A model generated the notes under the pieces. It ran no database searches and was not told the origin of the DNA. It was given only the letters and a program-made list of their open reading frames with translations. Shown here piece by piece: positions 1-38,453 of a stretch of 38,453 nt of DNA. The position numbers were made by a program, and so were the translations under genes. The DNA lies in IMG/VR virus record IMGVR_UViG_3300009154_005275, positions 1 to 38,453 of that record. The stretch is one strand, 5' to 3'. The stretch comes from a virus. The first letter of the stretch is position 1; every line of letters starts with the position of its first letter.

Positions 1-22
1 GCTTAGATTTGTACATCATTAT
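1..22 (+). repeat. Truncated 3' tail of a leader-family element
   Basis: The first bases read TAGATTTGTACATCATTA. This matches the end of the leader tail seen upstream of several operons, for example the minus-strand copy just before the UvsW gene. The rest of the element would lie outside the window. It is followed by a degenerate tnpB 3'-end scar rather than directly by a gene. Confidence 0.45.
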
Positions 23-61
23 TTAAATTAAAAGTGAACTATACATCATCTAAAGACTAAT
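23..61 (-). pseudogene. tnpB 3'-end scar (left edge)
   Basis: Read on the minus strand, this segment carries TTAGTCTTTAGATGATGTATAG. It is a diverged form of the tnpB 3' end found at 30999-31024, in the frame (D/E)T-x-x-SL-x-D-V-stop. It follows directly after the first five codons (M-K-H-Q-T) shared with the tnpB remnant at 30573. The left copy is therefore a deletion derivative that joins the left end of that element to its right end, much like a MITE. It has no coding capacity. Confidence 0.5.
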
Positions 62-298
62 CTGTTTGATGCTTCATAGAGTATACTTCTTTACAGAAGT
101 CTAATTTGATCGCCACCTTTGTAATGGCAAGTTCCTTACCATATATTTTGAAACCTTATTTAAGAGGTTTAAAAATATAATATATACATTATATTTTTAA
201 ACTCTGTTTTTAAAAAAAGATTAAAGTGTTTAAGTTCAAATTCATCACAAAAGCTAAAATCTTCTGTGCTTTCTTTGATAACCAATGTAAAAAAAAAT
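62..298 (-). repeat. Long inverted repeat, left copy (promoter plus structured leader)
   Basis: The reverse complement matches 30354-30591 along its whole length. About 175 bp (roughly 62-237) differ at only two positions I could find; the outer part is more diverged. In the minus direction it has a partly decayed hairpin, an AT-rich near-palindromic core (TTTAAAAATATAATGTATA), then short hairpins such as ACTTC-TGTAAA-GAAGT and GCCAT-TACAAAG-GTGGC, and ends in ATGAAGCATC. It would fire leftward out of the window. It also fills the 303-base gene-free left edge. Confidence 0.8.
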
Positions 299-303
299 GA
301 GAT

Positions 304-1974
304 ATGAGATACATAAAATCATCAAAAATATTTATGAAAGAAGCCAAGATTGGGGATATAATACTACCCAGTCAAAAAAAAGCGTTTGTTCAAATATGGG
401 GGGAATCCCTTTTAGACCTAGAAGAAGTAGAACCCACTAAAAATATTGAACAAGGGGTATGGAAACTTGAAGAGTCCGATAAAATCGAAGTTTTATCGGA
501 GTTCATGATGACTGATATAAATAACTTATTTAAAATATTGAGTGGGATGTCCGATAGTATGGCAAAGGCCGTAAATGATTCCCTTGATTTAGATAATAAA
601 TCTATGTCAGATAGGAGTAAAATAGTTCTCAAAGACTTTAATATAAAAAATCCCACAATAGAGGCTCTAGTCGAACTGTCCAATCCGTGCCTTAGAAAAA
701 TATCTGTATCAGAGACAAAATCAGATAAAATGATACTCAGAGATGAATTAGGCTCTCCATTAAGGGATGAACATGGGAATATTGCAAAAGTAGACAAAGA
801 AAAGGGTGATATTGTATATTCAAATAATTTAGTTAGTATTAAATATTTTTTAGATGATTATAGATCTTGTTTTTTGGACTCAAGTATCGATATAAACAAA
901 TTATATCGCCATTTAGATGTTATTACAAATTCGATAAGCAATTCAAATGAAAAATATCAAGTAGATTATGATGTTTTAAATAAAGATATGTATTTATACA
1001 TAAAACATAATCCCGTTGATATATTAAATCTTTCAATATCGAAATATTACGATAGTTGTCAAAATTTATATACTGGAACATATAGAGATAAATTAGTATC
1101 GAATGTTTTTGATGTTAACTCCATACCAGCCTTCATAATATTTGAAACTCCGATCTATGATCGAGATACGGGTGTGAAAGTTTCTGATAGAGTCCCCTTA
1201 TGTAGAGCAATCATTAGAAATTTAGAATTCTTTAATCCAGAGGAAAATGTTTTATTTTTAGATAGAGGTTATCCAGATAGATGTAGATCTATAATACTGA
1301 AGATGATATCGAAATACACGAAAATGGAGGTGACTACGGTTGAACCTAGAATTCGTACATATTATTTCATGCCCGACATACCTATAAATTTTGAGATTAG
1401 CGATCCATATATGGATAGACTGTCACTCAATAGATTATTTATTTTGGGTAAGAATACAAAAAAATTAAATATAATAGATGGTTATAATTGGAAATTAGTT
1501 AAAACGTCCCCCGATTTTAAATTGGAAGAATTAACCATTTCCACTGTTAATATACCCGAAAATATAAAATTGTCCAATATGAATTTAAATTGGTTGAAAT
1601 TTTTTAGAATTAAAATATTTAATTTTTCTCCTTTTAATACATTAAATACAAAATATTTAACTTTTGAGAAGTGTATTTTTGATTTTTCTGATCTACTAAA
1701 ATTAAAAATGGATTTCAAATCACTTGAACTCATTTCTTGTGATGTAAAAATAGATGATCCATCTAAATCTTTCTCAAATTTAAAAGATCTAGAAGAAATA
1801 CATCTAATATACACAATTGATGTTGATGAATTTATACCAATTGTATCTTCATTGAAAAAACTAAAGAAGTTGATCATATCAGGAGATCTTTTATCCGATA
1901 AGAAAAATGTATCATTTTTCAATAGCCTAAAATCAAAAAAAGTCGAATGTAAAGTCATAGGACCCATCATCTAA
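304..1974 (+). CDS. Hypothetical protein, large, leucine/isoleucine-rich C-terminal half
   Basis: I do not recognise this 556-residue protein. The last ~200 residues alternate leucine, isoleucine and asparagine (for example LNLNWLKFFRIKIFNFSPF and LKKLKKLIISGDL), with spacing that suggests a solenoid or leucine-rich-repeat fold; that is inference. The N-terminus, MRYIKSSKIFMKEAK, loosely resembles the capsid-targeting-like motif on several other proteins here. The start at 304 is the first ATG after the inverted repeat; ATG at 334 is an alternative. It is first of three tightly packed genes: the next ORF starts 10 bases after its stop. There is no signal peptide or membrane segment. Confidence 0.75.
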   Translation: MRYIKSSKIFMKEAKIGDIILPSQKKAFVQIWGESLLDLEEVEPTKNIEQGVWKLEESDKIEVLSEFMMTDINNLFKILSGMSDSMAKAVNDSLDLDNKSMSDRSKIVLKDFNIKNPTIEALVELSNPCLRKISVSETKSDKMILRDELGSPLRDEHGNIAKVDKEKGDIVYSNNLVSIKYFLDDYRSCFLDSSIDINKLYRHLDVITNSISNSNEKYQVDYDVLNKDMYLYIKHNPVDILNLSISKYYDSCQNLYTGTYRDKLVSNVFDVNSIPAFIIFETPIYDRDTGVKVSDRVPLCRAIIRNLEFFNPEENVLFLDRGYPDRCRSIILKMISKYTKMEVTTVEPRIRTYYFMPDIPINFEISDPYMDRLSLNRLFILGKNTKKLNIIDGYNWKLVKTSPDFKLEELTISTVNIPENIKLSNMNLNWLKFFRIKIFNFSPFNTLNTKYLTFEKCIFDFSDLLKLKMDFKSLELISCDVKIDDPSKSFSNLKDLEEIHLIYTIDVDEFIPIVSSLKKLKKLIISGDLLSDKKNVSFFNSLKSKKVECKVIGPII

Positions 1975-1984
1975 ATTGAAAAAT

Positions 1985-3553
1985 ATGAAAAAAATACTAC
2001 TATTTGAAAAATTTGAATCTAAATCACTCAATAAAATATATTCTTATATTAATAAAAATGATTTAAATAAATTTAAACATGTACTATCATCAGTTTCCAA
2101 AAAATTGGATATTCCTATGTCTGATATACCAGAAGATATTTTCCAATATCTACCATATAAAAAGGCTATCTACTTAACAAAAAGTTTGGAATCTATACCT
2201 TGTCGAGGGCCGTCTCCAAATATCGATGGGGAATTTTGTTCGGGACCGACTGGGGACGAAACACAAGGTAAAGTAAAAAGAACTTGGGGAAATCATATCA
2301 GAAATGTTACCTGTGATGTCTGTAAAGGAACTGGGATAGTGTACAAAAAAGACACCGATATCAAATGGTTGAAATTTTGGTTTTCGAAAGGCGGTAGATT
2401 TATTTGCGCAACGGTCACTAATGGACAAGTCATACGACAATTAACTTTGGATTCAGGATTCACTGTGGTGGAAAAAGACTTATCATATCGAAAAGTTAAT
2501 TCCTATGAAACGGGAGATATTTTTTCTATAAAATTCACAGATGGAAAGAAGGCCCAATTTATTCTCTATAAGTGCAATGGTTCATTATATGCTATACAGA
2601 ATCTTAAACGTGGATCAGAGCCACGTAATAGTAATCAATGGAAAAAATATGGTACTTATTCATGGTGTTTAGATGGTTCCGATTTTCTAGAAATTGATAA
2701 AATTGAACCCGAAGTAAAAGAAGGACAGGATCAGAATCCCATTTCATGGAACCTTATTTATGATTATCATAAAAATGAAGCCATCGAATCGGAACCAGAT
2801 TTATCCGATGCTGACTTCGCGTTAGTTGTTGATTATGCAAAATTAAAAAATCTGACCATAGATAGAAAACTATCTGAGGTAATAAAGAATAGAGAAGATA
2901 TCAAAAAATATTTATCAGTCGACCAAAGAGAAAAGAATATATCTTCCTATTTAAGTAAAATCACTATTTCATTGAGGGATCTAAATATTCAACTCAGAAG
3001 ATGTTGTGGGGGCACGAAAATGGGATTTGATTTATTTAGAGGTAATAATCTAATTTATCTAAAAGATTTTATTGTCACTCTATCTAATTACATCAAATCA
3101 GTGGACGAAGAGAGCGATGTGGAATCTAAATTTTATTCCGAATCATTATTAAAAACAATTCATAATTCACTATCAAAATCTTATAATAATCGATTTTTTG
3201 ACATATTACTAAAAAAATGCGCTCCTGATTACAGGAAATTGGTTGCTAAAATATTTGAATTAAATGATGCTATATATGAGAAATCTAAAGAAATAAGAGT
3301 CGATACTATAGATGATGCTTTGTTTTTCGAAGACTTTTTGATAACTATTAGGCGTAGAATGTTAAACGATAATAGATTTGATTATGTTTATTTGGTAGCG
3401 GATCGAGTCAATAACTATATCGATACACTATCGGATAATCAATCTGATGTTGACTATTTTCTACATAGAATGTGTAGAGAAGAAGATGTTGATAAGTTTG
3501 TTTCAAATATAGATGCATTCATAAAATACGTAAAATCATATAGGGTCGGATGA
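1985..3553 (+). CDS. Hypothetical protein with DnaJ-like zinc motif and capsid-targeting-like N-terminus
   Basis: This is a 522-residue protein of unknown function. I chose ATG at 1985 over the in-frame TTG at 1976 because it gives the N-terminus MKKILLFEKFESKS, which matches the pattern on several other proteins in the window. Cysteines near residues 73, 85, 110 and 113 include CDVCKGTG, the CxxCxGxG form of DnaJ zinc centres, so a single zinc site is likely. The C-terminal half is helical and charged. Its stop overlaps the start of the acetyltransferase gene (ATGA), which implies translational coupling. A head-internal role is possible but not shown. Confidence 0.78.
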   Translation: MKKILLFEKFESKSLNKIYSYINKNDLNKFKHVLSSVSKKLDIPMSDIPEDIFQYLPYKKAIYLTKSLESIPCRGPSPNIDGEFCSGPTGDETQGKVKRTWGNHIRNVTCDVCKGTGIVYKKDTDIKWLKFWFSKGGRFICATVTNGQVIRQLTLDSGFTVVEKDLSYRKVNSYETGDIFSIKFTDGKKAQFILYKCNGSLYAIQNLKRGSEPRNSNQWKKYGTYSWCLDGSDFLEIDKIEPEVKEGQDQNPISWNLIYDYHKNEAIESEPDLSDADFALVVDYAKLKNLTIDRKLSEVIKNREDIKKYLSVDQREKNISSYLSKITISLRDLNIQLRRCCGGTKMGFDLFRGNNLIYLKDFIVTLSNYIKSVDEESDVESKFYSESLLKTIHNSLSKSYNNRFFDILLKKCAPDYRKLVAKIFELNDAIYEKSKEIRVDTIDDALFFEDFLITIRRRMLNDNRFDYVYLVADRVNNYIDTLSDNQSDVDYFLHRMCREEDVDKFVSNIDAFIKYVKSYRVG

Positions 3554-3903
3554 AAAAGTTATCTAAAATAATAGACAGAACCGAAATAAAAGAAAAAAAA
3601 TTAGATTCAAATCTAATTTATATTCTAGAAAATGGGAATCAAGTTGGCAGCCTCATATTGGTGTATGAGGGGAATGATATAGCTTCTATATTCTCGCTCT
3701 ATATTTTAGAAAAGAATAGGGGAAATGGATATGCTCGGGATTTGATGAATCACGCAATAAAAGTGTGTAAAAGGAGGAATGTGGATAAAATATGCCTAAA
3801 TACTGAACTCGATAATGATCCAGCCAATAAACTATACAAATCCATGGGGTTTAAAGTGATGGGAATAGATGATGGATTTTTCAAATATGAATTGTCGATG
3901 TGA
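3550..3903 (+). CDS. GNAT-family N-acetyltransferase
   Basis: This 117-residue protein has the compact GNAT fold pattern. A beta strand (IASIFSLYIL) leads into the acetyl-CoA pyrophosphate-binding loop RGNGYA at residues 57-62, followed by a helix, then the C-terminal motif NDPANKLYKSMGFKVMG. These enzymes transfer acetyl groups from acetyl-CoA to amines on proteins or small molecules; the substrate cannot be read from sequence. It is translationally coupled to the upstream gene by an ATGA overlap and ends the first operon. The length is at the short end for the family but nothing essential seems missing. Confidence 0.85.
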   Translation: MKKLSKIIDRTEIKEKKLDSNLIYILENGNQVGSLILVYEGNDIASIFSLYILEKNRGNGYARDLMNHAIKVCKRRNVDKICLNTELDNDPANKLYKSMGFKVMGIDDGFFKYELSM

Positions 3904-4090
3904 GGAAATGATATACATCCAAAGAAGTCTAATGATATGATATATACATATTATGCTTAAGGGATTTGTTTGTAAAATTGATCTAACCAACTCTATTGGC
4001 AAGGAAATGAAGGGTCTGCATCACTGGGACCTTTCAAAACGTCAAGATAATAAAACTCTCGCAATAGGTCTAAATTCATATATCATTACC
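3904..4090 (+). promoter_or_regulatory. Leader-family element, subtype I (upstream of 4097 gene)
   Basis: The promoter-like core AATGATATGATATATACA is near 3931-3950, preceded by CCAAAGAAG and followed by CTTAAGGGATTTGTTTG. A hairpin with arms GGGTC and GACCT lies at about 4013-4035. It replaces the ATTTCT/AGAAAT hairpin of other copies while keeping its place in the element. The tail GTCAAGATAATAAAACTC ... ATATCATTACC ends six bases before the ATG at 4097. Both ends resemble each other in inverted orientation (GGAAATGATATACATCC and its counterpart). Confidence 0.7.
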
Positions 4091-4096
4091 TAAATC

Positions 4097-6088
4097 ATGT
4101 CAAAAGGCAGGCCATTTTTTACTATAAACGATGATAAGGGTAATCCCATATCTAAAATATTCGACAACAATATTTCGGAATTATCAAATTCGGGTAAAAG
4201 AAAGGGGGATAGTGAAAGTATAGATCCCATAACGGGAAAGAAATATCCCAGAGGATTCACTCCACCTGTTGATTTTTATCAAGATCAATCGATGTTAGAC
4301 TCTTTCAAGAATAAGTCAAATACCGGATCTAATAATGGCGTAAATAAAGAGACTGGTAGACCAATAGAATATGGAGATAGTATAACTATAACTACTAAGG
4401 GTGGTATAAAAATAAATGGAGCTGGAGATAAGACTAAGACTGAATTTATAGGTGGCCAAAATCCAAAAGTTAATGTAAATTTAGACAATTTATCTAAAGA
4501 TTCTTCTTATATAAATCCAGATAACATAAATCCCGTTACCAATAGACCTGTCGAATATGGTGATCGAATAGTGAGTCTGATCACCGATAGTACGGATACG
4601 ACACCATCTTTCAAATTAGAAGAGAGATATAAGATATATGACTTCTATCAATCACAATCCAGTAAAAATTTTATTCATTTACTGGATTATTTCATAGATG
4701 CTCAAAATAATCACACGATACCCAAGATAAATGCTACCTCTCTCGATATAGGTAGTTTAAAGGATGTTTATATGGGATCCTATTTTACCAAAACATTTAC
4801 TGATAATGAGGACCCAACTATACTCGGTGTCGATATTGAATTTAAAATTAAAGATTCCCCTATATTCAATGGAAGTATCGATGATTTTATATCTGCCTAT
4901 GGGTCAAATTATACAGAAATATCATCCAGACAGGTATTTTTAGATAATTTCAAATCTCATATATTTAAATTCATAAAGCCTGATGTGAATTCTTTGGTGA
5001 ATGCTAAAGAATCAAAATACTATTTTTTGCAATCGATAAAAGGACTAGATAATTTAATGCCAAGCTCTAAAAAACAATTCGCAAAATATCCTGAAGATAA
5101 AATTGATTTAGAATTCCTAGAAGATGTTTCTCAAGATATGGGTTATCTATCTTCCTTATACAGAACCCTATCGGTATCTAAAATAAACGGGAAGGACATC
5201 ATACTAGAGAATTTACTTAGATTTGATATTGATATAACTATTTCAGAAATAAGAAATTATAAAAGAACTATCATCGACCCAAAAAATCCTAAGAGAGCTC
5301 TTGTTTTCCAAGATCAGATTTCTAAATATACATATAGATTATATGAGTGTCAATTTATATTAGATCAAATGCCCCATGGTGATTCAGTTTCTAATGGAGA
5401 TATTACTCCAGTAAAACCCTATAATATATCATTTAATTATAAATTTTCTACTATGAAATTTATAAAATTCAATGGTAATGTTACTTTAAATCCAGATGGC
5501 ACTTGTAAAATAGATTACTTCCTGATAAATAATAAACGCAAAAATTTAATCAAGTATGGATCATCTGAGAGTAATAAAATATCAGATAATGGGGATCTAC
5601 TGAGTCCAGACATCATATCCAATCGAATTGAGTCTTACCCAACTATACCGTCGGCAGTGGCCCCCGTTTTTGGACTCGATGAGATAGTTCCCAGCCCAAA
5701 TGATACATTAGGTTTCGTTGGTTCACTGAAAAATATAACTCCAACGATAGAAGATCTCAAGAAAGCAGAAGCTTCTAAATTAAAAAATACACAAAATCAA
5801 TTAAACCCGAAATCAATTAAAGCTAGACTTGCTCGGTCCATCAATTTTGACCAGCTAGAAAGGGGTTTAATAAACGCTGGCATAAGGCAAGCTAACCGGA
5901 CAATATTAGTACAGGCCGCCCTCTTAAATCGTGCCATAGACCAAATAAGGAACTCTGTGCCATATGCGGGAAGGATTAACCCACCCAATAATGTATATAC
6001 GGATACAAACATATTTAAGAATGATGTGATAACAGAATTTAGAAAACAATTTGGTAGATCTTTGAGATCGTTCATCACTCCTCCTTAG
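4097..6088 (+). CDS. Hypothetical large phage protein, probable virion component
   Basis: I do not recognise this 663-residue protein. The N-terminal 160 residues are polar and carry three copies of a short motif, DPITGKKYPRGF, NKETGRPIEYGD and NPVTNRPVEYGD, roughly 60-90 residues apart. This suggests a flexible linear region with repeated binding or docking sites. The middle is mixed alpha/beta and the last ~120 residues are helical and basic. It is alone behind a subtype I leader, the same leader class that precedes the baseplate hub gene and the probable neck gene, so a late virion role is inferred. Its last codons are duplicated in the 142-bp tandem repeat. Confidence 0.72.
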   Translation: MSKGRPFFTINDDKGNPISKIFDNNISELSNSGKRKGDSESIDPITGKKYPRGFTPPVDFYQDQSMLDSFKNKSNTGSNNGVNKETGRPIEYGDSITITTKGGIKINGAGDKTKTEFIGGQNPKVNVNLDNLSKDSSYINPDNINPVTNRPVEYGDRIVSLITDSTDTTPSFKLEERYKIYDFYQSQSSKNFIHLLDYFIDAQNNHTIPKINATSLDIGSLKDVYMGSYFTKTFTDNEDPTILGVDIEFKIKDSPIFNGSIDDFISAYGSNYTEISSRQVFLDNFKSHIFKFIKPDVNSLVNAKESKYYFLQSIKGLDNLMPSSKKQFAKYPEDKIDLEFLEDVSQDMGYLSSLYRTLSVSKINGKDIILENLLRFDIDITISEIRNYKRTIIDPKNPKRALVFQDQISKYTYRLYECQFILDQMPHGDSVSNGDITPVKPYNISFNYKFSTMKFIKFNGNVTLNPDGTCKIDYFLINNKRKNLIKYGSSESNKISDNGDLLSPDIISNRIESYPTIPSAVAPVFGLDEIVPSPNDTLGFVGSLKNITPTIEDLKKAEASKLKNTQNQLNPKSIKARLARSINFDQLERGLINAGIRQANRTILVQAALLNRAIDQIRNSVPYAGRINPPNNVYTDTNIFKNDVITEFRKQFGRSLRSFITPP

Positions 6089-6204
6089 AGAAAATCAAAC
6101 ATTGGTCGAAAAAAGCTGCAACATTATGATATATACCCCCCTATCTAACTGGCCTTATCGACTTTTTTTTAATCTTTAGAAAAATATAACTTTTCCTGTG
6201 AATT
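6073..6204. repeat. Tandem duplication, unit 1
   Basis: This unit begins inside the last codons of the 4097 gene (CATCACTCCTCCTTAG) and runs through the intergenic region. It ends with a copy of the last codons of the minus-strand gene 6333-7043 (TTAGAAAAATATAACTTTTC). The offset to unit 2 is 142 bp. It therefore holds a dead copy of the convergent neighbour's C-terminus. Confidence 0.9.
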
Positions 6205-6214
6205 TAAGATTATC

Positions 6215-6361
6215 CATCACTCCTCCTTAGAGAAAATCAAACATTGGTCGAAAAAAGCTGCAACATTATGATATATACCCCCCTATATATACCCCCCTAT
6301 CTAACTGGCCTTATCGACTTTTTTTTTAATCTTTAGAAAAATATAACTTTTCCTGTGAATT
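6215..6361. repeat. Tandem duplication, unit 2
   Basis: This is the second copy of the convergent-gene junction. It starts with a dead copy of the 4097 gene's last codons and ends in the live 3' end of the 6333-7043 gene. It differs from unit 1 mainly by an extra internal copy of CTATATATACCCCC and one additional T in a poly-T run. Confidence 0.9.
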
Positions 6362-7043
6362 CGAGATCGGAATTTACAATGAACGAATAAAAATTTTCAT
6401 TAACTTTCTTTACACAAACTTTACCTCGAATAGAATTATCAACTTTTATAGTATCTAAAAATTTATACTTAAATATATCATAAATGTAGTTTTTTAAACT
6501 ATTTAATTTAAAACAAATTACTACTAGATCTATTAATTCTTTAGCATACTGATCCAATTGTGGATTAATCAATCGGTCTAATGTAGTATCTCTATCAATT
6601 TCATGTATATAATCAATAGACCATGAAAAATCTATCTTCTTTGACCCACGACCATAAATTCTCATGATGGCTTCTACGGATTTTTTATCCAAATCATTAT
6701 CATGTGAATATCTCATAGAAAGGGAAAGATCTAAGGCATTCATATTGACTTTACCCAAATATAGATTATATCTACCCAAATGATCTTTTGATAATTTGGG
6801 TATGATATCGTTCTTTATCATGTCAGAAACATGTTTCCACCTCTCATCACTTTCTTTAGAGAGTATATTATAGAGATCTTCTATTTTTTCCATACTTATA
6901 TTTCCACACTTGCTTCTTGTAGTTGATATGTAACTTACATCAACTAATAATGAGCCTCCACTTTCCAATTTATTTAAATACCATTTTTCATATTCAAAAA
7001 CTATTTCGTGGAATTCTACTGGAATTATTTCATCTACTGACAT
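6333..7043 (-). CDS. Hypothetical protein
   Basis: This is a 236-residue, mostly helical, charged protein that I do not recognise. The start at 7043 (MSVDEIIPVEF) is the first ATG in frame and sits in a divergent region opposite the gene at 7262. The C-terminus (ELEFTGKVIFF) lies within unit 2 of the tandem duplication, and a second copy of those codons lies in unit 1. No signal peptide, membrane segment or catalytic motif is evident. Confidence 0.72.
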   Translation of the reverse strand: MSVDEIIPVEFHEIVFEYEKWYLNKLESGGSLLVDVSYISTTRSKCGNISMEKIEDLYNILSKESDERWKHVSDMIKNDIIPKLSKDHLGRYNLYLGKVNMNALDLSLSMRYSHDNDLDKKSVEAIMRIYGRGSKKIDFSWSIDYIHEIDRDTTLDRLINPQLDQYAKELIDLVVICFKLNSLKNYIYDIFKYKFLDTIKVDNSIRGKVCVKKVNENFYSFIVNSDLEFTGKVIFF

Positions 7044-7083
7044 TTAAGTGATAATCGGATGATGTGAGGAAGTTTCGAAAAAA

Positions 7084-7111
7084 AATGATTTTTAAAATAT
7101 AATATATATAA
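7084..7111 (+). promoter_or_regulatory. Candidate promoter, AT-rich core
   Basis: TTTTTAAAATATAATATATA resembles the core of the long inverted repeat (TTTAAAAATATAATGTATA). It lies in the divergent gap between the 7043 and 7262 genes. The resemblance is clear, but no start site can be proven. Confidence 0.4.
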
Positions 7112-7231
7112 TTGCCTATGGTGATGTCTGTTTCAGGGATTGAGTCGGGCATTAAACAAAAAAAGGTGGAGGAGTTATCGTTAGATAAGTCCATGAAACC
7201 TGAAACACATCAGTCTTTAGCTGGTGTGTTG
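7112..7231 (+). pseudogene. tnpB 3'-end remnant fused in frame to the next gene
   Basis: This open segment encodes SGIESGIKQKKVEEL and then KSMKPETHQSLAGV, which looks like a TnpB C-terminal tail. The nucleotides GAAACACATCAGTCTTTAGC closely match the tnpB 3' end near 30996 and include the same hairpin (7206-7228: CACATCAG, loop, CTGGTGTG). In the other scars the codon after GV/DV/HV is TAG. Here it is TTG, so the frame stays open into the gene starting at 7262. The TnpB assignment comes from that nucleotide match and from memory of the family. Confidence 0.5.
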
Positions 7232-7261
7232 TTCCTTAACAACAAAAAATATTATATTATA

Positions 7262-7720
7262 ATGAACAACATTACATCATTCGATTCATTCAACGAATCC
7301 AATTGGATACAGGGAGCTATCAATATTAAAAATAAAGGAGCTTTGCGTAAACATTTCAATAAAAAGAGTGGAGATAGTATAAAGATGTCTGAAATAGAAT
7401 CTGAACTTGACCATCTTGCCACCAAGGATAAAGACCCTAAAAAACCTGGTCTACAACTTTCTAAAAAGGATAGAAAATTACAAAAGAGATTGGTGTTGGC
7501 AAGGACTTTGAGAAAACTAAATGAAAATGAAAATCTCGAAAACTATATGTTTTTCAGAGATATCCATGTTATGAAAAGGATTATCGATGATATGGTCGAA
7601 ATGATTGAAAATGATGAAATGGGTATAGATAGTATTATATCAAATGGTCATAATTGGATATTGGATCACATTGCAAAATCAAAAGAAAACATGGAACAAG
7701 TTTACGATTTCCTAAAGTAG
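7262..7720 (+). CDS. Small conserved phage protein with GAL(R/H)K motif
   Basis: This is a 152-residue protein from ATG at 7262; the frame is open further upstream, but that part looks like a tnpB scar. The N-terminus MNNITSFDSFNES fits the capsid-targeting-like pattern. Residues ~15-80 read WIQGAI...KGALRKHF, then KMSEIESEL, then LQLSKKDRKLQKRLVLARTL. This matches a recurrent small tailed-phage protein I recall as 'GALHKALGV...KIP...LAKTL', of unknown function. The rest is helical and acidic. A strong terminator follows. Translation could also begin upstream and add the tnpB-derived tail as an N-terminal extension. Confidence 0.72.
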   Translation: MNNITSFDSFNESNWIQGAINIKNKGALRKHFNKKSGDSIKMSEIESELDHLATKDKDPKKPGLQLSKKDRKLQKRLVLARTLRKLNENENLENYMFFRDIHVMKRIIDDMVEMIENDEMGIDSIISNGHNWILDHIAKSKENMEQVYDFLK

Positions 7721-7748
7721 TCAATGAGATATTGATCTAATGATAATC

Positions 7749-7796
7749 AAAAAAAAGAACCATTTTAAAAAAAATTAAAATGGTTCTTTTTTTTTT
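7749..7796. terminator. Bidirectional intrinsic terminator
   Basis: The perfect stem AAAAGAACCATTTT / AAAATGGTTCTTTT around an A-rich loop has poly-A on the left and poly-T on the right, so it can work in both directions. It sits between convergent genes 7262-7720 (+) and 7796-8614 (-). Confidence 0.9.
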
Positions 7797-8614
7797 CAGT
7801 AATTCATGATTAAAATTTCATTACCTTTAGTCTGTGAAACACCAGATTTTGCCATCGAGGGTTTGGAAAAATATTTAGAAGTCCACTTGAATTCATCTTT
7901 AGGGAAAAATTCTGATAACTCTTTGAAATCATAGTAGCTCAATGAGAATTTCCCATTTATTTTCTTTAAATCAACTGATAATCTTTGGTGATCAAAAGAG
8001 TTGAAACTATGGTTTGAATAATATTTTTCTGTATCTTTATAGGGGGGATCACAATAAAAATAGGTAGTAGGGGAATCATATTTTTGAAATATCGTAGAGA
8101 AATCTTCGTTTTCAACGATCGTTATTTTATCAAAATGAGATCTCCAATTATTGTCTTTTAATTTAGATTTGAATGTATCAAATTTAGATTTATATTTACC
8201 CTTCAGATCAATGAATTTACTTTTCTCGGGATTGGTCCCCGACCAACATTGAGTTAATATGTAGGCATATTTATATGCAAGCTCAAAATTGGCAACTTTC
8301 GTATCTATATTTAGATCTGGACTAAATAGTTCCTTTTGGTATTGATTAAATAATTCCCTTTTCTGAGATGGTATTTCATCGATTATTTTTGAGAAATTTT
8401 CATAGTCTTTTGAGCAATTTATGAGATTGACATTGAGTTTGTTGACATCATTATAGACCACATCTTTTAATTTTTCATATTTGGAGATGTCCATTTTGAA
8501 AAATACCCAAAATGCCCCCGAAAACGGTTCTACATATGTTTCTATATCTTTGGGGATATATGGTATTATGAAAGATGATATCCTACTCTTTCCACCGATG
8601 TAACTAACTGGCAT
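7796..8614 (-). CDS. dam: DNA N6-adenine methyltransferase, Dam/D12 class
   Basis: This 272-residue enzyme transfers methyl from S-adenosylmethionine to adenine N6 in DNA. It has the D12-class motifs in order: YIGGKS at residues 5-10, the SAM-binding YVEPFSGAF around 27-35, and the catalytic DPPY at 189-192 (YFYCDPPYKDTEKYY). Its length is normal for Dam-type enzymes. In phages such enzymes usually protect DNA from restriction or mark it for regulation; no partner endonuclease is nearby, so a lone methyltransferase is likely. The recognition sequence cannot be read from the protein alone. It ends the operon formed with the small genes to its right. Confidence 0.9.
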   Translation of the reverse strand: MPVSYIGGKSRISSFIIPYIPKDIETYVEPFSGAFWVFFKMDISKYEKLKDVVYNDVNKLNVNLINCSKDYENFSKIIDEIPSQKRELFNQYQKELFSPDLNIDTKVANFELAYKYAYILTQCWSGTNPEKSKFIDLKGKYKSKFDTFKSKLKDNNWRSHFDKITIVENEDFSTIFQKYDSPTTYFYCDPPYKDTEKYYSNHSFNSFDHQRLSVDLKKINGKFSLSYYDFKELSEFFPKDEFKWTSKYFSKPSMAKSGVSQTKGNEILIMNY

Positions 8615-8660
8615 TTCTTTACTTTTTGCTTTTTATATTCGAAATGGGAAAAAAGTTGCC

Positions 8661-8927
8661 TCATGGATCTTTTTTCGTAATTTTTAAAATTAGATCATTG
8701 GTGCCTTTTATGAGTCGATGCCAAACGCCGACCTCGACAAATATGGGTGATTTTATTTCAATTGGCAAGCTATCATCAACTTGGAACATCCAATCTGTTT
8801 CGTGTGTAGGCTCTATGATCCTACTTTGTAAATCTCTGTGCCATACATATTCCCATGGATTTGTATCTTTATTGAATTTTCTTAAATAAACATCCCCACC
8901 AATTGGGGTTTCCTCAAATGGAAGCAT
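8661..8927 (-). CDS. Small cupin-like protein
   Basis: This is an 88-residue protein. Its C-terminal half, EIKSPIFVEVGVWHRLIKG followed by NDLILKITK, has the 'G-x-x-HRL-x-x-G-x-x-x-L-x-I' pattern of small single-domain cupins (the second cupin motif, with one metal-binding histidine). The N-terminal half holds WEYVWHRDLQ, which could supply further ligands. Substrate and role are unknown. It lies between the 8940-9536 gene and the methyltransferase on the same strand, 10 bases downstream of the former. Confidence 0.7.
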   Translation of the reverse strand: MLPFEETPIGGDVYLRKFNKDTNPWEYVWHRDLQSRIIEPTHETDWMFQVDDSLPIEIKSPIFVEVGVWHRLIKGTNDLILKITKKDP

Positions 8928-8939
8928 TTTAATTTAATT

Positions 8940-9536
8940 TCACCAGTATCCATTATAGGAACCAGGGACTATGTTTTTATATCTAGGTAAATGACAGGAC
9001 CAATATCGTGCAGAGAGTTTATCTTCTGGTTTCCATTTTCTATCACAATTGTGTCGAGCAATAAAACTTTTTCTGGCCTTGAGGTCATAAATTTTTTCCC
9101 TCAATCCACCTTTAACATCCCCAAAATTTACACAAACTATTTTATTAGTCTGAGGATTTTTCACATAAACTTTGTATTTCTTTGGACCTGAACTTCTCAT
9201 GGGTTTGTTTAATTTAACATCCCTACCCTCATATTTACCCTCCTTTATTTCCATATCTAATAAAATTGGTAGGTCCAGTGGGACTATTTTACCTTCGTAG
9301 ACCCCAAATCTACCTAAGTCTGTATCTGAGAAGAGAATTTTATCAATTCCAATTAAATCTACTTTATTATTCTCAAAAAGATATCTAAATTCTTGTATTA
9401 AACTATAAAATGAATCTGACCCAGGTCTAAAAATGGGATCAGAAATAGGTAGATTATTTTCTATATGATGACGAGCTCCCTCTGATAATTCATATAGAGG
9501 TTCTGAATACGAAATAAATTTTTTAATCCTGTCCAT
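8940..9536 (-). CDS. Conserved phage protein with ARHNC...YWSC C-terminus
   Basis: This is a 198-residue protein. I chose ATG at 9536 over the in-frame TTG two codons upstream. The N-terminus MDRIKKFISYSE is capsid-targeting-like. The C-terminal 80 residues read KYKVYVKNPQTNKIVCVNFG, then RKSFIARHNCD, then ARYWSCHLPRY. I recall this tail as recurring in many tailed-phage proteins, probably as a small zinc- or nucleic-acid-binding module with two conserved cysteines and a histidine; its exact function is unknown to me. Together with the N-terminal motif it may be a head-internal or head-assembly protein. Confidence 0.75.
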   Translation of the reverse strand: MDRIKKFISYSEPLYELSEGARHHIENNLPISDPIFRPGSDSFYSLIQEFRYLFENNKVDLIGIDKILFSDTDLGRFGVYEGKIVPLDLPILLDMEIKEGKYEGRDVKLNKPMRSSGPKKYKVYVKNPQTNKIVCVNFGDVKGGLREKIYDLKARKSFIARHNCDRKWKPEDKLSARYWSCHLPRYKNIVPGSYNGYW

Positions 9537-9579
9537 TTTCAAAGAAATTGATGATTAGTAGTCTTATTTTTTTAGTTTT

Positions 9580-10275
9580 CTAAAAATCAAAAACTTTTTT
9601 TGTAATATTTACTAAAATTTTATTTTCTTTAAAGATTGTGTAATTTACACCATCCATAGAATTTAATTCATCTTCTATTTTGAATTTGTTTGACATGGAT
9701 ATATCACCTCTATAGGACACTTCCATGACTTCTGTGGATTCATTCACTCTTAGATCTTCTTTTATAAGATTTATATCATACTCTATGGAAGTAATGTCTA
9801 TACCATATCCATTCTCTAAAATATTTTTTATGGTATTTTCTATTTTATAAACTTGATGGTCGTCCTCTTGTTGGGAAATCACGATATCTTCTTCATGGAT
9901 CACATCCAATATAGGCTCCACATCTAACAAGTACATATGGTCAAACCTTTTTTCCCTAAATATATTTATGATATCCTCCGAAAGGTTATCATAAGTCGAT
10001 GTTCTATCTATCCAAACATTGTTTTTGAGTGGATTTGTCGAATATGACCAACATATAACATCTTTTATTAAATCTGGTGTATTTATTATAGCCTTAACCT
10101 CTAATCTCTTGTAATCATTACATTCTTTAACATGACATACTTTATTTGCGTTTATATCAAAGAATGCAGTTTTGTAGAATTTACTTTTTATTTGAACATT
10201 TTCGAAGAATTCCTTTAGATCAAAATCTAATTTATTAATTCTTGATTTAATTTCTTGTTCCATTTTTAATTCCAT
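9580..10275 (-). CDS. Hypothetical protein
   Basis: I do not recognise this 231-residue protein. ATG at 10275 is chosen over the in-frame GTG at 10287; ATG at 10263 is also possible. It is rich in Lys, Glu and Ile, with two regions of regular beta-strand-like alternation (KVCHVKECNDYKRLEVKAII and the C-terminal YTIFKENKILVNITKKVF). No catalytic motif, signal peptide or membrane segment is visible. It is directly downstream of a leader-family element, which suggests it is expressed together with other leader-driven genes. Confidence 0.72.
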   Translation of the reverse strand: MELKMEQEIKSRINKLDFDLKEFFENVQIKSKFYKTAFFDINANKVCHVKECNDYKRLEVKAIINTPDLIKDVICWSYSTNPLKNNVWIDRTSTYDNLSEDIINIFREKRFDHMYLLDVEPILDVIHEEDIVISQQEDDHQVYKIENTIKNILENGYGIDITSIEYDINLIKEDLRVNESTEVMEVSYRGDISMSNKFKIEDELNSMDGVNYTIFKENKILVNITKKVFDF

Positions 10276-10298
10276 TATTTTTTTCACTCGATTAACAA

Positions 10299-10430
10299 GG
10301 TAATGATGTATGTGACTCTAACCACAGACATTTCTATCAGTATCTGTTTTTTTGAGATGTGGTTGGGTCAAACTTGTAAACGAATGCATTAAGCATAGTG
10401 TATATATCATATTATTAATCTTCTTTAGGG
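10299..10430 (-). promoter_or_regulatory. Leader-family element, subtype I (upstream of 9580-10275 gene)
   Basis: On the minus strand it reads CCCTAAAGAAGATTAATAAT, then ATGATATATACACTATGCTT, then ATGCATTCGTTTACAAG, a hairpin region (CAGATA ... TGTCTG), and a short tail ending ACATACATCATTACC. Core and spacing match the other subtype I copies, but the long CAAGATAGTAAAT tail is missing. The tail ends 23 bases before the ATG at 10275. Confidence 0.68.
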
Positions 10431-10539
10431 ACCAATCATATCATCGGTTTCTGGCCATTGCGGATATGAAAATGAGCTAAGTCCAATTTTAAGTGGATCA
10501 TTTTTTAGAATCTCCAAAGAAAAGACTTTAATTTAAAAA

Positions 10540-12222
10540 TTAATTAACGTCTACTTTCTTAATCGATCTCTGAAACCAATCTGGGAACATATGTGAGTTA
10601 TATCTAAGTAGATCCGAGAAGGAGGCATCTATTATAATAGTATCTGCATAATCCAACCTACTTCTGACTGATCTACCACACATTTGGATGACCCCACTTA
10701 CTGCCTTGTATGCATACCAATTTGGATTATTTTTCAATCTTACTTGATTTTTCTTAGAGGCCAAACTCGGATATGGTATCTTAGCTATCACTTGGAACCT
10801 AGATTTATCCCCATCGAAACTAACTCCTGTATCGACACTTGGACTAACGAAAACGAGTGGTTTTGAAGATTCCATGTGCATTCTTAATTTATCGTCTCTA
10901 TCAGATGTCTCATGAAAAATGAGTCTATTATTTGATACATCTCTTTTTATCCAATTTGATAACTCAAATGAATTTGTGTGTATGACCCCTTTAACATCTT
11001 TATATTTTTTGAGTATTTTCTCGATATAAGGTACGCATTTCTTAAAGGTATTTATTTTCTTATCATAAGACATCTTACCAATGGGCATATAATATATTTT
11101 CCTATTTTTAGAGGGGAAAGGTGATTCTATGGAATAATATACTGATTTTGTCTCATCAATAGAATTTATATCTGAGAATAGTTTTTTATCCAATATCGTC
11201 CCCGACATCAAAATAACCATATCATATTTAGACCAAACAAATTTTTCTAAAAAATTGGAGGCCCATATGGGCTCAATCGACATCTCCTTTTGTTTTAGAT
11301 TTTCATTATAGGAAGATTCCATTATCCAATTATTTTTATTCCCCGTATATTCACTTAATAAAAAATCAATTTTAGTCTTTTGTTGAATTATTTCCTGAAG
11401 AACAGCCATAGACTTCATATCGGAATTTTTTTCACCACCCACAATTTTTGAAACTTTTAAATCCCGCTTATCAGATATCACACTTCTATCCGAGGAAGAC
11501 ATCGATTCATTTATCCTATTGGAGGTCTCATTCATTTCATCCACTAGGTATTTGAGAAATTCAACAAATTTCTCAATGCTCGAAACTGATTTGAATTTTT
11601 TAGCCACTTCATACTCATTTGATAGATTCAATTTTGATATAGAAGAATCAGTTATTTTAACTGATATGAAATCCGACATCACATCATGTAAATTATGGGC
11701 CTCGTCAACAATTAGAAGTCTTTTTTCTTTCACATCTACATTTGCATATCCCTCTTCTTTGGCCTTTCTTATAGAGTAAATTAAGTACAATTGGAAGTTG
11801 GTCAAACTTATTGGCCCAGACAGATATTTATTTTTCGATATTTCATAAGGACAGAAGTCACACGTTGTTTTGTTGAGTTTGTTGAATTCTTTTCCGTTTA
11901 AACAACTTGTAGAATAGGACTTACATTCATAGTTATCCATGCCTTTTAAATTCGACAGTGATCCATACGTGGATCCATATTGATCCTGTAATATTTTACC
12001 CGCAGTTATTATATCGACCTTAGATAGACTATTGACTTCTCTTAGATAGAAGTCTGATATCATCATGGATAAATGTGACTTACCTATACCAGTTGGTATG
12101 TCCATGAGAAAAAATTTTGTGGTATTATTTGGATCAGTTTTGTGTGATTTGATAAAATCGAGAGCATTTTGTTGCTCTTTTCTTGGTGTATATTTGATTA
12201 AATCATCGGATAGAAGACTCAT
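10540..12222 (-). CDS. DinG/XPD-like superfamily 2 helicase with Fe-S cysteines
   Basis: This is a 560-residue ATP-dependent DNA helicase. It has Walker A (PTGIGKS, residues 43-49), four cysteines at 100, 107, 121 and 124 between motifs I and II in the arrangement of the XPD/DinG 4Fe-4S cluster, the DEAH box at 173-176 (IVDEAHN), and a C-terminal motif VI region (GVIQMCGRSVRS). These enzymes unwind 5' to 3' and deal with forks, flaps or R-loops. It is about 150 residues shorter than E. coli DinG. It is read alone, divergent from the metallopeptidase gene. The family is confident; the precise role in the phage cycle is inferred. Confidence 0.88.
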   Translation of the reverse strand: MSLLSDDLIKYTPRKEQQNALDFIKSHKTDPNNTTKFFLMDIPTGIGKSHLSMMISDFYLREVNSLSKVDIITAGKILQDQYGSTYGSLSNLKGMDNYECKSYSTSCLNGKEFNKLNKTTCDFCPYEISKNKYLSGPISLTNFQLYLIYSIRKAKEEGYANVDVKEKRLLIVDEAHNLHDVMSDFISVKITDSSISKLNLSNEYEVAKKFKSVSSIEKFVEFLKYLVDEMNETSNRINESMSSSDRSVISDKRDLKVSKIVGGEKNSDMKSMAVLQEIIQQKTKIDFLLSEYTGNKNNWIMESSYNENLKQKEMSIEPIWASNFLEKFVWSKYDMVILMSGTILDKKLFSDINSIDETKSVYYSIESPFPSKNRKIYYMPIGKMSYDKKINTFKKCVPYIEKILKKYKDVKGVIHTNSFELSNWIKRDVSNNRLIFHETSDRDDKLRMHMESSKPLVFVSPSVDTGVSFDGDKSRFQVIAKIPYPSLASKKNQVRLKNNPNWYAYKAVSGVIQMCGRSVRSRLDYADTIIIDASFSDLLRYNSHMFPDWFQRSIKKVDVN

Positions 12223-12297
12223 TTTAAACTTTTAATTATTTTGTATTGAAATTTTTTTAAAAAGTTTTCAGGGAGGTAACTACAGGTTGTTTGATGA

Positions 12298-12335
12298 GAC
12301 TTTAATTTCGATCTAGTTCGATCTAAATTAAAGTC
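12298..12335. other. Hairpin in divergent intergenic region
   Basis: GACTTTAATTT pairs perfectly with AAATTAAAGTC across a 16-base centre that contains two copies of CGATCT. It lies in the 249-bp gap between the divergent helicase and metallopeptidase genes, where no gene or clear leader-family copy was found. It could be a regulatory site or a leader structure; it lacks the poly-T of a terminator. Confidence 0.5.
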
Positions 12336-12471
12336 TAGGCCTCTTGATTACACAATCATTGATTTGAACCACATACACTGCAGATTAGATTTTATTCAGA
12401 TCCCATGGAAAATCCTTTAAATTATTTTTTAAAAGTCTCTACTCCATCTACTATCTTTGTGGTCATAACAA

Positions 12472-13455
12472 ATGGACATACAAGAACTATTCCTTAAACT
12501 AACCTCAAAGACATATCCACATGGTTATGAGAGTGAATTGGTTCCTTTCTTACCATCAGATCACTTCAGGGATTTATATGGAAATTACTACTACTTAATA
12601 GGTAATACTAGAACGGCCTTCACATGCCACCTAGACACAGTATCAAATGTTAGAGTTGATGTTAATCATAAAGTGTCGGATGGTAAAGTGGGGACAGATG
12701 GCAAAAGTATTTTGGGGGCCGACGATAAAGCTGGGATGGTCGTTCTTCTCTATATGATAGAGAAGAAGGTTCCTGGTCTCTATTGTTTTTTCATTGGGGA
12801 AGAAAGTGGATGTATAGGATCAAGCCAAGCAAATAATCTCAATATGTTTTGTGAAATCGATCGGATGATATCTTTTGATCGAAGGGGAACTAAATCTATA
12901 ATAACTCACCAATCTGGTAAAAGGTGTTGCTCAAACTCTTTTGCAGAGTCTGTTTCTAACCAATATAAAAAAAATGGTATGGACATGATTCTAGACGATG
13001 GTGGAGTATATACTGATTCGGCCGAGTTTGTCAAGACCATAAGTGAGTGTACCAATATATCAGTTGGTTACTACAATGAGCATACAACGAGTGAATATCA
13101 AGATATCAACCATCTAATAAGAATTTGCTTAACGTCTTCGAAAGTAAATTGGGAAACCTTACCTACTATTCGAGACAAATCAATTGTTGAGTATAAGAAT
13201 TATTATCATAATACTTATAATCATGATTTCTATACGCCTAAATCAGATCACCGAAATAGAAAGAGATATTCAGACCCTCGTTTTGGATTAGATTGGAGGC
13301 AAGATGAATACTACAGTTATAAAGTCAAGGATCGAACACAAAAAAAAAGTTCAGACGTAAACTACTATGAATCCCTAAAATACACTTTATGGGAAGACCA
13401 AATACCAGAGTTAGAAATTCCTAATATCAGAAGACTACTATCAGAATCATTTTAA
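12472..13455 (+). CDS. M20/M28-type zinc metallopeptidase
   Basis: This is a 327-residue peptidase-like protein of the PepT/carboxypeptidase clan. The di-zinc site motifs are in order: TCHLDTV (H53, D55), GADDKAG (bridging D84), the catalytic GEESG (E110, E111), ISFDRRG, TDSAEF and a late EHTTSEY histidine. Family members cut peptides or remove acyl groups from small amides. The last ~100 residues (TYNHDFYTPKSDHRNRKRY onward) are polar and phage-specific. There is no signal peptide, so it should act in the cytoplasm or inside the virion. It starts a plus-strand operon; the next gene begins two bases after its stop. Confidence 0.85.
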   Translation: MDIQELFLKLTSKTYPHGYESELVPFLPSDHFRDLYGNYYYLIGNTRTAFTCHLDTVSNVRVDVNHKVSDGKVGTDGKSILGADDKAGMVVLLYMIEKKVPGLYCFFIGEESGCIGSSQANNLNMFCEIDRMISFDRRGTKSIITHQSGKRCCSNSFAESVSNQYKKNGMDMILDDGGVYTDSAEFVKTISECTNISVGYYNEHTTSEYQDINHLIRICLTSSKVNWETLPTIRDKSIVEYKNYYHNTYNHDFYTPKSDHRNRKRYSDPRFGLDWRQDEYYSYKVKDRTQKKSSDVNYYESLKYTLWEDQIPELEIPNIRRLLSESF

Positions 13456-13456
13456 C

Positions 13457-14464
13457 ATGAAAAGTATCAGAATCAACGATGATCTATTTATCGGAAGTGA
13501 TATTTTTGACTTTTTAGTCAATAACAATCATCTTATATCTTCCTTGATCTTACAATCGCACACCAATCGAGACATAAATTATGTCTCGCATGGGGATAGT
13601 GGGGAGACGATATCCTATCTACCCATGAATAAATATAATTCTTTATTCTATGATTTCAACCCTTATGGTAGGGGTGTCGGTAGGGTTAAACTAAAAATAG
13701 GTAGATTCATTCGCAAAATAATTACCGAAGATGGTTTGATAAGATATAAGGTTAAAGATGAGGATATAGAGTTTTTTGTAAACCTATATAAATCTTGGTT
13801 TGAGCCCATCAATTACAGACTGGAAATTGTACAAGGTGAAGATATACGTAAATGGTACTATGAGGATAACTATGCCTTGAGTAATTTTAATAAGAGTGGA
13901 TCTATATGGAAATCTTGCATGAGGTATAAAGAAAGAATTAAATTCATGAACCTCTATGTTGAAAATTCTTCCTGTAAGATGCTCTGTATGATTGTAAATC
14001 AGAATGGTAGAGATCTCATTCGATCCAGAGCTTTATTATGGGATAGTGTTAAGGTGATTGATAGTAGAAACAAAGACGAAATCGGTACCAATATAAAAGT
14101 CATGGATAGGATATATTCTACCCAAGAATCAGATGTGTTTCTTTTTAAGAAATGGGCATTTGAAAATGGATATATTCCTAAGTGGGAACAAAATTCAAAA
14201 AGTCACGCATTTTTTGACATAAAGGGTGAGGTGGTTAGAATTTTCTGTAAGATAGACCTAGATAAATACAAATTCGATACCTACCCATATCTAGATACTT
14301 TCCCATGGTTTTCCATGGAAAATGGATCCATTTTCAATTATTCATTTGGCAATAATTGGGACTATTGTCTGGTTCAAGCAGATGGAAATTTGACAAAGCA
14401 AGATAGTCATCAGGATGATGATGATTATCCCCCTGATGATGTAGACGGTGATGGTGGTTGGTAA
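13457..14464 (+). CDS. Conserved phage protein with acidic tail
   Basis: This is a 335-residue protein. The central region, SIWKSCMRYKE, then MNLYVENSSCKMLCMIVN, then RSRALLWD, then MDRIYSTQESDVFLFKKWA, matches a pattern I recall from large T4-like phages ('SCM...ENp...LL...GRALvW...mDRIYt...s...lFk.wA'), of unknown function. The C-terminus is very acidic (HQDDDDYPPDDVDGDGGW). It is almost contiguous with the metallopeptidase gene, so the two are probably co-translated. No membrane segment or signal peptide. Confidence 0.75.
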   Translation: MKSIRINDDLFIGSDIFDFLVNNNHLISSLILQSHTNRDINYVSHGDSGETISYLPMNKYNSLFYDFNPYGRGVGRVKLKIGRFIRKIITEDGLIRYKVKDEDIEFFVNLYKSWFEPINYRLEIVQGEDIRKWYYEDNYALSNFNKSGSIWKSCMRYKERIKFMNLYVENSSCKMLCMIVNQNGRDLIRSRALLWDSVKVIDSRNKDEIGTNIKVMDRIYSTQESDVFLFKKWAFENGYIPKWEQNSKSHAFFDIKGEVVRIFCKIDLDKYKFDTYPYLDTFPWFSMENGSIFNYSFGNNWDYCLVQADGNLTKQDSHQDDDDYPPDDVDGDGGW

Positions 14465-14500
14465 TTAAATTGATATAATCTAAATTTGATATATATGGGT

Positions 14501-14782
14501 ATGAGAATTAAAAAATTTAATGAACTTTTCCACGGGACAGGATCTTCTAGCATCGGTCAAGTTGGATCAGATTTGGCTAACGGAGTATTTAGAAAAATAG
14601 GAAAGATGATGGGTATGGAAATCGATGTTTTGGAAGATTACCTACAATCACTTTTGAATGATCGCGAAATAGACAAAGGTTTGGCATCTGAGATTAGGAA
14701 TGAATTAGAATTCAAGATTAAAGGAAAATCTAAAAAAGACATTTACAGAATGGTCGATTCATACATCACTGAAAATAGTTAA
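14501..14782 (+). CDS. Small protein with capsid-targeting-like N-terminus
   Basis: This is a 93-residue protein from ATG at 14501; the frame is open to a TTG at 14486. The N-terminus MRIKKFNELFHGTG fits the shared N-terminal pattern. The rest is helical: a glycine/serine stretch (SSSIGQVGSDLANG) leads into EDYLQSLLNDREIDKGLASE and a C-terminal Lys-rich helix. Function unknown. It is third in the plus-strand run behind the metallopeptidase. A weak hairpin with poly-T/poly-A flanks (around 14797-14822) follows it and could terminate some transcripts. Confidence 0.68.
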   Translation: MRIKKFNELFHGTGSSSIGQVGSDLANGVFRKIGKMMGMEIDVLEDYLQSLLNDREIDKGLASEIRNELEFKIKGKSKKDIYRMVDSYITENS

Positions 14783-14831
14783 TTTTGTATCAATTTTTTC
14801 CATTCAGAATGAAAAAAAATTTAATAATTAA

Positions 14832-15392
14832 ATGTCCCGTTACAAAACAGATCAACTTTGTTATATATTGATTCATCCAAAGACCAAAACAAATGATGAA
14901 AGATTAAATTCTATTCTATATTCAAAGGATTATAGGATAGATTCACTTACCTACATTAGAGATGGATCGATGGAAAAATGCTTAATAGGATATCCACCAA
15001 CAGATTTGACTGATGAAAATATTCGGAAGGATACTCTGCATTTTCTGAACCTGTTAGATATTGTAGATGCCATCGTTAAATATAGAGATCAGAGGGATCC
15101 AGTTAGGATAAATAAGAGTGGTCAATTTTCACTCTTAGATTTTTGTCTATATAATGATATATCTGATTCCAAAGATTATTATGTTGATAATGGTAGGTTA
15201 TTTTACATAAAGAATAAGAAAAGATATTTTTATTTGGATAAGAAAGAGCAATTGAAAAAAGATATGGTTGTTGAATATTACAATCAATCTGATTGGATTG
15301 AAAGAAAAGTTGGTGATAATATAAATGAGGAATATGATAGATTGTATAGGCTTTTAATGAAACATGGTAAATTAAGATTTTGTTTTGCTTGA
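14832..15392 (+). CDS. Hypothetical protein
   Basis: I do not recognise this 186-residue protein. The N-terminal part alternates strand-like hydrophobics (LCYILIHPKTK) with charged loops. The C-terminal half is rich in Tyr, Lys and Asp (GRLFYIKNKKRYFYLDKK). The ATG at 14832 follows an A-rich leader (TTTAATAATTAA) with no Shine-Dalgarno sequence, typical of this genome. It precedes the glycosyltransferase by 60 bases on the same strand. Confidence 0.7.
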   Translation: MSRYKTDQLCYILIHPKTKTNDERLNSILYSKDYRIDSLTYIRDGSMEKCLIGYPPTDLTDENIRKDTLHFLNLLDIVDAIVKYRDQRDPVRINKSGQFSLLDFCLYNDISDSKDYYVDNGRLFYIKNKKRYFYLDKKEQLKKDMVVEYYNQSDWIERKVGDNINEEYDRLYRLLMKHGKLRFCFA

Positions 15393-15452
15393 GAAAATAA
15401 TATTAAACTTTTATTTTTCTGATTGTAAAATCTAAAATTGACATCATATTAA

Positions 15453-16205
15453 ATGACCCAAACCTATGTACCCAAATTCACTTATATAATTCCTTTCAGA
15501 TTTTCGCCCGATAGGATCATTAACTTACGGAGGGCAGTTGATTTAATATCATCCTTTCACTCGATCGAATTAATGGTAGTTGAACAGGATACCACATCAA
15601 AAATAGATCATCTAAATTTAAGATGCACTCATATTTTTTGTGAAAGTGAGTATCCATTCAATAAGTCATGGGCATTTAATGTGGGTCTCAAAAGATCACT
15701 CTCGGATGTGATTATATTTGCCGATGCGGATTTTCTCATAGCACCAGATAATCTAATAGAATCTCTCAAAGCTCTCGATAAATTTGATTGTGTAATACCA
15801 ACTTCAAATGTAGTTAAATTAAACCCCAATGAATCACTCATGGACATCCATTCTATATTTCAGATATCTAGGATTGATGATAAGAAAAATATGGTCGATG
15901 GTATTTCTATATTTAGAAAAGAAGCTATATATAAAATTGGTGGATGGAATGAGGACATATTTGGAGTCGAATATGATAATAAATTCCAAGATATGAAAAT
16001 AAAGAAGTCCATTTCCTATACACAAATGAATTTCACTGGATATCACCTATATCATAATCCTATGGGAGATTTTCCCAATAGAGAATTAATTGAAGATAAA
16101 AATAAAAAAATCTTGGAATATTTTGATCAAAATGTACAGGATCTACACAAACATATAGATAGAACTCTTCCACTGATAGGAATGCAATCCAAATATTCAA
16201 ATTGA
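15453..16205 (+). CDS. Family 2 glycosyltransferase
   Basis: This is a 250-residue GT-A-fold enzyme that moves a sugar from a nucleotide sugar to an acceptor. The N-terminal Rossmann-like strand (YIIPFRFSPDRI), the AFNVGLKRSLSDVIIF segment and the metal-binding DAD motif (residues 91-93, FADADFL) are clear. GGWNEDIFGVEYDNKFQDMK (163-182) is the acceptor-side motif seen in galactosyltransferase-like GT2 enzymes. There is no membrane helix. Possible targets are modified DNA bases, virion proteins or host surface glycans; sequence does not decide. It is followed within a few bases by an unknown gene that may work with it. Confidence 0.87.
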   Translation: MTQTYVPKFTYIIPFRFSPDRIINLRRAVDLISSFHSIELMVVEQDTTSKIDHLNLRCTHIFCESEYPFNKSWAFNVGLKRSLSDVIIFADADFLIAPDNLIESLKALDKFDCVIPTSNVVKLNPNESLMDIHSIFQISRIDDKKNMVDGISIFRKEAIYKIGGWNEDIFGVEYDNKFQDMKIKKSISYTQMNFTGYHLYHNPMGDFPNRELIEDKNKKILEYFDQNVQDLHKHIDRTLPLIGMQSKYSN

Positions 16206-16209
16206 AGTG

Positions 16210-16809
16210 ATGATCGAATTGGATAACCAAATTAAAGTCATACTCACCGATAGATATGATTTGCTAGATGGGCCTTTTTTTCACTTCTTAAGTGACGAAT
16301 ATAATTTCATATCGATTTCAAATATACCAAATCTACCATCCTCGACATGGATTCGAACGATTAAATGGGCAGTTACCTTGGATCAAGATTTTGAAGATGA
16401 TATGGATCAAAATTTAAACGATTCATATTTCAATTCTTTTAAATCAATTATCGAGAAAAATATCTACAATTTAGACGGTGTTGTAGTTAAGCTTCATACC
16501 GTGCCTCCCAATATTGATGATATCATTTCTTACCTAAAAGAATTGTCTAAGATTACGTTCATAATCGTTTCTGAGAAAAATTTCAGAAAAATGAATAATA
16601 TCGACCGTGAATCTTCTTCAAGAAGACACCATGATTACGATGTATATGGGGCCCAATTGGATTACAACGGGGGCATTAACAAAGAAATTACTTTGACTTC
16701 GGTAGAAAATCGTACATCATTTTCGATGTACGATTTTAAAACCTATTATAAGAGGGAGAAAAAAATAACTGATCTTCTAAGAGAGAATCATTCCGGGACT
16801 TCTATATGA
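16210..16809 (+). CDS. Hypothetical protein next to glycosyltransferase
   Basis: This is a 199-residue protein from ATG at 16210; a GTG sits one codon upstream. The N-terminus (IKVILTDRYDLLDGPFFHFL) and the internal TFIIVSEKNFRKM look like alternating strands and helices of a Rossmann-type fold, but I recognise no family. It is four bases downstream of the glycosyltransferase stop, so probably translationally coupled. Its last 33 bases overlap the convergent small gene 16777-16971. Confidence 0.7.
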   Translation: MIELDNQIKVILTDRYDLLDGPFFHFLSDEYNFISISNIPNLPSSTWIRTIKWAVTLDQDFEDDMDQNLNDSYFNSFKSIIEKNIYNLDGVVVKLHTVPPNIDDIISYLKELSKITFIIVSEKNFRKMNNIDRESSSRRHHDYDVYGAQLDYNGGINKEITLTSVENRTSFSMYDFKTYYKREKKITDLLRENHSGTSI

Positions 16810-16971
16810 AGATTGCTGGACTATTTCCAACATTTGTGTTGGTGATAGATTCTCTTTGTCCCATCCCTTTTTTCTACAGAAGTCAGAGATGAATCTTTCT
16901 CTTAACATATTCTCATCTTCCTTGTTTAGTCTTGGTGTGTTTATTACCAATGATGTATCATCTGTTTGCAT
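16777..16971 (-). CDS. Small phage protein
   Basis: This is a 64-residue protein with a protein-like helical core: MLRERFISDFCRKKGWD, then LSPTQMLEIVQQSSYRSPG. The pattern 'FC..KGW....L...QM..I.....Y..P' is one I recall from small proteins of Bacteroidota and their phages; function unknown. It starts just downstream of the major capsid terminator on the same strand, so it may be expressed by readthrough or from its own promoter (TATATATACC precedes the ATG). It overlaps the end of the convergent 16210 gene. Confidence 0.6.
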   Translation of the reverse strand: MQTDDTSLVINTPRLNKEDENMLRERFISDFCRKKGWDKENLSPTQMLEIVQQSSYRSPGMILS

Positions 16972-16983
16972 GGTATATATATG

Positions 16984-17021
16984 AAAAAAAAAACAGTCCC
17001 AAATCGGGACTGTTTTTTTTT
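16984..17021. terminator. Intrinsic terminator after major capsid gene
   Basis: The perfect stem AAACAGTCCC / GGGACTGTTT around AAATC is flanked by poly-A and poly-T. It lies 19 bases beyond the capsid gene stop and can also act on plus-strand transcripts. Confidence 0.93.
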
Positions 17022-17039
17022 GAGAAAAATCTAAACTTA

Positions 17040-18821
17040 TTAGTTTAGGAATACGTTAGTATCCACAACTGATACAGTCATGAATTGCTTCTGAGGGTAC
17101 CAACCCACTTCAGCTATTGCGTATCTAGATCTTAGCAACATTCTAGGAGCAAAAGTTGCTTCTGAAATTAAGCTAATTGATTGAGCCATTAGATATGGTA
17201 CAAAGATGATACCTGGTTGATCAGGGTTGTTCTTTCTACCTAGAGCGATTCTATTATCGTTATATCTCTGATATGGATCTACATAAATCTGAATATCTCC
17301 GATTTGACCAACTGGGTAAAGTTGACCAGATGCGTTTATTTTTGATTTAGTAGGATTGATGGTATATCCTGCGATATCCATCAAAGCCGCGGCCAATCCA
17401 CCGTTGGTAACTGCATATTGAGCAGGTCCCACACGACCTTCGGTTGCGATGTAGTTAGAAGCATGTACCAATTTAGTGATAAGCTTTCTTTGTACAGCAT
17501 GGGTCGTTTCACCACCTGGGCCACTTGTGCCGGCGGCGTAAGATGTATCTAGATCAAAGATTGTAGATACAGTTGTGCCTGAGGCACCTAAAGTTTTTCC
17601 AGAAAGAAGCGGAGCAGATTGTCTGTTCAAATCGCCCATTTCAAACACCTTAGAAACAATTTGTTTTGAGATAGTTTGAGACAATTCGTTTACAAGTATT
17701 GATTCCATCTTTTGAACGATATCAACGCCAGTGTTGGATTTGATATCTTCAATTTCAGTTCTTCTCAAAGCAGTAGATACTTCGATGGTACCAACGGCAA
17801 TTGATTTTGAACTAATTTTTGGTCCGATAACACCAGAGTATGAGTTGTCATCGCTAAGTCTATCCATAGGATATCTACCAGACGCATCTGATGCAGATGG
17901 ACCACCCATAAAGTTTGTTGAGAAACCAGGTAGGTGATCTTCTAGTGCTGATACCAAATCAATGGTAGTTGCAGTAAATGAGTAGGTACCTACAGAAGTA
18001 ACTTGATCCAACATAGATGCAGTTGGACTAACGAAAGTGTTTTCGGAAGCTATAAACGTATATGGGTATGATGGGTTAAGAGTTCTTTCAGAGTTGGCCT
18101 GACGGAAAGTTCTGAAAATTGGATTACCATCGATACGAGAGAATCCTAGGAATTCCACAAGACCGCCTTTATTAACAACAACAGTGTTGTTAGATGTTGG
18201 GTCAGTTGTTGTGGGAGCCACTGAAGTAGCAGAGTAATAACCATTAGCTGCTGAACCAGTTGCTATGGTTAGGAACACTCTACCACCTCTAATACCATCA
18301 GAAGTTTGGGTGATGCTAAGTGATGCCAAACTTGTCTGTAAGTATGTTTTAATTGTGCTAAGTGTATTACCAGCAACGAATTTAAATACTTGAGGTCTTC
18401 CAGTTGTTGAAGGATTCGCAATATTATCATATTGGAAATCGATATAAAGAAGGTCTAGTTTTGGGCCTGGTGAAGGTTTAACTGCTACCAAATCTAAACC
18501 GATCGTTTGGGCCGCTACTTTCATAGCAACTGGTAATAGGTTTTGTCCAAGGTCACCTGATCCAAGGTTACCAGTTGTTGAGTTATAACCACCACCTGGT
18601 GATGTCAATTGGTTATAACCAGCGAAAAATGATGGTTGTGGCGATTGCACAGCGCCCATACCTTGTAAGGTAGCGTTCACGTATGCGTTTTCGTTGATTG
18701 AGTGATATTCTGCATATTCAGACATCCAATCCAACTTATCTTCGCCAGCAACTCCCATGTTTTCAAGAACAGGAGCCCATTTTTTTAGGGCTTTGCTTTT
18801 GTCAATTCTAATGTGAGACAT
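17040..18821 (-). CDS. Major capsid protein, T4 gp23-like
   Basis: This is a 593-residue protein forming the hexameric shell of the head. Recognisable gp23-type features include the N-terminal WAPVLENMG with YAEYHSINENAY (the prohead-targeting region removed by the protease in T4), VAAQTIGLDLVAVKPSPGPK, and the central MDRLSDDNSYSGVIGPKISS followed by VSTALRRTEIEDIKSNTGVD and the C-terminal LLRSRYAIAEVGWYPQKQFM. T4 gp23 is 521 residues, so this one is slightly longer; an extra glycine/threonine-rich segment lies around residues 60-250. GC content and codon use look higher than in the neighbours, as expected for a very highly expressed gene. It lies directly behind the protease-scaffold gene and has a strong terminator. 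Confidence 0.95.
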   Translation of the reverse strand: MSHIRIDKSKALKKWAPVLENMGVAGEDKLDWMSEYAEYHSINENAYVNATLQGMGAVQSPQPSFFAGYNQLTSPGGGYNSTTGNLGSGDLGQNLLPVAMKVAAQTIGLDLVAVKPSPGPKLDLLYIDFQYDNIANPSTTGRPQVFKFVAGNTLSTIKTYLQTSLASLSITQTSDGIRGGRVFLTIATGSAANGYYSATSVAPTTTDPTSNNTVVVNKGGLVEFLGFSRIDGNPIFRTFRQANSERTLNPSYPYTFIASENTFVSPTASMLDQVTSVGTYSFTATTIDLVSALEDHLPGFSTNFMGGPSASDASGRYPMDRLSDDNSYSGVIGPKISSKSIAVGTIEVSTALRRTEIEDIKSNTGVDIVQKMESILVNELSQTISKQIVSKVFEMGDLNRQSAPLLSGKTLGASGTTVSTIFDLDTSYAAGTSGPGGETTHAVQRKLITKLVHASNYIATEGRVGPAQYAVTNGGLAAALMDIAGYTINPTKSKINASGQLYPVGQIGDIQIYVDPYQRYNDNRIALGRKNNPDQPGIIFVPYLMAQSISLISEATFAPRMLLRSRYAIAEVGWYPQKQFMTVSVVDTNVFLN

Positions 18822-18858
18822 AATTTTTTTTTTTATTTTTTATATCAAATAAATGATA

Positions 18859-20973
18859 TTATAGATTTTTGAATCTTTCAAGTATAGAAGTCATTTCCTT
18901 TTCGGGAATTCTATCCTCTTGTATAAGAGGATCTGACGTCATCAACTTTCTTGTTCCAGATTCTTTCTTTTTCATGCTTCTAGTCATCCAGAAATGCTCA
19001 ATATTCGACTCAGTTGTTAAATCTGGGTATAGCCTAGCTTGAGATATTATAGATTTTTTAGAAGACTCATTTAACTGTGACCAGATCGGCTTAATGTTTT
19101 CAGGCATCAATCTAATCAGTCTCTCTTCTAGAGATTCGTCTCTCGACGAGATTGCTTCTTGTATCAATTTCAATACGTCTGATTGTGAGAAATAGCTCTT
19201 TTCGTTTATATAAAGCTTAACTTGCTCTTGTTCATCAGGTGATAAGTTATAAAAACTCTCTGATTGACGTTTTGTCAAAAACCTCAAGAAATGCAATTCA
19301 TTTGTTTCTGAGACTTTTCTTTTTTTAGCCTCATTTATCAATTTATCAATTTGTTTTGAAAGATGGGTATCTGAATTTCTTTCGAATTCAACTCCATACT
19401 TATCTTCTTTTTCTTTTTCAAATTCATCAGACTCTTCGTCAGACTCTTCGTCAGACTCTTCGTCAGATTCCTCATCCATAATTTCTGAATCATCAACCAT
19501 TCCTATGTGATCCACGTGATTCATTCCCTGCATTTCTTCCATTTCTTCCATATCCTCCATATCCTCCTCTTCTATCTCCTCCTCTTCGGATACTTCTTTG
19601 AAACCAACATCTTCCAATGTTGGAAATAATTTCTTACCCGAGATTCTATTTTCATTAATTGAGGTTGAGTTTAGTTTATCTGATATAGTACCTGCGTAAG
19701 ATACTGTTTTATCTAGGTTCTCGGCTATGTATTCAGCGTAGGCTATGTTATCATCCAAATGCTCGGCTATGTATTCAGCATAAGCTATGTTTCCTTCTAT
19801 GTTCTCGGCCAGATATTCTGAATATGATATCGTATTTTCTAAGTTTTCAGCTAAGTATTCAGAATAATCAATTCCCTTATTTAAGTTTTCAGCGATATAT
19901 TCAGAATATCCGATATTCTTATCGATATTCTCGGCCAAATATTGAGAATAGCTAATATTCTTATCAACGTTCTCGGCCAAATATTCAGAGTATCTAATAT
20001 TCTTATCAACGTTCTCGGCCAAATATTCAGAATATTGAATGTTTTTATCGAGATTCTCAGCCAAATATTCAGAATATTGAATGTTTTTATCGAGATTATG
20101 AGCTAAATAATTATTGTAGGATATGATGTCGTTAGATCTTGATTTGAGTTCTTTATTTTCATTTACAAGAATAGAAACCTTCTCAGCCATGAAATCTAAA
20201 TATTTGATTATCTGTGAATTTGTTAGGTTCAATTCATCAATATATTCAAGTAGCTTTTCTAATTTTTTTGGATTGATATTTCCTTGATTTATAACTGAAC
20301 TCACTTGGTTTTTTGTTGAGTGAATCTCCTTAATAAGATGTTTGGAATATTCAGTTAATTGCGCTTTGGTGACATAGTCATTCTTGTTCATGGTTAAAAG
20401 ATCATTAATTTTTGACTCATCGGATATTTCATATATCCTAAAGTTAGATTCATCAGAGTATCCTACTGATTCGTTTATGGACTTCATTTTTGCTGAAGCA
20501 AATCCCGGGTCAGCTACGATATCATAAGTGAATAGCTTCTTAAGGGTTACTTTACCATCCGATTCAGTGACACCAGCTGCTCTGGAAGAGACAAAAACTG
20601 GGCAATCATCATCAATTAAAGATTTTGCTTCTTTCCCCCAATACGTATTTAATAGTTTTATTTCACCTTCTATTCTGTTTGTCTCCTTAACATAATCAAC
20701 TTTTCTGATTATGTGAGATGCTCTCGATAAAGATGTATCGAAAACATCGGGGTGATCAAACTCACCATAGACAACTCCCATACTCGAAAGTCTTTCTTTG
20801 AGCTCATCTAAACAAGGTAAGAAGTTTTTCGAAGTATAAACCCTTTGGTTTCTATTCAATTTATCAAATTCAGTGAAAATTCCACCTAGGATATATTCCT
20901 TCTGATTCCCATTCATTATGATGTTCTCTTTTAGAGGAGTGGTGTTGTTTTCTATAATTAGAACTGGTTTCAT
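18859..20973 (-). CDS. Prohead protease (gp21-like) fused to scaffold-like repeat domain
   Basis: This is a 704-residue protein from ATG at 20973; the in-frame TTG before it is ignored. The N-terminal ~165 residues form a T4 gp21-type serine protease: IFTEFDKLNRNQRVYT, VVYGEFDHPDVFD (candidate catalytic His74), CPVFVSSRAAG (candidate Ser129/130) and YDIVADPGFASAK. After a helical linker come eleven 14-residue repeats (consensus YSEYLAENLDKNIx), a highly acidic stretch (EEEEIEEEDMEDMEE and DEESDEESDEESDEESDE), and a C-terminal domain ending in IEHFWMTRSMKKK. T4 has protease (gp21) and core scaffold (gp22) as separate genes; here they seem to be one chain. It is directly upstream of the capsid gene. 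Confidence 0.9.
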   Translation of the reverse strand: MKPVLIIENNTTPLKENIIMNGNQKEYILGGIFTEFDKLNRNQRVYTSKNFLPCLDELKERLSSMGVVYGEFDHPDVFDTSLSRASHIIRKVDYVKETNRIEGEIKLLNTYWGKEAKSLIDDDCPVFVSSRAAGVTESDGKVTLKKLFTYDIVADPGFASAKMKSINESVGYSDESNFRIYEISDESKINDLLTMNKNDYVTKAQLTEYSKHLIKEIHSTKNQVSSVINQGNINPKKLEKLLEYIDELNLTNSQIIKYLDFMAEKVSILVNENKELKSRSNDIISYNNYLAHNLDKNIQYSEYLAENLDKNIQYSEYLAENVDKNIRYSEYLAENVDKNISYSQYLAENIDKNIGYSEYIAENLNKGIDYSEYLAENLENTISYSEYLAENIEGNIAYAEYIAEHLDDNIAYAEYIAENLDKTVSYAGTISDKLNSTSINENRISGKKLFPTLEDVGFKEVSEEEEIEEEDMEDMEEMEEMQGMNHVDHIGMVDDSEIMDEESDEESDEESDEESDEFEKEKEDKYGVEFERNSDTHLSKQIDKLINEAKKRKVSETNELHFLRFLTKRQSESFYNLSPDEQEQVKLYINEKSYFSQSDVLKLIQEAISSRDESLEERLIRLMPENIKPIWSQLNESSKKSIISQARLYPDLTTESNIEHFWMTRSMKKKESGTRKLMTSDPLIQEDRIPEKEMTSILERFKNL
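19424..19476 (-). repeat. 12-bp tandem repeat coding for DEES units
   Basis: About four copies of GACTCTTCGTCA (plus strand) encode DEESDEESDEES in the acidic linker of the protease-scaffold protein. This is a simple expandable repeat in an acidic, probably disordered segment. Confidence 0.85.
19657..20118 (-). repeat. Eleven tandem 42-bp (14-residue) repeats
   Basis: Within the protease-scaffold gene, eleven units of exactly 14 residues follow without gaps. The first is YNNYLAHNLDKNIQ and the last, diverged, is YAGTISDKLNSTSI. Units 2 to 5 are almost identical. The period of two heptads suggests one long amphipathic or coiled-coil rod. Confidence 0.95.
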
Positions 20974-21062
20974 CAATTAGTTTATTTTTGTGGGGCTAAT
21001 TAAACAGACATTTTATTTTATTTTTGTGTCCGAAATCGTTTTTTGTGAACGATATTTTTTGG

Positions 21063-21150
21063 GTAATTATATATGAATCTAAATCTCTTGGTTGAGTTTT
21101 GAGAGTCCCAGTGACCTAGGTGCCTCGGGTGTAGATTTTTATATAATTAC
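21063..21150 (-). promoter_or_regulatory. Diverged leader element folding into a long stem with two inner hairpins
   Basis: GTAATTATATA pairs perfectly with TATATAATTAC, and inside it AATCTA pairs with TAGATT across a 2x2 loop, giving 17 pairs. Between the arms are CTCT...AGAG and CCC...GGG arms, the latter containing ACCTAGGT. This has the shape of a three-way junction. On the minus strand AAAACTCAACCAAG ... AGATTCATATATAATTACC parallels the leader-family tail (AAAACTCACCCAAG ... CATACATCATTACC). It is upstream of the protease-scaffold gene; no other feature is seen in 20974-21233. Confidence 0.6.
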
Positions 21151-21233
21151 TTATTTGTATATATTTTATTAAAATATTTATTTTAATAAAGGTGGATTTT
21201 TTAAAAAATTTTCCCACCATGCAATCTATTTTT

Positions 21234-21626
21234 TTAATAATCTCTTATTATCTGAGAATTTGAAAATTTACTTAAATTTCCAAACAAATCACTGATAAGA
21301 TTTTGATCCTTTCTGAAGTCATTGAAAAATATTAATACATTGAAATGGTTTTCCTCACCAAGGAGTTTTTTAATATTGATCAGTCTATCGATAGAGAAGT
21401 CATAATTAAAATCGGGCAAATAATAAATATCTTTCTTTTTTTCAAGGGCCTGTTGTATTTTTTGATTTATCAATATTTTTAAATATGTCCTATCTACAAA
21501 AAAATCTATTTGCTCTTCTTCCATTATTTTCTTGATATCAATAACATATTTATTTTTTATGTTATTGACTTTTAAATATTTATCAAGTTTTTTTCTGGTT
21601 TTTACATAAACACAATAAAAATGCAT
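21234..21626 (-). CDS. Hypothetical protein
   Basis: This is a 130-residue, Lys/Ile-rich protein starting MHFYCVYVKTRKKLDKYL, from ATG at 21626 (an in-frame TTG precedes it). Strands and helices alternate, with FNVLIFFNDFRKDQNLISDL near the end. I do not recognise it. It is driven by a subtype II leader-family element and lies upstream of the head genes on the same strand. Confidence 0.65.
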   Translation of the reverse strand: MHFYCVYVKTRKKLDKYLKVNNIKNKYVIDIKKIMEEEQIDFFVDRTYLKILINQKIQQALEKKKDIYYLPDFNYDFSIDRLINIKKLLGEENHFNVLIFFNDFRKDQNLISDLFGNLSKFSNSQIIRDY

Positions 21627-21661
21627 CAATTGAAAGTATAGATTTTAGACTTGTTTAAAAA

Positions 21662-21864
21662 GGTAATGATGTGCAAATTTACGTCACTTGAGTGAGTTTT
21701 AATTTACTATCTTGACGTTTCGAAAGGTTTTGGTGATCCATTAGTCTTGACGTCCTCGATGGGCGATACCTGCCCTGTATGATCTCCCAAGTATGGATAC
21801 ATTAATTGTATGAACGAACCCTTTGAGAGTAATGTATATATCATATTACTGGTCTTCTTTAGAT
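21662..21864 (-). promoter_or_regulatory. Leader-family element, subtype II (upstream of 21234-21626 gene)
   Basis: On the minus strand: CATCTAAAGAAGACCAGTAA, ATGATATATACATTACTCTC, then the subtype II centre (GATCATACAGGGCAGGTATC, GCCCATCGAGGACGTC, AATGGATCACC), then CGAAACGTCAAGATAGTAAA, CTCACTCAAGTGACG and CACATCATTACC. GGGC and GCCC can pair around AGGTATC. The tail ends about 35 bases before the ATG. This is the best example of subtype II. A 61-codon open frame inside it is not a gene. Confidence 0.75.
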
Positions 21865-21870
21865 GAATTG

Positions 21871-21915
21871 AGGTAATGATACACAAACCCACATCAGTCT
21901 TTAGCTCATGTGTAG
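21871..21915 (+). pseudogene. tnpB 3'-end scar next to leader tail
   Basis: GGTAATGATACACAAACCC, a short piece resembling the leader tail, runs into CACATCAGTCTTTAGCTC and ATGTGTAG. This is the tnpB 3' end in the frame PHQSLAHV-stop. It retains a CACAT...ATGTG hairpin. Nothing else of tnpB is present. The remaining 130 bases up to the sheath terminator hold nothing I can identify. Confidence 0.55.
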
Positions 21916-22044
21916 TTCATTATCTTTCGATTGTCCATTTTTTTTCAGCGTTGAAAATTTTAAAATAACTTAAATTCGACATTATTTTTCCCTCATTTTT
22001 GTCTTCATCGAAAATGATTGTATGTTTTTTTGTCCCATATGATT

Positions 22045-22078
22045 GAAAAAAAAATCCCCTATTAAATAGGGGATTTTT
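22045..22078. terminator. Intrinsic terminator after tail sheath gene
   Basis: AAATCCCCTATT pairs with AATAGGGGATTT across a very short loop, with poly-A before and poly-T after. It lies about 20 bases beyond the sheath gene stop. Confidence 0.92.
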
Positions 22079-22098
22079 AATTAAGAACAATCATTTTT

Positions 22099-25000
22099 TT
22101 AAGCGAATCCACCAGCTGAAATAGCTCCTGTGCGTAAGATCGTGATGTTATTGACGATTACTCCCATACCCTTTATTGGTTCAACATATGTATCCAATAC
22201 ACCTATTTGTCTATCAATTAAATCTTGTGTATTATTTTCTTCATCACATTTATTGAAATAATTGTACAAACCATTCCTATTCACATATTTCTCACAAATA
22301 ACGTCAGCCTTTAACTTAATTTCGGATCTAATTGTAGCTGTATTAAATTTCCATTGAAAATCTAGTAACATAGCTCCAAGCTCTCTTTCAAGTTCAATTA
22401 GAACCTCTCTTACGTGTAGGTAAGATAGAGCTGATTTATAAATTGTCTGAGCTGTGTTTTCTGTCTCTATGACGAACCCTCTGTTCCTTTTATAAACAAT
22501 TGGGTTAATCTGAGCCAGATTCAAATTCTCAATGTCGCTTAATGTGTAATTAATTTCTAATGATTGTATTCCTAATATCTTACCGTTTGTAACTCCAGCC
22601 GCTATCGTCCATGGAACAACCGAAGTTTCTAGGGCTAATTGTTTTCTCATATATGTAGTTGCTACAAACATACTAGGTGGAAGTTCTGTTGGTCTTCCAT
22701 TATCATTTATGATGACATATGGTGTGAAGTACCCAACTGAACTAACTCCCTTACCAGTAGCAAATGAATATAAGAAATTACTAGCATTATCTGGGTTGCC
22801 ACCTTGAGCTATGTAACTTGTCGATAAACTTCCATCGGAATTCAAGAAATATGGGTTTTTTGAATTTTTGAAATCTCTTATAGATGGCATATTTATGAAC
22901 CCAAGGCAGTCCAGCCTATCCCCACAGATATCAACTAGTTGTTGTTTAGATGCCTCTGTCAGTCCAAGACCAAATGAGTCAATTAAATATCTGAAGTCAA
23001 TAGCGTCTTTGTTTGTTAGGGCATTGTACAAAGGAGTTCCTTTTGCGACCATATTCAGGATCAAATTCTGAGTATCTTCGGTTCCATCTGGCATCGAGTA
23101 TTGTCTTATATTAAATCCTTTAAGGGTTATCGATTTATATGTTTTAGCATAAGAATCAATGGTTGTATATCTTTGAGTCTGCATTTTGCCATTGAAGGTA
23201 TACTTTTTAATTTTAGCATCACAGGTTATCTCTGAATATGTCGGGTCTACGGACCAAGCTTTTTTATTCATTATTCTTGTCAATCTTCTCCCCACCTGAC
23301 CAGTATATAGTGTTGCTTCATCCACATAAGCCTCTAGGAAATCACCAATTCTAATTTCTGAATATCTTCCACCCACGAATAATACTTTATTATCCTGAGG
23401 CGTATATCCAGTTGGTTCAAATATTTCTAAAGTCTCAGTTAAATTAGTTAGATCTGAAATAACTGTTATATCTGGATTGAATGATTGAGGTATACTTTCT
23501 ACATTTACCAAAGTATCATCTGTGTAAGATAGTGAAAGGTCACCATTAAAATCCGAAGATCCTTGGATATAATATTTAGTAGCTGCGTCCCATATAGTTT
23601 TTGTAGAATTTATAACCTCAGTAACAACTGGTTTATTTAAACTGAAAACGTTGTATGTATTACTCAATGTAATCCCAGTGGATGGGTCAATTACTGAATA
23701 CGTAGATGATGATCCCTTCTCGAATGTTTTATAATTTAAAGTAGAATCGGGAATAATGAACATATCAATTTCATCGAACCCAAGTCCATTTGGTGTAGTT
23801 GGGGTTTGTGAGAAGGCTATTACTGGATTTCCCAAAACGTCATTTTGGAAAATTATCCTCATTTGGGTTTTATTTAAATTTCTATAGAAATAGTCTCCAG
23901 TGTTTATTAAACCATCCTTGAAAGATGTTGCTATTGTTGAATATCTACCAGCGACACCGTATGTGCCCGTGCCAAGGGTTGATTTCGTCTCAACTCCATT
24001 TGATCCCGAGAAAAACTCATTATCTAATTTGTAGAATATGAGGTTCCCGTTTAATATATCAGTCGGAGTTGATCCCGTACCCAGATCTAATGTAAATGAC
24101 TTATTTAAAGTCGATGCGGTGTTTATGTTCGATACAGAGGCATTTGATAAAGATATTTTCTCTTTTGTGGATATGTTAGATAACATAGTCATTTTATGAA
24201 TATTACTACTATCCAAAAGACTTACTAAAGCATGGAATAGATATATCTTCTTATTTGTTCTATCAGATAAAGTATCAGTCTTAGCAGTTCCTAAGAAAGT
24301 AACTGTAAACTTACCACCACTCACCGGAGTTACACTATAATCCGTTCCATAGACTAGATCATAGTTATTGGCATTAAAGTTTTGACTATGGGTGATACCC
24401 ACACCTTCGAAATATGGCCATGATAAAGGACTTGTTTGTACGAAATATCCCGATGGTGAAATACTAAAACCTAAGTATCCAAGGGACAGACTCGTAGAAT
24501 CCAAAGCCGGAAGTAAAGAAGGGGTAGTTGTCTGTTTCATCTCTATGTTCCCAGAATTGGTATCTATATAGAAAGATGTGTAATAACTACTCGTAGCCGA
24601 GTATGTTGTATAATAGCTATTTGAAATGGAGAACGTGACCGATACTGGACCATCTGATCCAGTTCCACCCAATAGATATCCGAGTGTTCCGTTGTATACA
24701 TAATAAGGCTGAGAGAAAGTAGGTCCACCCAAGGACACGGTCCCAACTTGGAATTCAACATATAAAGAAGATGTGTGTCCTGCTCCAGTTGCTCCCGTAT
24801 TATTACTTAGAATGACTCCATTTATAATATTTTCTGCCATGTAAGCCGTTCTAGAGCTCTGTGTTGAGGAATACAAATTATTGACCCTAAGATTGGATAT
24901 TGATGGACCAAAGGCAATCACTTGTTGGCCCGATGGTCCCCCTGCAATATCCAATGGTGTTTTTAGGAATGGGTTTTTTTCTGTTATTTTTTCTTGGTAA

Positions 25001-26025
25001 GAAAGGAAATTAATAGAATCCTGATCGATACCGATCAAAGAATTATCTTGAACTAAATTATTTCCGATTAAATCAACCATACCATTAGGGAAATTTTTCT
25101 CTAATTTTTCGGCGTTGAATGCACAAAATAGTCCAGTTTTATCTGTGTCATTATTTATTATCGTTTCGATGAATATATTTTTACCATTTTGATCTGAGAA
25201 GAATGGAATCAAAGAAACACCCTCATAGAAAGCCAACGTATTTACGTTTCTATCTTGTGCGAAAGTAGAAACTTTTGATTTTAAAAGACCAGTTGAATCG
25301 AAATAGGCAGACCATTTAGTATCGACCGATAGCTGTGCATAATTAGACCAATCACCGGCAACGACTAGGATATCTAATAGATAATCAGATGCATAATCTA
25401 ATGGATTTACATACGTAGGAACCTTATCTGATGAACCATAATATTCCAAAAGCGATTGGTTATATCCAGTTAATTGAGATTTGTAGGCAAATACACTTAC
25501 ATATTTATTCGATAAGTTTGTTATAGATAACAATCTATCTTGACCATCTGGTTCCCCGATATATCCATTTTCAAAAATGGTTGTATCCACAGTATCCATA
25601 AATGTGATTGAATCTCTTTTCCAGAAACTTGATGTATCGAAAACCTTCCTATAGGGGATTTGTCTAACAATATCATTCATTTTATCAGTTGCCGTTGCTA
25701 AAGATTGATATTCGATTAGATCTAATGTGTCGTCGGTGGCCAGAAGACTCATAGATAGAACTGGGCTAGATTCCAACATTTTAGATACAGTTCTGTGAAA
25801 ATATGATCCGTTTCTTTCCAAATTTCTATCCAATGGACCGAAAATTTGATTTAAATCACTTTTATTTGATATGAGGACTGGTGTGTTCACTGGTCCTTTC
25901 TTAGAAAATCCAATAACGAGAGTGGATATCGATCCGGGAACTGGTGGATTTGGTAATATTGACTGATCGAATTCTTCGAAAAAGATCCCTGGTCTTTTAT
26001 ATTTACCAACTTGAACTAATGCCAT
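22099..26025 (-). CDS. Tail sheath protein, T4 gp18-like, very large
   Basis: This 1308-residue protein forms the contractile tail sheath. The N-terminus (KYKRPGIFFEEFDQSILP, then PVPGSISTLVIGFSKKGPVN) and C-terminal ~250 residues (TYMRKQLALETSVVPWTIAAG, YKRNRGFVIETENTAQ, LSYLHVREVLIELEREL, ending in PIKGMGVIVNNITILRTG) are typical of contractile-phage sheath proteins. These parts form the inner domains that hold the sheath lattice. T4 gp18 has 659 residues, so about 600 extra residues sit in the middle. That section is rich in Ser, Thr, Gly and Tyr and probably forms domains on the outer sheath surface. It is a single gene with its own terminator. Confidence 0.93.
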   Translation of the reverse strand: MALVQVGKYKRPGIFFEEFDQSILPNPPVPGSISTLVIGFSKKGPVNTPVLISNKSDLNQIFGPLDRNLERNGSYFHRTVSKMLESSPVLSMSLLATDDTLDLIEYQSLATATDKMNDIVRQIPYRKVFDTSSFWKRDSITFMDTVDTTIFENGYIGEPDGQDRLLSITNLSNKYVSVFAYKSQLTGYNQSLLEYYGSSDKVPTYVNPLDYASDYLLDILVVAGDWSNYAQLSVDTKWSAYFDSTGLLKSKVSTFAQDRNVNTLAFYEGVSLIPFFSDQNGKNIFIETIINNDTDKTGLFCAFNAEKLEKNFPNGMVDLIGNNLVQDNSLIGIDQDSINFLSYQEKITEKNPFLKTPLDIAGGPSGQQVIAFGPSISNLRVNNLYSSTQSSRTAYMAENIINGVILSNNTGATGAGHTSSLYVEFQVGTVSLGGPTFSQPYYVYNGTLGYLLGGTGSDGPVSVTFSISNSYYTTYSATSSYYTSFYIDTNSGNIEMKQTTTPSLLPALDSTSLSLGYLGFSISPSGYFVQTSPLSWPYFEGVGITHSQNFNANNYDLVYGTDYSVTPVSGGKFTVTFLGTAKTDTLSDRTNKKIYLFHALVSLLDSSNIHKMTMLSNISTKEKISLSNASVSNINTASTLNKSFTLDLGTGSTPTDILNGNLIFYKLDNEFFSGSNGVETKSTLGTGTYGVAGRYSTIATSFKDGLINTGDYFYRNLNKTQMRIIFQNDVLGNPVIAFSQTPTTPNGLGFDEIDMFIIPDSTLNYKTFEKGSSSTYSVIDPSTGITLSNTYNVFSLNKPVVTEVINSTKTIWDAATKYYIQGSSDFNGDLSLSYTDDTLVNVESIPQSFNPDITVISDLTNLTETLEIFEPTGYTPQDNKVLFVGGRYSEIRIGDFLEAYVDEATLYTGQVGRRLTRIMNKKAWSVDPTYSEITCDAKIKKYTFNGKMQTQRYTTIDSYAKTYKSITLKGFNIRQYSMPDGTEDTQNLILNMVAKGTPLYNALTNKDAIDFRYLIDSFGLGLTEASKQQLVDICGDRLDCLGFINMPSIRDFKNSKNPYFLNSDGSLSTSYIAQGGNPDNASNFLYSFATGKGVSSVGYFTPYVIINDNGRPTELPPSMFVATTYMRKQLALETSVVPWTIAAGVTNGKILGIQSLEINYTLSDIENLNLAQINPIVYKRNRGFVIETENTAQTIYKSALSYLHVREVLIELERELGAMLLDFQWKFNTATIRSEIKLKADVICEKYVNRNGLYNYFNKCDEENNTQDLIDRQIGVLDTYVEPIKGMGVIVNNITILRTGAISAGGFA

Positions 26026-26097
26026 ATTTTATTTTAATTTTTTTTAATTGGTTTTTGAATTTCATTCAATTCTTAGGGTTATCTCTTAAAGATATTC

Positions 26098-26126
26098 ACC
26101 TTCATTATATATTAAAACGTAAAATC
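26098..26126 (-). promoter_or_regulatory. Candidate promoter of tail sheath gene
   Basis: On the minus strand ACGTTTTAATATATAATGAA resembles the AT-rich core of the long inverted repeat. It lies about 80 bases before the sheath ATG, in the gap to the upstream gene. Confidence 0.35.
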
Positions 26127-26149
26127 AATTTTTGTCATTTTGGATATCA

Positions 26150-26668
26150 TCAAACATCTTTCAAATTATTTGATAGATCCCTTAAATATTGATCCATACT
26201 TTTATTTTCTTTGGATATCATCTGTTTCAATTCCGAAAGCTTTTCAGATATTTTTGACTTTTGGTCATTTAAAGACTTCATTTTATCTTGTGAGTCTTCT
26301 CTTGAAGATGGATTTTGTGATATAAAATCGGTAAGTGATTTCATATCAGATTGATTTTTTTCCATATCCTTTTGCAGTAAGTCTAGATTCCTACCCAACT
26401 GAAGACCCTTAGAAAATTTACCTAATATGGGATTTATAAAATTTGAATTTTCTTTTGATATAAAATTTGCCGAAATTAATTTATTCTTCAGATCTACTTC
26501 ACTTGTGGCTTGTGAATAAATAGATGAAAGTTGAGATTTTTTACTATTGAAATCTGATATATTTTTATTCATCTGTTCTTTTTGTGAATTTATCGATATA
26601 TCAGAAGGAGTCGAAGAATTATCGAGATCTTCATAGATAAATTTAGTGAATTTAGTTATTATTCGCAT
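26150..26668 (-). CDS. Coiled-coil protein with capsid-targeting-like N-terminus
   Basis: This is a 172-residue protein. The N-terminus MRIITKFTKFIYEDLD fits the shared pattern. The rest is almost entirely helical and rich in Ser, Lys, Asp and Gln (SQKEQMNKNISDFNSKKSQL and SISEKLSELKQMISKENKSM-like stretches), suggesting a coiled coil. Function unknown; a head-internal protein is possible. It starts three bases after the stop of the 885-residue gene upstream, so the two are coupled. Confidence 0.72.
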   Translation of the reverse strand: MRIITKFTKFIYEDLDNSSTPSDISINSQKEQMNKNISDFNSKKSQLSSIYSQATSEVDLKNKLISANFISKENSNFINPILGKFSKGLQLGRNLDLLQKDMEKNQSDMKSLTDFISQNPSSREDSQDKMKSLNDQKSKISEKLSELKQMISKENKSMDQYLRDLSNNLKDV

Positions 26669-26671
26669 TCT

Positions 26672-29329
26672 TTAACCGATTATTTTTTTACGCAATTCTT
26701 CGAAATCTTTAAATTTGTTGAGAAGATTTCCTATATCTGATTTAGATTTGTGTGGTCCAGAAGTTGCTTTAAGGATAGTAAGATTTTTTTTACTGTCGAC
26801 GCACCCAAGTATTTTTAGTGATTTTATTATTATATCGGCTTCCTTAACATTTTCTAAATCATCGACATAAGAATATTTAAATTTTACCTTTTGGCCGTCC
26901 TTTAACACAACATCTCCCTGTTCAGGAAATTCTAAAAATCCAGCATATGTTTCTGATGGTTTAGGTTTAAAATTATCCATTTTTATATCTTTTCTATCAC
27001 TTAGATAAGAGTTTATTATATCTTGGTTTGGCCCCAATTGACACTTTAGTATAATAACATTATCTTTTTTTGGTTTCGCATATACGAAACATATCATTGA
27101 TTTACTATTCTTATTATCTATTTTATCACCACTGAACTCAATTTTGATAAATGATCTATGTAATTTTCCATTTTCATTAAAATCACTTTTTATTAGAGTC
27201 TTCCTGGACGCTCCCAGAAGTTGATAAAGGGTATAAAAATCAGCTGTGTTCGGTTCCCCCATTTCTTCTTTGGGTATTTGAGGATTATCGTTTGCTATAA
27301 CTTTACCTGATTTATCCTCTACCTCTTTACCAATAGTTCCACCAAAATATTTACTTAATAGTTTATGTCTTCTTTTAGTAAAGCTACCACTTTGATCATC
27401 TTCATTGACCATATCATTTATAAAAGTGAATAAAGTTAGACCGGCCCCTTCTTTTTGATATGGTCCAACATTTTTGAATTTAGAATTTGATAAAATAGAT
27501 CTGTATTTAGTGTCACTTAAAATTGACATAATCTTATCTTGCCATTTTTGATATATTTTAATAACTGCCCATGGACCAAATCCAGCAGAACTCTGTTCAG
27601 TCCACCCGGGAACCGATGAACCAGATCCAATATATTTATATTCACGGAAAGTCTTAAGTGATGTTCTACCATTTGGTCTTCCAGATGGGATGTAGTCAAC
27701 TGCATATAATCTATATGCTTTCCCGAAAACTTCCACTATTTTTATTATTAGATCCATGTGTTTTTCGGGATCTATTTCGACTTTTTTATTTTCACCAATT
27801 TCGTTTTTCAGTGCATTTGCTTTTTGCGCATCAATGCTGTATTTTTTCTCATCGTCTTTGGTAAATTCTTTTTCCCATTTTTCTATGACGATATCCTCAT
27901 TTTCACCACCATCGCTTTCCAAAATTATCGATTCGTTCGACTTTTGATTCGATAATGTCTTTTTTATAAATTCATATCCATTTATGAAATTTTCTATACT
28001 TTTGGAGGCTTCCCCAAATGATTTTATCAAGGATCTATCTTCTTTCAAAGAAAGAATGACTCTAGATATAAGTGAAATTGATTTTGGTATATCTTTAAAT
28101 TCTGAATATGGGTGGAGAGATTGAGTATCCTCTTTTATCAAATCTTCAAAACTTAATTTTTTTCCTATGGTATTTTCATCTTTAATTACTTGAATAAAAA
28201 TTTTTGTTGATATGTCTCTGTAATTTTTAATACCCCCGCTTTGAAGTATATTGAGAAGATCTGTTATTTGTTTAGACACCACATCCATATTTGAATTCTT
28301 GAAAGAATTCTTTATTTTAATCCAAGCAGATCTTGCGTGAGTTTCATTTTTTCCTATAATAATCGCATTTTCTAAAATAAAAAGGGATTCATTTTTAGGA
28401 AGTTTAAGTTCATTTGACCCGACTAAAAAAGACTTTGATTGATCATCATACTTATCAGTTTTTGGATTTTTTTGAACGACCAATATTTTTGGAGATATTG
28501 GTTTTCTATTATCCACCACATCGTCTTTTGTTAGATATGTCTTATCGGGGCCTGCCTTTTGAATAAACTTTGTGTTTATTATTTTTACCAGGTTATTTTT
28601 GTAATATACTTCCTTACCTGGATCTAGACCGAGTGGATTTCCCGATTTTATATTCTGAGTTGACGCATCGACTTCCACGGTCACTCTATTACTCAATATT
28701 ATTTGATGTATTCTAATTAAAGACTCAAAAATCATCTTGGAATTTTTTATAAAGGAAATTCCTTTTTTATCTTCATCTCCACCATCCACATTTTTTTCAT
28801 CTTCATCTCCACCATCCACATTTTTTTCATCTCCACCATCTACATCTTTTTCGAACCCTAATTCTTTAAGCGATTTTAAGAAATTCTCTAACTTTTCTAT
28901 GAGCTCTTCTTTATCTTTTAAATTTTCTATTTTTTTTATAGATTCTATTGTTTCTTTGACTAGTCCCGGATTAGAATCGCCCTCTACTAAAATCGATATT
29001 TTTTTTTCAACAGAATCTCCACTTCTAACAACTTTAATTATTTCATTTATGAGGGATCTAGTTTCCAATTCTTTGACTTGGACCATCTTCTCATCATCAA
29101 TCCTAGATACCACCAATAACTCATCTAAATATTTTTCGAGTTTTTTTGATAACGGATCTATACCCGATTGATTTATGGATATCTTAGCCTTTCTCAAAGT
29201 TGAGTTTATAAATCTACCCAATAGAGAGCCTCCCAAAGTTATATCATTTTCGAATGTCTCAGTAATTAAATCTGAATTCTCATCTGATCTTTTTTTTATA
29301 AATTCATTTCTTTTCTGTAAATAAATCAT
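26672..29329 (-). CDS. Large hypothetical protein with acidic tandem repeats, probable virion protein
   Basis: I do not recognise this 885-residue protein. Residues ~170-200 carry a tandem acidic repeat (NVDGGDEDEK units). The region around residue 560-620 (YKYIGSGSSVPGWTEQ, FGPWAVIKIYQKWQDKIMSI) resembles a segment I recall from large T4-like phage structural proteins with a 'GPW....y.kW...i..i' signature; this is weak. The protein is charged and helical, with no membrane segments. It is driven by a subtype II leader and coupled to the 172-residue gene downstream, then the sheath gene. Confidence 0.72.
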   Translation of the reverse strand: MIYLQKRNEFIKKRSDENSDLITETFENDITLGGSLLGRFINSTLRKAKISINQSGIDPLSKKLEKYLDELLVVSRIDDEKMVQVKELETRSLINEIIKVVRSGDSVEKKISILVEGDSNPGLVKETIESIKKIENLKDKEELIEKLENFLKSLKELGFEKDVDGGDEKNVDGGDEDEKNVDGGDEDKKGISFIKNSKMIFESLIRIHQIILSNRVTVEVDASTQNIKSGNPLGLDPGKEVYYKNNLVKIINTKFIQKAGPDKTYLTKDDVVDNRKPISPKILVVQKNPKTDKYDDQSKSFLVGSNELKLPKNESLFILENAIIIGKNETHARSAWIKIKNSFKNSNMDVVSKQITDLLNILQSGGIKNYRDISTKIFIQVIKDENTIGKKLSFEDLIKEDTQSLHPYSEFKDIPKSISLISRVILSLKEDRSLIKSFGEASKSIENFINGYEFIKKTLSNQKSNESIILESDGGENEDIVIEKWEKEFTKDDEKKYSIDAQKANALKNEIGENKKVEIDPEKHMDLIIKIVEVFGKAYRLYAVDYIPSGRPNGRTSLKTFREYKYIGSGSSVPGWTEQSSAGFGPWAVIKIYQKWQDKIMSILSDTKYRSILSNSKFKNVGPYQKEGAGLTLFTFINDMVNEDDQSGSFTKRRHKLLSKYFGGTIGKEVEDKSGKVIANDNPQIPKEEMGEPNTADFYTLYQLLGASRKTLIKSDFNENGKLHRSFIKIEFSGDKIDNKNSKSMICFVYAKPKKDNVIILKCQLGPNQDIINSYLSDRKDIKMDNFKPKPSETYAGFLEFPEQGDVVLKDGQKVKFKYSYVDDLENVKEADIIIKSLKILGCVDSKKNLTILKATSGPHKSKSDIGNLLNKFKDFEELRKKIIG
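28757..28852 (-). repeat. Tandem repeat of about 30 bp in coding sequence
   Basis: Two copies of a 30-bp unit plus a 27-bp variant (CATCTCCACCATCCACATTT, plus strand) encode VDGGDEDEKN-type units in the 885-residue protein. It is an expandable acidic linker. Confidence 0.88.
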
Positions 29330-29348
29330 TTGTATATTTTTTTTTAAC

Positions 29349-29510
29349 TAATGAGGTGCAGATCTAAATATTTTGGGTGAGTTTCGATTTATTATCTTGG
29401 CGCTTCGAAAGATTCCAGTAACCCAGTCACTTTCACGTTCCCATCGGACAATACCTGCCTTGAATGATCCCCATCCCCCTATATATCATAATATCAACCT
29501 TCTTTAGTCG
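29349..29510 (-). promoter_or_regulatory. Leader-family element, subtype II (upstream of 885-residue gene)
   Basis: On the minus strand: GACTAAAGAAGGTTGATATT, ATGATATATAGGGG, the subtype II centre (AAGGCAGGTATTGTCCGATG, GGAACGTG), then CGAAGCGCCAAGATAATAAA, CTCACCCAAAATATTTAG and CACCTCATTAG. The start codon follows about 20 bases later, after an A-rich run. The region is divergent: the plus-strand gene at 29549 begins just beyond the promoter core. Confidence 0.7.
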
Positions 29511-29548
29511 CAGATTTGTGTGTCAAAACTTTGATATATATTCGTGAG

Positions 29549-30001
29549 ATGGTAAGAGGAAAAGATGCAAAAAGTTTAAACAAACTAAAGATAATTTTTT
29601 TTAGTGATAATGTAAAAATTATTTTAAGTGATGACAACTCCGTATTTTTTGAGATAAATGAGTTCATAACAAAGGATGTCGCCGAGGCCGTCTCTCTTTT
29701 AATGAGAGACAGTTCATCTAATAGTCTAATATGGGATATGGGCATAAATATAGACTACGATTCAATCGTCTACAGAAACTGTCTATATTGGTTAAGTGGG
29801 GGTGATGTAGAATGGATAAAACTCAACAATTATAAAAAACCATGGAAAGAATGTTATAACGAATTTGAGGAAGAATTTACCCCTGTTATAAATTCTATAT
29901 TATGTAAATCCAAAACTTTGGAAGACATAAAGAATGGATTCATTGATAATTTAAATTTGCCTATTTTGTACGAGTTTGCTCTAGAAAAAGACTTAGCTTA
30001 A
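29549..30001 (+). CDS. Hypothetical protein
   Basis: This is a 150-residue protein from ATG at 29549 (a TTG-started longer form from 29516 is less likely). It begins MVRGKDAKSLNKLKIIFF, with strand-like segments IIFFSDNVKIIL and SVFFEINEF, and a later tryptophan-containing region (LYWLSGGDVEWIKLNNYKK). I do not recognise it. It is divergent from the 885-residue gene and meets the next minus-strand gene tail to tail with a 4-base overlap. Confidence 0.65.
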   Translation: MVRGKDAKSLNKLKIIFFSDNVKIILSDDNSVFFEINEFITKDVAEAVSLLMRDSSSNSLIWDMGINIDYDSIVYRNCLYWLSGGDVEWIKLNNYKKPWKECYNEFEEEFTPVINSILCKSKTLEDIKNGFIDNLNLPILYEFALEKDLA

Positions 30002-30216
30002 CTCTTCCTAACCTTTATATTCCAATAGAATCCATCGTCATCGGAACTTATTTTTTCGGATACTATAGAGACCTTAGATTTTTTAAGTATCTTTTTTATC
30101 TCATCAATGAACTTCTCATATCCATCTACATCTTCTATATAGTCAGATATGTTTATATAGTAACTTAACCTATCAGAAAAAATAAGACCATATATCAAAT
30201 CTTCTTTGCTTCTCAT
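29998..30216 (-). CDS. Small hypothetical protein
   Basis: This is a 72-residue protein, MRSKEDLIYGLIFSDRLSYY, followed by a Lys-rich helix and a strand-like end (GFYWNIKVRKS). It has plausible alpha/beta order and no known motif. It overlaps the convergent 29549 gene by four bases at the stops, a tight arrangement typical of real phage genes. Confidence 0.6.
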   Translation of the reverse strand: MRSKEDLIYGLIFSDRLSYYINISDYIEDVDGYEKFIDEIKKILKKSKVSIVSEKISSDDDGFYWNIKVRKS

Positions 30217-30353
30217 AATAGTTAGTTTATTTTTATTTTAGAAATGGATAATTTAAATCTAGTTCTATATGAATTATATATTATCAAAAAAATGAGTTAT
30301 TTTAGGACTTTGTTAAAATTTTACAATTTTCTGATACTAAAGATATTGATTTT

Positions 30354-30591
30354 ATTTTTTTACATTGGTTATCAAATTCATCACAGAATTTTTTAACTTC
30401 TGTGATGAATTTGAACTTAAACACTTTAATCTTTTTTTAAAAACAGAGTTTAAAAATATAATGCATATATTATATTTTTAAACCTCTTAAATAAGGTTTC
30501 AAAATATATGGTAAGGAACTTGCCACTACAAAGGTGGCGATCAAATTAGACTTCTGTAAAGAAGTATACTCTATGAAGCATCAAACAGAAA
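30354..30591 (+). repeat. Long inverted repeat, right copy (promoter plus structured leader)
   Basis: Nearly identical to the reverse complement of 62-298. It opens with a perfect 17-bp hairpin at 30372-30414 (TCAAATTCATCACAGAA and its complement, 9-base loop). The AT-rich near-palindrome TTAAAAATATAATGCATATA follows around 30450-30470, then hairpins such as GCCAC-TACAAAG-GTGGC and ACTTC-TGTAAA-GAAGT, ending in the first codons of the tnpB remnant. It fills the 356-base gap after 30216. The 30217-30353 part is AT-rich with nothing identified. Confidence 0.82.
30372..30414. other. Perfect 17-bp hairpin upstream of the repeat promoter
   Basis: TCAAATTCATCACAGAA pairs with TTCTGTGATGAATTTGA across the loop TTTTTTAAC. 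It is decayed in the left copy (around 237-287) and shortened to CACAGAAG/CTTCTGTG at 38298-38320. The stem lies before the promoter-like core, so it may be an operator, a terminator of the upstream transcript, or an element end. Confidence 0.75.
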
Positions 30592-31024
30592 AGAAATATG
30601 ATGTGATATTTCTTGAAGATTTAAACATTAAAGGAATGATTAAAAACCAAAAACTAGCTAAACATATCAGTTATGCTAGTTGGGGCACTTTTAAATTATA
30701 AAGCTAACTGGAATGCTAAAGAAATCATTGAAATTGATAATTTTTTTCCTTCAAGTAATCAGTGCAGTTCTTGTGGGTGGATCAATCAAAATCTAAAATT
30801 GGATATACGAGAATGGACTTGTCCATCTTGTAATACTGAATTAGATAGAGATTTCAATGCGAGTAAAAATATCCTAAAAGAAGGAATAAAAATATTATCG
30901 TCTAGGACGGGCGATCACAGATGTGGAGATGAAATAAGACCAGTTTTAACTGGCAAAATCGTAGAATCATCTAAAAAGAAGGAGCTTGTCTCCGGAAACA
31001 TATCAGTCTTTAACTGATGTGTAG
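30573..31024 (+). pseudogene. Truncated, frameshifted tnpB (IS200/IS605-type accessory gene)
   Basis: This is the C-terminal half of a TnpB, the RNA-guided nuclease family of IS200/IS605 elements. Frame 1 from 30573 encodes YDVIFLEDLNIKGM, with the RuvC-II glutamate, and SYASWGTF. A small deletion then shifts the frame, which resumes with LNYKANWNAKEIIEIDNFF, the zinc ribbon CSSCGW...CPSC, and DRDFNASKNIL (RuvC-III aspartate). A second shift affects the tail: SPETYQSLTDV-stop is in another frame. The whole N-terminal part, with the RuvC-I aspartate, is absent, so it cannot be an active nuclease. The 3' end keeps the hairpin CATATCAG/CTGATGTG (30999-31021). No TnpA transposase is present. Confidence 0.85.
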
Positions 31025-31090
31025 TCCATAACACTTGGGGCAGTTTTGATTTACTATCTTGACGTTTCTTTGTATATTCTAAAGAAACGC
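31025..31090 (-). promoter_or_regulatory. Leader-family tail truncated by the tnpB right end
   Basis: On the minus strand TTTCTTTAGAATATACAAAG, AAACGTCAAGATAGTAAATC, AAAACTGCCCCAAGTGTT is the conserved leader tail. It is cut off where the tnpB 3' end begins, with the CATCATTACC part missing. It shares its promoter palindrome with the plus-strand leader that follows, so this was a bidirectional element. Confidence 0.65.
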
Positions 31091-31254
31091 GATAATATAA
31101 TATGATATATATCATATTATGACTAAGGTATTTGTTTACAAGCTTGGTCCAACCATATCTTGAAAGGAAGCAATTTCTTTTAGAAATGTCTTGTGAAACC
31201 TCAAGATAGTAAATGAAAACTCACCCAAGTGGTGTAAATTCATACATCATTACC
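31091..31254 (+). promoter_or_regulatory. Leader-family element, subtype I (upstream of 31270 gene)
   Basis: A perfect 24-bp palindrome at 31097-31120 (ATAATATGATATATATCATA and the rest) is the promoter core. GACTAAGGTATTTGTTTACA, AGCTTGGTCCAACC, a hairpin ATTTCT-TTT-AGAAAT within GAAGCAATTTC...GAAATGTC, then CTCAAGATAGTAAATG, CTCACCCAAGTGGTG (hairpin CACC-CAAGT-GGTG) and CATACATCATTACC follow. The ATG is 16 bases further on. This is the most complete copy of the family. Confidence 0.78.
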
Positions 31255-31269
31255 CTTCACCCACATTAC

Positions 31270-32028
31270 ATGAGCGCAATTAGCATAGAAGAATTCATTG
31301 ACATTGTTCAATCAGACATAACTGTATTTGGAGCACTTCCTAAAAATTTGCCCGATGCTTCAATAAGACAGTTCATCGAAACGAGAGCCCTTAATTGGTT
31401 CTATCAAAATTATCAATATTCGGTATCCAAAGTCTATTATTATATAAATAAACAAATTTTTTCAACAGAAGAATACTCCAAGTATAGTTATATAGAGCTT
31501 CCCTGTGAAATACAATCCATAACATGGATCCATCAATTGCAACAATCTCAACTTCTTCAACTTGGAATAAATACACCAAACTTGTCGGTAAATTTGGGGG
31601 TCAGTAATCAGCCTTATCTATCATCTTATGTAACCACAATCGGTGAATTGGGTGTCTATAAAACTGTTATAGACTCCATGTCTGATATGTTAAATCAACT
31701 CAGTTTGCAAACAATTAAATTTCATTTTAATCAATTATCACATCGATTGAATATATTAACCCAAGTTAGATATGATTTAATATTGGAAACATATGCAAAC
31801 ATTCCCGTTGAGAATTTATTTACCGATACATACTTCACCAAATACGTCACGGGTTGGGCAAAGATGCAACAGGGTAGACTCCTGGGAACATTTGATTTCA
31901 TTTTACCTGGTGGAGTAAAATACAATTCACAAGATATGATATCTCAAGGAAAAGATGAAATGAAAGAAGTTGAAGAGGAAATAAAATCAATGAGTAATAG
32001 TTCATTTTTCTATATGATAAGAAAATAA
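31270..32028 (+). CDS. Probable head-tail connector/neck or other virion protein
   Basis: This is a 252-residue protein from ATG at 31270; the frame is open upstream, but those codons lie in the leader. The N-terminal half has LPDASIRQFIETRALNWFYQ and strand-rich ELPCEIQSITWIHQ. The C-terminal half is helical (QTIKFHFNQLSHRLNIL, YTKYVTGWAKMQQGRLLGTF) and ends FILPGGVKYN...GKDEMKEVEEEIKSM. That last segment, 'F..pGg.k.n...l...g..e.e.vEeel', is one I recall from T4-like neck or structural proteins, so gp13-like is possible but weak. Expression from a subtype I leader supports a late role. Confidence 0.7.
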   Translation: MSAISIEEFIDIVQSDITVFGALPKNLPDASIRQFIETRALNWFYQNYQYSVSKVYYYINKQIFSTEEYSKYSYIELPCEIQSITWIHQLQQSQLLQLGINTPNLSVNLGVSNQPYLSSYVTTIGELGVYKTVIDSMSDMLNQLSLQTIKFHFNQLSHRLNILTQVRYDLILETYANIPVENLFTDTYFTKYVTGWAKMQQGRLLGTFDFILPGGVKYNSQDMISQGKDEMKEVEEEIKSMSNSSFFYMIRK

Positions 32029-32044
32029 TTAAGATTTTTTAAAA

Positions 32045-32710
32045 ATGAAAATGAATGAAATGAACAAAATTTTCTCTTATAGAGATTTTACCCAAGACAC
32101 TCTTTGGGTATTTGATTTAGATGATACACTTGTAAATACACCATCATTTGAATCAAGGGCTATAGAATATCTCACTGAGAGTAGTAATATAGAAAAGATG
32201 TTAAATCATTCAGTTTCCATTATTGGCAGGTCTTTGAGTGATTTATGCATAGAAAATGGTCGAATATACATTGAGGATCCCCAAAATTTATTCAAAAATT
32301 ATGGTGTTTGGATAAAGAAGGGGAATAGATTATATCTAACTGCCCCCGAAGAATTCTCCACTTCTGATATTTCTATTCCAACAAGTGTCAGAGAAGATAT
32401 TATTTCAATCTATAAGAACTCTAAGAATAAATCAATAGTCACTGCCAGATCCGAGGAAATGAGACCGAAAATAGAAAAATGTCTTTTGGATCTGGGAATA
32501 GAATATCCAAATTTTGGACTCCACATGTATCCATATAAATCATATAGTAAAGTTGCTATATGGAAATCAGAAAAAATAATTCAATTATCAAAAGACTTTA
32601 ATTTCATGAAAGTTAAATTCTTTGAGGATAATCAAAAATGGATAAGAGATATAAGAAAGCAAGTGCATAATAAATATCCATCTTTAGATTTTGAAGCTTT
32701 CAAGGTTTAG
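32045..32710 (+). CDS. HAD-superfamily phosphatase-like protein
   Basis: This is a 221-residue protein with the HAD motifs: WVFDLDDTLV (nucleophile Asp24 and Asp26), the IVTARSEEM motif II threonine, and VKFFEDNQKWI (acidic motif IV). HAD enzymes of this size act as phosphatases on nucleotides, sugars or nucleic acid ends; the substrate is open. The first ATG is at 32045, but ATG at 32060 gives MNKIFSYRDFTQD, the shared capsid-targeting-like motif, so packaging in the head is possible. Its stop overlaps the end of the convergent polymerase fragment by four bases. Confidence 0.85.
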   Translation: MKMNEMNKIFSYRDFTQDTLWVFDLDDTLVNTPSFESRAIEYLTESSNIEKMLNHSVSIIGRSLSDLCIENGRIYIEDPQNLFKNYGVWIKKGNRLYLTAPEEFSTSDISIPTSVREDIISIYKNSKNKSIVTARSEEMRPKIEKCLLDLGIEYPNFGLHMYPYKSYSKVAIWKSEKIIQLSKDFNFMKVKFFEDNQKWIRDIRKQVHNKYPSLDFEAFKV

Positions 32711-34209
32711 ATCAATTCGGATTCGAGTTTTTTGATCTCATCCATAACCTTTTTGAGTTCTTCCTTTTTTTGGAGCATTATCTTCTTATTCCTTTTTCTA
32801 TCTGCAAAAACATCTTCTAACATTTTTATAGTAGGTGAGTTTCTTTTCTCAAAAACGACTCCATTGCTACACAATACATGTTTTTTGGTATCTATCTCAA
32901 TTCCATTATCACAAAATTTATCATTTGATTTGTCTTGGACTCCTATGAAATTTTCGGGTGATATATAGAATTGTCTTTGGACAGTTGGATATAGGCTAGA
33001 AAAGTCATATGTCAAACACCATTGATTCATACCCAAGACTGGATCTTTAACCCAACCACCTGAGATTTGACTCGAATCAGATTTATCTCTTTCGGGTTTA
33101 AATAGTATTATATTATCCTGCTCTCTGAATCTGTTTCTGAGTACACCCTCGGTTATGGCCAAAGACGCAAGTGCATTGTTTGGCTGGGAGATCACATCCA
33201 CTATTCTAATCTTCGATAGTGCCGATATGGCAAATATGATCGAGATATAGTTTCTCGAATCGTGTATTTTCTGAACAAGAACTGAGTCAACACAGTTGTA
33301 ATACATGAATTTCTCAAAATCTTCCTCATATAATTTTTGTAGCGATCCCGAGTATTTTATCTTCTCGACACCGACCAATTTACTTGAAACGAAATCTAAG
33401 GAAGATGATTCTTTTACTTTAATTGAAGTATCACATACCTCATAGAGTTGCATGTAATCGAATATCATTCTATGAGCAGGGATTTCTTGATTGGTCATCC
33501 AGACTTTATTGAGTCTTTTCGTGGGAGATGATACCGATGGATCTATCGAATATTGTCTTCCGTCTAAATCTTTTTTTATTTTCCTAGCTCTGTTTACTAA
33601 ATAAATCCAGTCATAATTCAAAAAATTCCATCCCGTTATGAGTGGCATCTTGGGAACCATTTTATAGAAGAAGTTATGGAGCATATCGAATTCATCTTCA
33701 TATTTTATATATTTTAATTTATAATCGGCATTGAATTTCTTAAAATATTTATTGGTGTTATCTTTTATTCTGAGTCGCATATCTTCAGGCATCTCTTTGA
33801 GACCAAGTAAGACGATCTTATCTTCAAACACGATCGATATAGATAAAACCCTCGTCGGTGCAGTCTCTGCATCGGGGAATCCAACCTCATTCAATATCTC
33901 AGTTTCGATATCGACAAAAAATATCTTAGGTATGTTGTATTCAAATATTTCGTCTTTGACATCATCTGGTAAATAATCTAAAAATTCATAAATCGAATAT
34001 CGGTCTGGGATCGAGACTGGTTCTGATTTGACTGCTTTCTTGTCCCAAGATCTAAATATTGGATTTTTATCTGGGTCATCCTCAGAACAATTTACATATT
34101 TTGTCGGATTTTCCCAATCAAAATATTTCAATTTTATCTCCCTGTCCTTATCGACATAGCTTATTACTAATTTTTTACTGTTTGTTAAGTATTGAGTATC
34201 TATGAGCAT
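32707..34209 (-). CDS. Family B DNA polymerase, N-terminal part (split gp43)
   Basis: This is a 500-residue N-terminal portion of a T4 gp43-type replicative DNA polymerase. The 3'-5' exonuclease motifs are intact: FFVDIETE (D100, E102), NFLNYD (ending D200), and YYNCVDSV (Y304...D308). Polymerase motif A, DFSSLYPT, starts at D402. The protein then ends in a charged helix (MLQKKEELKKVMDEIKKLES) in the region that forms the fingers in T4. It lacks motif B (K...NSxYG) and the catalytic DTD motif. T4 gp43 has 898 residues. The second half is not anywhere in this window; a convergent HAD gene occupies the space after its stop. Splits of gene 43 are known in some T4-like phages of Aeromonas. Confidence 0.93.
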   Translation of the reverse strand: MLIDTQYLTNSKKLVISYVDKDREIKLKYFDWENPTKYVNCSEDDPDKNPIFRSWDKKAVKSEPVSIPDRYSIYEFLDYLPDDVKDEIFEYNIPKIFFVDIETEILNEVGFPDAETAPTRVLSISIVFEDKIVLLGLKEMPEDMRLRIKDNTNKYFKKFNADYKLKYIKYEDEFDMLHNFFYKMVPKMPLITGWNFLNYDWIYLVNRARKIKKDLDGRQYSIDPSVSSPTKRLNKVWMTNQEIPAHRMIFDYMQLYEVCDTSIKVKESSSLDFVSSKLVGVEKIKYSGSLQKLYEEDFEKFMYYNCVDSVLVQKIHDSRNYISIIFAISALSKIRIVDVISQPNNALASLAITEGVLRNRFREQDNIILFKPERDKSDSSQISGGWVKDPVLGMNQWCLTYDFSSLYPTVQRQFYISPENFIGVQDKSNDKFCDNGIEIDTKKHVLCSNGVVFEKRNSPTIKMLEDVFADRKRNKKIMLQKKEELKKVMDEIKKLESELI

Positions 34210-34212
34210 TTT

Positions 34213-34755
34213 TTAAAAATCTATATCGAAATAATTCAACTCATTTCCATTCCCATCTGACAGTAATAGATCCGAGTTTTTAAAAACTTGGTATTGATAA
34301 TATCTTCCTATTTTAAATAGGCTTTTTATGAAAGGTATATCTACATTATTTATGTTTATCCGATCTTCATCGACCATAAGACATAATACCCTTTTATCAT
34401 CATCGGTGACATAGTTTACGATTTCCTCGTTTAAATCTTTATCAACCCCCTTTTTAGAGAAACAAATAAATTTGGTTTCCAATACTTCCCCCGTAGGTAA
34501 CCATTTAATGAAAACATCTGTGTATGGGTCTATCTCCATTTCTTCTTTGAGGTAAACACGAACCCAAAAGAATACCCTTTGTTTTTCCTTAACTTCAACT
34601 TTCAAATCAAAATCCACTTTTTCAAAATCCACATTACTCACATCAATTGATTTTATGCGATCCTTTATATCATTATAAAGGGCATCGATACTTTCTAGAT
34701 TTTTTTTAATTTCTTTTCTTTTGGGGAAAACATAATTATTATCTATTTCGATCAT
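34213..34755 (-). CDS. Hypothetical protein upstream of polymerase part
   Basis: This is a 180-residue protein, MIEIDNNYVFPKRKEIKKNL, with alternating strand and helix segments (FDLKVEVKEKQRVFFWVRVY, VFIKWLPTGEVLETKFICF). I recognise no family. Its stop is four bases before the polymerase start, so the two are probably co-translated and may act together. It is expressed from the minus side of a bidirectional leader element. Confidence 0.7.
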   Translation of the reverse strand: MIEIDNNYVFPKRKEIKKNLESIDALYNDIKDRIKSIDVSNVDFEKVDFDLKVEVKEKQRVFFWVRVYLKEEMEIDPYTDVFIKWLPTGEVLETKFICFSKKGVDKDLNEEIVNYVTDDDKRVLCLMVDEDRININNVDIPFIKSLFKIGRYYQYQVFKNSDLLLSDGNGNELNYFDIDF

Positions 34756-34798
34756 ACTAGTTCATTTAATTTTTTGGGAATGGCTCACTATTACAAAA

Positions 34799-35006
34799 TG
34801 ATTATATACAAATCTGTAGCCACTTGGGCCAGTTCTGATTTACTATCTTGGCGCTTCTTTGTGTACCATGAAGAAGCTTAATAATATGATATATATATTA
34901 TGCTTAAGGCATTTGTTTACATGCTTGAACCAATCGTATCTTGGAGAGAAGCAATTTCTTTCATGAATGTCCTCCAGCACCTAGGTTAAAATTCTACTAA
35001 TCATCA
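34799..35006. promoter_or_regulatory. Bidirectional leader-family element (polymerase operon and hub gene)
   Basis: The core CTTAATAATATGATATATATATT lies around 34877-34900 between divergent genes. To the right is the subtype I sequence GCTTAAGGCATTTGTTTACA, GCTTGAACCAATCG and GAAGCAATTTC...GAATGTC, reaching the ATG at 35007 without a full tail. To the left, read on the minus strand, is the conserved tail CGCCAAGATAGTAAATCAGA, GGCCCAAGTGGCTACAG and TATATAATCATT, reaching the 34755 start after about 45 bases. It shows the two halves of the element serving different strands. Confidence 0.72.
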
Positions 35007-36479
35007 ATGTCAATTGAAGAATTAAAGAAGCGTATTTTTGTCGGGGTCGTTGAAGACAATAATGATCCAAAAAGATTGGGTAGGTGCCGAATTAGGGTAA
35101 ATAATGTTTTCGATGAACTTCCCGTTGAAGATATCCCATGGTCCACACCATGGAAAGATTTATCTGGACATGAATTTGATTTACCCCCAGTCGGTAAGGT
35201 GATGGCAGTCATATTCGATAATGGTAATCCTTATAAACCAGAATACATCTATGCTAAACATTTCAATGCTAACCTAGAAAAGAAACTCACAAAAGTATCA
35301 GAAGAGGATTACTTATCATTTTCCTCTGTACATTTCGATGAGATGACCCAAATTTACAGAAATAAAAGTGAGGGACTTAAAATAGATCATGAATATACAA
35401 ATATAAATTTAGATAAAAATGGAAATATAAATCTAAATCTGAGAGACAATGATGCCAAAGTATTAATTGGGTCCCCTGATTCCGCACAAGCAGCCATCTT
35501 AGGAACTTCATTCATGGCTTGGATGGATACTCTTGTCGACAATTTATTAGGTGAAAATGGGGGCCCATATTTGGGAAATCTTGGGGCTCCAGTTATAGCG
35601 AATCCAGCACTTATTCAGTGTTTAATAGAGTATAGACTTTCTAGGGATCCAAAGTTCCTATCAGAACGTGTTTGGATTGTTGACAATAAAGAAGTGAAGA
35701 GCCAAAAAAGAGACTATGACAACACTCAGGGTGATAATTGGAAATCAACCGTGAGGGAAAATAATCTAACAAAATCTTCTCCCGTTTCCTATGCCCCACC
35801 AGATAGTCCTGTTACGGGGAGACCCGAGGTACTGGATCCATCTATACCAAATGATATTCACTCCCAAACCATTACCTCTGAGGCAAGTATGAAAACTGTC
35901 AACGTATCCAATTATGATAATGGTCAGATACCACTCGATAAAATGAAAAAGAATAAATTTTTATCCAAGAGCCTAGGTGGAGATTCTTCTTATCTGATGT
36001 CAGAGGCTTCTGATTCTTTGGATGCTTTGATGAATGCCTTCAATAATGCATCTTTCAAGGGAAAGCAATCAATTACTTTTACCGATGGTTATCGATCCTT
36101 ACAGAGACAAGAAGCCATGTTTGCCAAATATGGACAAGGAAGAGCGGCAAAACCAGGTACATCTAACCACGGATGGGGGATAGCGATAGATATATATTGG
36201 GGAATTAGGACTAATATGTTTAAGGATATAGATTCTAGACCATCAGCATTTAAGCATCCAAATTATATTTGGTTTTTTGAAAATGGCCCAAATTTTGGTT
36301 GGTTTAATCCAACTAAACTTAGAGATGATAGTAAAACGGATGAATGGTGGCACTGGGAGTATCATGGTAAGAGCCAAAAACAAGTTATTTTGGTGAGTAG
36401 ATATAAGGGTGACTTCACCGAAGATGATATATCAAATATAAAAAAATTCGGAGGTACTTTCAATGGAAATATTTCTTAA
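35007..36479 (+). CDS. Baseplate hub protein: gp5-type OB domain plus M15 peptidase
   Basis: This is a 490-residue tail protein. Residues 8-90 (FVGVVEDNNDPKRLGRCRIR, then PPVGKVMAVIFDNGNPYKPE) form the gp5/VgrG-type OB fold of the central tail spike. Residues ~110-230 look like a linker with structural strands. The C-terminal ~150 residues are an M15 peptidoglycan peptidase (D-Ala-D-Ala/L-Ala-D-Glu type): DGYRSLQRQEAMFAKYGQG, GTSNHGWGIAID (zinc ligands H388 and D395) and EWWHWEYHG (H449). In T4 gp5 this place holds a lysozyme domain, so the wall-cutting chemistry is different. It is alone behind a bidirectional leader. Confidence 0.92.
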   Translation: MSIEELKKRIFVGVVEDNNDPKRLGRCRIRVNNVFDELPVEDIPWSTPWKDLSGHEFDLPPVGKVMAVIFDNGNPYKPEYIYAKHFNANLEKKLTKVSEEDYLSFSSVHFDEMTQIYRNKSEGLKIDHEYTNINLDKNGNINLNLRDNDAKVLIGSPDSAQAAILGTSFMAWMDTLVDNLLGENGGPYLGNLGAPVIANPALIQCLIEYRLSRDPKFLSERVWIVDNKEVKSQKRDYDNTQGDNWKSTVRENNLTKSSPVSYAPPDSPVTGRPEVLDPSIPNDIHSQTITSEASMKTVNVSNYDNGQIPLDKMKKNKFLSKSLGGDSSYLMSEASDSLDALMNAFNNASFKGKQSITFTDGYRSLQRQEAMFAKYGQGRAAKPGTSNHGWGIAIDIYWGIRTNMFKDIDSRPSAFKHPNYIWFFENGPNFGWFNPTKLRDDSKTDEWWHWEYHGKSQKQVILVSRYKGDFTEDDISNIKKFGGTFNGNIS

Positions 36480-38113
36480 AGTGAGATCTTAATTTCTTTA
36501 TAGGGGTATTCTCTTTCCTTATAAAATTTTTTTCTTTCTATATAGTGTCTATATAGAGAGTTATTCATTTTAGATGAATCCAGAATGTCAACCAAATCGA
36601 AAATATTGGCGACCTTCTTTTGACCGTGTTTACGTAGAGCCCTTCCTATAGACTGTATTATTATTTGTTCGGATTTAAAAGAATCAGCAAATATTATATT
36701 TGTTATGGCCTTTATGGATATTCCCGTAGATAGACATCCATAGGAACCGACTAATATTTTGACTCTACCATCTGTTTTTTCCATTTCTGATTTTATGGAA
36801 TTTCGTTCCTTTCCAGAAATACTCCCATCTATGTAATAAAAATCTTTATCTGGGATTTCTTCTTTTAATTTATTTAATATTTTTATACCATATTCTATCG
36901 TGTAAAATAATACAATCGTATTGGAGGGACATTTATCTACGAGTTTTTTTATGAAATCGAGTCTTTTTTGAGAACTATGCACTAAATCCTTTTCGTATTG
37001 GAAAGCTTCTTTACCCCCTCCCATTTTTCGAGCTTTATATAACTGATCATTAATTAATTTGGAATCGTGATCCATGAGAATGGAACGTATCATCATGGGG
37101 GTTATTTTACCACTATCGACTAATTCCTTGGCCTTTATGTTATTAATATTTGGACCCAAAACGGATCGAATACTGAGTATTTCCAGACTATCATCGGGCG
37201 GGAACGTTCCTGAAACTCCGAATCTATTATAGGCATGTTTAAATGTATTAGTTAGTATTTTTTTTAATGAATTAGATTTAGCAAAATGTGATTCATCACA
37301 GGCCACTGTATGGAATTGTTTAAAAAATTCTTTTGGCCATTTTTCCAATGATTGATAGGTCCCTATGTAAATATTTGGATCTTCAGTTCCCACCCATTTT
37401 CTTGGCTTCTCTGACATAACCTCTTCCATTTTTATGTGACAAGGATTATAAGAGGGGTATTTTTCTTTAACATCATCAATCAAATTTTGAGAAAAGTCTA
37501 CTTTATTTTTGAACTCATGTAAAAAATTCACTCCAAAATTAGCTTCCATAAAATCTTCATAAAATTGATTTACTAATAAAATGGAAGGTACAATTATTAA
37601 AAATTTAGCATTTGGGTCAATTTTCTTCAAAGTATAAAAAATGACAATCGATATTACCAAGGATTTGCCCCCTGATGTCGCTATCTCGGCCATACAGTAT
37701 CTATTTTTTAATATCCTAAATACAGTTTCAATCTGATAATCATATGGTTTAAATTCGACCCATTCTTTCTTTTCCTGGTCTAATACTTTATGCCCACTGA
37801 AAAAATCATTGCAGAATTCTCTTACAGATTCTATAGTAACATCTCTATTTATGGGGAAATCTTCTTTATTTTCAATAATAAATTCGGCACCAATTTCTCT
37901 ACAAGCCTTCAAACATTCTTTCCATAGACCAAGAGATACCTTACCGTTATCAAAATAACTAGTTTGTCCATCCCAAACTCCCATTTTAAAGGCGGGCATA
38001 TATCTATGTGATTTAACATATCTAGTTAACCATATTTTCAATTGGTTATATTCTATTCTAGAAGACTTTTTAATTATTAATTTTTCTTCTTTGGGGTCAT
38101 AGGTAAAAACCAT
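36476..38113 (-). CDS. uvsW: UvsW-like superfamily 2 helicase
   Basis: This is a 545-residue ATP-dependent DNA/RNA helicase. The N-terminal UvsW domain (RYMPAFKMGVWDGQTSYFD) is followed by the Q-like motif YDYQIETVFRIL, Walker A ATSGGKS (145-151), the DESH box (273-276), FGVSGTFPP, and the C-terminal motifs VLVGSYGCLSTGIS-type and IQSIGRALRKHGQK (motif VI). T4 UvsW (about 500 residues) unwinds R-loops and branched DNA and moves the phage from origin to recombination-driven replication. Length and motif order match. It is convergent with the hub gene, overlapping by four bases at the stops, and is driven by a subtype II leader. Confidence 0.93.
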   Translation of the reverse strand: MVFTYDPKEEKLIIKKSSRIEYNQLKIWLTRYVKSHRYMPAFKMGVWDGQTSYFDNGKVSLGLWKECLKACREIGAEFIIENKEDFPINRDVTIESVREFCNDFFSGHKVLDQEKKEWVEFKPYDYQIETVFRILKNRYCMAEIATSGGKSLVISIVIFYTLKKIDPNAKFLIIVPSILLVNQFYEDFMEANFGVNFLHEFKNKVDFSQNLIDDVKEKYPSYNPCHIKMEEVMSEKPRKWVGTEDPNIYIGTYQSLEKWPKEFFKQFHTVACDESHFAKSNSLKKILTNTFKHAYNRFGVSGTFPPDDSLEILSIRSVLGPNINNIKAKELVDSGKITPMMIRSILMDHDSKLINDQLYKARKMGGGKEAFQYEKDLVHSSQKRLDFIKKLVDKCPSNTIVLFYTIEYGIKILNKLKEEIPDKDFYYIDGSISGKERNSIKSEMEKTDGRVKILVGSYGCLSTGISIKAITNIIFADSFKSEQIIIQSIGRALRKHGQKKVANIFDLVDILDSSKMNNSLYRHYIERKKFYKEREYPYKEIKISL

Positions 38114-38135
38114 CTCAATTCTTAGGTAATGTTAA

Positions 38136-38280
38136 GGTAATGATGAACAAATCTACACCATTTGGGTGAGTTTTAATTTACTATCTTGATGTTTCCAAAG
38201 ATATTGGTAGTCCAAGCACCTCCACGTCCTCACTGGGTGATACCCGTTCTGTATGCTCTTTGATTCGGGACATATTTATA
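38136..38280 (-). promoter_or_regulatory. Leader-family element, subtype II (upstream of UvsW gene)
   Basis: On the minus strand it begins with ATATAAATATG, which contains TATAAATA, the T4 late promoter consensus, instead of the usual ATGATATATA core. The subtype II centre (GCATACAGAACGGGTATCAC, CCAGTGAGGACGTGG) and tail (AACATCAAGATAGTAAATTA, CTCACCCAAATGGTG, TTCATCATTACC) follow. GGGT and ACCC can pair around ATC. The ATG is about 22 bases after the tail. Confidence 0.72.
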
Positions 38281-38290
38281 TTGATCGTCA

Positions 38291-38453
38291 AAGAAAACAC
38301 AGAAGTCTTTACCTTCTGTGATGAATTTGGACTTAAATAATTCTAACACAAGGTTATAATTATTGTTTAATGGTGTTTGGATTAGCTTCTCCAATAGAAC
38401 ATACAAAATAATTTACGATATTTTAAAAACAGTGGTTTAAAATATAATGTATA
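38291..38453 (+). repeat. Diverged partial third copy of the long-repeat promoter
   Basis: CACAGAAGTCTTTACCTTCTGTG hairpin (38298-38320), then GATGAATTTGGACTTAAA and, near the window end, TTTTAAAAACAGTGGTTTAAA with ATATAATGTATA, in the same order as 30381-30460. The middle differs. It would fire rightward out of the window. No gene is seen in the last 340 bases. Confidence 0.6.

Follow-up and report, generated by a model that had tools for sequence, protein, structure and literature searches.

The window, which is the whole stretch of DNA analysed (a virus contig of 38.5 kb; 38,453 nucleotides), encodes a set of T4-like proteins: the major head protein, head maturation protease, tail sheath, and head–tail adaptor, as well as a DNA polymerase, a UvsW-like helicase, a baseplate hub/lysozyme-like protein, and a DNA helicase. 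The contigs of relatives reached via the sheath protein measure up to 476 kb; therefore, the source of the window is probably a jumbo phage. The window is part of the phage genome, the repeat family counted in it comprises about nine copies, and start codons are predicted throughout. In comparison with two relatives of 436 and 476 kb (G008 and G035), the gene order in the window is strongly shuffled, and many core proteins are 50–70% identical. The DNA polymerase encoded at 32707–34209 is only 500 aa long and covers positions 101–504 of 856 in PHROG 262 as well as nearly all of the 502-position PHROG 2062, so that it may be a split polymerase; both large relatives are ~70% identical along this stretch. 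A tandem duplication of ~142–157 nt with ATTATGATATATACCCCCCTATC is present at 6089–6332 between two convergent genes.

The intergenic regions of the window carry about nine diverged copies of a repeat, each of roughly 130–240 bases, as well as sequences derived from IS605-type elements. The copies (lettered a to i) and the two main IS605 derivatives are distributed as follows.

3–22, plus strand: copy i, last 20 nt only, weak (E 0.05)
34–298, minus strand: internally deleted IS605 derivative, 235 nt of which are 96% identical to 30355–30589 on the opposite strand
3904–4092, plus strand: copy a, ATATATA at 3940–3946, TnpB-like start at ~3953, end 4 nt before the ATG at 4097
10299–10430, minus strand: copy b, ATATATA at 10407–10401, end 23 nt before the ATG at 10275
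21060–21122, minus strand: copy c, weak, 3′ module only (held-out E 3.7e-5)
21662–21864, minus strand: copy d, long centre, ATATATA at 21841, end 35 nt before the ATG at 21626
29345–29510, minus strand: copy e, ATATATA at 29486, upstream of the portal-like gene 26672–29329
30355–31034, plus strand: IS605/TnpB remnant with a left-end hairpin, a broken tnpB C-terminal part (Pfam PF07282, E 1e-19), and a right end; abuts copy f
31012–31254, plus strand: copy f, two-armed, forward 3′ module at 31185–31254, end 15 nt before the ATG at 31270
34795–35000, plus strand: copy g, two-armed, between the divergent genes 34213–34755 (minus) and 35007–36479 (plus)
38134–38274, minus strand: copy h, 5′ module missing, adjoins IS605 left-end sequence

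The repeat family is real. Two nhmmer profiles, one for the 5′ module (~70 nt) and one for the 3′ module (~70 nt), were used in a leave-one-out scheme, with the tested copy withheld from profile building. The held-out E values range from 5e-7 to 2e-17 for the 5′ module and from 4e-5 to 6e-17 for the 3′ module, which bears out the recurrent intergenic family reported in the preliminary description of this DNA. Of the shared motifs, TCAAGATARTAAA with at most one mismatch (8 occurrences versus 0.69 expected) and AATATGATATATA (12 versus 0.96) are in excess over shuffles, but CATCATTACC taken alone shows no significant excess over them (6 versus 3.1), and exact CACCCAAGTGGTG occurs in one copy only. 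The positions of the listed elements were likewise recovered, with the corrections that the second, inverted 3′ modules at 31.0 and 34.8 kb had been missed, that the element at 38.1 kb is devoid of the 5′ module, and that the one at 1–22 is weak. In copy f, the inverted 3′ module occupies 31012–31070 (minus strand), and the centre is the palindromic AATATGATATATATCATATT; in copy g, the inverted module is found at 34795–34860 (minus strand). An assembly artefact arising via the repeat is unlikely because the longest identical run between copies is only 24 nt.

All nine main 3′ ends, with both arms at 34.8 kb counted, are followed by a same-strand ATG at a distance of 4–89 nt, in agreement with the initial observation that the copies adjoin start codons. 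A random intergenic position and strand has such an ATG with p = 0.18, and nine out of nine would occur by chance with a probability of about 2e-7, if the copies are independent. Convergent gaps contain no main 3′ end. Copies are present on both genome strands, and thus a replication-strand bias does not explain their orientation. The orientation had been said always to follow the gene served; this applies to the nine main 3′ ends, but the inverted arm of copy f at 31.0 kb faces the TnpB remnant and not a gene start. In copy g, each arm faces one of the two divergent genes. Copy i is cut off from the gene 304–1974 by the IS605-derived insertion.

The elements were originally interpreted as a structured 5′ UTR RNA family controlling the stability or translation of late mRNAs. 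Such a family would be consistent with the location of the copies just before start codons, with the ungapped conservation over 126 nt among three copies, and with a fold z-score of −2.9 for the palindromic copy at 31.1 kb. However, this is the only copy with such a score: in six of the seven sense strands, the z-scores versus shuffled sequence lie between −0.9 and +0.9, i.e., the remaining copies fold no better than shuffles. RNAalifold detected 0 conserved pairs in the seven-copy alignment, and in the alignment of the three most alike copies the covariation term amounted to a net penalty. Moreover, the hairpin CACCCAAGTGGTG is lost in several copies, and the centre of the repeat, of which there are at least two unrelated-looking types, is not alignable over all copies. 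Thus, no significant covariation was found, the repeat has no conserved RNA structure, and a structured RNA family is an improbable explanation. The remark that no named RNA family fits was correct in that Rfam gave 0 matches at the gathering threshold. An internal short ORF (MLKAF...) was considered as a regulatory leader peptide and rejected, as it is lost in copies d, e, and h.

Another feature ascribed to the elements, their own promoter, is upheld at the level of the motif: the promoter-like heptamer ATATATA is located at the 5′ end of nearly all copies. In the relatives, ATATATA is the commonest upstream 7-mer, found in 215 of the 328 genes with a free upstream region, where it peaks 25–40 nt before the ATG and usually takes the form T[TA]ATATATA. 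In two complete-looking relatives, it lies close to the ATG in about one third of the genes with free upstream DNA; hence, the motif is not universal. The late promoters of T4 contain a TATAAATA-like −10 element and are active with gp55/gp33. By analogy with the T4 TATAAATA, ATATATA appears to represent the late promoter core of this phage group.

Within the window, copy-bearing genes have ATATATA (in copy h, a TATAAATA-type motif 167 nt before the UvsW ATG) at −118 to −215 in every case, though the assignment is less clear for copy c, around which ATATATA occurs both upstream (21164) and downstream (21074), and for copy h, where the standard 5′ module has been lost. For most copies, this upstream motif falls inside the copy, at its 5′ end; in window genes without a copy, ATATATA is nearer to the ATG or absent. 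Both two-armed copies (31.0 and 34.8 kb) bear ATATATA on both strands, in copy g at 34889–34898. The copies' own form of the motif, GATATATA, is rare in the relatives (3 of 328). The relatives' orthologues of UvsW, the gp14-like adaptor, and the portal-like protein have ATATATA ~20–40 nt before the ATG, with no copy inserted. The placement upstream of many phage operons, as described earlier, therefore holds for the studied phage but not for the orthologous genes of its relatives, which are without such a leader. Transcription would start inside the copies, and the simplest reading is that a copy replaced a short native leader. By supplying both the motif and a long leader, it would account for the motif being 118–215 nt upstream in the window versus 25–40 nt in the relatives.

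The 5′ part of the repeat bears a resemblance to TnpB genes. In copies a, b, f, and g, an ATG comes directly after the promoter motif and opens a reading frame with the consensus MLKAFVYKLDPT. A matrix built from 15 TnpB N-termini was used to score 76,834 sequence windows of the studied DNA, and the top three belong to copies b, f, and g. The score of the MLKAFVYKLDPT consensus is reached by 2 windows among 2.4 million in the relatives, both of which read as TnpB starts, and in the two jumbo relatives no M-initiated window attains the scores of single copies. The sole Pfam match of the TnpB-like start is HTH_OrfB_IS605 (profile positions 1–20, E 0.12, below the cut-off), and a search with the degenerate peptide pattern MLK[AG]FVYKL found no TnpB with such an N-terminus. 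The C-terminal-like peptide QVSPIEDVKTNGSPKPFETSR was also considered as a TnpB C-terminus and discarded, having no tblastn match, no Pfam match, and no codon-position bias (26/22/24). Several phage-borne TnpB genes (L086, L087, L091, L092, L103, and L132) have the TTAATATATA promoter motif directly or shortly before the ATG, an arrangement like that in the copies; phage-borne TnpB transposons thus look as if they had adopted phage expression signals.

The right end of the IS605 family consists of a hairpin plus TAGTTCA. Four such ends in the window are recognized by a DNA model built on right ends of phage IS605 elements. This model has no match to the 3′ module and hits only separate IS605 remnants, and for this reason no IS605 origin is claimed for the module. 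Inspection of the flanks of the copies revealed no target-site duplications or clean mobile ends, and searches for an intact parent element found none. On balance, a TnpB ancestry of the repeat is somewhat more likely than not. Other traces of IS605 in the window include a left-end fragment at 38275–38342 and the predicted protein 7118–7720, whose first ~40 residues (7118–7240) match a TnpB C-terminus plus right end (right-end model, E 1e-12); the true start of this gene may be further downstream, or the gene may be a fusion.

The copies might also be selfish non-autonomous TnpB/IS605-type (PATE-like) intergenic insertions without a role, whose orientation is a by-product of insertion preference. 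The TnpB-like start, the presence in the window of clear IS605 remnants and of a derivative with an internal deletion, and the deletions varying from copy to copy all agree with this possibility, but it is made unlikely by the direction of the main 3′ ends (nine of nine aimed at a gene start and none in a convergent gap), by the presence of copies on both genome strands, and by the 3′ module being no IS605 right end.

The repeat has a narrow known distribution. No copies were detected in 80 relative loci or in the relatives of 436, 476, and 78 kb, and a similarity search of phage records yielded no copy; weak matches in L007 and L009 are isolated, short, and without the rest of the repeat. Scans of viral and prokaryote genome collections for both modules gave no true copy, with two matches that look like chance; these scans relied on exact patterns and may not cover records near-identical to the window, so that copies may be present in close relatives. 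The 436 and 476 kb relatives have intergenic repeats of their own, which differ from the family described here, most of them being tRNAs, terminators, AT-rich promoter stretches, or coding-like repeats. The repeat is best read as lineage-specific and mobile-looking, and its copies would have moved as units.

Six of the seven testable copies are situated at synteny breaks with respect to the 436 and 476 kb relatives, but breaks are common throughout the window, and the excess at copies is not significant (Fisher p 0.14–0.19). Such a location would be expected if the copies were recombination cassettes, i.e., repeats that mainly mediate gene shuffling and carry a promoter that makes the shuffled module work, as proposed for PeSLs (see below). 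Given how common breaks are and that identity between copies extends over 24 nt at most, this is the least probable of the explanations considered.

The preferred reading, to which a probability of roughly two in three may be given, is that of a promoter-plus-leader cassette dispersed in the genome of a large T4-like phage and specific to its lineage, possibly derived from an IS605-type TnpB element. The 5′ end of a copy would bring the ATATATA promoter core that the phage group uses before its genes, followed by an untranslated leader of 100–200 nt without conserved RNA structure. The copies would have taken the place of the native short promoter/leader before at least eight genes, which they would now drive; copy g, at 34.8 kb, could do so for both of its divergent neighbours. 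The likely ancestor would be a TnpB element of the IS605 type that began with a phage-type promoter and whose internally deleted remnants were kept as promoters. A fuller scenario is proposed only tentatively: a TnpB transposon may have acquired a phage promoter, and its internally deleted copies may have been domesticated genome-wide as long-leader promoters. In this way, the late operons of one jumbo-phage lineage would have been rewired, with the copies marking where modules were shuffled. The cassette reading, if true, would show a way for a large lytic phage to rewire many operons simultaneously: a small repeat with the phage's promoter takes over from the native promoters of genes for structural and DNA-replication-related functions in one lineage. 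It would also provide a late-type counterpart to the early-promoter cassettes of T4-type phages, as well as a connection between TnpB elements and phage regulation.

Among known systems, the PeSLs of T4-type phages have been described as “mobile regulatory cassettes” (Arbiol 2010; Comeau 2014, as cited in PMC4503421). As far as that account goes, the repeat (~130–240 nt) resembles PeSLs in being a dispersed intergenic cassette of a T4-like phage that bears a promoter (here by motif) and is oriented to the downstream gene start. It may also share with PeSLs a location at the boundaries of shuffled modules, as six of seven testable copies lie at synteny breaks, a non-significant excess (Fisher p 0.14). 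It differs in that a PeSL consists of an early promoter together with a stem-loop terminator, whereas the repeat has a motif of the TATA (late) type and no conserved stem-loop. PATEs of the IS200/IS605 group are comparable in that the copies start like TnpB behind a promoter and true IS605 derivatives are present in the same window; unlike them, the copies share neither a common IS605 left-end hairpin nor an IS605 right end, and no intact parent was found. Correia elements, which are promoter-carrying MITEs (PMC10969869), are also small dispersed repeats that bring a promoter upstream of genes; here, however, the host is a phage and the promoter is of the phage type, and neither consistent terminal inverted repeats (only two copies are two-armed) nor target duplications were seen. 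By analogy, and within the scope of the cited account of PeSLs, the repeat would work like PeSL cassettes and promoter-bearing MITEs, which appear to be the closest systems.
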